From contig CAJWFD010000010.1 of assembly GCA_913031435.1 (NCBI GenBank), forward strand, positions 1 through 62,131: DNA of 62,131 nt, given 5' to 3'. The stretch is from an uncultured Cryomorphaceae bacterium (GTDB lineage Bacteria; Bacteroidota; Bacteroidia; Flavobacteriales; Schleiferiaceae). Below are positions 1 to 62,131 of this stretch, in pieces. Position 1 is the first letter of the stretch, and each line of letters begins with the position of its first letter. The position numbers and the translations under genes were made by a program. The notes under the pieces are model-generated. The model saw only the letters and a list, made by a program, of their open reading frames with translations, was not told where the DNA came from and did no database searches.

Positions 1-219
1 CGTATATACCCTAACCCAACTACAGGTAATTTCCAGATTGAAATGAAGCAAGCAGATCGTTACTCTGTAGAGGTCATGGATATTCGCGGAGTAGTACTTA
101 CTTCAGTTTCAGTTGAAGGTTCTGTTATTCCAGTTGAATTAAACGCAAGTGCAGGAATGTATTTGGTACGTGTGACTTCTACGAAAGGCACCGTAACTCA
201 GCGCATACAGTTGCTCTAA
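1..219 (+). CDS. C-terminal fragment of a T9SS-secreted protein (5' truncated by window edge)
   Basis: The window opens inside an open frame that ends at a TAA at 217-219. The 72 visible residues begin with YPNPTTGNF and continue through VEVMDIRG to GMYLVRVTS and end in QRIQLL. This is the type A sorting domain (Por secretion C-terminal domain) that directs proteins through the type IX secretion system to the surface or medium. The catalytic or adhesive part lies upstream and cannot be seen, so the substrate is unknown. A strong hairpin terminator follows 25 bases after the stop. Confidence 0.85.
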   Translation, partial: RIYPNPTTGNFQIEMKQADRYSVEVMDIRGVVLTSVSVEGSVIPVELNASAGMYLVRVTSTKGTVTQRIQLL

Positions 220-244
220 GAAATTAGAACAACTCGCTAAATTT

Positions 245-278
245 AAAAGCCGCGATCCGAAAGGATCGCGGCTTTTTT
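245..278. terminator. Bidirectional intrinsic terminator
   Basis: A 10-bp perfect stem (GCCGCGATCC / GGATCGCGGC) with a GAAA loop is flanked by AAAA on the left and TTTTTT on the right. It lies between two convergent genes, so it can end transcripts from both sides. Confidence 0.9.
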
Positions 279-296
279 ACGCGAATAAAATCACTT

Positions 297-1118
297 TTAA
301 TTACTTATAGCTTGGGTAAACAAACGCGCGCCTTCTTCATTGAGATGGTCACTATTAAAGAATAATTCGCTATTTGGCTTGAAAGTGTATGATTTCACAG
401 GTAAAGTGAGTAGTAACTTATCGAATGCAGCCTGGACCTCTGGAGGTATCCTAACTCGGTATTCAGGGAGCAACGGCGCTTCTATTACCCTTAAAGTTAT
501 GCCATATTGGTTACAAGTCTTTGTGATCTCTGAAATTGCATAAATAGAAGATTCTGATAATGCAGGAAGGTTAGGGTTAAAGTGACGAGCTATAATTTTT
601 TTATAGCCCTCCTTAGATTTTCCTTTTGTCACTTTGTAAGATCCCAGGAAGGAGTGTTTACCAGATAAATCGGGTACAATAAATTCTCTTGCCCAATGCC
701 AATAGGCTGCTATATAATCAGTTTGAGAGGTCCAATAACTATAATCGAAAAGCGAGAAGTAGCGCTTAGCCATCTGTTTTGCTGTTCTACCTGCGCTAAA
801 CTTAGTTTCATTATATCCCGCAATATTATTTGGACTTAGAATTAATAAAATACTATCAGCTTCGAGATGTGTAGCGATCCACTCTATCTTTTTAGCTGTG
901 GCTATTAGAGGCTCTGCAGTTTGTGCAAAGTTACTTGATGAGGGGTAATAGAAAGGGTTAAATCCATTGGTGGCATGGCTATCACCAAGCACGATAGTCC
1001 TCGAATGCTGACCTTTAACAAACAAAGTTTGACGCCAATAATTACCTGCTAATATGATCGATAACACGAGCGTAAATAGTCCAATAATTAAAACAAGTCT
1101 TAGGAGAAATTGTCGCAT
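297..1118 (-). CDS. SGNH-like membrane-anchored protein, probable partner of the MBOAT acyltransferase
   Basis: 273 residues. An N-terminal membrane segment (about residues 5-27) is followed by VLGDSHA near residue 44, which resembles the block I Gly-Asp-Ser of SGNH hydrolases. SDHLNEEGA near the C-terminus resembles the block V Asp-x-x-His. Known family logic: SGNH-like proteins such as DltD, AlgJ and AlgX act outside the membrane with an MBOAT protein to move acyl groups onto cell-surface polymers. The gene starts one base after the MBOAT stop codon, so the two are almost certainly cotranscribed. I infer that it completes O-acylation of an exported glycan. The exact family and acceptor are not identifiable here. 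Confidence 0.7.
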   Translation of the reverse strand: MRQFLLRLVLIIGLFTLVLSIILAGNYWRQTLFVKGQHSRTIVLGDSHATNGFNPFYYPSSSNFAQTAEPLIATAKKIEWIATHLEADSILLILSPNNIAGYNETKFSAGRTAKQMAKRYFSLFDYSYWTSQTDYIAAYWHWAREFIVPDLSGKHSFLGSYKVTKGKSKEGYKKIIARHFNPNLPALSESSIYAISEITKTCNQYGITLRVIEAPLLPEYRVRIPPEVQAAFDKLLLTLPVKSYTFKPNSELFFNSDHLNEEGARLFTQAISN

Positions 1119-1119
1119 A

Positions 1120-2538
1120 CTAGAATTGAAAATAAATAAAATTTTGTTGACCTCCTAAATAGATTAGAACGAGATAGGCTAGAATTAGATACAGTCCTAT
1201 TCGTAATGGTGCTAATCGCGAGAGTACCCCTTGAGGAGGAAAGCTTAGTGCAAAGTCGTTTCCTCGACCCTGCCAATCGCCCACAAAAAGAATGCTTATC
1301 ATCAGTAGCAAGGAAGGTTTTACCACAATAGGAATTCCCGTATTACCACTAAACAAATAATGTAAATAGTCTATTGCTAGCGAAAGAGAGTCGGCTCTAA
1401 AAAACACCCACGCTAACGTCGTTATGGTAAATGTCCACAGAATTTTATGGGTATCTTTTAAGGTAGCATGATCCAGATGTGTTCTGTTTTTTCTGGTAAG
1501 CAGGAGCGGAAGAAACATTAGAGCATTGATCATACCCCAAATGATAAAAGTCCAATTGGCTCCGTGCCAGAAGCCAGATACAAGAAATATGGCAAAAGTG
1601 TTGCGAATCTTTACCGCGAGTGATCCTCTTGAACCGCCTAAAGGAATATACAGATAGTCACGAAACCATGTTGATAACGAAATGTGCCAACGCCGCCAAA
1701 ATTCTGCAATATCTCGAGAGAAATAAGGTGTTCTAAAATTCTGCATGAGGTCGATACCAAACAATTTAGATATACCAATAGCGATATCAGAGTAGCCGGA
1801 AAAATCGCAATAGATCTGTATTGAGAATAGTAAAGCGCCTACAATGAGTGCAATGCTTGAGTACGATTCTGGTGTGCTAAAGGCTAGATCAACTAGAGGG
1901 GCAACTGCATCAGCAATCACTACCTTTTTGAAGAACCCCCAAAGAGCTTGGCGTAAACCATCTACCGCTTTAGAGTAAACAAATACCCTTGGTTTTTCTA
2001 GTTGTGGGAGTAAGTGCGAGGCACGTTCTATGGGCCCCGCTACCAGTTGCGGAAAGTAGCCTACAAATGCAGCGAACGCAATAAAATCTGAAGTGTGTTT
2101 TATTTTGCGTTTGTAGATGTCAATAGTATAGGACATCGTTTGAAACGTATAAAATGAAATACCGACCGGAAGTATGATCTTTAAAAGACTAAGATTTGTG
2201 TGAAATCCAATATTATCAGTTAATACAAGGAAGTTATCTAGGAAAAAGTTGTAGTATTTAAATACACCAAGAAGACCTAGGTTAAAGAATATACTCGCAG
2301 CTAATAAAGTTTTACGCCTTAAAATAGGCCTTGCTTTATCTATGGCTCTCCCTATGACAAAATCAACTAATGTTGAGGCAACGATTAGTGACAGAAACCT
2401 TACGTCCCACCAGCCATAGAATACATAGGACGATAGCAGTAGAAGTATGTTTTGCTCACGTAGCCGATTCCCAAGACTCCAATAAAGTGCAAAGACAATA
2501 GGTAGGAAAATGAAAAACGAGAACGAGTTAAATAGCAT
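1120..2538 (-). CDS. MBOAT family O-acyltransferase (AlgI-like)
   Basis: Multi-pass membrane protein of the membrane-bound O-acyltransferase family, as in AlgI and DltB. It carries FWRRWHISLSTWFRDYLYIP in the middle and SGFWHGANWTF further on; the His of the second motif is the invariant catalytic residue. I start it at the ATG at 2536-2538 (MLFNSFSFFIFLP), which fits the family's usual N-terminus and overlaps the upstream glycosyltransferase by 11 bases; an ATG 60 bases further upstream is less likely. It would carry acyl (probably acetyl) groups across the inner membrane for modification of a polysaccharide, with the SGNH-like protein encoded downstream. The acceptor is unknown, but the neighbours point to a sulfated surface glycan. 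Confidence 0.9.
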   Translation of the reverse strand: MLFNSFSFFIFLPIVFALYWSLGNRLREQNILLLLSSYVFYGWWDVRFLSLIVASTLVDFVIGRAIDKARPILRRKTLLAASIFFNLGLLGVFKYYNFFLDNFLVLTDNIGFHTNLSLLKIILPVGISFYTFQTMSYTIDIYKRKIKHTSDFIAFAAFVGYFPQLVAGPIERASHLLPQLEKPRVFVYSKAVDGLRQALWGFFKKVVIADAVAPLVDLAFSTPESYSSIALIVGALLFSIQIYCDFSGYSDIAIGISKLFGIDLMQNFRTPYFSRDIAEFWRRWHISLSTWFRDYLYIPLGGSRGSLAVKIRNTFAIFLVSGFWHGANWTFIIWGMINALMFLPLLLTRKNRTHLDHATLKDTHKILWTFTITTLAWVFFRADSLSLAIDYLHYLFSGNTGIPIVVKPSLLLMISILFVGDWQGRGNDFALSFPPQGVLSRLAPLRIGLYLILAYLVLIYLGGQQNFIYFQF

Positions 2539-3652
2539 TATTAAGAATTCGTTGGTAGTTCTCAGCGATCGTTTTCTCAGAGAACTGAATGCAAGCAAGC
2601 TCGTAGTTCTTTTGACGGTCAGAATCCTTTAGAGGCGTTCCTAGCGCTTCGACACTCATGTCATCCCAAGTATAAAAGATGTAGCCCTGCTCACGTAAGA
2701 AAGGCAGTAAAACACTCTCTGGATGAAGAAAAACCTTAGTACCAGACATCAATGCGATAAATAATGTATTGCCTGCCTCCTGTCTTCGATGACCAAAAAT
2801 AGCGGTGCCTGAAGTACATATTAAATCGAAATAAGCGGTGCGATCCATGTACTTTAAAATAGGAACGAAATGCTGACCCAGTGCTTTTTTACCAAAGTCT
2901 AGAGTTGCTTGGATATGAGAACTATCCCCATAACTTAGAGGTGTTTTGACCGGTTGTGTTATTCCTAGATCACGAAGTTTGCCCAGTAAATGTTTATGGT
3001 TTCCGCTTTGCGAACCGCTGTGGTTAAGTAGTATGGATTTTGAATAATAGTCTGGGTGATTCTCAACCCATGTCTTGACTAATTCAATGTCTGCCGGATT
3101 GAAAGCACCATACTGGAATTTCAGCATCTTCCCCTTAAACCCATAATTATCTACCAAGAGTTGATAATCACCTGGGCTCCAGAAACACCAATAATCTATT
3201 GCGTTTTTTACAAATGGTGCATAGTTGCGGTGGTAAGCACGTAGTTTTACGAAGCGTAAAATTCGATCTCGAAGGTTCTTTCCTTTTATGCGGGTAAGTA
3301 GTCCTTGTGGTTGGTCTGCCTTTTCATAAAGCTGGAAGCCTTTGAAGGCCTGTAAAAGTTCGTATAAATCGTTACCATAGAAGAGCCAGTAAACCGGTGC
3401 TTTAGCTGCCTTTTTAACCCAATTGATCTTTTGAAAGGTAACCAAGTGGATGTAAATGCGGTCTACAGAAATCTCACGCTCTTGTTGATAGGACTCCCAC
3501 TGCGAAGCATGGATCACGTTGTCCTTCCCCGCTACAAATTTGTAAGGAGGTTTAGGGCCAAAAACCAGGTACAAGTGTCCGTCTACAATGCCTTGTGCAC
3601 GCTCCATAAACGGCGGCAAAAACTTCTCGTCATTGATCAGGTGTACATACAT
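2528..3652 (-). CDS. Glycosyltransferase resembling family 56 (WecF/Fuc4NAc transferase type)
   Basis: 374 residues, no signal peptide, cytoplasmic. The opening YVHLINDEKFLPPF, the YGNDLYEL stretch near residue 92 and LNHSGSQSGNHKHLL near residue 209 resemble the TDP-Fuc4NAc:lipid II Fuc4NAc transferase family (WecF, Glyco_transf_56), which adds an aminodeoxy-sugar to lipid-linked oligosaccharides. The sugar aminotransferase at 8375-9511 would fit an amino-sugar donor. The stop overlaps the MBOAT start by 11 bases and the start lies 3 bases after the sulfotransferase stop, so sulfotransferase-GT-MBOAT-SGNH form one minus-strand operon. The family assignment is from remembered motifs, and the donor sugar is inference. 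Confidence 0.6.
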   Translation of the reverse strand: MYVHLINDEKFLPPFMERAQGIVDGHLYLVFGPKPPYKFVAGKDNVIHASQWESYQQEREISVDRIYIHLVTFQKINWVKKAAKAPVYWLFYGNDLYELLQAFKGFQLYEKADQPQGLLTRIKGKNLRDRILRFVKLRAYHRNYAPFVKNAIDYWCFWSPGDYQLLVDNYGFKGKMLKFQYGAFNPADIELVKTWVENHPDYYSKSILLNHSGSQSGNHKHLLGKLRDLGITQPVKTPLSYGDSSHIQATLDFGKKALGQHFVPILKYMDRTAYFDLICTSGTAIFGHRRQEAGNTLFIALMSGTKVFLHPESVLLPFLREQGYIFYTWDDMSVEALGTPLKDSDRQKNYELACIQFSEKTIAENYQRILNNAI

Positions 3653-3655
3653 GGG

Positions 3656-4507
3656 CTAAGCGGAATAACCGAATTTCTCAAGGGTAGTCTTGGAAAGATT
3701 CCAGAGTAATTTTTGAGCATCTAGATCTAATGTGTTCCTAAATACCCCGGCTCTTTTGGGATCTACAGGTTCCAGTGTCTTCTTTTTCCATCCGATAGTC
3801 TCCGTTGGCTCGTCGTTAAGAAGATAATAGGTTGCCATTTGAGGATGATAATGCAGGCCCAAAAAGTCACATACGTTTTCCAATTCCCGCTCAGGAGCAA
3901 GAAGCAGGTCTTCATAGCGCACTACCAAATGGTTTTTATCGGAAAGAAATGTAGTGGTCTTTTCGTTGTTCTCGCACCAATTTTTAGCGATTTCCTCCAA
4001 AGAGGAGCTTAGTTTTGGCGCGTATTTACTTTGGTGGCCATCTTCTTTTAATGCTAAATAGGAACAGGCCACATCTCGTACATCACGTACTAAATGCAGG
4101 TATTTAGCGTGAGGCATTGCTTGGTGAATCTCTGGCAGAAAATCCAAGTAATAATTATTCTTGTCAATGAGTGTAGATGCCTTACTCGTAGCGCCTTTAT
4201 GATGATGATAGGCTTGAAGTACGGCTTCACAGAGCAGTTGGTAAGTAGGTTCTGTAATGCGATCAAATACGTGGATTAAGAGTTTTAGATCCAGCCCCCA
4301 AGTTTCCATTTTTTTGCTTTCAAGCACTGCTTTAGCAAATGCTTTTCGCTCGTTAGGATCTTTAAAATCTGCTGCCTTAAATACAGGGTGGTTCCACTGT
4401 ATAAAGCCACATTCAGGCGGCGCCACCATCTCAGGATGGGCGTTAAGCATTAATCTAAACAAGGACGTCCCGCTTCTAGGGTTGCCTAAAATGTAGCAAA
4501 AACTCAT
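3656..4507 (-). CDS. Sulfotransferase family protein
   Basis: 283 residues. The N-terminal ILGNPRSGTSLFRLMLNAHP is the 5'-phosphosulfate-binding loop of PAPS-dependent sulfotransferases. HLVRDVRDVACSYLA (about residue 140) matches the 3'-phosphate-binding region. VVRYEDLLLAPERELENVCDFLG is the usual C-terminal element. It is first gene of the minus-strand glycan-modification operon and one of three sulfotransferases in 7 kb. The likely role is sulfation of a surface glycan, but the acceptor cannot be read from the sequence. A perfect -7 element lies immediately upstream (see 4513-4520). Confidence 0.85.
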   Translation of the reverse strand: MSFCYILGNPRSGTSLFRLMLNAHPEMVAPPECGFIQWNHPVFKAADFKDPNERKAFAKAVLESKKMETWGLDLKLLIHVFDRITEPTYQLLCEAVLQAYHHHKGATSKASTLIDKNNYYLDFLPEIHQAMPHAKYLHLVRDVRDVACSYLALKEDGHQSKYAPKLSSSLEEIAKNWCENNEKTTTFLSDKNHLVVRYEDLLLAPERELENVCDFLGLHYHPQMATYYLLNDEPTETIGWKKKTLEPVDPKRAGVFRNTLDLDAQKLLWNLSKTTLEKFGYSA

Positions 4508-4512
4508 AATCT

Positions 4513-4520
4513 CAAAGATA
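4513..4520 (-). promoter_or_regulatory. Bacteroidota -7 promoter element for the sulfotransferase operon
   Basis: Read on the minus strand this is TATCTTTG, a perfect TAnnTTTG. It ends 5 bases before the ATG at 4507, so transcription would begin at or next to the start codon and the mRNA would be nearly leaderless. A TTG lies on the same strand 15 bases upstream (4536-4538), slightly closer than the usual -33 spacing. Confidence 0.55.
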
Positions 4521-4568
4521 CAAATCGCATGCCCCCAAGATAAGGCCAGGAGGTTGAGTTATTAGCGG

Positions 4569-6074
4569 TCATCTCTCGTTGTTGTTTTCCAAAGCAATCC
4601 ATCCTTTACTTGCTTGAATGGCTTGATGCCAATTTTTACGTATTAAGAGGAAGTCATGGTCCTGTGGGGTAAAGGTCTGGTCTATATTTATGAGTTCCTT
4701 TAACTGTTCAAGACCATCCCAAATACCGATCCCAAGCCCTGCTAGGAGGGCAGCACCTAGTGCTGTGCTTTCGGTTTCTGCCGGACGAACTACATCACAT
4801 TTAAGTAGATTAGATTGGAGCTGCATCATAGTGTCATTTGCGCTAGCACCACCATCTACTTTGATGGATTTCAATGCTTCACCAAGGTCTTTTTCCATGG
4901 CTTCTAAAACATCGCAAGTACTTAGAGCAATGGCCTCTAAAGCGGCATAAGCGATATGGCTATCGTTCGTTCCTCGGGTAATCCCCATAATGGATCCGCG
5001 AGCAAAACCATCCCAATGTGGCGCGCCTAAACCGGTTAACGCAGGAACAATAGTGACGCCACCGCTGTGCGACTCTTCTAGAGCAAGTGCTTCAATATCA
5101 TGACTGTTCTTGATGATCTTCAATCCATCTCGCAGCCATTGCACCAGGGCACCAGCTACGTAGACAGATCCTTCTATGGCATAGGTAAGTTCGCCGTTTA
5201 ATTGCCAGGCGACAGTGCTTAAAAGTTGGTTGGAGCTTCGGACAATTTGTTTTCCTGTATTAGAAATGGCAAAACATCCGGTACCGTAAGTATTTTTAGC
5301 TTCACCGGTTTCAAAGCATAATTGGCCAAACAAGGCACTTTGTTGGTCTCCTGCAATTCCTGTAATAGGAACAGCAGCACCAAATATTTTTTCAGAGGTA
5401 CAGGCTAAATTACCGCTGCTATCAACGACTTCAGGAAGTAGGCTCATGGGAACCTCAAATAACGCGCAAAGTTCATGGTCCCAACATCCATTGGATATAT
5501 CATAAAGCATCGTTCGACTGGCATTGGAGGCGTCTGTGATGTGGGAGTCTCCGTCCGTGAGGTTCCAAATGATCCAGGTGTCTACGGTTCCAAAACGCAG
5601 CTCTCCGCGATCTGCACGTTCGCGGGCGCCATCCACATGGTTGAGGATCCACCGAATTTTACTGGCGCTGAAATAGGCATCAGGGATAAGTCCTGTTTTT
5701 TCTGTGATCATTGATGCGTCATCTCCATTTCGTAGGTCATTGCAAAAATCAGCAGTGCGTCGGTCTTGCCATACGATGGCGTTGTAGAGTGGCTCTCCGG
5801 TGATAGCATCCCATACTAAGGTGGTTTCACGCTGGTTGGTGATTCCTATGGCACTAATATCTTGTGGTTTTACTTTTCCCGCCTTTAATGCTTCTTTGAT
5901 TGCAGCGCGCTGGGAGTACCATATTTCCTTAGGATCGTGCTCCACCCAGGATGGACTAGGAAAGTATTGCTTGAACTCTAACTGGCCCAAACCTATTTTT
6001 TTAGTGTCAACATCAAACACTATGGCACGGGAAGAGGTTGTACCTGCGTCTACGGCGAGAATATATGGTTTCAT
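4569..6074 (-). CDS. glpK: Glycerol kinase
   Basis: 501 residues, the normal length for GlpK (FGGY carbohydrate kinase family). It phosphorylates glycerol with ATP to sn-glycerol 3-phosphate. Visible family motifs are the N-terminal AVDAGTTSSRAIVFD phosphate-binding loop, GITNQRETTLVW, VWQDRRT, GIAGDQQSALFGQ and LGAPHWDGFARG, and KVDGGASANDTMMQ near the C-terminus. It is divergent from glpF with 107 bases between the two starts, so glycerol uptake and trapping are paired. The placement between two sets of glycan-decorating genes is unusual. The pair may simply feed lipid synthesis, or it may supply glycerol 3-phosphate for an envelope polymer; nothing in the sequence decides this. Confidence 0.97.
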   Translation of the reverse strand: MKPYILAVDAGTTSSRAIVFDVDTKKIGLGQLEFKQYFPSPSWVEHDPKEIWYSQRAAIKEALKAGKVKPQDISAIGITNQRETTLVWDAITGEPLYNAIVWQDRRTADFCNDLRNGDDASMITEKTGLIPDAYFSASKIRWILNHVDGARERADRGELRFGTVDTWIIWNLTDGDSHITDASNASRTMLYDISNGCWDHELCALFEVPMSLLPEVVDSSGNLACTSEKIFGAAVPITGIAGDQQSALFGQLCFETGEAKNTYGTGCFAISNTGKQIVRSSNQLLSTVAWQLNGELTYAIEGSVYVAGALVQWLRDGLKIIKNSHDIEALALEESHSGGVTIVPALTGLGAPHWDGFARGSIMGITRGTNDSHIAYAALEAIALSTCDVLEAMEKDLGEALKSIKVDGGASANDTMMQLQSNLLKCDVVRPAETESTALGAALLAGLGIGIWDGLEQLKELINIDQTFTPQDHDFLLIRKNWHQAIQASKGWIALENNNER

Positions 6075-6181
6075 AAGAGTACTTTACGTATACCAAGCAA
6101 AATAGGGAGAATGTTGTGGAGAAGGAATTTTTCGCTGATGCTTTTGCTATATTTCCGATCAATTCAAGCAAATACAAAACC
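6075..6181. promoter_or_regulatory. Divergent glpK/glpF promoter region
   Basis: 107 bases between the two start codons. On the plus strand, TATATTTC at 6148-6155 is a 7-of-8 match to the -7 consensus and suits glpF. On the minus strand, TATTTTG (6104-6098) lacks one spacer base of the consensus but lies suitably for glpK. No clear operator repeat was seen. Confidence 0.35.
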
Positions 6182-6931
6182 ATGAGTGCACTTTGGGCAG
6201 AATTTACAGGGACACTACTTCTATTATTGATAGGTAATGGGGTCGTAGCTAATGTGGTCTTGAAGGGAACCAAAGCCCAGGGAGATCCTGGCTCTTGGAT
6301 CATGATTACTACCGCCTGGGGGTTAGCTGTTTTTGTAGGCGTGGTAGTTGCCGGCCCGTATAGTGGTGCGCATTTAAACCCCGTGATTAGTTTGGGACTT
6401 TGGTTAGATGGGTCGCTTCCTACAGTTCTATTACTTCCTTACATGGGGGCTCAACTGGCAGGTGCCGCGGTTGGAACGACAATCAACTATATTTTTCATA
6501 AACCACATTACGATCTTACCATCGACGGAGCTTCCATTCGAGGTTCTTTCTGCACATCTCCTGCTATACCCCATACCTGGAGTAATCTCTTTAGCGAGTG
6601 CGTGGGTGCTTTTGTATTGATGTTTGTCGTCTTTTACCTTACGGAAGGTAATATTGCTTATGAGGACAATGATGTCCCGTTGGGCTTGGGATCTGTAGGC
6701 GCTTTACCCGTTGCATTCTTAGTGTGGGTTATAGGTTTGGGACTTGGAGGAACTACAGGGTATGCAATTAACCCTGCTAGAGATTTAGGTCCACGCATTA
6801 TGCATCAATTATTGCCTATCAAGAATAAAATTGATTCAGGTTGGCACTATGCATGGATTCCTATCGTTGGACCTTTGTCAGGTGGTGCTTTGGCGTACTT
6901 TGCAAAAGAATTTTTATTGACTACCCTATAA
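6182..6931 (+). CDS. glpF: Glycerol uptake facilitator (aquaglyceroporin, MIP family)
   Basis: 249 residues with hydrophobic helices throughout. The two half-helix motifs of the MIP family are present: AHLNPVISLGL in the first half and GYAINPARDLGPR in the second. The Asp directly after NPAR is the usual mark of glycerol facilitators rather than strict water channels. I chose the ATG at 6182 (MSALWAEFTGT); a GTG at 6116 in the same frame would add 22 residues with no family match. The TAA at 6929-6931 is followed at once by the flippase ATG at 6932, so the two are translationally adjacent. With glpK on the other side it imports glycerol for phosphorylation. Confidence 0.95.
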   Translation: MSALWAEFTGTLLLLLIGNGVVANVVLKGTKAQGDPGSWIMITTAWGLAVFVGVVVAGPYSGAHLNPVISLGLWLDGSLPTVLLLPYMGAQLAGAAVGTTINYIFHKPHYDLTIDGASIRGSFCTSPAIPHTWSNLFSECVGAFVLMFVVFYLTEGNIAYEDNDVPLGLGSVGALPVAFLVWVIGLGLGGTTGYAINPARDLGPRIMHQLLPIKNKIDSGWHYAWIPIVGPLSGGALAYFAKEFLLTTL

Positions 6932-8350
6932 ATGAGCGTTTTCCAACGTCAAATCATCAAAGGATCACTTTCTAATTTCGCGGGAATAGGCCTTGGCGTA
7001 TTGAATAATATCTGGATTTTCCCATTGGCTTTTTCATTGGAAGAATTAGGAATTTATCGCTGGGTAGAGCGCACTGCAGTATTGATCGCAGCCATATTAC
7101 TTTTTGGATTGCACCGTATGTATGTACGCTTTCAAAGCCACTTTTCTGAGGATCAAGCAAGTCAATTCTTGTCGAATACTGTATTTTTAGTAGCGTGTAT
7201 CGCAGCGATTGCAGGTGTAGTGTTCACGGCATTTGCACCTTGGCTTGCAGCCCTCCTTGATGTTAATTTTCAAGGTTCTCAACTACGCGCCTTAGGTGCG
7301 GTAGTGGCCGGTAGTATGACCTACACTTTAGGACTTTCTATTGCCTCTAGTGCCAAAAGAATTTCCGTCCCGTTTTTCTTTAAAAATGTAGGAATAAGAT
7401 TTAGCGTACTTATCGGGGCATGGATGGTAAGTCAGGGAAATGCAACTTTCGGATTTTGGATGCAACTCTTTGCTTATACCCACCTAGCAGTGGGGATTAT
7501 AGTACTCATTTATGCCCTTAAACTAAAAGGTATCCCATTGCGTTGGCCTCGTTCCCTAGGGGAGTCCATGACTCAGGAATTGTCCACCTTCGCCGGTAGT
7601 GGGATCTTAATGGCTGTAATGACCATGAGTTTGGCAACAATAGATAGTCAAATGATTGCTTCATTAATCAGTGTAGAAGCTTTAGGTGTCTATAGCATCG
7701 CTTTTTTCATTGGGAGCTTTGTGGATGGTGTGCGCCGACCAATTTCTCAAGCACTCTCACCCCAATTTGCCAATCTATGGAATGAGGGAAATACAGATGC
7801 TATTGCAAAAATGTATGCTCGAACTTCGAGGGTGCTCATGACTGTTGCTGTTGCGAGCTTTGTTGTGATTGTGCCTAACATAGATTTTATCTTCGGCCTT
7901 ATTCCTGATTCTGAGCGCTTTGATCCTGCAAAATCTGTGGTCATTCTCATCTTATGGTCTCGTGTGATTGATTATAGCTTTGGCTCGAATGGTGAAATCT
8001 TGTCCAATGGCCCGCACTTCAAGTGGAACCTGATCGCTATTTCCGGATTGGTCGCAGGAATTATAGGATTGAACTTGTGGCTTATTCCTCGCTATGGATT
8101 AGATGGTGCTGGATATACCTTGGTTATTGCCTATGCGATTTTCAACATGACCAAGGCCTGTTATTTATGGCATAAAGAGCGTATTCAACCTTTTGGCACT
8201 ACCCAGTTATTACTGCTGTTTATCGGAGCTGTAACCTTTACAATGGCCTATAGCGCTTCAGGAGAAGGTTTAGTAGCTCTCTTGATGACTAACGCAATCA
8301 TCGCCACCGGATTACTCGTTGGTTTTCTAACTTTGAGAAGAAAAATTTAA
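6932..8350 (+). CDS. Polysaccharide flippase (Wzx/MOP superfamily type)
   Basis: 472 residues, about 12 to 14 hydrophobic segments, no signal peptide. The layout (an early GIGLGVLNNIWIFPLAFS, charged short loops, a central IDSQMIASLIS segment) fits the oligosaccharide-flippase branch of the MOP superfamily, which moves lipid-linked glycan units to the outer face of the inner membrane. The start abuts the glpF stop. A sugar aminotransferase and two sulfotransferases follow on the same strand, which supports a role in surface polysaccharide export. The exact glycan is unknown. Confidence 0.8.
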   Translation: MSVFQRQIIKGSLSNFAGIGLGVLNNIWIFPLAFSLEELGIYRWVERTAVLIAAILLFGLHRMYVRFQSHFSEDQASQFLSNTVFLVACIAAIAGVVFTAFAPWLAALLDVNFQGSQLRALGAVVAGSMTYTLGLSIASSAKRISVPFFFKNVGIRFSVLIGAWMVSQGNATFGFWMQLFAYTHLAVGIIVLIYALKLKGIPLRWPRSLGESMTQELSTFAGSGILMAVMTMSLATIDSQMIASLISVEALGVYSIAFFIGSFVDGVRRPISQALSPQFANLWNEGNTDAIAKMYARTSRVLMTVAVASFVVIVPNIDFIFGLIPDSERFDPAKSVVILILWSRVIDYSFGSNGEILSNGPHFKWNLIAISGLVAGIIGLNLWLIPRYGLDGAGYTLVIAYAIFNMTKACYLWHKERIQPFGTTQLLLLFIGAVTFTMAYSASGEGLVALLMTNAIIATGLLVGFLTLRRKI

Positions 8351-8361
8351 CCCCAGAGCAT

Positions 8362-8369
8362 TAGCTTTG
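8362..8369 (+). promoter_or_regulatory. Candidate -7 element before the aminotransferase
   Basis: TAGCTTTG is a perfect TAnnTTTG inside the 24-base gap between flippase and aminotransferase. It ends 5 bases before the ATG at 8375, so the transcript would be leaderless or nearly so. The nearest TTTG upstream (8332-8335) is 26 bases away, wider than usual for a -33 element. Confidence 0.45.
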
Positions 8370-8374
8370 TCTAT

Positions 8375-9511
8375 ATGTCTAAGATTCTAGTCACCAAGCC
8401 TTTTCAGGCACCATACCATGAGATTTCTACAGAAATCCAACGCGCTTGGGATGCCGAGTGGCTCACCAATAATGGCCCTATACTTCGCCAGTTAGAAAAC
8501 GGCATGAAAGAGTATTTAGGGGTACACGATTGCGCCGTAGTCAGTAACGGCACTATTGCAATACAGGTTGCTTTGCGTGCCCTAGATATTCAAGGAGAGG
8601 TAATCACCACCCCTTTTTCGTATGTAGCAACTACATCAAGCCTAGCTTGGGAAGGATGTACGCCAGTTTTTGTGGATATAGACCCAAAATCTTTCAACCT
8701 CGATCCATCTAAAATTGAAACGGCCATCACAGAAAAAACTACCGCTATTTTAGCGACCCATGTTTTTGGAGTGCCTTGTGATGTAAATGCCATTGATGAA
8801 GTAGCCAAGAAGCATGGACTTAAGGTTATTTATGACGCTGCGCATTGTTTCGGAACTACCATTGATGGAGGTTCTTTAATGAATTATGGAGATATTTCCA
8901 CCTTGAGCATGCATGCTACAAAACTCTTTCATAGCGTAGAGGGTGGTGCTATATTCGTAAATGACACGGTCGCTAACAAGGTAGGTTCTATCGCAGGACA
9001 AGTGAGTCCACTTCGCTTTGAGGTGGATCGTTTAAGAAATTTTGGACACCATGGACCAGAGGTCTTTAGCGGTGTTGGGATCAATGCAAAAAATAGTGAA
9101 CTACATGCTGCAGTAGGACTTGTAAACCTGCGTTATGCAGACAAAATTATTGAGGATCGTAAAAGACAGCACCAATGTTATGATGATTTACTACAAAGTC
9201 TGTTGTTACAATATCCTGAAGTACCTGAAAATGTACAATGGAACCACAGCTACTACCCGGTAGTTTTTAGAAGTGAAGCAGAGGCATTGGCAGTAAAGGA
9301 TGGCTTGGAAACGCTTGGTATTTATGCCAGACGTTACTTCCACCCAGCATTGAATACACTGAATTATATTCATCTTCCTGGCGTTACCCCTGTCGCTGAC
9401 CAGATATCATCTTCTATATTATGTCTTCCATTATATTATGGACTTGAGGAGCATAAAATAACGCGTGTCTCTACCGAATTGATTCGCATTTGTACAGATT
9501 ATAGATCATGA
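8375..9511 (+). CDS. DegT/DnrJ/EryC1/StrS family sugar aminotransferase
   Basis: 378 residues, the usual size for PLP-dependent sugar-nucleotide aminotransferases. The PLP lysine is visible as K183 in SMHATKLFHSVEGGAI, and DAAHCFG (about 154-160) is the cofactor-binding aspartate region. These enzymes convert a nucleotide-linked keto-sugar into an amino-sugar, typically TDP- or UDP-linked. The following sulfotransferase starts at 9508 with an ATGA overlap, so the two are coupled. The product would suit the WecF-like transferase at 2528-3652, which is inference. Which keto-sugar is used cannot be decided from the sequence. Confidence 0.88.
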   Translation: MSKILVTKPFQAPYHEISTEIQRAWDAEWLTNNGPILRQLENGMKEYLGVHDCAVVSNGTIAIQVALRALDIQGEVITTPFSYVATTSSLAWEGCTPVFVDIDPKSFNLDPSKIETAITEKTTAILATHVFGVPCDVNAIDEVAKKHGLKVIYDAAHCFGTTIDGGSLMNYGDISTLSMHATKLFHSVEGGAIFVNDTVANKVGSIAGQVSPLRFEVDRLRNFGHHGPEVFSGVGINAKNSELHAAVGLVNLRYADKIIEDRKRQHQCYDDLLQSLLLQYPEVPENVQWNHSYYPVVFRSEAEALAVKDGLETLGIYARRYFHPALNTLNYIHLPGVTPVADQISSSILCLPLYYGLEEHKITRVSTELIRICTDYRS

Positions 9512-10491
9512 TAAAACTGCCGAAAGCCCTTCGTGAACTTTTTGGAACACATGGTGAGCCTAGGGCAACCCCACTTGAGCAGCCCATCTTCGTGACGGGT
9601 TGTATGAGATCAGGCACTACGTTTTTAGTGGATAAAATGGCAAGTCACCCACAATTATTGAAGATTGGAGTAGAGCTGAATCAAGTTTGGACGGACTTAG
9701 GTGGAGCCTCAATCAAGGGAACTTGTGACCATAAAACATCTGCGGATGCTTCACCCATTTATACCTATCAGATGGCCCGGTATTTTGCGGATTTTATTTC
9801 GCAAAGCCAGTCATTGAAGCGTAAAGCCATGCGCCGATACTTAAAGTATTACCACGGTTTAGGTAGAGCAAGTTATGATTGGTCACATATCGTACCGGTT
9901 AACAAAAGTCCTCACCTGATGAATAAACTGGGATACGTAGGAGCCTTATTTCCAAAGAGTACCCTGATTGTAATAGTTCGGGATATATACAGTCACTCAG
10001 CCTCTATGAAATTCCATTTTGATAAGCTACACCATCAGGACGGTAGAACCTATTTCATGGAGCCAAGTCTAGAATCATGTTACAGCCAAACGACAACCGA
10101 AGTGCCTTTAAATGGTATAGGTTATCCGGGGGATTTCTCTATTATTCCACAGATGTGGATGCGCATGAATAAGCTCGCTTTAAAGGAATTTGAAACTGCT
10201 AAATTTGAACGTAAAATCTTAGTTAGTTATGAGGAGTTAGTGACGAACCAGCAAGTGGTGTTAAGTAAATTGTTCACCGCATTGGATCTTAGAGATATTC
10301 ACAGTGGAGTGGCAGAGGATATTGCGAAACAGGTAACTATTTTAGTGAATACTACCACCAAAGGAGATCCCTTAGAGAAGTGGAAAAAACAATTAAGCCC
10401 TGCTGAAATAGAAACCATAGACAGCGTGTTACTCCACCAAAAAGAAGACTACAAATTTGTCCAAGATTTTATTCAGACCCACCAACTTTAG
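9508..10491 (+). CDS. Sulfotransferase family protein
   Basis: 327 residues. PIFVTGCMRSGTTFLVDKMA near residue 26 is the PAPS-binding loop, and LIVIVRDIYSHSASMK (about 151-166) is the second nucleotide-binding region. It is less similar to the 3656-4507 protein than to the general family, so the two probably act on different positions or substrates. The start overlaps the aminotransferase stop by 4 bases (ATGA), and another sulfotransferase follows after 14 bases. The acceptor is unknown, with a surface glycan the likely target by context. Confidence 0.8.
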   Translation: MIKLPKALRELFGTHGEPRATPLEQPIFVTGCMRSGTTFLVDKMASHPQLLKIGVELNQVWTDLGGASIKGTCDHKTSADASPIYTYQMARYFADFISQSQSLKRKAMRRYLKYYHGLGRASYDWSHIVPVNKSPHLMNKLGYVGALFPKSTLIVIVRDIYSHSASMKFHFDKLHHQDGRTYFMEPSLESCYSQTTTEVPLNGIGYPGDFSIIPQMWMRMNKLALKEFETAKFERKILVSYEELVTNQQVVLSKLFTALDLRDIHSGVAEDIAKQVTILVNTTTKGDPLEKWKKQLSPAEIETIDSVLLHQKEDYKFVQDFIQTHQL

Positions 10492-10505
10492 CAGAATATT
10501 TTAAG

Positions 10506-11348
10506 ATGAAATCTTTGTTTCCAAACGTAATCATAGGTGGTGCACCAAAATGTGGAACCAGTAGCCTCTATTTCTGGCTCAGTGCACATCCAGAAGTCTT
10601 TGGCTCGCCTAAGAAGGAGACGTTTTTCTTTGCAGATAAAGTAAATAGATTTAACAAGGAAGCGAACATTCATGAGCATCCTGCATTGCGTTATTTGGAA
10701 TTTTTTAATGGAGGTGAATCCGCCACAGTGAGATTTGAAGCCACAGCGCATTACTTGTATGAAGATCAAGCACGCAAGGCTTTTTCTCAAGCTGATGTTC
10801 CGCCGAAAATAATCTTTTTATTTAGAGAGCCTTCTAAGCAGATGTACAGCCATTATAAAATGGAACGCTATCGTACTAAAAAGGTGGATCTTCCATTATC
10901 GGAATACATTCATTTGCCTAAAATTGCCAAGTACGTAGATTATGCAACTCACCTTGAAAAATGGATCAAAGTCATGCCTCACGGCCATGTAGGCGTATGG
11001 CTTTTTGAGGATTTCATGTCCCGAAAAGAAGAGGTTATGAAGGAGATCGCGACCTTTGTAGGTGTTGATCCAGATTTTTATAAGAATTTTGATTTCGAGC
11101 ATCGAAACGAAAGCGTATCGATCAAAAGCGGAGCCTTACATCAGCTTGGTTTAAAGATTCAGCCACTTATTCCACATGCGTTGCAAAAACGATTACTTCC
11201 ACTGTATATGAAAATCAACAGCGGTGGACGAGCTCCTGATGACCAGGGTCATGCGATTATCTTGTCAGATTTCAAAAAGAATTGGTCCCACGTTGGAACA
11301 TCTATTAAGTCCTTATTTGCTGAGTTGCCATTAGAAAAATGGCGCTAA
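10506..11348 (+). CDS. Sulfotransferase domain protein
   Basis: 280 residues. It opens with NVIIGGAPKCGTSSLYFWLS, the classical PAPS-binding loop of heparan-type and bacterial carbohydrate sulfotransferases, and then HPEVFGSPKKETFFF. IIFLFREPSKQMYSHYKME (about 101-119) supplies the 3'-phosphate-binding Arg and Ser. Its pattern is closest to the NDST-like carbohydrate sulfotransferase group, in contrast to the other two sulfotransferases here. It is last gene of the plus-strand glycan run. No terminator hairpin was seen directly after it. Confidence 0.85.
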   Translation: MKSLFPNVIIGGAPKCGTSSLYFWLSAHPEVFGSPKKETFFFADKVNRFNKEANIHEHPALRYLEFFNGGESATVRFEATAHYLYEDQARKAFSQADVPPKIIFLFREPSKQMYSHYKMERYRTKKVDLPLSEYIHLPKIAKYVDYATHLEKWIKVMPHGHVGVWLFEDFMSRKEEVMKEIATFVGVDPDFYKNFDFEHRNESVSIKSGALHQLGLKIQPLIPHALQKRLLPLYMKINSGGRAPDDQGHAIILSDFKKNWSHVGTSIKSLFAELPLEKWR

Positions 11349-11440
11349 ACATCTCAAACTAACGGGTCTGGTTTAATCAAAATGTAAACATGTTTTTTTC
11401 GATACCTTTTTTAACGACATTTGTCATCAAATAGAACAAT

Positions 11441-12493
11441 ATGAAACATTGGTTTTTAGCATTATTTCTTGGATCTACAGCCATAGCATCGGCCCAGCCA
11501 TTAACCTATTATCAGGACGCGTGGGGAGAAGATGGTGATGACCTTCGTGAGGCATTGTATGATATCATTCGTGTGCACACCAGATTATCTTACAGTTCAT
11601 CTTCAACAGATACTTGGGATGTACTAAAAGTGAGCGATGCAGATCCTACTAATGCTACGAACGTAATGTTGATTTATGCGGGTATTCCAGTGAACGGCCC
11701 GCAAGAATATAATAACAATCAAGGATGGACCCGTGAGCACGTATGGCCAAAATCGTTAGGCGGTTTCGCAACGAGTGCTGGCGTAGGTACTGATGTTCAC
11801 AATCTTAAGCCGTGTAACGGAGGACTAAACTCTTTGCGTTCTAACCATGAATATGATGAACTCGGAACGGGGGGAAGTCCAGTTAATTTTAATGGTTCAG
11901 CAACGGGAAGTAGGTATAATGGTTCTGCAGGATTGTTTGAACCTAGAGACGACATCAAAGGTGACTTGGCCCGCATCATACTTTACATGGATTTACGTTA
12001 TGAAGGCCAAGCTGGAGAACCAGATCTTATACTGCGTGAAGCGCTAAATTCGGGAGGTAAGACCTTCGCTGTAATGTCCACACTGTTGGATTGGCACTTC
12101 CAGGATACGGTAGATGCTTTCGAATTACGGAGAAACCATGTGATCGATAGTATGCAGGGAAATCGTAATCCATTTATAGATCATCCGGAGCTTGTTCATT
12201 ATATATACGGAGACTCCGCAGGAATAGCATGGAATCCATTTATGGATATAGAAGGTATTGAAAGCTTGGAGGGTGGCCATAGTATGTATTATCCAAACCC
12301 GGTAGATACTGAATTACGTTTAGTGACTTCATTTGAAGGTAAAGCAACCTTTACGAGCGCTTCTGGCGAGACTTATCGTCATCATAACCATCTTGTAGGC
12401 GAGAATGTAATAAACGTCTCTGAATGGCCTTCAGGGGCGTATCAGCTTTATTTAGAGAACGGTGAACAGTACAAAGTAGTTATTTTGCACTAA
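11441..12493 (+). CDS. Secreted endonuclease I family nuclease with T9SS sorting domain
   Basis: 350 residues with a signal peptide (MKHWFLALFLGSTAIASAQP). The centre carries GWTREHVWPKSLGG followed by TDVHNLKPCNGGLNSLRSN, the His-Me finger core of the endonuclease I family (periplasmic or extracellular non-specific DNases). The C-terminus has YYPNPVDTELRL and GAYQLYLENGEQYKVVIL, a type A T9SS sorting domain, so the nuclease should be exported across the outer membrane. Likely role: breakdown of extracellular DNA for nutrients or biofilm remodelling. The gene is alone between the glycan locus and a strong bidirectional terminator, and is unrelated to the neighbours in function. Confidence 0.92.
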   Translation: MKHWFLALFLGSTAIASAQPLTYYQDAWGEDGDDLREALYDIIRVHTRLSYSSSSTDTWDVLKVSDADPTNATNVMLIYAGIPVNGPQEYNNNQGWTREHVWPKSLGGFATSAGVGTDVHNLKPCNGGLNSLRSNHEYDELGTGGSPVNFNGSATGSRYNGSAGLFEPRDDIKGDLARIILYMDLRYEGQAGEPDLILREALNSGGKTFAVMSTLLDWHFQDTVDAFELRRNHVIDSMQGNRNPFIDHPELVHYIYGDSAGIAWNPFMDIEGIESLEGGHSMYYPNPVDTELRLVTSFEGKATFTSASGETYRHHNHLVGENVINVSEWPSGAYQLYLENGEQYKVVILH

Positions 12494-12539
12494 GAGATTC
12501 GGTCGTGCGTGAAAATCGGCACATGAAACTTGAATGCAT

Positions 12540-12571
12540 AAAAAAGCCCGACACATGTGTCGGGCTTTTTT
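12540..12571. terminator. Bidirectional intrinsic terminator (perfect palindrome)
   Basis: A perfect 32-base palindrome whose arms carry AAAAAAGCCCGACACA and its complement. It lies between the convergent nuclease and YqeY-like genes and ends both the nuclease mRNA and the dcw operon. Confidence 0.92.
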
Positions 12572-12583
12572 ATGGTCTAATAC

Positions 12584-13030
12584 TTAAGAGAGTAGCTTTC
12601 GTACAATCCCGTTAATTACTTTTCCATCCGCTTTTCCCGCCATAGCACTGGAAGCTTTTCCCATTACCTTTCCCATATCCGCCATAGATGAGGCGCCAAG
12701 TTCTGTAATGATGCTTTTGACTTTCGCTTCGATTTCAGCCTCAGTCAGCATAGCTGGGAGGTAGCGTTCAATGATAGATAATTGTTCCTCTTCAGGAATG
12801 GCAAGATCATCTCGCCCTTGTTCGCGAAAAATGGTGGCACTATCTATACGTTGTTTACGAAGTTTTGTAAGAATACGCATTTCACCTACCTCATCGATTT
12901 CAGTCGCCCCTGCAGCTGTTTTTTCGTTTAAAAGTGCAGTTTTTATCGCGCGCAATGTTTCAAGCGCGGTACGATCTTTTGATTTCATGGCCGCCTTCAG
13001 GTCGGTCATTATGGTAGTTTCTAAGGACAT
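12584..13030 (-). CDS. GatB/YqeY domain-containing protein
   Basis: 148 residues. The N-terminal MSLETTIMTDLKAAMKSKDR and the C-terminal MADMGKVMGKASSAMAGKADG are typical of YqeY-like proteins, which resemble the tail domain of GatB in tRNA-dependent amidotransferase. The molecular function is not established. The start codon lies one base after the ftsZ stop, so it is the last gene of the dcw operon and probably translationally coupled to ftsZ. The transcript ends at the palindromic terminator at 12540-12571. Confidence 0.9.
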   Translation of the reverse strand: MSLETTIMTDLKAAMKSKDRTALETLRAIKTALLNEKTAAGATEIDEVGEMRILTKLRKQRIDSATIFREQGRDDLAIPEEEQLSIIERYLPAMLTEAEIEAKVKSIITELGASSMADMGKVMGKASSAMAGKADGKVINGIVRKLLS

Positions 13031-13031
13031 A

Positions 13032-15473
13032 TTAATCTACGTTATCGTGTAAAAATGAGTTGTTAGTTCTAATATTTCCCTCGGCATCAATTCCTAAACT
13101 AGAGGGTTGCTCGTTACTTTTTGTTGGCAAATCAACTTCTAGACCTTGACGCATATACGCAGGTATGCGCTCCACATCATTCAGATTTTGTTGGTTTGAT
13201 TTAAACTGGTATTGGAAAGATTGTAAGCGTGAAATACGGTCTCTAACTTTGCTAGGCATTTCACTTAAAGTACGCCTTGGAATCTGGCTCAAAGGACGTT
13301 CCATATCTTCCGCAGCAGGAAGATTAGTCTTCGTTTCCTGGTCGTTGGTAGAGTCAATACTTTCCGCGACTTCCTTCATCTCGAAGTTAAGGTCTGGATC
13401 TAAAGTATTCTCTATTTTAACCTCCACATTGTATTCCTCTTTTTCGAAATCTAATGAAGAGACGTTAACGCCATGCTCTATAGTTTCGTTCTCAGATTTC
13501 CCCCGTAAAGCAGACATTTCGTTAAGGCTAATGTTAAACGCATCGTAGGGCGTTTCTTCCGATTCAGTTTTTTTTGATTCGGCCTCCGCTTCAGTTTCGT
13601 AAAGACTGGTATCTAGTGTGAATCCTTCTCCTTGTATGTCGTCTAGTGTAAAGGAAGACATGACTTTATTCTCAGGAGTTTCAGGGGTTTCTTCAATAAG
13701 TCCTGTGCTCGGCAAAGAGAAGTCTTCAGCGTTAGGTTCTGTTGTGTATTCTACGGGCTCTTCGGAAATAGGTACTTCTAATGCTTCAGGCATTGGGTGT
13801 AGCATTTCTTCTTCCTGAATCATACCCTGAGGAGACTCCATTTTAGCAGGAGCAGGAGCATCAAAAATAGGATCTACTTTTTCAGAGGACTCCATCGTCA
13901 CGGAAGCCTGCTCTTCAAGGTCTTCCTCTTCAATATGGAGTTCTATTTCTTCTTCTTCTGGATCAACTGAAGTGCTGAACAGATCCCATGATGGAGCCTC
14001 TAAAGGTTCGTATTCATGATCGGTAGTTTCTGAATTAGTTTCCGGAGCTTCTTCTTCCATATCCCATTCGAGAACATGGACTGTAGCCTCGTCTTCACTT
14101 TGAATATCCTCACCTTCGTCCATGCTTTGCTCAAAAACATCTTCGGAATCCTCTGGCATTTGAGGGAAGCCGGCCATAGGGTCCTCTTCCTCATATTCAG
14201 CCGAATTTTCAGTAGGGTAATCTGGTGTTAATGGGGCATCCATCACCTCTGAGACCTCGTCCACTACAACCTTTTCTTCCTCAAGAATTTCTTCTGCTAC
14301 AGCGGTTGGTTCCTTGGTAAGTATAGGCTCTTCAATACCTCCTAAATCCATGACGATACGTTCGGATGAGTAGGGCGTGGTGGGCTGTTGTTCGGTGTAT
14401 ACTTCCTCAGAAATAGGTGCACCTGAAATAGTAGTTTGTTCCGGGTTAAGGTCATGCACTACGACTTGAAGTTTATCCGTAGGTAGCATTCTTGTTCCCG
14501 TTGGAAATCCGGTTGCGACTATGGTACAAGTAATCCGGCTGCCAATTTCTTCTTCTCCACCAATACCCATGATGACGTTTGCATTGCCCCCAGCTTCGCG
14601 TTGAATGTGATCCGTAATCTCACCAATTTCATCTATAGTCACTTCATGTTCGCCGTTTCCGGAGGTCAATAAGAGTAATACGTTTTTAGCACCCTTGATA
14701 TGATTATCGTTTAATAAAGGAGAATCCAGAGCTGCTGAAATAGCTTGTGCAGCACGTCCAGATCCTTCTGCAGATCCTGTTCCAAACAAGGCACTTCCAC
14801 TGTTTTCTAGAACCGTCCTGGCGTCACGTAAGTCAATGTTTTGTGTATAGTGATTGGTAATTACCTCTGCGATTCCTTTCGCTGCCCCAGCAAGTACCTC
14901 ATCCGCCTTTGCAAAAGCGTTGCGAAAACCTAGGTCACCATATACTTGGCGCAGTTTATCATTATTAATGACAATTAAGCTGTCTACAGATTTACGCATT
15001 TCTTCAATGCCTTGCTCCGCTTGCTCCGCGCGAATATTCCCTTCGAAACTAAAAGGAACGGTAATAATGCCTATGGTAAGGATACCCATCTCCTTTGCCG
15101 CTTTAGCGATTACTGGTGCTGCACCCGTTCCTGTTCCGCCTCCCATTCCAGCGGTGATGAAACACATCTTTGTTCCAGTTTCTAAAATTCTTGTAAGATC
15201 TTCAAGACTTTCTTTTGCTGCTTCGCGCCCTATTTCAGGATCCGCACCAGCGCCCAGTCCTTCGGTAAGCGAAACACCGAGTTGAACTTTGTTGGTTACA
15301 GGACTGTGGTCCAAGGCTTGTGCATCCGTATTACAAACGATAAAATCTACACCGTTCACACCAACACTACTCATGTGGTTCACCGCATTAGATCCACCGC
15401 CGCCTACGCCTATAACTTTGATTACAGAGCTGCGATTCTTGGGTAAGTTAAATTGTATTCCGTCTTCAAACAT
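13032..15473 (-). CDS. ftsZ: Cell division protein FtsZ, with unusually long C-terminal linker
   Basis: 813 residues; the tubulin-like GTPase forms the Z ring at midcell. The core occupies about residues 1-325: GGGGSNAVNHM binds nucleotide, GGGTGTGAAP at 111-120 is the tubulin signature, and NNDKLRQVYGD and the T7-loop region follow. Residues of about 330-700 form a low-complexity, Glu/Asp-rich linker. The tail has RIPAYMRQGLEVDLP and ends in NNSFLHDNVD, the C-terminal peptide I recognise from Bacteroidota FtsZ, where it binds FtsA and other partners. Most FtsZ proteins are under 450 residues and Bacteroidota ones are longer, but this is long even so. The frame is intact. It starts 9 bases after the ftsA stop. 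Confidence 0.98.
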   Translation of the reverse strand: MFEDGIQFNLPKNRSSVIKVIGVGGGGSNAVNHMSSVGVNGVDFIVCNTDAQALDHSPVTNKVQLGVSLTEGLGAGADPEIGREAAKESLEDLTRILETGTKMCFITAGMGGGTGTGAAPVIAKAAKEMGILTIGIITVPFSFEGNIRAEQAEQGIEEMRKSVDSLIVINNDKLRQVYGDLGFRNAFAKADEVLAGAAKGIAEVITNHYTQNIDLRDARTVLENSGSALFGTGSAEGSGRAAQAISAALDSPLLNDNHIKGAKNVLLLLTSGNGEHEVTIDEIGEITDHIQREAGGNANVIMGIGGEEEIGSRITCTIVATGFPTGTRMLPTDKLQVVVHDLNPEQTTISGAPISEEVYTEQQPTTPYSSERIVMDLGGIEEPILTKEPTAVAEEILEEEKVVVDEVSEVMDAPLTPDYPTENSAEYEEEDPMAGFPQMPEDSEDVFEQSMDEGEDIQSEDEATVHVLEWDMEEEAPETNSETTDHEYEPLEAPSWDLFSTSVDPEEEEIELHIEEEDLEEQASVTMESSEKVDPIFDAPAPAKMESPQGMIQEEEMLHPMPEALEVPISEEPVEYTTEPNAEDFSLPSTGLIEETPETPENKVMSSFTLDDIQGEGFTLDTSLYETEAEAESKKTESEETPYDAFNISLNEMSALRGKSENETIEHGVNVSSLDFEKEEYNVEVKIENTLDPDLNFEMKEVAESIDSTNDQETKTNLPAAEDMERPLSQIPRRTLSEMPSKVRDRISRLQSFQYQFKSNQQNLNDVERIPAYMRQGLEVDLPTKSNEQPSSLGIDAEGNIRTNNSFLHDNVD

Positions 15474-15482
15474 GGGGTCGTG

Positions 15483-16847
15483 TTATTCTATGTCGTCGTT
15501 TTCTAACCATTCCTTGATGCCACTTACAAATCCCTTCCAAAAAGGATCTTTTCGTGGCGGGGCCATTGCGCTTCCAGTTTGATCTGGAGCACCTTCAACC
15601 TCTAGTTCTTCTGCCTTTAGAATTTCTTCTGTTGGGGGAGCAGGTACTTCACTTTCGTTCGGGTCATATGCCATAGGAGCTGAGCGATTCTCAAGTGCCA
15701 TGCTCAATAAACCTATGGATGTTGCATACACAGGACTGGCCAATTCCTTGACGTAGCCGCTCGCTAAATGCTCGTTGGGGTAACCAATTCTCGTAGGCAT
15801 CCCTGTTAAATACTCAACCAATTGACTCATGTGCTTGAGCTGAGAGCCCCCACCTGTTACTACGATCCCTGCTATTAATCGCTTACGAGGATCGTTCTGC
15901 TGGTAGTTGCGTATTTCTGCAATCACGCTTTCCATGATTTCTCTCACGCGAGCATTGATTATTTTCGAGAGTGTCTTTAAGCTGATTTCTTTTGGAGGTC
16001 GTCCTCTGAGTCCAGGAATACTCACAATTTCATTCTCTTTATTCTCACCTGGCCATGCAGAACCAAATTTTACTTTTAGTAATTCTGCTTGCTTCTCTAT
16101 AATCTCACAACCTTCCTTAATATCTTCTGTGATCACCTTCCCTCCGAATGGAATGACTGCTGTGTGACGAATAATACTGTCTTTAAAAATAGCAATATCA
16201 GTCGTGCCACCGCCAATGTCTACAAGAACAACCCCAGCATCTTTTTCTTCTTCAGCTAGTACGGCGTCAGCAGAGGCTAGGGGTTCTAGGGTGATATCAC
16301 CTACCATAAGATCACTTTGCTCCACACATCTAGCGATGTTTTTAATGGAGGCTATTTGTCCTACTACAATATGAAAATTGGCCTCTAAACGAGAGCCGTA
16401 CATTCCTTGCGGGTTAATGATGTTGCTATCTCCGTCCACGCGATACTCTTGTGGAAGCGCATGAAGAATTTGCTCACCTGGCATCATCACTAAATTATCA
16501 ACATTGCGCTTTAGATTCTCTAGATCTACCACATTGATAATAGCCTCGGCATCATCGCGCATGATATAGTCTGAGTGCTGCATAGAACGTATATGCTGAC
16601 CAGCGATGCCCACCATTACTTCCGTGATTTTGAGTCCAGAATTATCTTCGGCCATCTTGATGGCAGCTTGAATGCTCTCAATGGTGAGGGTAATGTTTGC
16701 AACTACTCCGCGCTGAACACCCAAGCTCTTGCTCTTGCCTATACCAAGCACGTCAATTTTCCGGTGCTCATTTAATCTACCAACGACGGCCACAATTTTT
16801 GTGGTGCCAATGTCTAATCCTACAGCTAATGGGGCGTTTTGTGTCAT
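15483..16847 (-). CDS. ftsA: Cell division protein FtsA
   Basis: 454 residues of the actin-like ATPase family. GLDIGTTKIVAVVG is the phosphate-1 motif, VVLVDIGGGTTDIAIF the phosphate-2 motif and AGIVVTGGGSQLKHM the adenosine motif. FtsA tethers FtsZ filaments to the inner membrane and signals to septal synthesis. The C-terminus (FWKGFVSGIKEWLEN) looks like the amphipathic membrane-targeting helix. The start overlaps the ftsQ stop by 4 bases and ftsZ follows after 9 bases. Confidence 0.97.
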   Translation of the reverse strand: MTQNAPLAVGLDIGTTKIVAVVGRLNEHRKIDVLGIGKSKSLGVQRGVVANITLTIESIQAAIKMAEDNSGLKITEVMVGIAGQHIRSMQHSDYIMRDDAEAIINVVDLENLKRNVDNLVMMPGEQILHALPQEYRVDGDSNIINPQGMYGSRLEANFHIVVGQIASIKNIARCVEQSDLMVGDITLEPLASADAVLAEEEKDAGVVLVDIGGGTTDIAIFKDSIIRHTAVIPFGGKVITEDIKEGCEIIEKQAELLKVKFGSAWPGENKENEIVSIPGLRGRPPKEISLKTLSKIINARVREIMESVIAEIRNYQQNDPRKRLIAGIVVTGGGSQLKHMSQLVEYLTGMPTRIGYPNEHLASGYVKELASPVYATSIGLLSMALENRSAPMAYDPNESEVPAPPTEEILKAEELEVEGAPDQTGSAMAPPRKDPFWKGFVSGIKEWLENDDIE

Positions 16848-17572
16848 CTTGTGGTGCTTACTACTTGGTTCTTATAGCGCAGGTCAATGCGCTTAAAATC
16901 ATCTAATTTTTCAGGGGTATGTGCTGCGTAAAAAGCAGCCAATTTTTTCAAATCATCTTGTAGTCGCTCATCTGAATTCACCAATACAGTGTGGTTATAT
17001 CCTTTTGGAACTATGGCAAGATGATCTTCACGTCTGTCTAACTGGGCCAGGTTATCAGCGTTAAATACTTTAGAGAGGTAGATTCTATCGAGTGTGAATC
17101 CGGCCGCTGCGCCTTCGCTGCTGTCCTTTATACCTGTAATTACGGGTACGTCAACAATCGCTTCTGCAGGTTTCTTCAACACCTCGTTTTCTGTAGTGAC
17201 TAAAAAAGTAGTTGATCCCATCATTACTATAGCCTTTACTTGCTTGGAGACCAGTGCTATTTTCAAACGTTGGTCCATATTCCAATATACCTGCGCATCT
17301 GCTACGTATGGCAGGGCTTCAAGAGAGGTTTCTAACAAAAAAGCATTGACCTTCAGGGCATTAGAATCACCTTGCTCTTTTAGGAAGGTATTGATGACTA
17401 GTTGTAGGTTAGAATTGAACACAAGAGTTTGGTTATCAGGAAATTGTATTGAAATATCAACCTCATTAAACTGTGCCCCATCCCAGTGAATCATACTCAG
17501 ATATCTTATACTTAAGGCACTTGCGAGTAGGAGAATGGCGACAATCACTCCAAAAATTCGTTGCTTTCTCAT
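16844..17572 (-). CDS. ftsQ: Cell division protein FtsQ (divergent)
   Basis: 242 residues. One N-terminal membrane segment (about 6-25) is followed by a periplasmic region that fits a POTRA-like and beta domain (FLLETSLEALPYVADAQVYW then DQRLKIALVSKQVKAIV). FtsQ bridges the cytoplasmic Z ring and the periplasmic septal enzymes. The assignment rests on position between murC and ftsA as well as topology, because FtsQ sequences diverge strongly in this phylum. The start overlaps the murC stop by 4 bases. Confidence 0.9.
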   Translation of the reverse strand: MRKQRIFGVIVAILLLASALSIRYLSMIHWDGAQFNEVDISIQFPDNQTLVFNSNLQLVINTFLKEQGDSNALKVNAFLLETSLEALPYVADAQVYWNMDQRLKIALVSKQVKAIVMMGSTTFLVTTENEVLKKPAEAIVDVPVITGIKDSSEGAAAGFTLDRIYLSKVFNADNLAQLDRREDHLAIVPKGYNHTVLVNSDERLQDDLKKLAAFYAAHTPEKLDDFKRIDLRYKNQVVSTTR

Positions 17573-18873
17573 GAGAGTGCCTCTTTTAATGGTGACACAA
17601 AATCCCCAACATCACCTGCTCCAACGACTAATATCACGGAAGCTTGCGTGTGTTTTACCTTTGCAATTAGATCAAATTCATGAACAACTTTGGCTCCTAT
17701 GATTGAAGAGGCAAGTACCTGTGAGTTCACCCCGGCTATAGGTTCTTCTCTCGCTGCATAAATAGGTAACAAGAGACAGTACTCTGCACGACTAAGTTGC
17801 TGGACAAATCCATCCATAAAGTCGCGGGTTCTACTGTATAGATGTGGCTGGAAAAGTAAGCACACTTTCTCGTTTGGATAGAGTTCATCTATACTGTCCA
17901 TGAGCGACTTGATTTCTGTAGGATGGTGGGCGTAGTCTTCAATCAAGACGTGGGCTCCTTGAAGATGAAATTCGAACCTGCGCTTAATTCCTTTAAATAA
18001 AGGTAAACTTCTGGCAATCTGTTCGGGACTTACCCCAGCATGATGTGCTAGAGAAGCTGCTAGTAAAGCATTATAAACATTGTGTCTTCCAGGCATGTGT
18101 AACCGTGTTTGGAGCGCGTGTCCTTCCAAATGAATAATGAAAGAGTATGCGCCCTGTTGTGGTTGTATATCACTTGCCCAACAATGATTTTCAGGCGAGC
18201 CTACTTGTGTGGTTCTGTCTAATGTGCTTCCAGTGAACGTTGGTCCATTAGTTTGTTCCACGAAAGCATCAAAAGTATCCAGCAGGTCTTTCTTGTTTGA
18301 GTAGATGTCTAAGTGGTCCTCATCAATCGTTGTCACAGCAGATGCCCATGGTTTGAGGTAAAGTAAGGATCTGTCAAACTCGTCCGCTTCAACGATGATG
18401 AAATCAGAATTTCCCAAGCGATAATTTGTACCTGTTTGGGTCATGATGCCTCCTATAAAAGCGGTGGGATCTAGACCAGCTTGATCCATCAAATGAACCA
18501 GCATGGAGGAAGCGCTTGTTTTACCATGCGTTCCTGCAATAGCGATACACTTACGGGCATTTGCAATAAGTCCTAAAGCTTGCGAACGTTTGATGGGACT
18601 ATAGGCTTTAAAGAAATTAAACCAAGCCAGTTTTTTCGGGACAGCAGGTGTATAGATCACCGTAGTTTCCTCCGGTCTCCAGCCTGGATATTCGCTCAGT
18701 TCTTCTGTATAGCATATCTGAGCACCCTCTAATTCTAGTGCTGAAGTTATACTGGTACGGGACTTATCGTAGCCAAAGACAGCACTGCCTAGGCGCAAGT
18801 AATGGCGTGCCAAAGCACTCATCCCAATACCGCCTATCCCGAGGAACACCATATGTCGCTGCTTCTTATGCAC
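17569..18873 (-). CDS. murC: UDP-N-acetylmuramate--L-alanine ligase
   Basis: 434 residues. MurC joins L-Ala to UDP-MurNAc with ATP in the cytoplasm. FLGIGGIGMSALARHYL is the N-terminal UDP-binding glycine motif, IAIAGTHGKTSASSML is the ATP-binding P-loop, and EADEFDRSLL and IDEDHLDIY are the central Mur ligase motifs. DYAHHPTEIKSLM marks the C-terminal domain. The start overlaps the murG stop by 8 bases and the stop overlaps ftsQ by 4, so it is embedded in the dcw operon. Confidence 0.97.
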   Translation of the reverse strand: MHKKQRHMVFLGIGGIGMSALARHYLRLGSAVFGYDKSRTSITSALELEGAQICYTEELSEYPGWRPEETTVIYTPAVPKKLAWFNFFKAYSPIKRSQALGLIANARKCIAIAGTHGKTSASSMLVHLMDQAGLDPTAFIGGIMTQTGTNYRLGNSDFIIVEADEFDRSLLYLKPWASAVTTIDEDHLDIYSNKKDLLDTFDAFVEQTNGPTFTGSTLDRTTQVGSPENHCWASDIQPQQGAYSFIIHLEGHALQTRLHMPGRHNVYNALLAASLAHHAGVSPEQIARSLPLFKGIKRRFEFHLQGAHVLIEDYAHHPTEIKSLMDSIDELYPNEKVCLLFQPHLYSRTRDFMDGFVQQLSRAEYCLLLPIYAAREEPIAGVNSQVLASSIIGAKVVHEFDLIAKVKHTQASVILVVGAGDVGDFVSPLKEALS

Positions 18874-19954
18874 CAGTGAGTTGTTCTATTAAATTAGCAA
18901 TGTCTTTAGTTGCGTTTGGTAGGGCGAGCTTTTTAATATTTGCACCTATTTGTTCCCCTCGTCTACCGGAAACATGAAGTGCTTTAAGCTCTACGATGAA
19001 TCGTTCCTCTAAGTCATTCTCAGCAATCAGTACAGCTGCTCCTTTTTCACTCAATGCCTTTGCGTTGTGAGTTTGATGATCTTCAGCAACGTTTGGACTC
19101 GGAATCAAAATAGCAGGCTTCCCAATAAGGCATAATTCACTCAGTGTGCCTGCACCTGCACGACTCACAATAACATCAGCAGCAGCATAAGCAGTAGGCA
19201 TATCGTCAATAAATGCGCTTACGATAACGCCGGATTGGGTTCTGGCTAGATATTCCTTTTCATAGAGCTTGCCACATTGCCACAGAAGTTGCCACCCCTG
19301 TTCTTTTAGATGCTCAAGACTCTTGTCGATGTGTTTATTCACTTCACGTGCACCAAGAGATCCTCCAAGTACTAGAAGCAGTGGTCTTTCTGAAATAAAC
19401 CCCAACTGGGTTTTACTCGCACTTTGTTCAGGCAGGGCTTTAGTGAACGCTTCACGTACAGGGTTTCCTGTGAGGTGAACTTTTTGAAGTGGGAAGAATT
19501 TTTCTGCATTGGCATAGGCGGTACAAATAAAATTTGCCTTGTGACCTAATCTAACATTCGTTACTCCTGCAAAAGAGTTTTGTTCTTGAACTAGGGTAGG
19601 TATTCCCATACGCTGTGCCATTAATAAAGCGGGACCACTGGCATACCCGCCTGTACCAATAACAACATCTGGCTTTATTTTTCTTATAATTTTTCGGCAA
19701 AGCCAGAGCGCATAAACAAGCTTAAAAGGCACACTCCAACTCTTCCAAGGTTTTTTTCTGTTAATTCCAGCAATGGGAACTCCGGTAATCTCAAACCCAG
19801 CTGCGGGAACTTTGGTCATTTCCATCTTGCCGCTTGCGCCCACAAAATGTATGGTGGCTTTTGGATGTCTTTTCTTAAGTTCCGTTGCTATGCTTAGGGC
19901 GGGGAAAATATGCCCACCGGTACCGCCGCCACTTATGATAAATGTCTTACCCAT
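18866..19954 (-). CDS. murG: UDP-GlcNAc--MurNAc-pentapeptide-undecaprenol GlcNAc transferase
   Basis: 362 residues from the ATG at 19952-19954 (MGKTFIISGGGTGGHIFPAL), which places the GGGTGGH phosphate loop at the expected distance and overlaps the ftsW stop by 8 bases. Two more upstream ATGs would add 6 or 14 residues and are less likely. MurG turns lipid I into lipid II at the inner face of the membrane. Other motifs are GTGGYASGPALL, VQEQNSFAGVTN, LGGSLGAREVN and VSRAGAGTLSELCLIGKP in the UDP-GlcNAc-binding C-terminal domain. Confidence 0.96.
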   Translation of the reverse strand: MGKTFIISGGGTGGHIFPALSIATELKKRHPKATIHFVGASGKMEMTKVPAAGFEITGVPIAGINRKKPWKSWSVPFKLVYALWLCRKIIRKIKPDVVIGTGGYASGPALLMAQRMGIPTLVQEQNSFAGVTNVRLGHKANFICTAYANAEKFFPLQKVHLTGNPVREAFTKALPEQSASKTQLGFISERPLLLVLGGSLGAREVNKHIDKSLEHLKEQGWQLLWQCGKLYEKEYLARTQSGVIVSAFIDDMPTAYAAADVIVSRAGAGTLSELCLIGKPAILIPSPNVAEDHQTHNAKALSEKGAAVLIAENDLEERFIVELKALHVSGRRGEQIGANIKKLALPNATKDIANLIEQLTGA

Positions 19955-21152
19955 TAGATCCTTCTTTTTCATCAGCGGGTAAGGCTGAAGATTCATCTAT
20001 TTCCTGCGCGCTATCGCCAATTATTTTTGCTACATCTGTATGACTCACACTCAGGATAATTCCAAGTGCGATACACGTCATCCAAATAGAAGAGCCACCG
20101 GCACTAAAAAAGGGTAATGTTTGCCCGGTTACGGGGAATAAATTAGTTGCCACTCCCATATTAACAATGGTTTGTATGATTATTCCAGATGCCGCCGCTA
20201 ATACGAGTAGCGTACCCAATTTAGTGTGAGCTCGCTTAGCAATACGAATAAAACGGCGAAACAGAAGACCGAAGAATAGTATAAGCGAGGTGGCACCTAC
20301 CAGGCCATATTCTTCTGTAATTACGGCAAAAACAAAATCTGAATTTGATTGCGGAAGGAAGTTTTTCTGAACGCTTTTTCCAGGCCCTTTTCCAAACAAT
20401 TGACCTTCTGCTATGGCCATTTTAGAGAGGTCACTTTGGTAAGATCCATCCTCATCACTCTGGTCTGTAAAATTAACAATACGTGCTTTCCAGGTGGCTA
20501 CGCGATTGGAAATCCCTGGAAATGCTAGTACGATAAGGATGAACATAAATAAGGCGACTATCGAGGCGCCAAGTATTTTCCACATGTGTTTCCATGGTAC
20601 GCCAGCGACGATCAGTAGCAATAGTGACATAGCGAATATGACGGCTGTAGTAGAGAAATCCGCGGGCAATATAAATCCTAATGTTATGGCTATTGCGCTA
20701 AGCGGATAGCTTAAACTTTTAAATGTAGAGAGGTCTCGTGGTTTTGCAAACCATTTAGCAAGCCAAACGAGCAGCGCCAACGAAGCAAATGCTGAAGTCT
20801 GAAAACTTACCCCTATAAACGGAACACGAACCCAACGTGACGCATTCGCACCACCCATCTCTGTCCCTTGAGTAAGAGTCACAAACAACATAACTATCGC
20901 AGCGGGCAGGAAGAGTATCGATAGTTTACCTATAAGTCTAAAGTTTAGCCTGTGCACAACATACATGAACATGGCACCAATAGAAAGGTGAAAAAGATGT
21001 TTGGTCAAAAACTGAAAGGTATTTCCACCGCTAAACTTGTGCGCAAGAGAACTGCTTGCGCTGTAGGATGGCAAGAAACTGGCGAGCATCAGGATGAGGA
21101 TCAATCCCCATAGAAGCAGGTCACCTTTAAGATATTTTTGTACCGTATTCAC
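19947..21152 (-). CDS. ftsW: Septal peptidoglycan glycosyltransferase FtsW (SEDS family)
   Basis: 401 residues, about ten membrane segments, SEDS family. LPQSNSDFVFAVITEEYGLVG is the most typical stretch, carrying the conserved loop with the Ser/Asp/Phe motif, and NMGVATNLFPVTGQTLPFFSAGGSS is the other signature. FtsW polymerises glycan strands from lipid II together with the transpeptidase encoded by ftsI in the same operon. It lies 6 bases after the murD stop and overlaps murG. Confidence 0.95.
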   Translation of the reverse strand: MNTVQKYLKGDLLLWGLILILMLASFLPSYSASSSLAHKFSGGNTFQFLTKHLFHLSIGAMFMYVVHRLNFRLIGKLSILFLPAAIVMLFVTLTQGTEMGGANASRWVRVPFIGVSFQTSAFASLALLVWLAKWFAKPRDLSTFKSLSYPLSAIAITLGFILPADFSTTAVIFAMSLLLLIVAGVPWKHMWKILGASIVALFMFILIVLAFPGISNRVATWKARIVNFTDQSDEDGSYQSDLSKMAIAEGQLFGKGPGKSVQKNFLPQSNSDFVFAVITEEYGLVGATSLILFFGLLFRRFIRIAKRAHTKLGTLLVLAAASGIIIQTIVNMGVATNLFPVTGQTLPFFSAGGSSIWMTCIALGIILSVSHTDVAKIIGDSAQEIDESSALPADEKEGSNG

Positions 21153-21158
21153 CCAGTT

Positions 21159-22529
21159 TTATAGGTTTCTGACGGATAGCTTGAACTGATTTCCGCGGTC
21201 TTCATAATTTTCAAACAAATCAAATGATGCGCAGCAAGGGCTTAATAGAACGGCATCTCCCTTCTTAGCGAGTCTTGCCGCTTTACGAACAGCTTGGCTC
21301 ATCGAATTTGTTTCTACGATCTCTACCACACCAGAGAATGCCTCAATGATTTTAGAGTTGTCTGTTCCTAAGGCAACAATGGCTTTGACCTTATATTGAA
21401 CAAGCTGAAGAAGCTCGCTATAATCATTGCCTTTGTCTACACCTCCTAAAATCCAGACAACTGGTTTTTGTTGGCACTCTAAAGCATAATATGTTGCGTT
21501 AATATTAGTGGCTTTTGAGTCGTTGATGTATTCCACTCCGCTGATGTTTAAGACACTTTCTAGTCGGTGCTCTAGGGCATCAAAAGAGGTGAGTTGCTTG
21601 CGTATGGTGTCTTTGCGAATTTGAAGTAATTTACTTCCTAATCCAGCGGCCATGCTGTTGTACATGTTGTGTTTTCCTTGTAAAGCGAGTTCTTCAATAG
21701 TCATTACTTCGTTATTTAATGTTATTGTTATTTCGTTATTAGTCAGTGCTGTCACCCTATGCGGGCTTGCAGGTTCGTCGCAGCCAAAGGCATGGAGACG
21801 AGGTTTTATGATCTTTTTTTCGTGCCATTTCTGCATAAACTCGTTGCTTATTGCATCGTCATCGCAGTAGATGAAATGACCCGTTTCAGGAGTGAAATCC
21901 AGTAGTTGGAATTTGCTCCTAGCATATTTGCTGAGGTCATAATCATAGCGATCTAAATGGTCAGGTGTGATGTTTGTAAGGATGCTGATGTGTGGTTGAA
22001 AGAGATAGGCGTCATCTAATTGGTAACTACTCACTTCTAATACGGCTACCTCTGGATCAGAGGCGCCAGATTCTATACGATGAGCAAGGACTCGCGCGAG
22101 ACTCAGTCCAATATTACCTGCTAAAACGACGTCTCTTTCTTCCTTGATAATATGGTGGCACAACGTAGCTGTGGTAGTCTTTCCGTTGCTCCCTGTTACT
22201 GCTATAATGACGGCATTAGTGTGGCGTGCTGCCCAGTCTACTTCGCCCATAAGAGGTATTCCACTCTCTTTAATAGCGAGAATCACAGGAGTAGTGTGTT
22301 TAATGCCTGGGCTCTTAATAATAGCCTCTGCCTTCATGATGCGCTCTAAACTGTGCCCGCCTTCCTCATAAGCCACTCCCCATTTTTCCAGTGAAGATTT
22401 ATCTTCCTCACTCAGCCTGCCAAACTCACTTAGAAACGCTTTTACACCAAGCATAGATGCTAGGTAAGCAGCTCCCATACCGCTTTCTCCGGCACCAATG
22501 ATGGCTATATGTTGGTAGGCGTGGTTCAC
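21159..22529 (-). CDS. murD: UDP-N-acetylmuramoyl-L-alanine--D-glutamate ligase
   Basis: 456 residues. MurD adds D-Glu to UDP-MurNAc-L-Ala. IIGAGESGMGAAYLA is the N-terminal UDP-substrate loop, IAVTGSNGKTTTATLCHHI the ATP P-loop, NITPDHLDRY the central motif and GLGSKLLQIR to NDSKATN the C-terminal domain. It sits 4 bases after mraY and 6 bases before ftsW on the same strand. Confidence 0.96.
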   Translation of the reverse strand: MNHAYQHIAIIGAGESGMGAAYLASMLGVKAFLSEFGRLSEEDKSSLEKWGVAYEEGGHSLERIMKAEAIIKSPGIKHTTPVILAIKESGIPLMGEVDWAARHTNAVIIAVTGSNGKTTTATLCHHIIKEERDVVLAGNIGLSLARVLAHRIESGASDPEVAVLEVSSYQLDDAYLFQPHISILTNITPDHLDRYDYDLSKYARSKFQLLDFTPETGHFIYCDDDAISNEFMQKWHEKKIIKPRLHAFGCDEPASPHRVTALTNNEITITLNNEVMTIEELALQGKHNMYNSMAAGLGSKLLQIRKDTIRKQLTSFDALEHRLESVLNISGVEYINDSKATNINATYYALECQQKPVVWILGGVDKGNDYSELLQLVQYKVKAIVALGTDNSKIIEAFSGVVEIVETNSMSQAVRKAARLAKKGDAVLLSPCCASFDLFENYEDRGNQFKLSVRNL

Positions 22530-22533
22530 TGGG

Positions 22534-23763
22534 TTATCTCAGTTTTAAAGTTGCAATAGCGAGAACTGCGAGCATGATGCCCACGATCCAAAATCGCGTA
22601 ACAATTTTAGTTTCAGGCATTCCCTTTTTTTGGTAATGGTGGTGTAACGGACTCATTAAGAAAACCCGTCGACCTTCACCATGCTTTTTCTTTGTGTATT
22701 TGAAGTAGCTCACCTGTATGATCACGCTCAGGTTTTCTACCAAGAAAATTCCAGAGATAATGGGTAATAAAAACTCCTTACGTACTGCTAGAGCAAGTAC
22801 AGCGATAATAGCCCCTATGGCTAAGGAGCCGGTATCACCCATAAAGACTTGAGCTGGAAAACTGTTGTACCATAGGAAGCCAATGGTGGCGCCAATAAAG
22901 GCAGCAGTGAAAATCACAAGTTCACCCGATTCTGGGATGTACATGATGTTGAGATAGCTCGAGAATACGATAGAGCCGCTCACATAAGCGAGTACCAGTA
23001 GTGCTGTCCCAGCAATGGCTGAGGTGCCTGTAGCGAGCCCGTCAAGTCCGTCCGTTAAGTTGGCGCCGTTAGAGACGGCAGTAATAATAAATATGACCGC
23101 TAAAATGTAGACGACTGCAGTGAGGGGTTTTCCGGAATCCCCCATCCAATTTGTGAAATAGGCGTAGTCAAATTCATTATTTTTAAGAAAGGGTAGGGTG
23201 GTTTTTGTGCTCTTCACGGCATCTCCATAAGATATACTCGTGGACGTATCTTCCCAAACTTCCGTGGCCACGCCCGGTAATTGCTCCTTAATGGTCACTT
23301 GTGGATTGAAATAAAGCGTACTTCCTACAATAACGCCAAGTCCAATTTGGCCTATGACTTTAAAGATTCCCCTTAGGCCTTTTTTATCTTTTTTAAAGAC
23401 CTTGATGTAATCGTCTAAGAATCCAATTGCTCCCATCCATAGTGTGGAAATAAGCATAAGAATGATATAGATATTGTCCAATTTCGCCCAGAGCAGCGTA
23501 GGTACTACAATGGCTAAAAGGATAATCAATCCCCCCATAGTTGGTGTGCCCGCCTTTTCGGTTTGACCATCTAGTCCCAGATCTCTTACGGTTTCCCCTA
23601 CTTGAAGTCGTTGAAGTCTTCCGATCAGGCTTTTTCCGAAAACCATACTGATGAGCAATGAGGTCATGACCGCCATAGCCGCGCGGAAGGTGATGTATTT
23701 GAATACACCCGCCCCAGGAAGGTCGTAGCTCTCGTTGAGAAAATCGAACAGGTAGTATAACAT
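22534..23763 (-). CDS. mraY: Phospho-N-acetylmuramoyl-pentapeptide-transferase
   Basis: 409 residues, longer than the roughly 360 of E. coli. MraY makes lipid I from undecaprenyl phosphate and UDP-MurNAc-pentapeptide. [35 protein letters not shown] and [19 protein letters not shown] are the conserved cytoplasmic loops, and [12 protein letters not shown] is the third His-rich motif. The extra length is a loop around residues 150-210 that carries charged residues and no helix, as I recall for Bacteroidota MraY. It is 2 bases after murE. Confidence 0.96.
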
Positions 23764-23765
23764 CT

Positions 23766-25220
23766 CTAACTCTTTATTAGTAAGTGAATTTCTTCTAGGT
23801 CATCAAAGTGCAGTCGGACACTTTTAATTTCTTGGTATTTCTCATGTCCCTTTCCTGCCAACAAAATGACATCTCCGGGTTCTGCAAGCATTACGGCGGA
23901 TTTAATAGCTTGTCTGCGGTCAATAATTTGTATTGTTCTTGATTCTTGATCGGAGTTCAATCCATTCGCCATGTCTTGCAGAATGACATCGGGGTCTTCA
24001 TCCCTCGGATTGTCCGAAGTAAGAATGACCCTGTCGCTATGCGAAGCGGCGATCTCTGCCATGATGGGCCGCTTTCCTTTGTCACGATTTCCTCCGCATC
24101 CCACAACGGTGATGATTTTACCTTGACCGTCGTTTAAGATTTCTATGGTCTTTAGTACATTCTTGAGTGCATCAGGGGTATGTGCGTAGTCGACAATCGC
24201 AGTTATTCCCTTTCCAGTGATGCTATGGAATCTTCCTTCAACGGGTTGTAAGAGGCTCATCGTTGTAAGTACTTGTAGAGGGTCCTTGCCCAGCTCTACA
24301 GCTACAGCATAAACTGCTGTTAAGTTGTAGGCGTTAAAATCTCCGAGTATTCTAGACCAACACTCTTGCTCATTGATGCTGAGAAGCATACCGTCAAAAC
24401 GGCGCTCCATGATTTTGGTTTTATAGTCAGAAGGGAACTGCAAAGCGTAGCTTTTTGTGCGTGCTTTACAATCTTTAATCATACTGGAGCTGTGTTTTAC
24501 ATCATCATTGTAAATGGCAACTGCATCATTTTTTAATTGGTCGAACAGGATTTTTTTCGCTTTCACATAGCTGTTCATATCGCCATGATAGTCCAAGTGG
24601 TCTCGTGTGATATTTGTGAATACCGCTGCGTCAAAATCTACATGAGCTGCCCTGCATTGCACAAGGGCATGCGAGCTAACTTCCATGAAACAGTATTTTA
24701 CGCCTGCATTTGCCATCGTACGCATATGCCGTTGTATGGATAGTGCGTCTGGTGTGGTATGCGTTGCGGGAATTGACTCTTTACCAATCTTTACATCTAT
24801 CGTACTCAGAAGCCCGCACGATGCGCCGTCTAGCTCAGAGAAAAGATGGAATAGTAGTGTGCTCACCGTGGTCTTGCCATTGGTTCCAGTAATGCCAACT
24901 ACGGTCATTTCTTGTGAAGGGTTCTCGTACCAATTACTTGCAATAGCGCTGAGCGCCATAGCACTATTGCGCGTAACTACATATTGAATACCTGCCGTGG
25001 TATTTTTGGGCATCTGCTCACATACAATAGCGATAGCGCCAGCAATCACAGCTTTTTCTATAAAGTCGTGACCATCGACTTGAGTGCCTCGGATGGCAAC
25101 AAAAAGTGAGTTTTCCTGTACCTCTCTGCTGTCGTAGCAAACGTTGTTTATCGCAGTTTGAGTATGGCCAACCACGTCTTTTAATCGTACCCCGTAAAGC
25201 AAGTCCTTGAGTAGTTTCAT
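23766..25220 (-). CDS. murE: UDP-MurNAc-L-Ala-D-Glu--2,6-diaminopimelate ligase
   Basis: 484 residues. [18 protein letters not shown] is the P-loop, [13 protein letters not shown] the central motif and SDNPRDEDP the DNPR motif that selects meso-diaminopimelate over lysine. The wall therefore should be of the Gram-negative DAP type, consistent with Bacteroidota. The start overlaps the ftsI stop by 4 bases, and mraY follows after 2 bases. Confidence 0.97.
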
Positions 25221-27199
25221 CGCAGGTAAAGTTTAATCTCTTGGCACTGGTTGAGCGGTGTCCCTATGGCTGGCTGCTGTCTAGTCACGTTGCCTATTCC
25301 TTGAATTTCCGCACTGAGTCCAGCCGACGCAAGTACACGAAGAGCTTCTCTTGCGTCAAGCCCAGCGAGATTGGGGAGATAGTTACCCTGTAAGGCCTTG
25401 TCGTAGGTACTTAGGTTGAACCCTCCTGTTTCTGCCGTGGCTAATTGGCGGGTGTTTAGTGTTAGTGCATCTTGAGGCATTTGACTGTAGACCTCATCTG
25501 CAATGGTTTTAAAAACGGGCCCAGCAACAATGTTTCCGTAGTAACCTATGTGGTGATCGGGTTTGTTGATGACGACAATACAGCTATAGGCAGGCTTATC
25601 TGCTGGGAAATAGCCTGCAAAAGAGCTTTGATAATCTGTCGTCTTTCCTGTCCAGTAATTCATTTGACAGGTTCCGGTCTTTCCTGCGAGTTGGAGGTTA
25701 TCGTCTAAGAGATTGGTGGCCGTCCCTCTTGTCACAACTCCTTTGAGAAGAGTTTGAAGCTTCGCTATAGTAGCTTGAGAGCAGATGGCTTGGTTGAGCA
25801 CCTTTGTCTCAAACTGCTCTACTACTCGTCCATGGTCCATGATTCTACTAACCACTTGAGGCTGCACCATTTTCCCTTCATTAGCTACTGCGTTATAGAT
25901 GGTGAGTAATTGTAAGGGGGTCATGGAGAGTGAATAGCCATAGGCCATCCATGGTAGGGTCAGTCCGGACCAATTGTTATCCGATGGCTTCGGGATATTT
26001 GGGGTGGTTTCACCCTTAATGCTTACGCCCGTCTTTTCGTGAATCCCCCTACGATAGAGGAAATCGACGTATTCTTCAGGTTTGTCCTTGAAGTTTTCAT
26101 AGACGAGTTTAACGATTCCTGTGTTTGAACTTACTTCAAAGGCACGACGTAAATTAATCTTACCATAACCTCCTTTTCTGGAGTCACGAACGCTTTCGCC
26201 CTTGATCGTATAGACACCGTTTTCGGTGTCCACAATAGTTCCAGTATCTGCGACGCCTGTCTCTAAAAGTGCCATGGTTGAGATCAGCTTCATAGTAGAT
26301 CCAGGTTCTGTCGCCTCCCATACAGCATAGTTTCGTAATTCTGTATAGGTGCTGTCCTCGTTTCTCCCGAGATTAGCCATGGCAACAAGTTTTCCTGTTG
26401 CGACCTCCATGACCACTGCGCATCCGTGATCTGCCTTGTATTTTTTAAGTTGCCTTAGTAAGCTCTGCTGTGCGACATCCTGAATGCGGGTGTCAATAGT
26501 GGTATGAAGATCAAAACCATCCATAGGCTCAATGGATTCAGAGTCTTCTAATGGTTTCCAGTCGTTTCCAGCTATTTTTTGCTTTAGTCGACTTCCAGGT
26601 TTTCCTTTTAAATACTCACTATAGTAGCCTTCAAGTCCGGCACTTGCGCCTTCAAGATCATAGCCAATCGTGCGCATTTTAATGTTAGTTGCCATCTGAA
26701 CACGCTGGTGGTCTTCTTCGATAATCAAGCCGCCTTTATAGGCGCCACGGTTGAGGATAGGATATTGCTTTATACGCTGCATTTCACTAAAATTGAGCTT
26801 AGCAGCTAAGGGCACGTATCTGTGTTTTTTTGCGCGTTCTTCCCTCAGGTATTGTGTCCAGCCGCTGGCCGTGTATTTAGGATTGAGCGTGGCTAATTTT
26901 TGACCAAGTCCGGCTATTTCCGCAAGGAAAATATTCTGGGGGACTGTGACGGCATCAAAATGTACTTTGTAAACAGGTTTTGTAGTGGCCAGTGTTTTTC
27001 CATCGGCACTGTAGATGTCGCCACGTTTCGCATCGATGATTTTACGTTCAATAACACGATTCTGGCTTTCTGCTCTCAGTTCAGGCCCCATAACTAAAGA
27101 CACGTAAAAGAGTCGGCCCAGTATGACCAGTAGCATCAAATAGATCCCACCACTCATCCAGGTAACTCTGGTTTTTATGTTTTTAGTGTCGTTATTCAC
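25217..27199 (-). CDS. ftsI: Division transpeptidase, class B penicillin-binding protein with PASTA domain
   Basis: 660 residues. An N-terminal membrane anchor (about 15-36) is followed by a pedestal domain (IDAKRGDIYSADGKTLATT) and the transpeptidase. The active serine is S301 in EPGSTMK, with SSNTGIVKL as the SxN motif and AGKTGTCQ as the KTG motif. The last 60 residues (NLAGLDAREALRVLASAGL onward) form a PASTA domain, which E. coli FtsI lacks. It cross-links septal peptidoglycan with FtsW. The start overlaps the ftsL-like stop by 8 bases. Confidence 0.95.
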   Translation of the reverse strand: MNNDTKNIKTRVTWMSGGIYLMLLVILGRLFYVSLVMGPELRAESQNRVIERKIIDAKRGDIYSADGKTLATTKPVYKVHFDAVTVPQNIFLAEIAGLGQKLATLNPKYTASGWTQYLREERAKKHRYVPLAAKLNFSEMQRIKQYPILNRGAYKGGLIIEEDHQRVQMATNIKMRTIGYDLEGASAGLEGYYSEYLKGKPGSRLKQKIAGNDWKPLEDSESIEPMDGFDLHTTIDTRIQDVAQQSLLRQLKKYKADHGCAVVMEVATGKLVAMANLGRNEDSTYTELRNYAVWEATEPGSTMKLISTMALLETGVADTGTIVDTENGVYTIKGESVRDSRKGGYGKINLRRAFEVSSNTGIVKLVYENFKDKPEEYVDFLYRRGIHEKTGVSIKGETTPNIPKPSDNNWSGLTLPWMAYGYSLSMTPLQLLTIYNAVANEGKMVQPQVVSRIMDHGRVVEQFETKVLNQAICSQATIAKLQTLLKGVVTRGTATNLLDDNLQLAGKTGTCQMNYWTGKTTDYQSSFAGYFPADKPAYSCIVVINKPDHHIGYYGNIVAGPVFKTIADEVYSQMPQDALTLNTRQLATAETGGFNLSTYDKALQGNYLPNLAGLDAREALRVLASAGLSAEIQGIGNVTRQQPAIGTPLNQCQEIKLYLR

Positions 27200-27515
27200 T
27201 TTCTACAACTATTTTTTCTGGTCGTTCGTCAGGGTTAATCAGCTCCAATGCTTGTGCACGCCTTAAAACCCTGCTTTCTAACGATAGTTTTGTTAGACGT
27301 TCCTTGGTCTCCGTATGTTCTGCCTCTAAGGTTTGTCTCATTTTACTGAGTTCATCAATCTCATGCACTTTACGGTCAGTGCTGTGGCTTATATAAATAG
27401 AGACAAGCGCTAGTGCGCTGAGCCATGCTGCAAACGGTAGCATTCTAATGAGACCCTCGTCAGTGAGTTTCAATCGGTCTGAAAGGGCTCCTATGGCTTT
27501 TTTAAACTTGCTCAT
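27192..27515 (-). CDS. ftsL: FtsL-like division protein
   Basis: 107 residues, with one membrane segment (about 27-43, FAAWLSALALVSIYISH) and a following coiled-coil-like stretch (IDELSKMRQTLEAEHTETKE). The topology and its place between rsmH and ftsI match FtsL, which forms a complex with FtsB and FtsQ and activates FtsWI. The sequence itself is not diagnostic, so the call is mainly by context. It overlaps rsmH by 14 bases and ftsI by 8. Confidence 0.8.
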   Translation of the reverse strand: MSKFKKAIGALSDRLKLTDEGLIRMLPFAAWLSALALVSIYISHSTDRKVHEIDELSKMRQTLEAEHTETKERLTKLSLESRVLRRAQALELINPDERPEKIVVESE

Positions 27516-28428
27516 TTCTTGTCCAAGGTTCTAGAGTTCGTTCGGCTATTCTAAGTTTCGCGCTTGTCGCACGAGGGTTAATCGCATTCTCTGCTGCGGA
27601 AGCGATGACCGGTTTGCGAGTAATTCCTTTTAGAGGAACTCGTTTCACACCGAACATGTCGCTTTCTGTTGGTCCCATGGCCTTGCCATCACGTATGAAG
27701 TTTTTCACCATTCGGTCCTCAAGACTGTGGTAACTCATCACAACCAGTCGCCCACCGGGTTTAAGGACATCTATTGCGCCATAAAGCAGTTCTTCTAATA
27801 CTTCAAGCTCCTCATTGACTTCCATTCGCAGTCCCTGAAATACCTGAGCGATATACTTATGCCATTGCCCTCTAGGAGCAAGTGGTTCGCAGAGATCGCG
27901 TAGTTGTGCGGTCGTGGTAAGGGGGGCGTTCACCCTGGCCATTAAGAGGGCATTGATTAGTGAGCGCAGACCCCTGATGTCTGTATGTTTTTTAAACAGA
28001 TCGTAAAGTGCTTGTTCCTCATAGGTGTCAAGAACCTCGAGAACAGATATACCTGAGTTGGGATTCATTCGCATGTCTAAGGGGCCGTCAAAACGAATAG
28101 AAAAACCGCGTTCTCCCTCATCAAATTGGTGCGAGCTAACACCTAAATCAGCTAAAATACCGTCGACATGTTGCACGCCGTAAAGTCGCAGATGGTTCTT
28201 TAAGTAGCGGAAATTAGCCGCTATAAACACAAGGTTAGGATGATCTGTTAGGTTGTTTTTGGCGTCAGGATCCTGATCGAAGGCATACAGTTTGCCTGTC
28301 GTTAAAAGGTCTAGGATGGCTCTGCTATGGCCGCCACCGCCGAAAGTGACATCAACATAATTCCCGGTAGGATCTATATTGAGGCCTTCAAGGCATTCCG
28401 TTAAGAGAACTGGATCATGATAGCTCAT
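27502..28428 (-). CDS. rsmH: 16S rRNA (cytosine1402-N4)-methyltransferase
   Basis: 308 residues, formerly MraW. DVTFGGGGHSRAIL is the S-adenosylmethionine loop, ADLGVSSHQFDEGERGFSIR and GPLDMRM are the family signature, and VMSYHSLEDRMVKNFI is the C-terminal motif. It methylates C1402 in the ribosomal P site. The start overlaps mraZ by 14 bases, the standard dcw head arrangement. Confidence 0.97.
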   Translation of the reverse strand: MSYHDPVLLTECLEGLNIDPTGNYVDVTFGGGGHSRAILDLLTTGKLYAFDQDPDAKNNLTDHPNLVFIAANFRYLKNHLRLYGVQHVDGILADLGVSSHQFDEGERGFSIRFDGPLDMRMNPNSGISVLEVLDTYEEQALYDLFKKHTDIRGLRSLINALLMARVNAPLTTTAQLRDLCEPLAPRGQWHKYIAQVFQGLRMEVNEELEVLEELLYGAIDVLKPGGRLVVMSYHSLEDRMVKNFIRDGKAMGPTESDMFGVKRVPLKGITRKPVIASAAENAINPRATSAKLRIAERTLEPWTRNEQV

Positions 28429-28888
28429 TATGACTTGGATTTTTTCCGCCCATTACTTCTTCAGCGAGCAATCCAAAGTCATCGTTATCCACGTTCACTG
28501 CACTTTCGTAAGCATCCTTGTCCCAAATCTCTACGATACCAGTATGCGCACTAAGCACAATATGGCCGCTGAGGTTAGCAAAGGACTTGAGATCTGGACT
28601 GATACCCACTCTCGTGGCGCCGTCCAATTCTACCAGCTTAACTCCTGCAGTGAAAAGTCGAATAAAATCGTTGTGCTTTTTAACAAAGCGGTTAAGGTTA
28701 TTTACCTTCTCCATGACTCCATTCCACTCTTGCATTGGATACAATTCCAAACACTTGTTAAACACGCTTCTTTTGAGTACGAAAGCATCGTCCATCGCTG
28801 GCATTAGCTGCTTTTTTAGTGCAGCTGGAAGACTGATACGACCCTTCGCATCCATCTTGCATTCGTGTACTCCAATCAGATTTAACAT
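28415..28888 (-). CDS. mraZ: Transcriptional regulator MraZ, first gene of the dcw operon
   Basis: 157 residues from the ATG at 28886-28888 (MLNLIGVHECKMDAKGRISLP). An ATG 63 bases upstream would add residues encoded across the promoter and operator, so I reject it. Two SpoVT-AbrB-like halves are visible, each with a DAKGRI or DGATRVGI type motif; the second is degenerate (LDGATRVGISPDLKSFANLS). MraZ forms a ring-shaped oligomer and binds direct TGGGA repeats upstream of its own operon, usually repressing it. Matching repeats are present at 28926-28940. Confidence 0.95.
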   Translation of the reverse strand: MLNLIGVHECKMDAKGRISLPAALKKQLMPAMDDAFVLKRSVFNKCLELYPMQEWNGVMEKVNNLNRFVKKHNDFIRLFTAGVKLVELDGATRVGISPDLKSFANLSGHIVLSAHTGIVEIWDKDAYESAVNVDNDDFGLLAEEVMGGKNPSHNELS

Positions 28889-28925
28889 GTGTATAGATTG
28901 CTCTCTTACAAAAGTAGAATTATCA

Positions 28926-28948
28926 TCCCACGATTTCCCACAAACATA
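28926..28948 (-). promoter_or_regulatory. mraZ promoter -7 element and adjoining MraZ boxes
   Basis: On the minus strand TATGTTTG (28948-28941) is a perfect TAnnTTTG. It is followed at once by GTGGGA (box at 28940-28936) and, ten bases on, another TGGGA (28930-28926). The repeats with a 10-base period match the known MraZ operator, and would cover the transcription start, so bound MraZ should block initiation. No good -33 element was seen. Confidence 0.75.
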
Positions 28949-29011
28949 CACATTGTGAATAACTTTTGATGATTATCACGTTAAACAATCCTCTAAGCCT
29001 TACTTGGTGCG

Positions 29012-29037
29012 GTGGGAAGAAGTGGGAAATAGTGAAA
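29012..29037 (+). promoter_or_regulatory. Second MraZ-box cluster, oriented toward engB
   Basis: On the plus strand GTGGGA occurs at 29012 and 29022 and a degenerate GTGAAA at 29032, an exact 10-base period. The cluster points opposite to the mraZ operator, about 72 bases from it, and lies about 60 bases upstream of the engB -7 element. That this is a MraZ site is inferred from the shared hexamer and period. Confidence 0.55.
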
Positions 29038-29094
29038 TATCAGTGTGTATAACCTTGTTAATAGTGTAAATCGAATTCGCAGGATAAAATGACC

Positions 29095-29102
29095 TAACTT
29101 TG
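29095..29102 (+). promoter_or_regulatory. engB promoter -7 element
   Basis: TAACTTTG is a perfect TAnnTTTG that ends 16 bases before the ATG at 29119, leaving a leader of about 10 bases. No TTG was found at the normal -33 distance. Confidence 0.65.
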
Positions 29103-29118
29103 CGCCAATCCTAGGAAT

Positions 29119-29781
29119 ATGAAGATTAAAACAGTCGAATTTGTAAAATCCTCTAGTGTCATTGAAGAATGTCCAGAGGGAATAAAAAATGAGTTTGCTT
29201 TCATTGGAAGGTCAAACGTTGGCAAGAGCTCACTCATCAACATGTTGATGCAGCGAAAGGAACTGGCCAAGATATCTGGTAGACCAGGAAAGACACAGCT
29301 TATCAATCACTTTGAGGTGAACCAAGACTGGTATCTGGTAGATTTACCGGGTTATGGATACGCAAAAACTTCCAAGAAGAATAGAGCAGTTTTTCAGAAG
29401 ATGATCACGACGTACATTAAGGAGCGTCCTAACCTTATAAATACTTTTGTTCTAGTAGATTCACGCCATGACCCACAGAAAATAGATATTGAATTTATGG
29501 AGTGGTGCGGTATGGAAGGCATTCCCTTTAGTATCGTTTTTACTAAAATTGACAAGTTGGGATCTTCCGCGTTAATGAAGCAGTTAACAAAGTACAAGAA
29601 GAAACTAATGCAACATTGGGAAGAACTGCCTCCATTATTCATGACCTCTGCAGAAGGGCGTACAGGTAGAGAAGAGTTATTGCGCTATATAGATACTGTG
29701 CACCAAAGCATTTCTCCAAGCATGTATGTCAAGGATAAAGAAGCGTTCTGGGAAGGTGGTGAACAAGCGCCTACTGAATAA
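29119..29781 (+). CDS. engB: Ribosome biogenesis GTP-binding protein (YihA/YsxC family)
   Basis: 220 residues, a TRAFAC-class GTPase needed for large-subunit assembly; depletion in other bacteria disturbs division. FIGRSNVGKSSLIN is the G1 loop, GRPGKTQLINHF carries the G2 threonine, DLPGYGYAK is G3, TKIDKL is G4, and TSAEGRTGREEL is G5. It is divergent from mraZ over a 230-base gap that contains two MraZ-box clusters. A terminator follows directly. Confidence 0.96.
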   Translation: MKIKTVEFVKSSSVIEECPEGIKNEFAFIGRSNVGKSSLINMLMQRKELAKISGRPGKTQLINHFEVNQDWYLVDLPGYGYAKTSKKNRAVFQKMITTYIKERPNLINTFVLVDSRHDPQKIDIEFMEWCGMEGIPFSIVFTKIDKLGSSALMKQLTKYKKKLMQHWEELPPLFMTSAEGRTGREELLRYIDTVHQSISPSMYVKDKEAFWEGGEQAPTE

Positions 29782-29786
29782 GAAAT

Positions 29787-29819
29787 AAAAAAAGGGGAGC
29801 GTTTACGCTCCCCTTTTTT
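29787..29819. terminator. Bidirectional intrinsic terminator
   Basis: Stem AAAGGGGAGCG / CGCTCCCCTTT with a TTTA loop, flanked by A-run and T-run, located between the convergent engB and gldC genes. Confidence 0.92.
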
Positions 29820-29821
29820 AT

Positions 29822-30169
29822 TTAGTCTTTCGGCGCTTCAATGATGCCTGATTTCTCACCAAAGTACCTAGCGAAGTCTCTCATATCAGCAGCTAAAGCT
29901 GTGTCCTCTGTAGCGCGCTCATATCCATCAGCCATAGAGATGAAAGTTTGGTGAAACATTCGTTTCATGTCGTCCATCAACATGTCTTTTGTCCATAAAT
30001 CAATGCGTAAACATTCAGAGGTTTTATCATCCCAAACACCCATCATCATTGCTTTCGCATTTTCATTTGTGACGCCTCCGTCTGTTGCGCTCCAGTTGAT
30101 GGATTCCGGAATTTTATTTTCATCTAATCCTACGGTGATTCGGATTTCACTTTCTTTAACTACTGCCAT
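29822..30169 (-). CDS. gldC: Gliding motility protein GldC
   Basis: 115 residues, close to the family length, with the characteristic IRITVGLDENKIPESINWSA near the start and MMMGVWDDKTSECLRIDLW in the middle. GldC is a small soluble protein found next to GldB in Flavobacteriia; it supports gliding and T9SS function but its biochemical role is not known. The start codon at 30167-30169 shares a base with the gldB stop region, so the pair is translationally coupled. Transcription ends at 29787-29819. Confidence 0.93.
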   Translation of the reverse strand: MAVVKESEIRITVGLDENKIPESINWSATDGGVTNENAKAMMMGVWDDKTSECLRIDLWTKDMLMDDMKRMFHQTFISMADGYERATEDTALAADMRDFARYFGEKSGIIEAPKD

Positions 30170-31173
30170 TAGGGTTTGTATTGAGCTTCGCGCAAGAATT
30201 TTTGGGCGTCACGGATGTTTAGAATTTCATTCAAAGATAGTTCGGGATGGTTGTCTGCAAAGCTGCGTAACATTTTATAACCGATAAACTGGGCCACTTG
30301 TCCTGGCACATCAGCATCCATAGCAGTGCCGAGTTTTGAAAATGGTGCTGGTTCAGCTAACCGTTGACGTATCATCATGTCTGTGCTGAATAGTAGTTTT
30401 TCACGTACAAACACCTCCCATATCTGACGTTCGCTGTCCTCTAAAAACGCGTAGGCTTCTGTTGAGTAGCCTAAGATTTCAGCGGTGTTAACTTCTGGGC
30501 AAAGTGCCTCTGTGGCCATATGAAGTTTACCGTAGTAAATCATTTGAGCAAGCAGAGTCTCGTCATTAAAGTGATTTGGATTTATCGTACTCACTACGGC
30601 GTGCGCAAATTGTACAGGAAGTTGTTCCTTACGCATTAATTCACGCTGATACCCAGCAATAGCTCTATAACCAGGATATGCGGCACCTAAGTAATTATCT
30701 AGACCTACGAACGCAAAGGAGCTCTCTGAAGCACTCCCTGGATAGTATAGGCAAGGAGTTTGCAGATCTATTCCACTAATATAAAAATACAGATGACTTG
30801 GAATACTTAATGCTAGTAAAGCGTTTGCTCTAGCTGCGATCAGGGCTAATTCCTCTGAAATAGCGCTCTTGTCAAGGAGGTTTTGGACGTTTGTATAGTG
30901 GTCGTTTAATTGTTGATTTTCTCGTTCGTTTTGCCAAAAAAATTGCTGACTGTTGCCCTGTAGAAATGGTTGGAAACTCTGCTGAATGTTTTTCCAGTCC
31001 ATGCTGTCCCCACTGAACAAGGCATCATCAAAGGAGCGCACCTCCCAGTCGACTTCTGGAAGTTTTTCCACAGTAAATAGTGAACTTTCACGTTGACATC
31101 CTCGTTGAATAAAGAAGGCCATAGCTGCTAGGAGCGTCGCAGTGAAGAGGTATATTTGGTAAGATCCTTTCAT
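30169..31173 (-). CDS. gldB: Gliding motility lipoprotein GldB
   Basis: 334 residues. The N-terminal hydrophobic segment (about 4-22) is followed by FIQRGCQRES, where C26 is the likely lipidated residue although Gln-Arg-Gly before it is a poor lipobox. Characteristic stretches are AHAVVSTINPNHFNDETLLAQMIYYGKLHMA and IGYKMLRSFADNHPELSL. GldB is essential for gliding and T9SS in F. johnsoniae. It is followed by gldC and divergent from nadE with only 24 bases between the start codons, so each promoter must intrude on the other gene. Confidence 0.93.
   Translation of the reverse strand: MKGSYQIYLFTATLLAAMAFFIQRGCQRESSLFTVEKLPEVDWEVRSFDDALFSGDSMDWKNIQQSFQPFLQGNSQQFFWQNERENQQLNDHYTNVQNLLDKSAISEELALIAARANALLALSIPSHLYFYISGIDLQTPCLYYPGSASESSFAFVGLDNYLGAAYPGYRAIAGYQRELMRKEQLPVQFAHAVVSTINPNHFNDETLLAQMIYYGKLHMATEALCPEVNTAEILGYSTEAYAFLEDSERQIWEVFVREKLLFSTDMMIRQRLAEPAPFSKLGTAMDADVPGQVAQFIGYKMLRSFADNHPELSLNEILNIRDAQKFLREAQYKP
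31151..31158 (+). promoter_or_regulatory. nadE promoter -7 element, inside gldB
   Basis: TATATTTG is a perfect TAnnTTTG. It lies within the first codons of gldB on the opposite strand and 39 bases before the nadE ATG. Confidence 0.6.
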
Positions 31174-31178
31174 AGGGA

Positions 31179-31186
31179 CAAAATTA
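31179..31186 (-). promoter_or_regulatory. gldB promoter -7 element
   Basis: Minus-strand TAATTTTG is a perfect TAnnTTTG. It ends 5 bases before the gldB ATG, so transcription would start at or beside the start codon, a leaderless mRNA. It lies within the nadE leader. Confidence 0.6.
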
Positions 31187-31197
31187 AAGGGAAAGTG

Positions 31198-31998
31198 ATG
31201 AAATTACAGGAAACTGCGGATCATATTACAAATTGGCTAAAAGACTATGCATTGCACGCAGGTGTGAAGGGCTTTGTTGTTGGTGTTTCCGGTGGAATTG
31301 ACTCTGCATTGACCTCTACGTTATGTGCATTAACAGGTCTAGACGTGTTGACCTTAGAGATGCCTATTCACCAAAACCCACTACAAGCATCGCTAGGCAA
31401 AGAGCATCAGGAATGGCTCAAAAAGCACTTTTCAAACACAACGCACAGGAGCATAGAGCTCACCGGAGTATACGATCACTTCGTTGCAGCTATGCAACCT
31501 GGAGGTGCAGATCACGAACTTTCTTTGGCAAACACTAGGGCACGTTTACGCATGTCTACGCTCTACTATCATGGTCAAGCGAACGGATTATTAGTAGCCG
31601 GTACAGGCAATAAAGTAGAAGACTTCGGAGTTGGATTCTACACTAAATATGGAGATGGTGGCGTTGATCTGAGTCCCATCGCAGACCTATATAAAACGGA
31701 GGTTTTTAATATTGCCCGAGAGTTAGGCATTGTTGGTGGTATTCTTACTGCTAAGCCTACTGACGGATTATGGGGAGATGACCGCACGGATGAAGACCAA
31801 CTGGGTGCAACTTATCCAGAATTAGAGTGGGCAATGACTCAAAATGAAGCAGGTAAAAAAGCTTCAGACTTTAAAGGTAGAGAAGCAGAGGTAATGGTTA
31901 TTTACAACAGATTCCATACGGCGAATACGCACAAGATGCTGCCTATTCCGGTCTGTCAAATTCCTGAAGAGCTCAAGCTAAGATCGAGCTTAGTTTAA
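31198..31998 (+). CDS. nadE: NAD+ synthase, ammonia-dependent type
   Basis: 266 residues from the ATG at 31198 (MKLQETADHITNWLK); an ATG 42 bases upstream is embedded in gldB and precedes the promoter spacing. VVGVSGGIDSALTS is the ATP pyrophosphatase P-loop, and AGTGNKVEDFGVGFYTKYGDGGVDLSPIADLYKTEV carries the deamido-NAD and magnesium sites. With no glutaminase domain it should use free ammonia. A 9-base overlap of the 3' end with the convergent GH92 gene leaves no room for a terminator. The nadE-gldB-gldC grouping is typical of Flavobacteriia. Confidence 0.95.
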   Translation: MKLQETADHITNWLKDYALHAGVKGFVVGVSGGIDSALTSTLCALTGLDVLTLEMPIHQNPLQASLGKEHQEWLKKHFSNTTHRSIELTGVYDHFVAAMQPGGADHELSLANTRARLRMSTLYYHGQANGLLVAGTGNKVEDFGVGFYTKYGDGGVDLSPIADLYKTEVFNIARELGIVGGILTAKPTDGLWGDDRTDEDQLGATYPELEWAMTQNEAGKKASDFKGREAEVMVIYNRFHTANTHKMLPIPVCQIPEELKLRSSLV

Positions 31999-34920
31999 GA
32001 CGACTTCATCCATAAAGAAATAGGTTGGATATCCGGCGCCTGGGTGCCAATTTTCCAGCGCTCCTGCATTCTCATAATGTACACGAATGGCTTTAACTAA
32101 AGTAGTTTCAAAATTGAAAGGCAACTCGAGTCGGTAAGGATCTTCTTGTGTTAATGCGCGTTCGTTTAAACTAGTGCTTCCTACTTCAGTCCATAGGTCA
32201 CCCACTAAAACTTCTACGCGTACCCATTTTGGTAGAGCGATCCAGGCACGTATGTCTTTAAGTAAGCCAACTTTGATCGTAGTCAGGTTTTTTGGATTCT
32301 TTAATGAAATTTCTAACGTCGCATTTTGATCGTAGATGCCCATCCAACTCCCTTTCCGCCAATCTCCATCGCCTGAGATTCCGTCCACCAGGGTTTGAGG
32401 TCCATCTGCACTGTACTGTGGATGAGATATGCCGCTGATCCATGTGGCTTTTAGGTTGTCATCACGCTTGCTAAACACAGCTTTTGCCACGTGATTTCCA
32501 TAGCCGTAATGAGGTGTTTTGGCTTTAATAAAACCGCTTTCTACCGCTTTCCCTTTTGTTTGGCGTCCCTTTCTATCTTTCTTCCATTCCACACCTTCAT
32601 CCTGCGTGGAGCCCCAAACATCTCCATAACCGGTAGATATAATCTCTACCTCTGCTGGTGAAGTAAAACTACGTGGAACACGTATGATGGGTGCTGGTGG
32701 AGTAGGATTATTCATGGAGTTGGTGTAGCGCTCTGTCTGGTTCCAGTTGGTTGCAAGGTCATTTTTCGTTACCGTCCAATTTCCTCCTTTCAACAACTGC
32801 TCATGTGTCACATATCGCTTTTGTTTCCATAAAGGCGCTGACTCTTTCTGGCCTAGGTCGTAATGCTCTATATAATTACCTGTGCCGTTGCTAGAAATGT
32901 TTAAGATTTCGCCACCTGGCATGGACCATTGAATCTCGTCCCAAACAGGCGTGCTTATTTGGTATTCAGGCTTGCCGGGGACTAACGGATAAAGTCCCAC
33001 GGATGCCATGACATACCATGCGCTCATTTGACCACAATCTTCGTTTCCGTGCAGTCCGTCTGGTTTGTTTTGGTAGAATTGGTTTAAAATCTGATGAACA
33101 CGGAAGCTGGTTTTGTTCGGCTTGTTGGTAGCGTTATAGAGGTAAGCAATGTGGTGCGACGGCTCATTACCATGGGCGTATTGTCCTAACAACCCTGTAA
33201 TATCGACCTGCTCGCGTCCTAAGGTTTTACTAGATGCTGCAAATAATTGATCCAATAAATCTTCCAGGGTTTGATGACGTGTTTTAAGGACAGAAGCTTC
33301 TTTTCGGCGGGGAAGTTTGTCCCGTTTTTGACTTTGGCCGCTGAAGACATGGAGTAGCTCCATCCATCCTTCTAAATCATGAACAGGGGAGAAGGAATAT
33401 TGGTAGGCATTCGCTTCTGTGAAATGGTTGTTAACCTCTCTAGGCTCATATGGACTAAAAAAATCACCGTTGCTTCTAGGGCGCACTAATCCACTTTCAG
33501 GGTCTATTAAAGATCTGTAGCCAGTGGATCGCTGCTGGTATTCGTTGTAAGTAGTGTAATCATTGAAAAGCTTTGCTGTCCATGCGATACACGCGTCATC
33601 ATAAGAATATTCCAAGGTTTTAGAGACCGATTCGCTTTCGTTCTCGATGCTTAAGAATCCATATTCTTTATAATCAGACAAGCCAAAAACATCCATTTCT
33701 GCCGTAGCGCGCATAGCTTCGATGGTCAAAGCAGTATCTGTATGATACCCTTTAGCGATCGCATCTGCTAGGACGGAAACACTATGGTAACCAATCATAC
33801 AATCGGTTTCATTTCCTGCCAATTCCCAAATAGGCAAACGTCCCCGTTGTTTGTACATATCGAGCATGCCATAAACAAACTCTTGCGTCCGCTCAGGCTG
33901 TGTAATGGTGTAAAGTGGGTGCGCCGTTCTATAGGTGTCCCAAAGACTATAAACTGTGTAATGCCGGTGAATAGTGTCTAGATAAACTTTATTGTCTGCA
34001 CCTCGGTATCTGCCGTCCACATCACTCCATAAATTGGGCACACTATAGGCATGGTAAAGTGCCGTTGCATAGATGGAACGCTGGTCTTTATTGTCGCTTT
34101 TCACTTTGGATTTGGCCAATTCTGCTTCCCATTTCCCTGTAGTAGTCTCTCTCAATGCATCAAAAGACTGTCCTTCCAATTCCGCGAAATTATTCCAAGC
34201 GCCCTCTTCACTCGTGCCACTCATAGCTACTTGGATGGTCGCTTCCTTTGTGCCTAATGGTAATGCCAGCCAATACACACCATCGCTTATTTCATAGGAA
34301 GTATCCGGCTGCGGCTGGACATCCAAGTGAAAATAAAAGTGCTGCTCTCTGGCCCAGCCTTCCGAGATTCGTTTTCCTTGCCATTGGCCTGATCCGGTCT
34401 GCTCAAAACTTTTATCAAGTACGCGGTCGCGAAAGTTGAGATCAATCATGAGTCCTGGTGCATCCGTATTTTCATAATTCACCCGGAGTATTCCAACCCG
34501 ATCTCCTGCCGTTGCCTCTACCTGGGTTCCATCAGAGAATTGGACCCTATAGTAGCCTGCCTCAGCAGTTTCACTATCCTTACTAAAGCCCACTTGAGTA
34601 CCCTCATAAACAGGTTTACTAAAGGGCAAGATTAAAAGATCACCATAATCACTAACGCCTGTTCCGCTAAGGTGGGTACAGGTAAAGCCAAACATGGTCG
34701 AATCTGTAAAATGGTAGCCGCCACAACCGTCCCAACCCTCGTATCGCGAATTAGGACCTAACTGTATCATGCCAAAAGGCGACTGTGCACTAGGGTGTGT
34801 GTGGCCATGTCCTCCCGTGCCTATAAATGGATTTATATCCGATACACTGGTCCATTCGCCCTGCTGGGCATGTAATGTCAAGCCAATTAATAAGGCAATA
34901 AGTGGGAAGGTTCTACGCAT
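31990..34920 (-). CDS. GH92 family alpha-mannosidase (exported)
   Basis: 976 residues with a signal peptide (MRRTFPLIALLIGLTLHAQQ). INPFIGTGGHGHTHPSAQSP, MIQLGPNSRYEGWDGCGGYH and FTCTHLSGTGVSDYGD are the N-terminal GH92 hallmarks, NEDCGQMSAWYVMASVGLYP holds the catalytic Asp/Glu region, and a C-terminal galactose-binding-like beta domain follows (about 840-976). GH92 enzymes remove alpha-mannose, typically from eukaryotic N-glycans, with calcium and inverting mechanism. Divergent from the aspartylglucosaminidase and hexosaminidase genes, it completes a glycoprotein-trimming set. No SusC/D pair is nearby. Confidence 0.94.
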   Translation of the reverse strand: MRRTFPLIALLIGLTLHAQQGEWTSVSDINPFIGTGGHGHTHPSAQSPFGMIQLGPNSRYEGWDGCGGYHFTDSTMFGFTCTHLSGTGVSDYGDLLILPFSKPVYEGTQVGFSKDSETAEAGYYRVQFSDGTQVEATAGDRVGILRVNYENTDAPGLMIDLNFRDRVLDKSFEQTGSGQWQGKRISEGWAREQHFYFHLDVQPQPDTSYEISDGVYWLALPLGTKEATIQVAMSGTSEEGAWNNFAELEGQSFDALRETTTGKWEAELAKSKVKSDNKDQRSIYATALYHAYSVPNLWSDVDGRYRGADNKVYLDTIHRHYTVYSLWDTYRTAHPLYTITQPERTQEFVYGMLDMYKQRGRLPIWELAGNETDCMIGYHSVSVLADAIAKGYHTDTALTIEAMRATAEMDVFGLSDYKEYGFLSIENESESVSKTLEYSYDDACIAWTAKLFNDYTTYNEYQQRSTGYRSLIDPESGLVRPRSNGDFFSPYEPREVNNHFTEANAYQYSFSPVHDLEGWMELLHVFSGQSQKRDKLPRRKEASVLKTRHQTLEDLLDQLFAASSKTLGREQVDITGLLGQYAHGNEPSHHIAYLYNATNKPNKTSFRVHQILNQFYQNKPDGLHGNEDCGQMSAWYVMASVGLYPLVPGKPEYQISTPVWDEIQWSMPGGEILNISSNGTGNYIEHYDLGQKESAPLWKQKRYVTHEQLLKGGNWTVTKNDLATNWNQTERYTNSMNNPTPPAPIIRVPRSFTSPAEVEIISTGYGDVWGSTQDEGVEWKKDRKGRQTKGKAVESGFIKAKTPHYGYGNHVAKAVFSKRDDNLKATWISGISHPQYSADGPQTLVDGISGDGDWRKGSWMGIYDQNATLEISLKNPKNLTTIKVGLLKDIRAWIALPKWVRVEVLVGDLWTEVGSTSLNERALTQEDPYRLELPFNFETTLVKAIRVHYENAGALENWHPGAGYPTYFFMDEVVLN

Positions 34921-34968
34921 GAGCTACAAATTAGTAAATATGTGCTAAGTTTAAGCAAACGCAGAACC

Positions 34969-35958
34969 ATGTCAAGAAGAAGATTTCTTAAGAACTTAGG
35001 TCTCGCCAGTGCAGGCGTCACGCTTACCCCTTTTAATACCATTGCAGAAAACATTTCATCTAGCGCCTTAGGGGGTAAGTTCCCTCTGGTTCTTAGTACA
35101 TGGAACCATGGTATGGAAGCGAATGCAGGTGCATGGTCTATCCTCTCAACAGGAGGAAGCGCCTTAGACGCGGTACAAAAAGGAGTGGCGGTTACAGAAA
35201 GTGACTTGACCAATCGTTCCGTGGGTTTAGGCGGAAGACCAGATCGCGATGGACATGTGACCCTAGACGCTTGTATTATGGACCACGATTCAAAATGTGG
35301 CGCTGTAGCATTCTTAGAAGACTTTGAGCACCCCATTGACATTGCTCGGGCGGTGATGGATAGAACGCCACACGTCATGCTCGTGGGTAGAGGTGCAGCG
35401 CAGTGGGCGCTCCAACAAGGTTTTGATAAAGTAAACTTTCAGGTACCTCTGAGGGAGGTACAGCAAGACTATGAAGAATGGCTAAAAAAATCTGAATACA
35501 AATCGGGTGTAAATGTCGAGAACCATGATACTATTGGCATGTTAGCCATGGATGCCAATGGCAAAATCGCAGGTGCCTGCACAACTTCTGGAATGGCCTA
35601 TAAGGTTCACGGTAGAGTAGGAGATAGTCCAATCATAGGGTCAGGATTGTTCATTGACGGTGATGTAGGTGGTGCAACAGCCACAGGAGTTGGGGAAGCA
35701 GTGATTAGGGTCTCAGGAGCCTCGGCGGTAGTGGAAGCCATGCGCAGAGGAGCTGCACCAGAAGAGGCATGTTACGAGGTCACCCATAGGATACTTAAAA
35801 AACATCCAGAAGTTAACGGTCTACAAGTAGGCTTCCTGGCTTTAAACACTAAAGGAGAATACGGTGGATATAGCGTTTATGATGGCTTCAATTTTGCCGT
35901 ACGCCACGAAGGTCAAAACGGTATGGTAGATGCCAAACATTTCAGAACATGGAAGTAA
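34969..35958 (+). CDS. N4-(beta-N-acetylglucosaminyl)-L-asparaginase, Tat-exported
   Basis: 329 residues from the ATG at 34969 (MSRRRFLKNLGLASAGV), which opens with a twin-arginine signal; an ATG 27 bases upstream is less likely. The Ntn-hydrolase autocleavage site is ENHDTIGMLAMD, with T188 as the nucleophile, and GDSPIIGSGLFIDGDVGGATATGVGE forms the substrate pocket. The enzyme splits the GlcNAc-Asn bond of N-glycoproteins. It overlaps the GH20 gene by 10 bases and should form an operon with it and cutC. Candidate -7: TAAGTTTA at 34946-34953, one mismatch. Confidence 0.9.
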   Translation: MSRRRFLKNLGLASAGVTLTPFNTIAENISSSALGGKFPLVLSTWNHGMEANAGAWSILSTGGSALDAVQKGVAVTESDLTNRSVGLGGRPDRDGHVTLDACIMDHDSKCGAVAFLEDFEHPIDIARAVMDRTPHVMLVGRGAAQWALQQGFDKVNFQVPLREVQQDYEEWLKKSEYKSGVNVENHDTIGMLAMDANGKIAGACTTSGMAYKVHGRVGDSPIIGSGLFIDGDVGGATATGVGEAVIRVSGASAVVEAMRRGAAPEEACYEVTHRILKKHPEVNGLQVGFLALNTKGEYGGYSVYDGFNFAVRHEGQNGMVDAKHFRTWK

Positions 35959-38117
35959 GTAACCATGAAAGAAAGTTCTTGAAGTTTTTCGCTGGTGGGC
36001 TCTTCCTCATTATTCTTTTAGCAGTTCCAACCGGGCGCTGGGTGCATGATTTTTTATGGGAAAAGCAACCAGAATGGGCCAATGTGGATGGTGTGATACC
36101 TGCGGTACAACATTATGATTTTGATAGTACCGGCTGGAATATCATTAGCGAAGCTGATTATATTCTAGACCCAGCCATGGGCCCAGAATCTTATCGAATC
36201 GTTTCATCACCAAATGGAATTATGGTTACTCACGGTGATTTAGGTGATTATAGAGCTCAGGCCACCTTGAGCCAGTTAGGGTTACTCAGCCAAGAAATCG
36301 TAGCAATACCTTATGGAACCATAGCAGACGCTCCTGCCTTCAAGCACAGGGGTGTACTACTGGATGTCGCACGGCATTTTTTCAAAGTGCCAGAAATCAA
36401 GCGTCAATTGGATGTGATGGCCCTGTATAAGTTCAACGTATTTCACTGGCATCTAACAGAGGACCAAGGATGGCGCATTGCCATAGAAGCGTATCCAAAG
36501 CTCAGTGAAGTTGGTGGATGGCGCGCATATGGAGACAGCCTATATGGAGGATATTATACGAAAGAGGAACTGGTAGAAGTTGTGAACTACGCATCAGGAT
36601 TAGGTATAGAAGTTATTCCGGAGATTGAAATGCCAGGCCATAGCCAGGCTGCAATAGCTGCTTATCCAGAGCTGGGCTGCACAGGTGAACCTGTAGAAGT
36701 TGCCACAGACTGGGGCGTGTTTAAGGACATATATTGCGCGGGTAATGAGCAAACCTTTGATTTCCTGGAAGCTGTATTGGACGAGGTTTGTGAAATATTC
36801 CCCGCAAAATATATCCACATAGGTGGCGACGAAGCCCCTAAGTTTCGCTGGGAGCACTGTGCCAAATGTCAAGCTCGTTTAGAAACTGAAAACCTTGATA
36901 ATACAGCGGAATTGCAGCGCTATTTTATAACTAGAATTGAAACCTATCTCCACTTAAAAGGCAAGCAAATCATAGGCTGGGATGAGATTTTAGAAGGTGG
37001 ATTGAGTCCAAACGCTACAGTGCAAAGTTGGCGTGGTTTTGAAGGTGCTCAACATGCGGCTGAACTAGGCCACGATGCCATTGTAAGTCCCACATCGCAT
37101 GCCTACTTTGACTATCCTGTTGGCAACATTGACTTACCTAAAGTATACAGCTTTGATCCTATTCCTGGAGATTTAGACCCGTTACTGTCTGGCCATATCT
37201 TAGGTGGCGAATGTAACTTATGGTCAGAGCATATCACAGATATAGAGACTCTAGATAGGCGATTTTTACCTCGTGGCATCGCCATGTCAGAAGTATTATG
37301 GGCCTACCCGGAAGAGCGTGATTATGAATCGTTTCGTGCACGCATTCAACCACATTATGTTATACTCGATAAAATAGGATACAGTTTCGATGTGGAACAA
37401 GTGCCTTCACGGCTAGAGTCGACAGTTCTCCCGGGGACCCAGTTTTACCCTACACTACTCGAGGTGGACATAGAACCAACTATGCCCGATTTTGAACTAG
37501 CGCTCAAGCTTGACGGACAGCTGGTGGATACGCTCCCAAAACTATCTCGGGGTTTTCATAAAATAACCTCACAGCCCATGAAGTCAGGCTTAAGTTTTGG
37601 CGCGCCTCAGGTCTATAGTTTTGCGGTTCATGAAGGGTTATTAACACACTCTTGTATGACATCTGTACCGTCACCTTTTTACAAGGGCAGCACAGCAATC
37701 CCCCTATCTGACGGCCGGTTAGGATCATTAAACTTTAGAGATGGTGAGTGGCTTGGCTACTATGGTCCGGAAGGATTAGATGGACATTGGAATTTTAGCT
37801 CGGCCATTGAAATTGATTCCATTAAAGTTAATTTTCTTCAATCAAGTCTCAGCTGGATCGTAATTCCAGAAACGGTGTATCTGGACTTTTATGTTCAGAG
37901 TGATGTATTACATAGATATGAGTGGAACAGGACTTCTGTACTTTCTCAGGAAGGGACTTTTATTGAAACCATGGTGATTTCCCCAACGGAAGGTCCGGTC
38001 ACGACCTTAGATATAGAAATACCAAACACAGAAACCCTTCCTTCAAGCCACCCCGCAGCAGGGCAACACGTTTGGCATTTTATAGATGAAATACAGATTT
38101 ATGGTCGTCCCCTTTGA
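35949..38117 (+). CDS. GH20 beta-N-acetylhexosaminidase
   Basis: 722 residues. An N-terminal hydrophobic segment (about 11-30) anchors or exports it. FKHRGVLLDVARHFF and FHWHLTEDQGWRI start the GH20 barrel, HIGGDEAPKFRWEHC carries the catalytic Asp-Glu pair, and GGECNLWSEHITD is near the end of the barrel. Beyond residue 520 a chitobiase-like and beta-sandwich tail follows. It releases terminal beta-GlcNAc or GalNAc. Its 5' end overlaps the asparaginase and its 3' end overlaps cutC by 17 bases. Confidence 0.93.
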   Translation: MEVSNHERKFLKFFAGGLFLIILLAVPTGRWVHDFLWEKQPEWANVDGVIPAVQHYDFDSTGWNIISEADYILDPAMGPESYRIVSSPNGIMVTHGDLGDYRAQATLSQLGLLSQEIVAIPYGTIADAPAFKHRGVLLDVARHFFKVPEIKRQLDVMALYKFNVFHWHLTEDQGWRIAIEAYPKLSEVGGWRAYGDSLYGGYYTKEELVEVVNYASGLGIEVIPEIEMPGHSQAAIAAYPELGCTGEPVEVATDWGVFKDIYCAGNEQTFDFLEAVLDEVCEIFPAKYIHIGGDEAPKFRWEHCAKCQARLETENLDNTAELQRYFITRIETYLHLKGKQIIGWDEILEGGLSPNATVQSWRGFEGAQHAAELGHDAIVSPTSHAYFDYPVGNIDLPKVYSFDPIPGDLDPLLSGHILGGECNLWSEHITDIETLDRRFLPRGIAMSEVLWAYPEERDYESFRARIQPHYVILDKIGYSFDVEQVPSRLESTVLPGTQFYPTLLEVDIEPTMPDFELALKLDGQLVDTLPKLSRGFHKITSQPMKSGLSFGAPQVYSFAVHEGLLTHSCMTSVPSPFYKGSTAIPLSDGRLGSLNFRDGEWLGYYGPEGLDGHWNFSSAIEIDSIKVNFLQSSLSWIVIPETVYLDFYVQSDVLHRYEWNRTSVLSQEGTFIETMVISPTEGPVTTLDIEIPNTETLPSSHPAAGQHVWHFIDEIQIYGRPL

Positions 38118-38826
38118 AATTGAAATAGCTTTAGAAGAGGCAGCCCATGCAGCGCTTCTTAAAGGATGGGGCGTAGATAGAATTGAGCTTTGTGCGAACC
38201 TAGCAGAAGGTGGACTTACACCTACATTTGGTCAATCATCGGAAGTGGTTCATGCAACAGAATTGCCTGTATATGCAATGCTACGAGCCAGAGCTGGCGA
38301 TTTTAAATATTCAACATCAGAGAAGCGCCAGATGTTAACGGACCTTGAAAAGCTCGCTACTTCCGGTATACAAGGAATCGTTTTTGGAGCGCTTAATCCA
38401 AACCAAACCATCGATCAAGATTTTTGTGATAACCTCATTTTTCAGGCGAAAAAGCTAGGCTTAGGCACCACTTTTCACCGGGCATTTGATGTTTGTGCAA
38501 ACCCCGAAAAAGCGATGGAATATTTAATAAATCGTGGAGTAGACCGTATTTTAACTTCCGGTTTTCAACCAAGTTGTCAGCAGGGCATCCAAGGAATTGC
38601 TCGAACAGTAGCCCAAGCAAAAGGCCGGATAAGTATCCAAGCAGGTTCCGGTGTAAACGCTGACATTGTATCTGAGTTATGGCGTACTGGAATTCGAGCT
38701 TTTCATGCCACGGCAAGATATTGGGAACAGGATGAGCAACATTTGGGTTTTGAAGGACGTTGGATGCCTGACGAAGATAAAATAAAAGCACTGCGCCGTG
38801 AGGTGGATCGCTGCTCGAAAAACTAA
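38101..38826 (+). CDS. cutC: Copper homeostasis protein CutC family
   Basis: 241 residues from the ATG at 38101 (MVVPFEIEIALEEAAHAALL), within the 3' end of the GH20 gene. VDRIELCANLAEGGLTPTFG is the family signature, followed by a TIM-barrel pattern (GIVFGALNPNQTID, TTFHRAFDV, DRILTSGFQPSCQQG, IQAGSGVNADIV). CutC is annotated in copper handling, but its biochemical role is disputed. Translation is coupled to the glycosidase genes; a functional link to them is not evident. Confidence 0.93.
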   Translation: MVVPFEIEIALEEAAHAALLKGWGVDRIELCANLAEGGLTPTFGQSSEVVHATELPVYAMLRARAGDFKYSTSEKRQMLTDLEKLATSGIQGIVFGALNPNQTIDQDFCDNLIFQAKKLGLGTTFHRAFDVCANPEKAMEYLINRGVDRILTSGFQPSCQQGIQGIARTVAQAKGRISIQAGSGVNADIVSELWRTGIRAFHATARYWEQDEQHLGFEGRWMPDEDKIKALRREVDRCSKN

Positions 38827-38831
38827 GACAT

Positions 38832-38870
38832 AAAAAATCCGCAGACTCCAAGGAGTCTGCGGATTTTTTT
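38832..38870. terminator. Bidirectional intrinsic terminator
   Basis: Stem AAATCCGCAGACTCC and its complement around an AA loop, with A-run and T-run. Sits between the convergent cutC and lipoprotein genes. Confidence 0.92.
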
Positions 38871-38890
38871 AGATCCTTCAGGTTGGTCAG

Positions 38891-39355
38891 TTATTTAACC
38901 CAACGCTGAATTTGAGTAAGGTCGAATGCGATCGGTATTGGAATACCTGGTACACTCTGGGTTAACGTAGTGTCATAACGGAAAGTGAACGCATCTTGCT
39001 CTAGGGTTTTGATGACAAAGTTAATATTTGATGGAACAGCTCCTCCAAGAATATCTAAACCTATATCAATGCCTTTTAAAGAAAGGATGGTGTCGTTCAT
39101 GATGGCCCATCCTAAGGAATCAATTTGACTTCCTGCAGAGTCAATAGTCAAACCGCCATTTTCCATGAAGTTCGCTGTCACGTCAGTAGTTGATGTAAGA
39201 ATAGTAGAATCCAAGAAAGGCAATGCTTGGATGTTAATCTGTTGGTTAACACCTGTCCAAAGACCTGTTACTTTGAATTCCGTGCTTTTGTTTTCCCATT
39301 TCGCACAACCAATCATTGTGGCGGCGGCTAGTAGAGTTAGTACGATTTTTTTCAT
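38891..39355 (-). CDS. Predicted lipoprotein of unknown function
   Basis: 154 residues with a lipoprotein signal (MKKIVLTLLAAATMIGCAKW; Cys 17 is the predicted lipidation site). The mature part alternates hydrophobic and polar residues (TEFKVTGLWTGVNQQINIQ, FTFRYDTTLTQSVPG), suggesting a small beta-barrel or lipocalin-like fold, but I recognise no family. It is downstream of ribF on the same strand with a 36-base gap and ends at the terminator at 38832-38870. Confidence 0.75.
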   Translation of the reverse strand: MKKIVLTLLAAATMIGCAKWENKSTEFKVTGLWTGVNQQINIQALPFLDSTILTSTTDVTANFMENGGLTIDSAGSQIDSLGWAIMNDTILSLKGIDIGLDILGGAVPSNINFVIKTLEQDAFTFRYDTTLTQSVPGIPIPIAFDLTQIQRWVK

Positions 39356-39391
39356 GTAAAGTGTTTATTAATAAGGTTTGTAATGCTATTA

Positions 39392-40345
39392 TTATGCCAA
39401 AAGACCCAGGACTTGTTCTTTGTCTTTCCGTAATTGTTGTTTTAACTCCTCTAATGTATTAAATAGTTCTATACTGCGCAGTCTATGGTGAATTTCAAAT
39501 TGTATCACCTCGTCATAAAGTTCCAGAGACTGATCGCACAGATGTACTTCAATACTTCTGTTTAAGGAACCGACGGTAGGCCGTCCTCCTATATTCGCCA
39601 TGCCTTTATAACGAATTCCTTTATGAATAGCCCATACCGCATAAACGCCATCTTGTGGTATAAGCTTGTTCTTGAAGTCTAGGCGGATATTCGCGGTGGG
39701 AAACCCTAAAGTTCTGCCTATTTGATCACCGTATATCACCGTACCTGATAGGGAATACGGATAGCCTAAATAATCATTAGCTAATGTTACATTACCCTGG
39801 TTTAAGGCCTGGCGAACTTTTGTGCTGCTTACGTTCGTATGCTCAATGTCAAGCGCTGAAATTTCCTCAACCTCAAAACCGTAGATAGGACCAAACTCTT
39901 TCAGGTGATCAAAGCTCCCTTCTCTGTTTCGCCCAAAGTGATGGTCATATCCAATGACCAGGTACTTCACTCCAATAGTGTTTACCAGAATCTCTCTTAC
40001 AAACTCAAGTGAAGGTGTTCTTGAAAATGCTTTGGTAAATGGCTGTATGATTAGGTGGTCGAGCCCACTTCGTGCTAAAAGTGTTGTTTTTTCCTCAATG
40101 CTAGATAGTAATTCCAAAGGAACATCTGGTTGAAGCACCAATCTTGGATGCGGACTAAAAGTTAGAAGTACACTTTCACCGCCTACTTCTCTTGCTTTCT
40201 TGACCAGTTGAGAAAGAATTTTTTCATGGCCTAAATGCACGCCATCAAAGGTCCCGGTGGTGGCCACGGCACATGCTAATGAATTAAAATTCGCTAAACC
40301 GTAATGTACTTTCAACGTTCGTCGTATTTTTCGCAAAATACGCAT
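39392..40345 (-). CDS. ribF: Bifunctional riboflavin kinase / FAD synthetase
   Basis: 317 residues as given. TTGTFDGVHLGHEKILSQL is the nucleotidyltransferase site, IGYDHHFGRNREG is the second motif, and GRTLGFPTANIRL with RPTVGSLNRSIEVHL is the riboflavin kinase domain. It makes FMN and then FAD. The start is uncertain: an ATG at 40357 lies 4 bases from the divergent start at 40362, the one at 40345 is used here, and a TTG at 40315 (reading LKVHYGLANFN) gives the usual N-terminus for the family. The first 10 residues after the ATG are Arg/Lys-rich and fit no RibF pattern. Confidence 0.93.
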   Translation of the reverse strand: MRILRKIRRTLKVHYGLANFNSLACAVATTGTFDGVHLGHEKILSQLVKKAREVGGESVLLTFSPHPRLVLQPDVPLELLSSIEEKTTLLARSGLDHLIIQPFTKAFSRTPSLEFVREILVNTIGVKYLVIGYDHHFGRNREGSFDHLKEFGPIYGFEVEEISALDIEHTNVSSTKVRQALNQGNVTLANDYLGYPYSLSGTVIYGDQIGRTLGFPTANIRLDFKNKLIPQDGVYAVWAIHKGIRYKGMANIGGRPTVGSLNRSIEVHLCDQSLELYDEVIQFEIHHRLRSIELFNTLEELKQQLRKDKEQVLGLLA

Positions 40346-40361
40346 AGATAATCGCACTCCA

Positions 40362-41144
40362 ATGGCAAAAATTCAACCCTTTTATTCCATCCAAGCTGGA
40401 TGGTTACGTTACAAAAATAAAGCAGGAATGTACTCGGCCTTTGCGGTAGTTAGTATCATGATCTCGGGTGCACTTGGCGGCATAGCTACAGCTGTAGGAT
40501 CTGTTTTTGAGGGGCAAGTGTTTCTTCAAACAACAGTGACGGCGCTTATTATAGGAATTGTAGGTGCCTTTTTAAATATGGGCTATGCTCATTTTGCCAA
40601 AAATGACATCGAGGGAGCTGATGTTGAGTTTAGAGACTTCTTCGCAGGCTTTATGCTCAACCGCAGCAAACTTATTGCAGTCACTATTATTGCTGTTTTG
40701 GCCGCACAAGGAGCCTCTTTACTACTTCCAACCGAGCTCATGGCTTTTAATATTACCCAGGAGCAGTCGCAAAACATGGAGGAATTGATGATGGCATTTG
40801 AGGATCAATTGGAATTAGCGAAAGCCCACAGTTCATCATTATACCTTTTCGTCCTTATTCAGGGTGTTTTGGGTTTGCTCTTATTCTTTACCGCCTTTAG
40901 GAGTTCATTGGAAGGAGAAGACCCATTGGTCTCCATTCAATGGTCGATCCGTCATGCTTTATCGAATGTCATTCCAATAATCACCACAATGTTCCTTCTG
41001 GTAGTGCTGGCGATTGTAGTTACTGTATTCACCTTAGGCCTTGGCCTTTTGGTGGTCTTACCGTTGATTGCCTTAGTGACCTATGATATGTATACGCAGC
41101 TCATTCAAGCGGCTGAAAATATTGAAAAAATCACTCCTGAGTAG
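40362..41144 (+). CDS. Membrane protein of unknown function
   Basis: 260 residues with roughly five or six hydrophobic segments (about 25-50, 55-80, 103-125, 160-180, 205-245) and a charged stretch at 135-155. I do not recognise a family. The C-terminal half (TMFLLVVLAIVVTVFTLGLGLLVVLPLIALVTYDMYTQ) resembles the common end of small bacterial integral membrane proteins of DUF type. It is divergent from ribF, and its transcript ends at the terminator at 41185-41217. Confidence 0.75.
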   Translation: MAKIQPFYSIQAGWLRYKNKAGMYSAFAVVSIMISGALGGIATAVGSVFEGQVFLQTTVTALIIGIVGAFLNMGYAHFAKNDIEGADVEFRDFFAGFMLNRSKLIAVTIIAVLAAQGASLLLPTELMAFNITQEQSQNMEELMMAFEDQLELAKAHSSSLYLFVLIQGVLGLLLFFTAFRSSLEGEDPLVSIQWSIRHALSNVIPIITTMFLLVVLAIVVTVFTLGLGLLVVLPLIALVTYDMYTQLIQAAENIEKITPE

Positions 41145-41184
41145 AGGCAGAGATCTCTGTGAGCTGAGGTTGGATTTAGAAAAT

Positions 41185-41217
41185 AAAAAACCCGATCACG
41201 AAGTGATCGGGTTTTTT
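41185..41217. terminator. Bidirectional intrinsic terminator
   Basis: Stem AAAACCCGATCAC / GTGATCGGGTTTT around a GAA loop, A-run and T-run on either side. It is shared by the membrane protein gene and the convergent tRNA-Leu. Confidence 0.92.
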
Positions 41218-41220
41218 GTG

Positions 41221-41302
41221 TGCGGATGAAAGGACTCGAACCTTCACGCCGTAAAGCACCGGTGCCTAAAACCGGCTTGTCTACCAATTTCAACACATCC
41301 GC
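41221..41302 (-). tRNA. tRNA-Leu (anticodon UAG)
   Basis: On the minus strand the cloverleaf runs from GCGGATG to CATCCGC with a discriminator A. The anticodon stem-loop is CCGGT TTTAGGC ACCGG with anticodon UAG, and a long variable arm typical of class II leucine tRNAs is present. The T loop is GGTTCGAGTCC. CCA is not encoded. Length 82 bases. Confidence 0.95.
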
Positions 41303-41315
41303 AAAAATCAGTGTG

Positions 41316-41323
41316 CAAATATA
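41316..41323 (-). promoter_or_regulatory. tRNA-Leu promoter -7 element
   Basis: Minus-strand TATATTTG, perfect TAnnTTTG, ending 13 bases before the tRNA 5' end. The same octamer serves the initiator tRNA at 60862-60869. Confidence 0.65.
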
Positions 41324-41438
41324 AAACAGATTAATTCGGTAATCAGATTTTGCTGAAGAATAAATTTCAGGTCTGTTTTAGGATGTGAGAAACCAAAATG
41401 TTGCAACAACATATCCATGGAATTCTCTTCATTAATGC

Positions 41439-41446
41439 TAACTTTG
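41439..41446 (+). promoter_or_regulatory. -7 promoter element of the flavin reductase-like operon
   Basis: TAACTTTG, perfect TAnnTTTG, 23 bases before the ATG at 41470. It lies inside a longer possible reading frame that begins at 41398, which argues for the later start. Confidence 0.6.
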
Positions 41447-41469
41447 AGAGAAGATTAAAGCCTTTAAAT

Positions 41470-42363
41470 ATGCCATCATATTCCCCGGAAGATTTATCTA
41501 CCAAAGAACGACATCAAATTTTATTGGCCTCGGTAGCGCCAAGGCCCATTGCATTAGTGTCTACGGTAGATGAACATGGAAATCACAACTTAAGCCCTTT
41601 CAGTTTTTTTAATATTTTTTCTTCCAATCCTCCAGTATTGATTTTCAGTGCAGCGCGAAGAGTAAGAAACAATACTACGAAGGACACGCTGCACAATGCA
41701 ATGTCTCAAAAGCAAGTGGTGGTTAATGTGGTTAACTATGATATGGCTCGGCAGGTGAATTTGAGTTCAGCGGAATACGATTCGTCTGTAGATGAGTTTG
41801 TAAAATCTGGATTAACGCCTATCCCTTCTGATTTTGTTTCTCCTCCCCGAGTTTTAGAAAGCCCAGTAAGTCTAGAGTGCGAGGTCATGGATGTTCATCA
41901 GTTAGGTGAAGAGGGTGGTGCAGGTAATTTAGTCATGTGCTTGATAAAAAAGATTCATGTTGCAGACCACGTAATGCTAGATGATGGAAGTATAGACCAA
42001 GAAGCTATTGACCTGGTTGGAAGATTGGGAAAAAAGTGGTGGGTACGAGCTTCTGGAGATGCGTTGTTTGAATTAGGAAGTCCCGCAATAGGAATAGGCG
42101 TAGATCAAATTCCGGAGGTAATCCGAAGATCAACAGTCCTAACGGGAAATAATTTGGGTCAATTAGGTGCCGTAACTTCCTTACCTTCGTTTACAGCTAT
42201 TGAGGTGATGAAATCCGATTTCGATGTACGAAGAATTCTTCAAAATTTCGCAGATGGAATTGAACTCAGAGAAGCTTTGCATGAGAAGGCGAAAGAGCTC
42301 CTTGAGTCAGAAAAAGTATTAGAAGCATGGAGTGTATTATTAATAGATAAATCGGCTCATTAG
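41470..42363 (+). CDS. Flavin reductase family (FMN-binding split-barrel) protein
   Basis: 297 residues from the ATG at 41470 (MPSYSPEDLSTKERHQILLA). VAPRPIALVSTVDEHGNHNLSPFSFFN and RNNTTKDTLHNA are the FMN-binding split-barrel motifs of the DIM6/NTAB family of flavin reductases; residues of about 200-297 form an extra C-terminal region. Cofactor FMN and a pyridine-nucleotide-dependent reduction are family inferences; the physiological substrate is unknown. A DUF3127 gene follows after 11 bases. Confidence 0.85.
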   Translation: MPSYSPEDLSTKERHQILLASVAPRPIALVSTVDEHGNHNLSPFSFFNIFSSNPPVLIFSAARRVRNNTTKDTLHNAMSQKQVVVNVVNYDMARQVNLSSAEYDSSVDEFVKSGLTPIPSDFVSPPRVLESPVSLECEVMDVHQLGEEGGAGNLVMCLIKKIHVADHVMLDDGSIDQEAIDLVGRLGKKWWVRASGDALFELGSPAIGIGVDQIPEVIRRSTVLTGNNLGQLGAVTSLPSFTAIEVMKSDFDVRRILQNFADGIELREALHEKAKELLESEKVLEAWSVLLIDKSAH

Positions 42364-42374
42364 AGTCAGTAGTT

Positions 42375-42755
42375 ATGCAGATGGAAGCGAGAATTTCCCA
42401 AATTATGGACGAACAAGTGATTTCTGATAGATTCAGAAAAAGAGAGTTCGTAGTTCAAACTAAGGAGCAGTATCCACAAACACTTTGCTTTGAGTTTACT
42501 CAAGATAAAACGGGTGTATTAGACAGTTATACTGGAGGTCAAGAAGTGGTTATTGAGTTTAATGTTCGTGGACGTGAATGGACACCACCACAGGGAGGTG
42601 CCACACGATATTATACAACGCTGCAGGCATGGAAAATGTCTCCATTAGCTCAGTCAGCTTCATCAGCACCGCCTACAGACTTACCTCCAGCTGGCCAGCC
42701 GTTCGCTCCTTCAGGTGCAGACAACAGTGTTCTAGACGACGACCTCCCGTTCTAA
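42375..42755 (+). CDS. DUF3127 protein with SSB-like acidic C-terminal tip
   Basis: 126 residues (an ATG at 42381 would give 124). The N-terminal part (about 1-92) carries QYPQTLCFEFTQDKTGVLD, GGQEVVIEFNVRGREWTPP and TRYYTTLQAWKM, which I recognise as DUF3127; the pattern of short beta strands around GREW and the closing TLQAWKM look like an OB-fold of single-stranded nucleic-acid binders. It is followed by a Pro/Ala/Ser-rich linker (about 95-118) and ends in NSVLDDDLPF, the exact style of the SSB tip (DDDIPF in E. coli) that recruits repair proteins. This arrangement suggests a single-stranded DNA-associated role. The function is not established. It sits 4 bases before aat. Confidence 0.8.
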   Translation: MQMEARISQIMDEQVISDRFRKREFVVQTKEQYPQTLCFEFTQDKTGVLDSYTGGQEVVIEFNVRGREWTPPQGGATRYYTTLQAWKMSPLAQSASSAPPTDLPPAGQPFAPSGADNSVLDDDLPF

Positions 42756-42759
42756 CATC

Positions 42760-43479
42760 ATGTCCAAGGCAAACAATCCTTTGTGTTTCATCGGTGAAGA
42801 GAACTGGCGCGTGCCAGACCCTACAGATGTTGCTAATGATGAAGGATTAATAGCACTTTCTTGGGATCTATCCCCAGATATGTACAGGAGATTGTACCCA
42901 AAAGGTATATTCCCATGGTTTGAGCAGGAGGAAGTGGTGTTTTGGTTCTCACCACATATCAGAAGCGTGACCCCCACTAACGGTGTTGTGATTTCTAAAA
43001 GTATGCGCCCATATTTTAATAAAAGACAGTGGCAGTTTAAAGTTAATAGTGACTTTTCTGCCGTTGTAGACCTCTGTGGGGAAGTGCTGAGATCTGACCA
43101 AGAAGGCACGTGGTTGTCCGATAAGTTCAAAAATAATTTTCGCCAAATGCATAGCCTTGGTATGGCCCATAGCTTTGAGGTTTGGGAGGGTGACGAATTA
43201 ATAGGCGGAACTTTTGGAGTGATGACTGGTGATGTGTTTGTTGGTGAGAGCATGTTTCACACCCGTCCTAACGCCTCTAAATTTGCTTATATAAACATGT
43301 GTATGTATTTGCATGATCAAGGTGTCCTCTTTGTAGATAACCAGCTCCCGACAGAACATCTTTGCAGTTTGGGCGCGTGGGATATAGATCGTGATGAATT
43401 TTTAGGAATACTAGACACACATGCCCTAGATAAGGTGGCCCACCCGTTGCCTTTAAATGAGCTGTATCGACCTGAATAG
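42760..43479 (+). CDS. aat: Leucyl/phenylalanyl-tRNA--protein transferase
   Basis: 239 residues, the N-end rule enzyme that adds Leu or Phe to proteins with N-terminal Arg or Lys so that ClpS and ClpAP can degrade them. GLIALSWDLSPDMYRRLYPKGIFPW and VVFWFSPHIRSV are the tRNA-binding start, and AHSFEVWEGDELIGGTFGV, GESMFHTRPNASKFA and FVDNQLPTEHLCSLGA are the GNAT-like core. It starts 4 bases after the DUF3127 gene and is in the same run. The 3' end is 1 base from the convergent permease gene with no terminator between. Confidence 0.95.
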   Translation: MSKANNPLCFIGEENWRVPDPTDVANDEGLIALSWDLSPDMYRRLYPKGIFPWFEQEEVVFWFSPHIRSVTPTNGVVISKSMRPYFNKRQWQFKVNSDFSAVVDLCGEVLRSDQEGTWLSDKFKNNFRQMHSLGMAHSFEVWEGDELIGGTFGVMTGDVFVGESMFHTRPNASKFAYINMCMYLHDQGVLFVDNQLPTEHLCSLGAWDIDRDEFLGILDTHALDKVAHPLPLNELYRPE

Positions 43480-43480
43480 A

Positions 43481-44296
43481 TTATTTGCCTACAGCCGTGG
43501 TGATTCCATTAATACTGAGTACACAAATTGCGATCAATGCCCCTGGGATCAGGCTTAAATATCCTTTTCCCATAATGATGTACGGGTAATAATCGCGAAT
43601 CATTCCGCCCCATGAAGGAAGTGGAGGTTGCGCACCTATTCCTAAAAAGCTCAATCCACTCTCTATCAGGAGGGCACTGGCAAAATTTGTAGCGCAGATC
43701 ACAACCAGTGGCCCCAAGGTATTGGGAAGAATTTCCTTAAAAATAATATGAGCTCGGCTAAATCCTAAAACTTGCGCTGCTTCCACGTATTCTTTGTTTT
43801 TTTCAGCTAAAAATTGGCCACGGATGACCCGGGCAACTTCTACCCACATCGTAAGGCCAACGGCAATGAAAACTTGAATGAGTCCTTTGCCAAGCACAAA
43901 GGTCAGTGCAATCACCAGTAATAACGTTGGAATAGACCACAAGACAGACATGAGCCATGTCAAAACAGCATCTACTTTACCACCGAAATAACCGGCACAC
44001 GCTCCTACTGGAATTCCGATGATGACGCTTACTAGAACGGATACCAACCCTACACCCAAGCTTATTCTGCTGCCCAGTAAAACACGAGAAAAATGATCTC
44101 TGCCATATTTATCTGTTCCAAAATAGTGAGTGCCTTGCGTGGTTTTTGAGCCAGGCTCTAGAAGTGTGTGTTCAAGATCCATCTTGTTAGCACTAGGACT
44201 ATCATCAAGGACCAAGGCATCTGCAAAAAGCGCACACAACACAAGGAATGACAGTGTGATTATGGAGGCTTTAAACATAGCAGATTTTGGCATCAT
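43481..44296 (-). CDS. ABC transporter permease, DppC/OppC type (orphan)
   Basis: 271 residues, about six membrane segments. GTDKYGRDHFSRVLLGSR and EYVEAAQVLGFSRAHIIFKEILPNTLGPL (the EAA loop that docks the ATPase) identify the second permease of dipeptide or oligopeptide importers. No partner permease, ATPase or binding protein is in the window, so the rest of the transporter must be encoded elsewhere. It follows the tail-specific protease gene by 11 bases on the same strand. Substrate unknown. Confidence 0.85.
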   Translation of the reverse strand: MMPKSAMFKASIITLSFLVLCALFADALVLDDSPSANKMDLEHTLLEPGSKTTQGTHYFGTDKYGRDHFSRVLLGSRISLGVGLVSVLVSVIIGIPVGACAGYFGGKVDAVLTWLMSVLWSIPTLLLVIALTFVLGKGLIQVFIAVGLTMWVEVARVIRGQFLAEKNKEYVEAAQVLGFSRAHIIFKEILPNTLGPLVVICATNFASALLIESGLSFLGIGAQPPLPSWGGMIRDYYPYIIMGKGYLSLIPGALIAICVLSINGITTAVGK

Positions 44297-44307
44297 TGCG
44301 TTGCGGC

Positions 44308-46482
44308 TTATTTCGTTAAGTCCGAAATAATATTCAAACTCTCCCTAATGACAAGGTCTTTAGATAAAGACTTGAACCACTTTGTGTAAATATCTTTCTG
44401 AACGCTATCTGTTTCGAACATGACCAAATGATCAGGTAAGGCAACAACTCCTGCACTGTCACGCAGTCTGTTTATATTTTTAAATTGCTTGCCAGCCGCA
44501 CTTATGGAGTCTTGAACAGCAGTGTAATCCTCGTAATTCAACGGTATTAGTTGGTCCTTGCTACTCGAGGAAATCCAATCTGCGTAGCTTCTGAAGTTCT
44601 TAAATGAAGCGTTGGTTTCTAGCCTTTCAGCTGCTTCATTTTTGGCCCTTTCAAATTTTGGATCCCACGTGTTGATTTCGTTGTATTTCGCACGTGAAAC
44701 AAAGTCTACTTGAAGCGCATTTGGGTATTCTTTTTCGCCCAATTCAATTTTATCATAAGCTCCAGGTAATGAAATATCTGGTACGACTCCTTGAAGCTGG
44801 GTCGTGCCGCCAGATATTCGATAGAACTTTTCAGTGGTTATTTTAATAGCGCCGAGCGGTTTGAGATCGTTTAGTGGACCGCTAACAGCACGATCCAGAT
44901 CGAACATATTCTGCACGGTTCCTTTACCGAAGGTGCTTTTTGCAGGCCCTACAATCAAAGCTCTGTGTCTGTCTTGTAGTGCGGCACTTACGATTTCGGA
45001 GGCAGATGCACTGTAGTTATTTATTAAAACCACCAGCGGTCCATCCCAATATATTTTTGGATCACTGTTGCCTTTTCCACGTGTGCCACTTTGAAAATTC
45101 TTTACTTGAACCATGGGTCCTTTTTCAGTGAATAGTCCTGCAATCTCGGTGGCTGCTTGTAACGAGCCACCTCCATTATTTCTTAAATCAAGTATGATCC
45201 CATCTACTCCTTGTGCTTTGAGTTTGATGATTTCGTTTTTAACATCCTCTGCGGCATTGTGGTTGGATTCATTGTAGAAGTTGACATAGAACTTAGGTAG
45301 TTTAATGTACCCGGTCTTGGTACCGATATCCTTGGTTTTCACAAAGACACTATCCGTTTTTTTGAATACCTGACCGTCGAGAATAGCGCTTCTTGCAAAG
45401 GTGCTTTCAAGCTCTACCACATCTCTTATTATAGGAATGATTTGCCGAGTCCCATCCTTTTTCTTAACCGTAAGCCTCACCTCAGTGCCTTTCTTGCCAC
45501 GTATCAGTTTTATTCCGTCACGAACTTTATACCCCACAACGTCTACAGCTTCTTGATCCCCTTGAGCAACGGCAATGATGCGATCGCCAGCTTCTAAGTC
45601 ACCCTGTCTCCAACATGCGGAACCTGCGATGATTCGCTCAATACCTATATAGTCGCCATCTTGTTTTAATCCGGCGCCAATTCCTTCAAACTGACCGGTC
45701 ATGCTCAGTTCGAAATTTTCGTTTTGTTGTGGAGCGAGGTAGGAGGTGTGGGGATCATAGGATTCACAATAGGCATTCAGGTACATGCCGAACCATTCTA
45801 TACGGGCGATGTCCATTAAATTATCGAACCACTCCTGTTGTGTCTCTAATTCCTTCTCGCGTGCGCTCATCTCTAAAGAAACGAAATCTTTGATTTCCAC
45901 TTCTACATCAGTTTTAGCGTCTTCTTTCTGCGCTTTATCTTTTTCGTAAATCCTACTTAAAATTCGCCATTTTAAATGTTTTTCCCATTGCAGAATGAGG
46001 GCATCACCATTAGCGGCAAAGTCACGCTTTTCCGGATTACTTATCACTTCGTCATCAGCGCTGTAGTCTAGTGGGCTTGAGAGAAGTGTGGTGAAAATAC
46101 CTTTTGACCTTTGTATGCCTTGACTCACTTTGTTAAAGCTCAATTCGAAAAATTGAGTATTGGTAGCATAAAAAGCATCATCTAATGCAGTTCTATAATA
46201 GGACAGCTCATCCACATCTTCTTGCGTAAAAAAGAGTTTATTAAAGTCCAATGTTTCCATATAGGAATCAAAAATCTCTGCACTTAATTCGTCGTTCATT
46301 TCCTTCGGCTGAAGGTGCATAGTGGTAAGCGCATCCCGCACTAGCGCGAATATGACGGCTTCTTTTTCTTCTTGAGGCCCAAACCATTTGAAACCAAGAA
46401 TCAGTAGTGCTCCTCCAAGTAGAGGCAGTAGGTATTTAATGTTTTTGCGCTGCATAAGTTGTTCAATCATAGATATAAGCAA
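44308..46482 (-). CDS. prc: Carboxy-terminal (tail-specific) processing protease, S41 family
   Basis: 724 residues from the first ATG; two later ATGs at 46470 and 46455 are equally possible. A membrane segment (about 15-33) leads to an N-terminal helical region, a PDZ domain (GQFEGIGAGLKQDGDYIGIERII) and the S41 protease, with Ser in NNYSASASEIVSA and Lys in STFGKGTVQNMF as the catalytic pair. A Prc-type C-terminal extension follows, which makes it the long E. coli-like form. It trims or removes periplasmic and lipoprotein tails. It is divergent from tig over 147 bases. Confidence 0.93.
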   Translation of the reverse strand: MLISMIEQLMQRKNIKYLLPLLGGALLILGFKWFGPQEEKEAVIFALVRDALTTMHLQPKEMNDELSAEIFDSYMETLDFNKLFFTQEDVDELSYYRTALDDAFYATNTQFFELSFNKVSQGIQRSKGIFTTLLSSPLDYSADDEVISNPEKRDFAANGDALILQWEKHLKWRILSRIYEKDKAQKEDAKTDVEVEIKDFVSLEMSAREKELETQQEWFDNLMDIARIEWFGMYLNAYCESYDPHTSYLAPQQNENFELSMTGQFEGIGAGLKQDGDYIGIERIIAGSACWRQGDLEAGDRIIAVAQGDQEAVDVVGYKVRDGIKLIRGKKGTEVRLTVKKKDGTRQIIPIIRDVVELESTFARSAILDGQVFKKTDSVFVKTKDIGTKTGYIKLPKFYVNFYNESNHNAAEDVKNEIIKLKAQGVDGIILDLRNNGGGSLQAATEIAGLFTEKGPMVQVKNFQSGTRGKGNSDPKIYWDGPLVVLINNYSASASEIVSAALQDRHRALIVGPAKSTFGKGTVQNMFDLDRAVSGPLNDLKPLGAIKITTEKFYRISGGTTQLQGVVPDISLPGAYDKIELGEKEYPNALQVDFVSRAKYNEINTWDPKFERAKNEAAERLETNASFKNFRSYADWISSSSKDQLIPLNYEDYTAVQDSISAAGKQFKNINRLRDSAGVVALPDHLVMFETDSVQKDIYTKWFKSLSKDLVIRESLNIISDLTK

Positions 46483-46578
46483 GTTACAATCTTTGCATTA
46501 TCAAAGCTCCTTATCAAACGTTAAAGGAAATGAAAAGGTTGATCTGTTTTGCTAACACTATCAAAGGCAATTTGTTAC

Positions 46579-46586
46579 TACCTTTG
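46579..46586 (+). promoter_or_regulatory. tig promoter -7 element
   Basis: TACCTTTG, perfect TAnnTTTG, 43 bases before the tig ATG. A TTTTG at 46547-46551 is 27 bases upstream, wider than normal for a -33 element. Confidence 0.55.
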
Positions 46587-46629
46587 CAGCCCTTAATTGA
46601 GAGGAAGAAAAAACAAAATTGGACTTAGA

Positions 46630-47985
46630 ATGAATATTACCAAGAACGAAGTAGACGCGTTAAACCTGTTGGTTAACATTGAAATCACTCCGGAAAACTA
46701 CCAATCAAAGGTAGACTCAGTATTACTTAATTACCGCAAAACGGCAAAAATACCGGGATTTCGTCCTGGAAAAGTACCGATGGGTTTGGTTAAAAAGCAA
46801 TATGGAAAAGCGGTATTGATTGAAGAAATTAATAAGATGCTTCAGGATGGTATTTACGACTATATCCAAAAAGAGAAACTAAACATTCTAGGCAATCCAT
46901 TGCCAATCGAGCAGGCGGAATTAGACTTTGATACTCCAGGTACTTATACTTTTGCTTTCGAGCTGGGTCTGAGTCCTGAATTCGAGGTTAAAGTATCTAA
47001 GCGTAATAAAGTAGATAGCGTTAAGATTACTGCAGACAAAAAGGTGATAGACACTTACGTTGAAGACATCCGTAATCGTTACGGAAAAATGTCAAGCCCA
47101 GAATCTCCAGAGTCTTCAGATATGTTCTACGGAACTTTCACTGAGGTCGATGCTGATGGAAATGCTATTGTAGGCGGGATCGTTAAGGCTGACACGCAGT
47201 TTTTAGGTACGAATCTGAAAACAAAGAAGGTGCAAGTGGAGCTGACTAAAGCGACTATAGGGGACCGTTTTTCAATGGATGCTGCCAAATCTTTCGTTAA
47301 AGACTACAACGTTGCAGGCCTACTGGGTATTACTGACGCTCAACTAGAAGCGTCAACAGGCATACTTCAATTTGAATTGAAAAACATCATGCGAATGGAG
47401 CCTGCAGAACTCAATCAAGAGTTTTATGACAAGGTATACGGTGAAGGCATGGTGACGACGGAAGATGAGATGCGTGCAAAAATGAAAGAAGAGGCGGAGC
47501 GTATGTATCAAAACGAAGCGGACCAGTTCTTCTTAAATAACGTTGCAGAGCATTTGCTAGAAAAAACAAAGTTTGATTTACCCGTGTCATTTCTTAAAAA
47601 ATGGATGCGTACTTCAGGCGACAAACCTTTAACTGCCGAAGAGATTGAAGCAGATTGGGAAAAGACAGAAAAAGGACTTCGTTACCAGTTGATAGAAAAT
47701 GCAGTCATAACAGGTGCGGAAATTGCCGTTTCTAATGACGACTTGCTTAACCATACAGTGGAATTAGTAAAGTCTCAGTTTCAGCAGTATGGTCAGGATG
47801 CGATGGACGATGAAATGTTGAAAGGCATTGCTGAAAACGCCCTAAAGAACGAAGAAGAAGCACGTCGAATCAATGACCAAGTATACAACGCTAAATTAAT
47901 GGCGCACTACAAGGAAAATTTCAAAGTTGAGGAGAAGGCGGTTACCTATGACCAATTCATTAAATTGGTTACAGAAAAGGCCTAA
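46630..47985 (+). CDS. tig: Trigger factor (ribosome-associated chaperone)
   Basis: 451 residues from the ATG at 46630 (MNITKNEVDALNLLVNIEI); a TTG 33 bases upstream gives no family match. IPGFRPGKVPMGLVKKQYG is the ribosome-docking signature loop (GFRxGKxP). The centre where a PPIase domain normally lies lacks the usual FKBP pattern, and the C-terminal part is helical and acidic, typical of the chaperone arms. It is followed by clpP and clpX, as in many bacteria. Confidence 0.93.
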   Translation: MNITKNEVDALNLLVNIEITPENYQSKVDSVLLNYRKTAKIPGFRPGKVPMGLVKKQYGKAVLIEEINKMLQDGIYDYIQKEKLNILGNPLPIEQAELDFDTPGTYTFAFELGLSPEFEVKVSKRNKVDSVKITADKKVIDTYVEDIRNRYGKMSSPESPESSDMFYGTFTEVDADGNAIVGGIVKADTQFLGTNLKTKKVQVELTKATIGDRFSMDAAKSFVKDYNVAGLLGITDAQLEASTGILQFELKNIMRMEPAELNQEFYDKVYGEGMVTTEDEMRAKMKEEAERMYQNEADQFFLNNVAEHLLEKTKFDLPVSFLKKWMRTSGDKPLTAEEIEADWEKTEKGLRYQLIENAVITGAEIAVSNDDLLNHTVELVKSQFQQYGQDAMDDEMLKGIAENALKNEEEARRINDQVYNAKLMAHYKENFKVEEKAVTYDQFIKLVTEKA

Positions 47986-48038
47986 CTTTAGAACAATAAC
48001 CTTGAAAGAGGTGTCATTACATTAAACTCATTTTGCAT

Positions 48039-48713
48039 ATGGATTTCGGAAAAGAATTCAAGAAATACGCTACTAAACATGTCGGTATTCAAAGCATGTA
48101 TGTCGATCAATACATAGACGCATCATTGACGCCCTACATCATAGAGGAGCGTCAGATGAATGTTGCTCAAATGGATGTTTTTTCTCGTTTGATGATGGAT
48201 CGCATCATCTTTTTGGGAACGGGCATTAACGATCAGGTCGCAAACATCGTTCAAGCGCAATTGTTGTTCCTTGAAAGTGCAGACGCAAAGAAGGATATTC
48301 AGATTTACATCAATTCACCAGGTGGTTCTGTATATGCTGGATTGGGTATTTACGACACCATGCAAGTGATCAATCCAGATGTAGCTACGATCTGTACAGG
48401 TATGGCCGCATCTATGGGAGCGGTTTTAATGTGTGCAGGAACTAAGGGAAAACGCTCTGCATTAAAGCACAGTCGTGTGATGATTCACCAGCCAATGGGC
48501 GGCGCTCAAGGTCAGGCTTCAGACATGGAAATCACGCTTCAAGAAATCTTGAAATTAAAGAAGGAGCTTTATAGTATCATCTCACACCATAGTGGTCAGG
48601 AGTTTGATAAAGTACAGCATGATTCAGATCGTGACTACTGGATGACCGCCGAAGAAGCGAAAGCTTACGGTATGGTAGACGAAATCCTACTTGGCAAGAC
48701 TCAGGCGAGCTAA
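48039..48713 (+). CDS. clpP: ATP-dependent Clp protease proteolytic subunit
   Basis: 224 residues from the ATG at 48039 (MDFGKEFKKYATK). The catalytic triad is S125 in GMAASMGAVL, H150 in MIHQPMGG, and an Asp in the QHDSDRDYWM stretch. FLGTGINDQVANIVQAQLLFL and INSPGGSVYAGLGIYD are the oligomer and oxyanion regions. It forms tetradecamers that associate with ClpX encoded immediately downstream. The TAATG junction shares one base with clpX. Confidence 0.97.
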   Translation: MDFGKEFKKYATKHVGIQSMYVDQYIDASLTPYIIEERQMNVAQMDVFSRLMMDRIIFLGTGINDQVANIVQAQLLFLESADAKKDIQIYINSPGGSVYAGLGIYDTMQVINPDVATICTGMAASMGAVLMCAGTKGKRSALKHSRVMIHQPMGGAQGQASDMEITLQEILKLKKELYSIISHHSGQEFDKVQHDSDRDYWMTAEEAKAYGMVDEILLGKTQAS

Positions 48714-49951
48714 TGAGCGAAGAAAAAGACAATCTACAGTGCTCCTTCTGCGGAAGAAGTAAAGCTGAGACAGAGATGATGATCGCGGGTGTGGATGCCC
48801 ATATTTGTGACCGTTGTGTGGATCAAGCTGGAGGTATTTTACATGCTGAGTTATCTGATAAGCCACAAACAAACCCATTAGAAGTAGCTGCTAAGCCAGA
48901 ATTTGATTTTACCCCATCTCAAATCAAGGCGCACTTAGACGAATATATTATTGGTCAAGAGCCAGCGAAACGCACGCTTGCTGTGGCAGTGTACAATCAC
49001 TATAAGAGAATTGGTTTAGTACCGGTAAAGGATGCTCCGGAGGTTGATAAGTCGAACATTGTGGTGGTAGGAAATACCGGAACGGGAAAGACTTTGATGG
49101 CACGTACCATTGCAAAATTATTAAATGTTCCTTTCACCATCGTCGACGCAACAGTGCTAACTGAGGCAGGTTATGTTGGTGAGGATGTGGAAAGTATCCT
49201 AACCCGTTTATTACAAGCCGCTGATTATGATTTAAATCGCGCTCAGGTAGGGATCGTATTTATTGATGAAATAGATAAAATTGCTCGCAAAGGAGATAAC
49301 CCTTCTATTACACGCGATGTAAGCGGTGAAGGCGTTCAACAAGGATTGTTGAAGCTGTTAGAGGGGTCTAAAGTGAACGTACCTCCTCAAGGTGGTCGTA
49401 AGCATCCCGATCAAAAATATATTGAAGTGGATACGACGAACATCCTTTTCATTGCTGGTGGTGCTTTTATAGGCATTGAAAAGAAGATCAATTCTAGATT
49501 GAATTCATCATCTCTTGGTTATTCTAAAGAAATACGTCAGAACATTGAGGAGAGCGAAGTACTCAGTTACATTACTCCAAGCGATTTAAAAAGCTTTGGC
49601 CTAATACCAGAACTCATAGGGCGTATGCCTATTGTGACATTCATGTCTCCGTTGGATCGTGAAGCATTGAAAGCCATCCTAACCATTCCTAAAAATGCCT
49701 TAGTTAAGCAATACCAGCACTTGTTCCATATGGATGAGATCGTGTTGACGTTCGAGGAAGAAGTATATGACTACATCGTAGGGGTGGCATTGGAATATAA
49801 GCTTGGCGCACGTGGCTTACGCAGCGTATGTGAAGCGGTTCTTATTGACCATATGTTTGATGCACCAGGGCTTGACGCAAAAGAAATACACATTACAAAA
49901 GACTATGCTCAAGGACAGATTGAACGTAGTTCGCTAAGAAAGATAAATTAA
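48713..49951 (+). CDS. clpX: ATP-dependent Clp protease ATP-binding subunit ClpX
   Basis: 412 residues. The N-terminal C4 zinc finger ([10 protein letters not shown] ... CDRCV) binds substrates and adaptors. [18 protein letters not shown] is Walker [11 protein letters not shown] Walker B, and [15 protein letters not shown] with [17 protein letters not shown] are the sensor regions. It unfolds proteins into ClpP. The start overlaps clpP by one base, and a terminator follows. Confidence 0.97.
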
Positions 49952-49975
49952 GAGAATTCCCATTTAATTCATTAC

Positions 49976-50008
49976 AAAAAAACGCGGCCCTACTAAGGCC
50001 GCGTTTTT
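49976..50008. terminator. Bidirectional intrinsic terminator
   Basis: Stem AAACGCGGCC / GGCCGCGTTT around a 7-base loop, with A-run and T-run, between convergent clpX and yebC. Confidence 0.9.
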
Positions 50009-50033
50009 ATTTATGATGAAAATAGTACCAGGA

Positions 50034-50765
50034 CTATCTCATGGTAGTGTACACATTTTGAACGTCATCGTCTTCTTCTAGCTTCTCTATAAGTTTTGCA
50101 ACCTCAGCAACTTGTTCTTCCGTGATATCTTTAGTAATGGTAGGGATATATTCAAATCCTGATTCTAAGATTTCATGTCCTAGTTCTTCTAAGCCGCGCG
50201 AGATGTTCCCGAATTCCGAGAATTGGCCATATACCATAATGATATTTAGCGTTTCGCCATCTTTTTCTTCGGTATCTGAAAAGACATCTTCTATGCCAAA
50301 ATCGATCAGTGCAAACTCAAGTTCTTCTATATCTATTCCGTCAGCAGCAATTTTGCAGTTACACTTGTGCTCAAACATAAATTCAACGGAGCCCTGTGTT
50401 CCAAATGAACCGTTGAGTTTGTTGAAATAGGAGCGGACGTTAGCTACAGTACGGATGTTGTTGTCTGTCGCTGTCTCCACTAAAACCGCAATTCCATGAG
50501 GCGCATAGCCTTCATAAATAATAGTCTTGTAATCTGCTTGGTCCTTTGAAGTTGCTTTTTTAATAGCACGTTCAACATTCTCCTTAGGCATGTTTGCCGC
50601 CTTCGCATTTTGATAAAGTAATCGCAACCGGTAATTAGAATCTGGATTGTCACCACCTTCCTTAACTGCCATGATTACGTCCTTAGTAATGCGCGAGAAC
50701 GTTTTCGCCATTCCGGCCCAACGTTTAAACTTACGTTCTTTTCTAAATTCAAATGCGCGTCCCAT
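50034..50765 (-). CDS. yebC: YebC/PmpR family regulator
   Basis: 243 residues. MGRAFEFRKERKFKRWAGMAK and DNPDSNYRLRLLYQNAKAANMPKENVERAIKKA are family signatures, and YEGYAPHGIAVLVETATDNNIRT is the central motif. Members were described as DNA-binding regulators and more recently as translation factors related to mitochondrial TACO1; which role applies here is open. A promoter of its own lies in the 54 bases after nth. Confidence 0.94.
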   Translation of the reverse strand: MGRAFEFRKERKFKRWAGMAKTFSRITKDVIMAVKEGGDNPDSNYRLRLLYQNAKAANMPKENVERAIKKATSKDQADYKTIIYEGYAPHGIAVLVETATDNNIRTVANVRSYFNKLNGSFGTQGSVEFMFEHKCNCKIAADGIDIEELEFALIDFGIEDVFSDTEEKDGETLNIIMVYGQFSEFGNISRGLEELGHEILESGFEYIPTITKDITEEQVAEVAKLIEKLEEDDDVQNVYTTMR

Positions 50766-50804
50766 AGTGTATAAGTTGTATATCTAATTCTGTTACTGGT
50801 TCTC

Positions 50805-50812
50805 CAAAAATA
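50805..50812 (-). promoter_or_regulatory. yebC promoter -7 element
   Basis: Minus-strand TATTTTTG, perfect TAnnTTTG, 39 bases before the yebC ATG, just after the nth stop codon. Confidence 0.5.
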
Positions 50813-50819
50813 GCGACAA

Positions 50820-51515
50820 TCATCCAGCTTTCTTAGTCTTCTTTGCTTTCTTCAGTTTGACTTCTTGCACAAGCTCCCATTTATGGATCTCGCTCTTGCG
50901 ACCAATTTTACTGGTGATATAGTCCTTCTTTAAATCCCACCCCCTTGCTGGACTGTATTCTCTGCCATAAAAAATGATCTGTAGATGTAGCTTGTTCCAT
51001 AGGTTGCGCTCAAAAAGCCGTTTAGCATCTCTCTCTGTTTGTTCTACACTTCGTCCGTTAGAGAAGCCCCAGCGATACATTAATCTTTGTATATGGGTGT
51101 CTACAGGAAATGCTGGAACACCAAAAGCCTGGCTCATAACTACACTAGCCGTTTTGTGCCCCACACTAGGCATATCTTCTAGATCTTCAAAAGTTGCGGG
51201 TACCACGCCTCCAAACTTCGTAACAATGGTATTGCTAAAGGAATGAATGCCTTTACTCTTCATAGGGACTAATCCACATGGTCTTATGATGTCCGCTATT
51301 TCTTCGACGCTCAGCTTTGCCATGTCATAGGGGTTATCTGCAACTGCGAAAAGTTTAGGGGTAATGGTATTTACTCTTACATCCGTGCATTGCGCGGATA
51401 ATACAACCGCAACTAGTAATGTAAAAGGATCTTTATGATCCAAAGGCACCAGTGTTTCAGGGTACAGGCTCTCTAGCTCGTTAATGGTGTATTGTACTTT
51501 TTCAGCCTTGGTCAT
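50820..51515 (-). CDS. nth: Endonuclease III (DNA glycosylase/AP lyase), lacking the FeS-cluster cysteines
   Basis: 231 residues. The helix-hairpin-helix LEDMPSVGHKTASVVMSQAFG carries catalytic K121, and FPVDTHIQRLMYRWG carries D139. It removes oxidised pyrimidines and nicks the abasic site. In E. coli Nth a 4Fe-4S cluster is bound by four C-terminal cysteines. Here the segment reads IIFYGREYSPARGWDLKKD with no cysteine, and the protein has only C43 and C80, so the cluster should be absent. A basic tail (KLKKAKKTKKAG) may help DNA binding. Confidence 0.92.
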   Translation of the reverse strand: MTKAEKVQYTINELESLYPETLVPLDHKDPFTLLVAVVLSAQCTDVRVNTITPKLFAVADNPYDMAKLSVEEIADIIRPCGLVPMKSKGIHSFSNTIVTKFGGVVPATFEDLEDMPSVGHKTASVVMSQAFGVPAFPVDTHIQRLMYRWGFSNGRSVEQTERDAKRLFERNLWNKLHLQIIFYGREYSPARGWDLKKDYITSKIGRKSEIHKWELVQEVKLKKAKKTKKAG

Positions 51516-51557
51516 GCGAATAATTATTTATGGTTCAAGGATACATCTTGAAGTAAA

Positions 51558-51565
51558 CAAAGCTA
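51558..51565 (-). promoter_or_regulatory. nth promoter -7 element, overlapping a bcp candidate
   Basis: Minus-strand TAGCTTTG is a perfect TAnnTTTG. The plus strand of the same spot reads TAACTTGG (51564-51571), a one-mismatch element for bcp, and the two share the central TA. The divergent gap is only 84 bases. Confidence 0.5.
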
Positions 51566-51599
51566 ACTTGGACTTGTTGACAAATAAAACTAATTCACA

Positions 51600-52055
51600 A
51601 TGGCATTAAAAATCGGACAAGACGCACCTTCCTGGAAAGGTATAAACCAGCATGGAGAAAGTATTTCTTCTGAAGGCCTAATGGGTAAAAAAACAATCTT
51701 ATTCTTTTACCCAAAAGCAAGCACACCAGGATGCACGGTAGAGGCTTGTAATTTTCGTGATCACTATGAGGATTTGGTTGATAAAGGATTTGAAGTGGTA
51801 GGCGTTAGCGCTGACTCAGTAAACCGTCAGTTGAATTTTTCTGCAAAACAAAAGTTGAATTTTAGTTTAATCGCAGATGAAGAAAAGATGATTATAACTG
51901 CCTTCGAAGCCTGGGGTAATAAGAAGTTTATGGGCAAGCAATATGATGGTATTTTCCGCCATACTTACGTCATAGACGAGCTAGGTAAAATTGAACAGGT
52001 TTTGGAAAAAGTTAAGACCAAAGAAGCAACGGAACAGATCTTGTCGTTGTATTAA
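51600..52055 (+). CDS. bcp: Thioredoxin-dependent peroxiredoxin (Bcp/PrxQ)
   Basis: 151 residues. FFYPKASTPGCTVEACNFRD holds peroxidatic C45 and, five residues on, resolving C50, the atypical 2-Cys layout of PrxQ. It reduces hydrogen peroxide and organic hydroperoxides using thioredoxin. It is divergent from nth, a DNA repair gene for oxidised bases, which makes a plausible oxidative-stress pair. Confidence 0.95.
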   Translation: MALKIGQDAPSWKGINQHGESISSEGLMGKKTILFFYPKASTPGCTVEACNFRDHYEDLVDKGFEVVGVSADSVNRQLNFSAKQKLNFSLIADEEKMIITAFEAWGNKKFMGKQYDGIFRHTYVIDELGKIEQVLEKVKTKEATEQILSLY

Positions 52056-52089
52056 AATTCAATTTTTTGTGTAAATTATTAGAAAGTGC

Positions 52090-52119
52090 TTTGCTATTTC
52101 AATCAAAGTTCTACATTTG
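52090..52119 (+). promoter_or_regulatory. recA promoter (-33 TTTG and -7 TACATTTG)
   Basis: TTTG at 52090-52093, an 18-base spacer, and TACATTTG at 52112-52119 form the best match in the window to the Bacteroidota consensus TTTG-N19-TAnnTTTG. The ATG is 32 bases downstream. No LexA-type palindrome was seen next to it. Confidence 0.8.
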
Positions 52120-52151
52120 TATAAATCTAATATTATTAGCATTCTAAGATT

Positions 52152-53153
52152 ATGAGCGCAGACAAAGACGCCAAATTAAAGGCACTCAAACTCACTATGG
52201 ACCGTATGGACAAAGCCTACGGCAAGGGAACAGTGATGAAAATGGGCGATGCCCCGGTAGTTGAAGTAGATTCTATTCCTACAGGATCATTGACTTTAGA
52301 CGTTGCCTTAGGTGTAGGTGGCTATCCGACTGGTCGTGTTGTTGAAATATACGGACCGGAGAGTTCAGGTAAAACCACATTGACCTTGCATGCTATTGCA
52401 GAATGTCAACGTAAAGGAGGTATAGCAGCATTTATAGATGCAGAACATGCTTTTGACAGATCCTACGCTGAAAAGCTTGGAATTAATACAGACGATCTGA
52501 TCATATCGCAACCTGATAACGGTGAACAGGCTCTGGAGATCGCGGACAACTTGGTTCGTTCAGGAGCTGTTGATATACTTATAATTGATTCTGTAGCTGC
52601 TCTTACTCCAAAAGCGGAGATTGAAGGCGAGATGGGTGATTCAAGAATGGGCTTGCAGGCGAGGTTAATGTCTCAAGCGCTTCGTAAGCTTACGGGGACC
52701 ATTTCTAAAACCAATTGTTGTGTGATATTTATCAACCAGCTTCGTGAGAAAATCGGTGTTATGTTCGGCAATCCGGAAACCACTACCGGCGGGAATGCTT
52801 TGAAATTTTACGCTTCTGTTCGTGTTGATATCCGACGTTCCACCCAGATTAAGGACGGTGATAGGGTCATGGGTAATAGAACTAGGGTGAAGGTTGTAAA
52901 GAACAAAGTAGCTCCTCCGTTCCGTACGGCAGAGTTTGATATTATGTATGGACTTGGCATTTCTAAGGCAGGTGAACTTATTGACCTAGGAGTGGAACAT
53001 GACATTTTAACCAAAAGCGGCTCGTGGTTCAGTTACGGTGAAACGAGGCTAGGTCAAGGTCGTGATACAGTGAAACAACTCTTTATTGATAATCCTGAAT
53101 TAGCAGAAGAAGTAGAATTGAAAATAAGAGCGGTTATCGACGCAGCGGAATAG
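52152..53153 (+). CDS. recA: Recombinase RecA
   Basis: 333 residues. [20 protein letters not shown] is Walker [25 protein letters not shown] is Walker B with the L1 region, and [28 protein letters not shown] is L2 with the signature. It catalyses strand exchange and cleavage of SOS repressors. It has its own strong promoter and terminator. Confidence 0.98.
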
Positions 53154-53184
53154 GCCTCTTATTACATTTTTTGACGATAAACTT

Positions 53185-53210
53185 AAGGCGCTGTTATTCA
53201 GCGCCTTTTT
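53185..53210 (+). terminator. Intrinsic terminator after recA
   Basis: Stem AAGGCGCTG / CAGCGCCTT with loop TTATT followed by TTTTT. Confidence 0.85.
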
Positions 53211-53315
53211 GTTAATATTCTGTTAAGAAATTGACACATGCGATACATTAAAAAGATATCACTGTAGTTCAATACTTGTAAATTCACACTGTATTTAACC
53301 TAAAGTATATCTAAA

Positions 53316-55862
53316 ATGAAAAAAGCTTTACTCATTCTTAGTGCGTTTTTTGCGGTAATATCCGTAAACGCACAGGAGTCAGCAGCAGATTCGGTGTTCA
53401 ACATGTTGGACGAAATTGTTGTGACTTCAGCTGTAATTGATATTGCTGTTGCTCGTCAAACGCCGGTAGCCGTATCTACAATCTCTCCTTCAGAGATTTC
53501 GTTGAAAGTAGGAAATCAAGAATTTCCTGAAATCATGAATACTACTCCGGGTGTTTACGCTACCAAGCAAGGTGGAGGTTATGGTGATTCTAGGATCTCT
53601 TTAAGAGGTTTTGATCAAACGAACACTTCGTTCTTGATTAACGGTCAGCCTGTAAACGACATGGAGAACGGAAGATTGTATTGGTCAAACTGGCAAGGTT
53701 TAACTGATGTAGCTTCTGGTATCCAGATACAAAGAGGTCTTGGTGCTTCTAAGTTAGCAGTGCCTTCTGTAGGTGGTACGGTAAGTATCTTCACTAGAGC
53801 AGCTGACAAGAAAGAAGGCGGTGCGCTAACTCAGAGTGCAGGTAATGATGGCTACTTCAAAACTTCTGCGGTATACAATACGGGTAAGAATGACAAGGGT
53901 TGGGCTTCATCTTTTCTATTAAGTAGATGGATGGGTAATGGCTATATCAATAATACGCAAGGTGAAGGCTTTAACTATTTCGCTGCCGTAGGTTATGCTC
54001 CAGAAGGTTCTAATCATAGCTTAAACTTTACTTTTTTAGGCGCTGGTCAATGGCACCACCAAAGAGATGTTTGGGTGTCTATACGTGACTATCAAAATTT
54101 TTCAGGAGACGATGACTATAAAGGCGATGGCGGTGAAATCAACCGTAGATGGAATAGTAATGGTGGAACCAGAACTAATGCTGACGGCAATATCGAAGAG
54201 TACTCTATGCGTAGAAACTTCTACAACAAGCCACTGGCAACAATCAACTGGGATTGGGAAATTTCAGATAATCTTAAACTAGTTTCTTCTTTCTACGGCT
54301 CTGCTGGACGTGGAGGTGGTACTGGGCCTCGTGGTAAGAACTACTACAGCAGCGACCTAGATATCCTTCCTTTTAGAAAGGATTTGACGGAGCACTACCT
54401 TGAAGATGGTAAAGGTTCTAGAAATGCAGACGGTACTATAGATTTCGATGCAATTGTTGCTGCGAATAAAGCTACAACAGATGGTTATACTGGTGATGTT
54501 TCAGGATTTGCTGGTCAAATGATAGGATCAAATGGTTTCCGTGACAGCAATGTTAACAGAGCTGTTTTGGTACGTCGTGCTTCTATGAATTCTCATAACT
54601 GGGTTGGAGCTATTTCAAACCTAGAGGGACAGTTCGGTGATTTCAGAACCTCTATTGGTGTTGATTTGAGAAGCTATAAGGGTTTCCATTACCGCACGAT
54701 GAATAATTTAATGGGTCTGGACGGATATTATTCTACGGGTAATAAAAACTCAAATGGTCAAATTATCAATACAACGGTTGAGGCTAATCCATTCGGTAAT
54801 ACAGGTTTGAATGGTCCTAAGATTGATTATTATAATGTTGGTAATGTTGGTTGGGCTGGACTTAACGGTTTAGTTGAATATAACTCTGACAACCTTTATA
54901 ACGTGGTACTTCAGGCGGGTTTGTCTAACCAGTCTTTCCAGCGTGAAGATTACTTTGACCAGCCTTCGAATCCTATCTCTGAAACCGCTAATTTATTAGG
55001 TGGTTACCTAAAAGGTGGTGCAAACTATAACGCTACGGAGAAGTCTAACTTCTTTATGAATGCAGGTTTCATTTCTCGTCAAGCTCAGTTTGGTGCAGTA
55101 TTCCCTAGTTATGCAAATGACATCAATACGGAAATAGAGAACGAGGAAATTACATCTGTTGAATTCGGTTACGGATATACGTCTAACAACCTACGTATTA
55201 ACGTAAATGCATATTCTACTTCATGGGGTAATCGTTTCCAAACGGTTTCTCTAAGTAATGCTAACGGCGTTGACGGTACTGCTCAGTTTAGAAACATTGA
55301 CGTACAGCACAATGGTATTGAGTTTGAAGCGGACTACATGGCCACGGATAAATTGAGATTAAAAGCCATGACGTCTTTAGGAGACTGGAGATATACTAAA
55401 GATTTCACTGCAGAGTTGTTTGATGATAATCAAGCGCTAATAGGTGAGGGTACACTCTATCTTAAAGGAGCTAAAGTGGGTGATGCTGCTCAGACTACAG
55501 CATACTTTAGTGCGGATTATAAAGTAGCTAAGACAACAAGCATTGATCTAGGCCTTCGCTTAGTAGACGGTCTTTATGCTGATTTCTCTATTGTTGATGA
55601 CGAGTTCTATGCTCCGGAAAACAGAGGTGCTGTAAAGCTTCCTTCTTATGGCTTGCTAGATCTTGGTGCTACAACTCGCTTAAATAAGTGGACCGTACGT
55701 GTTAACATTAATAACTTGTTAAACACTACTTACATTGCAGAATCTAATACAAGTATTCACGCCGAAGATGGTGATGCTACTTGGAACGGAATTAACACAG
55801 CCAACTCTGTATGGTTCGGTTTCGGACGTACTTGGAACGCTTCAGTACGTTACAACTTCTAA
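53316..55862 (+). CDS. TonB-dependent outer-membrane receptor
   Basis: 848 residues. Signal peptide MKKALLILSAFFAVISVNAQ, then a plug domain (DEIVVTSAVIDIAVARQTPVA, RISLRGFDQTNTSFLINGQP, PSVGGTVSIFTR) and a beta barrel ending in WNASVRYNF, the C-terminal Phe usual for barrel insertion. There is no SusC-type N-terminal extension and no SusD gene nearby, so it looks like a metal-chelate, vitamin or small-substrate receptor. No TonB or ExbBD is near. Ligand unknown. Confidence 0.92.
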   Translation: MKKALLILSAFFAVISVNAQESAADSVFNMLDEIVVTSAVIDIAVARQTPVAVSTISPSEISLKVGNQEFPEIMNTTPGVYATKQGGGYGDSRISLRGFDQTNTSFLINGQPVNDMENGRLYWSNWQGLTDVASGIQIQRGLGASKLAVPSVGGTVSIFTRAADKKEGGALTQSAGNDGYFKTSAVYNTGKNDKGWASSFLLSRWMGNGYINNTQGEGFNYFAAVGYAPEGSNHSLNFTFLGAGQWHHQRDVWVSIRDYQNFSGDDDYKGDGGEINRRWNSNGGTRTNADGNIEEYSMRRNFYNKPLATINWDWEISDNLKLVSSFYGSAGRGGGTGPRGKNYYSSDLDILPFRKDLTEHYLEDGKGSRNADGTIDFDAIVAANKATTDGYTGDVSGFAGQMIGSNGFRDSNVNRAVLVRRASMNSHNWVGAISNLEGQFGDFRTSIGVDLRSYKGFHYRTMNNLMGLDGYYSTGNKNSNGQIINTTVEANPFGNTGLNGPKIDYYNVGNVGWAGLNGLVEYNSDNLYNVVLQAGLSNQSFQREDYFDQPSNPISETANLLGGYLKGGANYNATEKSNFFMNAGFISRQAQFGAVFPSYANDINTEIENEEITSVEFGYGYTSNNLRINVNAYSTSWGNRFQTVSLSNANGVDGTAQFRNIDVQHNGIEFEADYMATDKLRLKAMTSLGDWRYTKDFTAELFDDNQALIGEGTLYLKGAKVGDAAQTTAYFSADYKVAKTTSIDLGLRLVDGLYADFSIVDDEFYAPENRGAVKLPSYGLLDLGATTRLNKWTVRVNINNLLNTTYIAESNTSIHAEDGDATWNGINTANSVWFGFGRTWNASVRYNF

Positions 55863-55885
55863 TAAAAACTCTTTCGAGTTATTCA

Positions 55886-55916
55886 AAGCCCCGCCACTTG
55901 GCGGGGCTTTTTTTTT
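55886..55916 (+). terminator. Intrinsic terminator after the TonB receptor gene
   Basis: Stem AAGCCCCGCC / GGCGGGGCTT around an ACTT loop, followed by eight T. Confidence 0.92.
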
Positions 55917-55932
55917 ACCCCATTTTTGACAT

Positions 55933-56973
55933 ATGAAACAAGTTCAAGTATTTACGTTCATTATTGCCCTAGCTGTAGCTTCTTGTCAAACGTCGGAATC
56001 CCCTTTTCCTGTCAATGAAGATCAAAGTTCTAAGCAAACTCAAGTACCAACTTCGAAAATTCAAAGTGAATTAGACAGCTTAAATGGTTTGATCAGAGAG
56101 GATCCTAATAACCTTGATGTGCTAGAGTCGCGTGCTCGGATTTATTTGAGACAACAGAATCTCAAGTATGCTCAAGCAGATGTTTCCGCCATACTTGCCA
56201 TGGACAGTTCGCGTATAGTTGCTCTTGAGCTGTTTGGTGATTTGGGCTTTGCGACAAACCAGACCAGACAGAGTAGAGACGCGTGGACGAAGTGTATGGC
56301 GCTAGATCCAAGTTATGTCCCTTGCCGACTCAAAATGGCGCAGCTCTACCATGTAGTTACAGAGTTTGAAAAAAGTGCGGTGCTCGTAGATCGCGTACTA
56401 GAACTAGATCCCAAAAACCCTGAAGCGCATTTTTTGAAAGGACTTTTAATGCGTGATGCGCTAGGTGATACGCTTATGGCAATCTCATGGTTTCAGAAGG
56501 CGATAGACATAGCTCCGGATTATACTGAGGCGTTGGACATGTGTGGCGTTTTATATAGTGCTATTAAAAGCCCCTTAGCCATTGGATATTTCAATCGATT
56601 GATTGAATTGAATCCATTGAATAGAATGAGCTTATACAACAGAGGCATGTATTATTTGGGGAAAGAAGATTGGAATGGTGCCTTAGAGGATTTTACGAAA
56701 TGTACGCAACTAGACCCAACAGATATAGAATCTATGTTTAACCTAGGTTTTATTCACTTACAGTTGGAGCTTCCTGGTGATGCGCGATACTATTTTAATC
56801 AGGCCTTAGAGATTCAGCCAATTAATCACCGTGCGCTATATGGACGTGGATACTGTTTTGAACTACTAGGGGACATGCCTAAGGCAGAATCTGATTATCG
56901 ACAGGCACTTAGTTACAATCCATCTCATGTGGGTTCTAGAGAGGGTATTTCACGTGTTCAGCGTGCTAAATAA
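55933..56973 (+). CDS. TPR-repeat lipoprotein
   Basis: 346 residues. Lipoprotein signal MKQVQVFTFIIALAVASCQT (Cys 19 is the predicted lipidation site). After a low-complexity linker come at least six tetratricopeptide-like repeats between residues of about 45 and 345 (for example LESRARIYLRQQNLKYAQAD, CRLKMAQLYHVVTEFEKSA, SLYNRGMYYLGKEDWNGALE). It is probably a scaffold in the periplasm or outer membrane. The partner is unknown. The 3' end is 6 bases from the convergent gene without a terminator. Confidence 0.88.
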   Translation: MKQVQVFTFIIALAVASCQTSESPFPVNEDQSSKQTQVPTSKIQSELDSLNGLIREDPNNLDVLESRARIYLRQQNLKYAQADVSAILAMDSSRIVALELFGDLGFATNQTRQSRDAWTKCMALDPSYVPCRLKMAQLYHVVTEFEKSAVLVDRVLELDPKNPEAHFLKGLLMRDALGDTLMAISWFQKAIDIAPDYTEALDMCGVLYSAIKSPLAIGYFNRLIELNPLNRMSLYNRGMYYLGKEDWNGALEDFTKCTQLDPTDIESMFNLGFIHLQLELPGDARYYFNQALEIQPINHRALYGRGYCFELLGDMPKAESDYRQALSYNPSHVGSREGISRVQRAK

Positions 56974-56979
56974 TTCAAA

Positions 56980-57891
56980 TTAATAAACGAGTAGGCTAAA
57001 TTTGTTAGGGTAATCAGATATTAATCCATCCACCCCCATGTCAATCAGTTCTTGCATTCTAGCAAGATCGTTCACGGTCCATGGAATGACTCGGATTCCT
57101 CTGAAATGACACCAATTCAGGAGTTCTCTCGTCACGAGACTGTGCTCAGGACTATAAATATCTACAGGAAACCCCATTTTATCCATCTGTGCCTCAGCAT
57201 CCCCATCGTGCTCCGCTATTAAACACAGTTTTACCCCAATGTGCATTTTTAGGAACTCACGCAGAGTTCTACTATCAAAGCTCTGCACAGTGACTTTATT
57301 CAAAAGATCAGCTTCTGGATAGGTTTCATTTGCTTGCACTAGTTCAGCCGCTAAAATACTTGCAAATTTATGTGGGGAAGGATGGAATTTGTTGTCTGTA
57401 GACCGCTTAGATTTTGTCTCTATATTCAGGTTAGGCCAAGGTAGATTTCTACTAGAAAGATATTCAAAAAGCTGCTTTAATGAAGGCTTATAGGAAGGGT
57501 GAGGTAGTTGTTCAGGGAAAGAGGGATGACCGTAACTCCCACAATTGTACGATTGAATACTGTCTAAGGTCATTTCATATAGATTATAGGACATGCTGTT
57601 TACGGCTATCAATCCACTATCTACACTGCAAATTTCAGCGTTCATCCATGGTTCGTGAGAGAGCAATACCTGACCGTCTTTGCTAATACAAACGTCTAAT
57701 TCTAATGAACTCAATAATGGATATTCTAGTGCTTTTTGGAAGCCCTTAATGGTGTTTTCGGGTGACAGGCCTCGTGCCCCGCGATGACCCTGCAAGTCGA
57801 GTACTCTCTCTGGCTTCGTGCATGAAGAAAACGCAATGGATAAGATTGCACAAAGGGCAAAGCGACAATGGATGTTATTGAGTACTTTCAT
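56980..57891 (-). CDS. Glycerophosphodiester phosphodiesterase (lipoprotein)
   Basis: 303 residues from the ATG at 57889-57891 (MKVLNNIHCRFALCAILS), which gives a lipoprotein signal ending in AFSSC; two upstream ATGs are nearer to the divergent gene. LQGHRGARGLSPENT is the catalytic GDPD motif with His and Glu, SSLELDVCISKDGQVLLSHEP is the metal-binding motif, and the C-terminal RVIPWTVNDLARMQELIDMGVDGLISDYP is typical. It releases glycerol 3-phosphate from deacylated phospholipids, so its product could enter the same pool that glpK feeds. Confidence 0.93.
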   Translation of the reverse strand: MKVLNNIHCRFALCAILSIAFSSCTKPERVLDLQGHRGARGLSPENTIKGFQKALEYPLLSSLELDVCISKDGQVLLSHEPWMNAEICSVDSGLIAVNSMSYNLYEMTLDSIQSYNCGSYGHPSFPEQLPHPSYKPSLKQLFEYLSSRNLPWPNLNIETKSKRSTDNKFHPSPHKFASILAAELVQANETYPEADLLNKVTVQSFDSRTLREFLKMHIGVKLCLIAEHDGDAEAQMDKMGFPVDIYSPEHSLVTRELLNWCHFRGIRVIPWTVNDLARMQELIDMGVDGLISDYPNKFSLLVY

Positions 57892-57926
57892 AGGCATATT
57901 TAACAAGCTCTAAAATAAACTATCCC

Positions 57927-60044
57927 ATGCGACAAAAGGTAATACTAGGCCTTAGTTTTGTGGTCTTAATGACACAATGTACAATGGAGGAACAACCGCT
58001 CTCTGGCGAACCTAAGGCGAAAGAAATATCGCATGAATTAACAGCACATGGTGACACCCGTATGGATGAGTACTATTGGCTCAAGGATCGAGAAAATCCT
58101 GAGGTAATTGAATACTTGAATGCTGAAAATGCATACCGTGAGCGTATCATGTCTGGGACTGAAAAATTACAAGAACGTCTTTTTGATGAAATTGTAGGTC
58201 GTATTAAAAAAGACGACAGTTCTGTGCCTTACTTACTGGATGGTTTTTTCTACTATACCCGCTATGAAGGCGAGTCTGAGTATCCGTTATACTGCAGGAA
58301 AGAGGGCAGCTTAGAAGCGGATGAGCAAGTAATACTAAACGTTAATGAATTAGCAAAGGAGCATAGTTATTACCAGGTAGGAGGATTGAGTATCCATCCG
58401 TCTAACCAGAAAATAGCTTTTGGTGTGGATACCATTAGTCGCCGTATATACACCACTTTCACAAAGGATTTACTTACAGGGGAAATAGTACAGGTCACCT
58501 CGAATGAATGTTCTGGAGGAAGTACTTGGAGCAGTGATGGAAACTATTTGTTTTATACGGTCAAGGATCTAGAAACTTTGCGCAGTAACTCCGTTAAAAG
58601 ATGGAGCGCTGAGTCAAATACTAGTGTAGCGGTTTACACAGAGGAGGATGAAACCTTCTCCTGTTTCGTATATAAGAGCAAAAGCCGTGATTATATCATG
58701 ATTGGTAGTTCTTCTACGATGTCAGACGAGCATCGATTTATTTCTTCCTCAGAACCGTTGGCTGATTTTAAAATAATTCAACCTAGAGCTCGAGGATTAG
58801 AGTATGGTGTAAGTCATTTTGGCGATGATTTTTACATTAGAACAAATGCAGAGGGTGCTACGAATTTCAAACTAGTTAAAACTCCAGTTCAAGCAACGGG
58901 GATTGAGAATTGGACAGACGTTATTGCTCATAGGCCTGAAGTGTTGTTTGAGGATATGGAGCTTTTTTCTGATTATTTGGTGACAGAAGAGCGTTCAAAT
59001 GGTTTGACCAGAATCAAAATACAGCCTTGGGGTAAAGAGGCTTATTACCTGCCTTTTGAAGAAGAATCATATACTGCTTACGTAGGGAGCAACCCGAGTT
59101 TTGAGCAACAGCATTTGCGTTATGGATATACCTCTCTAACCACTCCTGGTAGTGTGATTGATTACGATTTTGCTACGGGAGAAAAAGCGGTTCGTAAGCA
59201 ACAAGAGGTTATTGGGGGTTATGATAAGGACCGCTATGAAACCAAGAGAATTTGGGCAACTGCAGACGATGGAACTAAGGTCCCAATGTCCATTGTATAT
59301 CGTAAAGATTTACTTCGCTCAGATGCTCCAAACCCTACATTGCTTTATGGCTATGGTAGCTATGGAGTTACGATCGACCCGCAATTTTCCTCCGTTAGAC
59401 TAAGTCTATTGGACAGAGGATTTGTTTATGCTGTTGCCCACATAAGAGGGTCACAATATTTAGGTCGTCCGTGGTATGAGGATGGTAAAATGTTTCATAA
59501 GACGAATACTTTCACAGACTTTATTGCCTGTGGAGAAGCACTGATAGCAAACGATTATTGTACTAGTGAAACTCTACTTACGATGGGTGGCTCCGCTGGA
59601 GGCCTCCTAATGGGCGCCGTGGTGAATATGCGTCCGGATTTATTCCGAGGTGTAATTGCTGCAGTACCGTTTGTAGATGTTGTTACTACCATGCTAGACG
59701 AAACCATTCCCTTAACGACAGGTGAGTATGATGAGTGGGGTAATCCCAACAACAAAGAAAGCTACGACTACATGCTTAGCTACAGTCCCTACGATCAAGT
59801 AAGTCGCCAAGATTACCCGGCAATGCTCGTTACTACAGGCTTACATGATAGTCAAGTACAATACTGGGAGCCAGCAAAGTGGGTTGCACGACTGCGTAAG
59901 TTGCGTACAAACCCTGAGCAGCCACTACTGATGTATTGTAATATGGAAACTGGTCATGGAGGTGCCTCTGGAAGATTTGAGTCATTGAAAGAAACCGCAA
60001 TGGAATACGCGTTCTTTCTGGATTTAATGGGGATTAAGTCATGA
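57927..60044 (+). CDS. Oligopeptidase B-like prolyl oligopeptidase (lipoprotein)
   Basis: 705 residues. Lipoprotein signal MRQKVILGLSFVVLMTQCTM. The beta-propeller part (about 20-400) opens with HGDTRMDEYYWLKDRENPEV. The alpha/beta hydrolase domain has YGYGSYGVTIDPQFSS, MGGSAGGLLMGAVV with the catalytic Ser, a catalytic Asp in GLHDSQVQYWEPAKW, and a His in METGHGGASGRFE. This is the S9A protease II type that cuts short peptides, in this lineage after basic or prolyl residues depending on member. It overlaps gldA by 4 bases. Confidence 0.93.
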   Translation: MRQKVILGLSFVVLMTQCTMEEQPLSGEPKAKEISHELTAHGDTRMDEYYWLKDRENPEVIEYLNAENAYRERIMSGTEKLQERLFDEIVGRIKKDDSSVPYLLDGFFYYTRYEGESEYPLYCRKEGSLEADEQVILNVNELAKEHSYYQVGGLSIHPSNQKIAFGVDTISRRIYTTFTKDLLTGEIVQVTSNECSGGSTWSSDGNYLFYTVKDLETLRSNSVKRWSAESNTSVAVYTEEDETFSCFVYKSKSRDYIMIGSSSTMSDEHRFISSSEPLADFKIIQPRARGLEYGVSHFGDDFYIRTNAEGATNFKLVKTPVQATGIENWTDVIAHRPEVLFEDMELFSDYLVTEERSNGLTRIKIQPWGKEAYYLPFEEESYTAYVGSNPSFEQQHLRYGYTSLTTPGSVIDYDFATGEKAVRKQQEVIGGYDKDRYETKRIWATADDGTKVPMSIVYRKDLLRSDAPNPTLLYGYGSYGVTIDPQFSSVRLSLLDRGFVYAVAHIRGSQYLGRPWYEDGKMFHKTNTFTDFIACGEALIANDYCTSETLLTMGGSAGGLLMGAVVNMRPDLFRGVIAAVPFVDVVTTMLDETIPLTTGEYDEWGNPNNKESYDYMLSYSPYDQVSRQDYPAMLVTTGLHDSQVQYWEPAKWVARLRKLRTNPEQPLLMYCNMETGHGGASGRFESLKETAMEYAFFLDLMGIKS

Positions 60045-60724
60045 GTATAATTGTTACCAATTTATCTAAATCTTACGGCAAGCAAAAAGCATTGGATAAC
60101 ATCTCTTTAGAGATAAAGAATGGTCAAATCACTGGTCTCCTGGGCCCTAATGGTGCCGGAAAAAGTACCTTGATGAAAATCATTACCGGCTCATTATTGC
60201 CAGATGAAGGAATGGTGGAGGTAAATGGGGTGAATGTAGCAGACCATCCGCTCAAGGTGCAAAAGATTTTAGGCTATTTACCAGAGCACAACCCGCAGTA
60301 TCTGGAACTGTATGTCAAAGAATACTTGGCCTATGTAGCTTCCATATATAAGGTAGAAAAGTCGGCTATAGATCGGGTAATCGAGCAGACGGTTCTCGGA
60401 CCAGAGAAGCATAAGAAAATCGGAGCCTTATCAAAGGGATACAGACAACGAGTAGGGCTCGCAGCAGCCTTAATACCTGATCCGGATGTACTCATATTGG
60501 ATGAGCCTACCACAGGGTTAGATCCGTCACAACTCGTCGAGATCCGTGCCTTACTAAATGAAATAAGCGTAAATAAAACAGTTTTGTTTTCCACGCATAT
60601 TATGCAAGAAGTGGTGGAACTTTGTGCGGAGTGTGTATTTTTAAAAGGAGGAATTATTTATAAAACCTTCACTAAAAGAGAAATCGCAAAGGGAATAACG
60701 CATCTAGAAGAGCAGTTCCAATAA
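60041..60724 (+). CDS. gldA: GldA-like ABC transporter ATP-binding protein
   Basis: 227 residues. GLLGPNGAGKSTLMKIITG is Walker A, ALSKGYRQRVGLAAALI the signature and DVLILDEPTTGLDPSQL Walker B. LGYLPEHNPQYLELYVKEYLAY is a stretch I associate with GldA, the ATPase of the GldA-GldF-GldG exporter needed for gliding in F. johnsoniae. GldA there has about 300 residues, and this protein ends near the H-loop region with a shorter C-terminus. No gldF or gldG is nearby, which also occurs in known genomes. The start overlaps the peptidase stop by 4 bases. Confidence 0.8.
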   Translation: MSIIVTNLSKSYGKQKALDNISLEIKNGQITGLLGPNGAGKSTLMKIITGSLLPDEGMVEVNGVNVADHPLKVQKILGYLPEHNPQYLELYVKEYLAYVASIYKVEKSAIDRVIEQTVLGPEKHKKIGALSKGYRQRVGLAAALIPDPDVLILDEPTTGLDPSQLVEIRALLNEISVNKTVLFSTHIMQEVVELCAECVFLKGGIIYKTFTKREIAKGITHLEEQFQ

Positions 60725-60838
60725 GTTGGTTACGAGTCTGTCATATCAACTTAGACTGGTGTTTATTCAATACTAATTAGGTATGAAAACCACCTGTAAT
60801 GGCTTCATAAATAAATCAAAATCAATTTCCATTAAAGA

Positions 60839-60869
60839 TTGCCCAGTTTAGATTATCGGTTTATATTTG
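60839..60869 (+). promoter_or_regulatory. Initiator tRNA promoter
   Basis: TTG at 60839-60841, a 20-base spacer, and TATATTTG (perfect TAnnTTTG) at 60862-60869, which lies 11 bases before the tRNA 5' end. Confidence 0.75.
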
Positions 60870-60880
60870 CCGTCCACAAG

Positions 60881-60953
<73 letters not shown>

Positions 60954-60958
60954 CAAGG

Positions 60959-60990
60959 AAAGCCTTGATGCACAGCATCAGGGCTTTTTT
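60959..60990 (+). terminator. Intrinsic terminator after initiator tRNA
   Basis: Stem AGCCTTGATG / CATCAGGGCT with one G-T pair and a five-base loop, followed by TTTTT. It overlaps the stop codon of the convergent lipoprotein gene. Confidence 0.85.
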
Positions 60991-61828
60991 ATTGGTTGTA
61001 AAGGGGGTCGTGATCACTCATGATTTGGTCAGCAAGCCCGTGAAGATCTGTATTGAAACCTGTATGGTAAGAATTGGTCCCTAGATCTTCCTGATAAATA
61101 CCCTTCATCCACATCAAGGTCCCTGCCTCCACAATTATATCGCCTTGGTGTCCCTTGGCATCTGTAAATAGAGAAGTGGCCTGAGGTCCAGATAAGTTGA
61201 TACTGTCTAATATGAGCCCGTCTTGTTTCATCTGTAAGAGATTAACAGCAGCCCAACCCGTGGGTATGGTAAATATAGTCGTATTTGGGAACTCGGTCCT
61301 TAGCGGATCTACTATGGATTCATGAATGATTGTATTCACGAAATAATCGTAAAAAGATGCTATAGAGTTGAATCCATAATATTGGGCAGTGTCGTTCCAG
61401 TTTGCCGGAAAGTCTATAGGAGGAATAGAGATGAACACCCTCATATCCGGGTTTTCGTGCAAGCCGTATTGTATCCATTCAATAAAACCTTCTGTTCTAT
61501 TATCCGGTGGGGAACCTGCGGTCATTCCAAAGTATTCTATGCCACCGTCATCAAACGCTGCTTTAATTTCTTGGTGAGCAGCACTCGTTGAATCATTCCA
61601 GAAACTTATGGCCCTTCCCTTTTCCCCTCCACGAAATACAAGTGTACTGTTGTGGTTTGTATATCCTGCGTCTGGAGCGACTTCATCTAAATGATTGGCA
61701 TAGGGCTTGAAAAAGCTAGCGCCAATGAGTAACATACGATGGCCTGAGTCATTACCGTTTATTCCATTATCGCGCGAACAAGAGAACAAAGCAATGAGTG
61801 CAAGGAAAAAATAAAAGAATCGCTTCAT
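60989..61828 (-). CDS. SGNH-like lipoprotein of unknown function
   Basis: 279 residues from the ATG at 61826-61828 (MKRFFYFFLALIALFSCSRD), whose Cys 17 is a lipobox target; an ATG 24 bases upstream is less likely. MLLIGASFFKPY resembles an SGNH block I, DIYSPE-like elements are missing, and GIEYFGMTAGSPPDN and VFISIPPIDFPANW resemble oxyanion and block III stretches of secreted SGNH hydrolases, with DAKGHQGDI near the C-terminus. The catalytic Ser and Asp-His placement is not clear, so activity is uncertain. Not near any glycan gene. Confidence 0.6.
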   Translation of the reverse strand: MKRFFYFFLALIALFSCSRDNGINGNDSGHRMLLIGASFFKPYANHLDEVAPDAGYTNHNSTLVFRGGEKGRAISFWNDSTSAAHQEIKAAFDDGGIEYFGMTAGSPPDNRTEGFIEWIQYGLHENPDMRVFISIPPIDFPANWNDTAQYYGFNSIASFYDYFVNTIIHESIVDPLRTEFPNTTIFTIPTGWAAVNLLQMKQDGLILDSINLSGPQATSLFTDAKGHQGDIIVEAGTLMWMKGIYQEDLGTNSYHTGFNTDLHGLADQIMSDHDPLYNQ

Positions 61829-62131
61829 GAGAATATCTAATCTATTAAACAATATGATGATTTCACGAGGTCAAGGTTTAAAGGAGACGTTAAAAAGCAA
61901 TACGTTGTTCCAAACATGCGTTCGATATGGAGCGAGTTATATCTCAAGGAGATTGTATTGGATCAATCGTTCAAATCATACTTCGACCTTTTCTCCAGAA
62001 TCTCTACAAAGAAGCCTCTTGAGAAATCAAGGGGCTTTTTTATGCGCAGAAGGACTCTAAATACTCGCTACAACTGAGTCACAGAATCAAATCAACGCTA
62101 AAGCATTGAAGTTGCTACTCCGCGTATAATA
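61829..62131. other. 303 bases without a recognised gene; holds a terminator-like hairpin at 62012-62041
   Basis: No reading frame with family character is seen. A hairpin AGCCTCTTGA-GAAA-TCAAGGGGCT followed by TTTTT lies at 62012-62041 and looks like an intrinsic terminator on the plus strand, but no promoter-like TAnnTTTG precedes it within about 150 bases and there is no gene for it to terminate. The last 90 bases show nothing recognisable. Confidence 0.6.

Follow-up and report, generated by a model that had tools for sequence, protein, structure and literature searches.

Is a protein that is listed only as DUF3127, and that ends in an acidic tip of the type found on canonical SSB, itself a single-stranded DNA (ssDNA)-binding protein? 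SSB is a normally essential protein on which much of DNA metabolism converges, and RecQ is among the partners of its acidic C terminus (SSB-Ct). The question is raised by the window, the whole 62,131-nucleotide stretch of DNA analyzed here, in which the ORF at 42375..42755 on the + strand encodes a 126-residue product having the motifs QYPQTLCFEF, GREWTPP, and TLQAWKM, a Pro/Ala/Ser-rich linker, and the end VLDDDLPF. Residues 3-88 match PF11325 (DUF3127) with an E value of 4.5e-25 and a score of 88.1 bits versus a curated cut-off of 27. An earlier note on this DNA had described the ORF, its coordinates, motifs, linker, and terminal DDDLPF just as we found them, and the neighbors it named, aat and a flavin reductase gene, were confirmed by Pfam matches. 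The features are given below.

42375..42755, + strand: DUF3127 protein of short SSB type (OB domain, disordered linker, acidic tip), 126 aa
42375..42644, + strand: predicted OB-fold domain, residues 1-90 (about 1-92), from AlphaFold2 and matches to SSB and PriB
42645..42734, + strand: linker, Pro/Ala/Ser-rich, predicted disordered and fast-evolving, residues 91-120, from pLDDT and pN/pS
42735..42752, + strand: SSB-Ct-type acidic tip DDDLPF, residues 121-126, from pN/pS and Pro-Phe counts
41398..42363, + strand: flavin reductase gene (PF01613, 6.5e-17)
42760..43479, + strand: aat, leucyl/phenylalanyl-tRNA-protein transferase (PF03588, 1.3e-55)

The flavin reductase gene lies 11 bases upstream of the DUF3127 ORF and aat begins 4 bases downstream, a spacing from which we infer that the three genes are probably co-transcribed. 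The genome of the window encodes one DUF3127 protein and one intact canonical SSB, the tip of which is EEDDLPF. It also has a second, short canonical SSB copy (L003, G000:C26:1640-1939) that lacks the acidic tail and contains an in-frame TAG; this is either a decayed gene or an assembly error.

The earlier note took the protein to be an OB-fold relative of SSB and proposed comparing a structure prediction of residues 1-92 with SSB and PriB. In the AlphaFold2 model the mean pLDDT of ten-residue blocks is 93-98 for residues 1-90 and about 50 across linker residues 91-120. The model has strands at residues 2-10, 21-29, and 36-42, a helix at 43-51, and strands at 57-69 and 78-90. Structural comparison returned SSB and PriB as the top matches, and one of the 50 VIA rows was an RNA-editing complex subunit. 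The predicted fold and these matches support the proposed relationship, and we are confident in the prediction that the domain (about residues 1-92) adopts an OB fold of SSB topology. For the structure alignment 58 sequences were tried and 48 used; L117 (a stop inside the range) and nine sequences whose match did not span the query were left out, and a few equally partial rows (L102, L108, L111, and L140) were retained. Near-invariant aromatic residues of the domain are F/W20, Y33, W/Y69, Y/W79, Y/F80, and W86, and near-invariant basic residues are K22, R67, and K87. The net charge of the window domain is -1, about neutral, and the family median is +1 (n = 141 of 151).

At the level of sequence the relation of DUF3127 to SSB is weak but consistent, and it is strongest in the final two domain strands. 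With the window protein as query, phmmer found a Deinococcus SSB at an E value of 0.0045, and BLASTP against the SSB of the same genome gave 3e-8, a single comparison to which the tail contributes. The phage profile PHROG 4932 ("single strand DNA binding protein") aligned residues 1-126 with profile positions 1-117, tail included (E 1.5e-31), and PHROG 44, which is also the top match of the genome's own canonical SSB, matched at 5.8e-7. Profile-profile comparison of the domain only gave a single-pair E value of 2.5e-4 with a probability of 43% in local and 10% in global mode (18% and 1%, respectively, with an earlier alignment). In the Pfam search the canonical SSB family, PF00436, gave no match to the window protein at E values up to 1, and the protein thus does not reach the curated cut-off of that family. 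When an SSB-domain profile devoid of the tail was run on 28 genomes, it gave strong matches in two positive controls and 14 weak matches in nine others, and all 14 fell in the DUF3127 reading frame. Conversely, DUF3127 profiles that included the tail matched the canonical SSB ORF in three genomes of the window's genus in which DUF3127 was not found. Canonical SSB and DUF3127 thus share an OB fold, a disordered linker, and an acidic tip ending in Pro-Phe, but the DUF3127 OB domain is about 15 residues shorter, and DUF3127 is encoded by a separate gene in genomes that also carry PF00436.

The tip sets these proteins apart from their surroundings. Among the 61 window ORFs of at least 100 residues, only the DUF3127 ORF ends in PF with two or more acidic residues in the preceding six. 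By the same measure 21 of 342 ORFs in the 14-kb loci of 20 relatives qualified, 20 of them being DUF3127 ORFs and the other a canonical SSB. As acidic PF ends are confined to DUF3127 and SSB among these ORFs, the DDDLPF tip is not a chance occurrence. The earlier note had asked whether the tail is conserved in DUF3127 homologs, and in cells it is nearly universal: Pro-Phe ends 151 of 151 loci among the matches listed (148 distinct places, three loci being repeat fetches of places already counted), all 80 loci from titled records, some of which bear the titles Gemmatimonadota and Alphaproteobacteria, and 46 of 48 loci from the window's genus and order and a family of reduced genomes; the three sets overlap in part. 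Across the 151 loci among the matches listed, two to seven of the ten residues before PF are acidic, and the third-last residue varies (83 DLPF, 26 DCPF, and 15 DVPF) while Pro-Phe is constant. Canonical SSBs of the same phylum also end in PF (31 of 31; in three loci at contig ends the tip is DDLPF). Among 20 sequences of the window's genus, the domain has a pN/pS of 0.116, the linker one of 0.342, and the tip one of 0.015, a pattern of conserved domain and tip with a drifting linker that, judged from sequence, is the mosaic expected of an SSB. An exact match of the tip to that of the host SSB was considered and rejected, since in G028, G060, and G075 the SSB ends in KDDLPF versus DGDMPF or DGDAPF for DUF3127. 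Intact tips are also present in L309, L312, L314, L321, L338, L340, and L345, from a group of records whose titles name Gemmatimonadota or Gemmatimonadetes, Alphaproteobacteria, and Sphingomonadales; these copies may reflect transfer, wide ancestry, or mis-binned contigs.

DUF3127 was found in 171 of 296 genomes of a phylum-wide draw, the remaining 125 giving no match, and in 72 of 73 genomes of the window's own class, the window genome counted. Four of the 171 genomes have two copies and the rest have one. The window's relatives gave 37 of 40, including all 24 genomes that are at least 90% complete with no more than 5% contamination, and only one of 14 control genomes, Bacteroides ihuae, had the protein. 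A smaller draw of 148 genomes had canonical SSB in 146, and therefore genomes having DUF3127 usually have both proteins. The cellular neighborhood was dropped as functional evidence because neighbors are rarely conserved across relatives. Seven of 30 relatives' loci, all of the window protein's sequence type, have flavin reductase and aat on either side of DUF3127, and neither gene is found at the other 23. No neighbor cluster was common to more than three of 20 wider relatives' loci (best 25 clusters listed) or to more than 11 of 80 loci of titled records (best 15 listed). Judged by eye rather than by family search, the commonest neighbors in the latter set resemble aspartyl-tRNA synthetase, deaminase, and superoxide dismutase genes, and a ribonucleotide-reductase-like gene is common to four of the loci.

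Phages give a different picture. A single-protein search of viral contigs gave no match, and an alignment search found at least 529 stretches that encode DUF3127 relatives, of which the best 80 form our phage locus set. The window protein has matches in 118 phage records, most of them from phages of Flavobacterium, Polaribacter, and Cellulophaga. Phages and titled records with related proteins suggest that the window comes from a Bacteroidota of Flavobacteriales type. In 60 of the 80 best loci the fetched DNA, which reaches up to 5 kb to each side, includes a recombination gene. The similarity clusters, each named from one representative, were YqaJ exonuclease (27 loci), ERF annealase (20), NinG (17), exonuclease VIII type (12), and NinB (6), and 19 of these 80 loci had no named recombination or replication family. 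In 38 whole phage records Pfam detected YqaJ in five and ERF in ten, with neither in 23, and the similarity clusters gave eight and nine, respectively, in the same records. Twelve of the 15 Pfam-detected genes share the strand of DUF3127 and are no more than 2.5 kb from it, by distances taken by hand. A canonical SSB above cut-off was absent from 37 of these 38 records, which may be fragments; in the one record having it, ERF is about 3 kb from SSB and 30 kb from DUF3127. This context points to recombination. The view of the earlier note that context gives no partner pathway therefore holds for cells, where context is uninformative, but not for phages, where recombination genes are nearby. Of the best 80 phage copies 66 end in PF, and some of the other 14 extend past PF while three stop near the domain end. 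Tailless proteins are encoded at L117, L141, and L143, where the chain ends no more than about eight residues from the conserved tryptophan.

Reduced genomes offer a separate view of the protein. Among the relatives of a 300-kb genome of the window's order is a set of 24 genomes of 200-600 kb, all of one family. By size and order these small genomes resemble those of Blattabacterium and Sulcia, which are insect endosymbionts. None of the 24 gave a canonical SSB, and a more sensitive profile matched only the DUF3127 frame. DUF3127 was found in 21 of the 24 (in G394 only in part); the other three remained negative with a closer profile, so neither protein was found in three of 24. Each of the seven 600-kb members is 99% complete, carries DUF3127, and gives no SSB match. 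Both proteins occur in a 1.3-Mb member of the family, and two additional genomes (1.7 and 1.9 Mb), both 99% complete, show DUF3127 only. Tails were read in 17 of the 21 small genomes: 15 end in PF, many as FDDLPF, and two 200-kb genomes lack this end. Replacement of canonical SSB by DUF3127 in these genomes is likely, not proven. Note that loss of SSB does not by itself prove replacement, because the tiny genome of Carsonella was reported to lack ssb in the available sections of PMC2175510. We slightly favor the view that the class runs a two-SSB system in which DUF3127 is the sole SSB of the reduced family and of the two 1.7-1.9-Mb relatives. In three 200-kb genomes (L380, L390, and L392) the linker has swollen to a long Asp/Glu tract, and the PF end is lost in L390 and L392.

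The reading that we prefer, at a probability of roughly 0.84, is that DUF3127 proteins form a subfamily of SSB whose members coat ssDNA and bring in partners through the tip, in most cases beside canonical SSB, as the SSB of many phages, and probably as the only SSB of some reduced genomes. Weighing against it are the lack of a Pfam SSB match, the weak domain-only profile comparison, the near-neutral charge of the window domain, the phage loci with no named recombination or replication family, the 23 of 38 phage records with neither YqaJ nor ERF, the copies that do not end in PF, the genomes with no DUF3127 match, and the three reduced genomes with neither protein. The OB domain (about residues 1-92) would coat ssDNA by means of its near-invariant aromatic and basic residues, probably as an oligomer. 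The flexible linker would present DDDLPF, which may dock on an enzyme pocket of the kind used by canonical SSB-Ct. As the tip would dock on genome-maintenance enzymes, such partners would be brought to DUF3127-coated DNA; canonical SSB-Ct acts in this way on RecO, RecG, PriA, and others, according to the available parts of the published accounts. In most genomes having it, DUF3127 would act alongside canonical SSB, with recombination or repair as its most likely task, and in many phages it may be the SSB of a recombination module that helps load the annealase and exonuclease. If so, studies of repair and recombination in a whole class would have overlooked a main component, the protein is a candidate recombineering helper for these bacteria, and the means by which some reduced genomes live without canonical ssb would be explained. 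Should DUF3127 indeed be the sole SSB there, a role regarded as requiring canonical SSB would be filled by a protein of "unknown function".

The closest competing proposal is an OB protein of the PriB type acting in replication restart, which would bind SSB-coated DNA and hand it over to PriA with no coating activity of its own. PriB and DUF3127 share an SSB-derived OB domain of similar length. However, to our knowledge PriB has no acidic tail, whereas the tip is the most constrained part of DUF3127. Moreover, phage records having no canonical SSB above cut-off carry DUF3127, often near ERF or YqaJ, and DUF3127 is present in cellular genomes in which canonical SSB was not found. We consider a PriB-like role improbable. 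The earlier note had also suggested a decoy, a protein devoid of ssDNA binding whose tip titrates SSB partners. The DUF3127 tip does match in type the tip of the canonical SSB encoded in this genome, but purifying selection on the OB domain and its near-invariant aromatic and basic residues argue otherwise, as does retention of DUF3127 in 21 of 24 reduced genomes where no competing canonical SSB was found and in 37 of 38 phage records without SSB above cut-off. The decoy is thus very improbable.

It is also very improbable that DUF3127 is an OB-fold RNA-binding protein whose tip brings in RNA-processing enzymes. SSB-like OB folds can bind RNA, the structural matches include the RNA-editing subunit, and the cellular flanking genes (flavin reductase and aat) are not DNA-related, but the named phage neighbors are genes of DNA recombination and replication. 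Least probable is that the LPF tip serves chiefly as a ClpXP degron controlling how fast the protein is turned over. The available sections of PMC5143411 describe the LPF of Streptococcus mutans SsbA as a ClpXP signal, but also that E. coli ClpXP does not recognize DDDLPF, and among the listed cellular matches it is Pro-Phe that is invariant rather than the LPF triplet.

Part of this reading has precedent. The earlier note knew of no described function for DUF3127, but the family does have some description: PHROGs and RefSeq phage records call relatives "single strand DNA binding protein", and PMC8004638, in its available sections, reports the domain in a phage SSB. The PHROG 4932 and RefSeq label covers phage proteins, whereas cellular members are listed as DUF3127 (plasmid records). 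Our literature search found no biochemistry on the family and, with most subscription papers outside its scope, no report on cellular DUF3127 function, the tip, or SSB replacement or persistence. By that search the phage annotation as SSB is already known, and the cellular protein, its tip, and its persistence without canonical SSB are seemingly unreported. A "hypothetical" protein of a different organism, Anabaena All4779, was reported to be the major typical SSB (available sections of PMC3976300). Phage HK620 has a distant SSB homolog, encoded beside an annealase gene, that recruits Sak4 through its last six residues, the stimulation being mostly tip-dependent (available sections of PMC5928155). 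It differs from DUF3127 in its NDYPPF tip, its 21.3-kDa chain, and its partner, Sak4 rather than ERF or YqaJ. A further phage neighbor is the phrog_21613 protein (L101:3894-4412), the cluster of which occurs in 21 of the 80 best phage loci, at a median of about 1 kb upstream of DUF3127 on the same strand.
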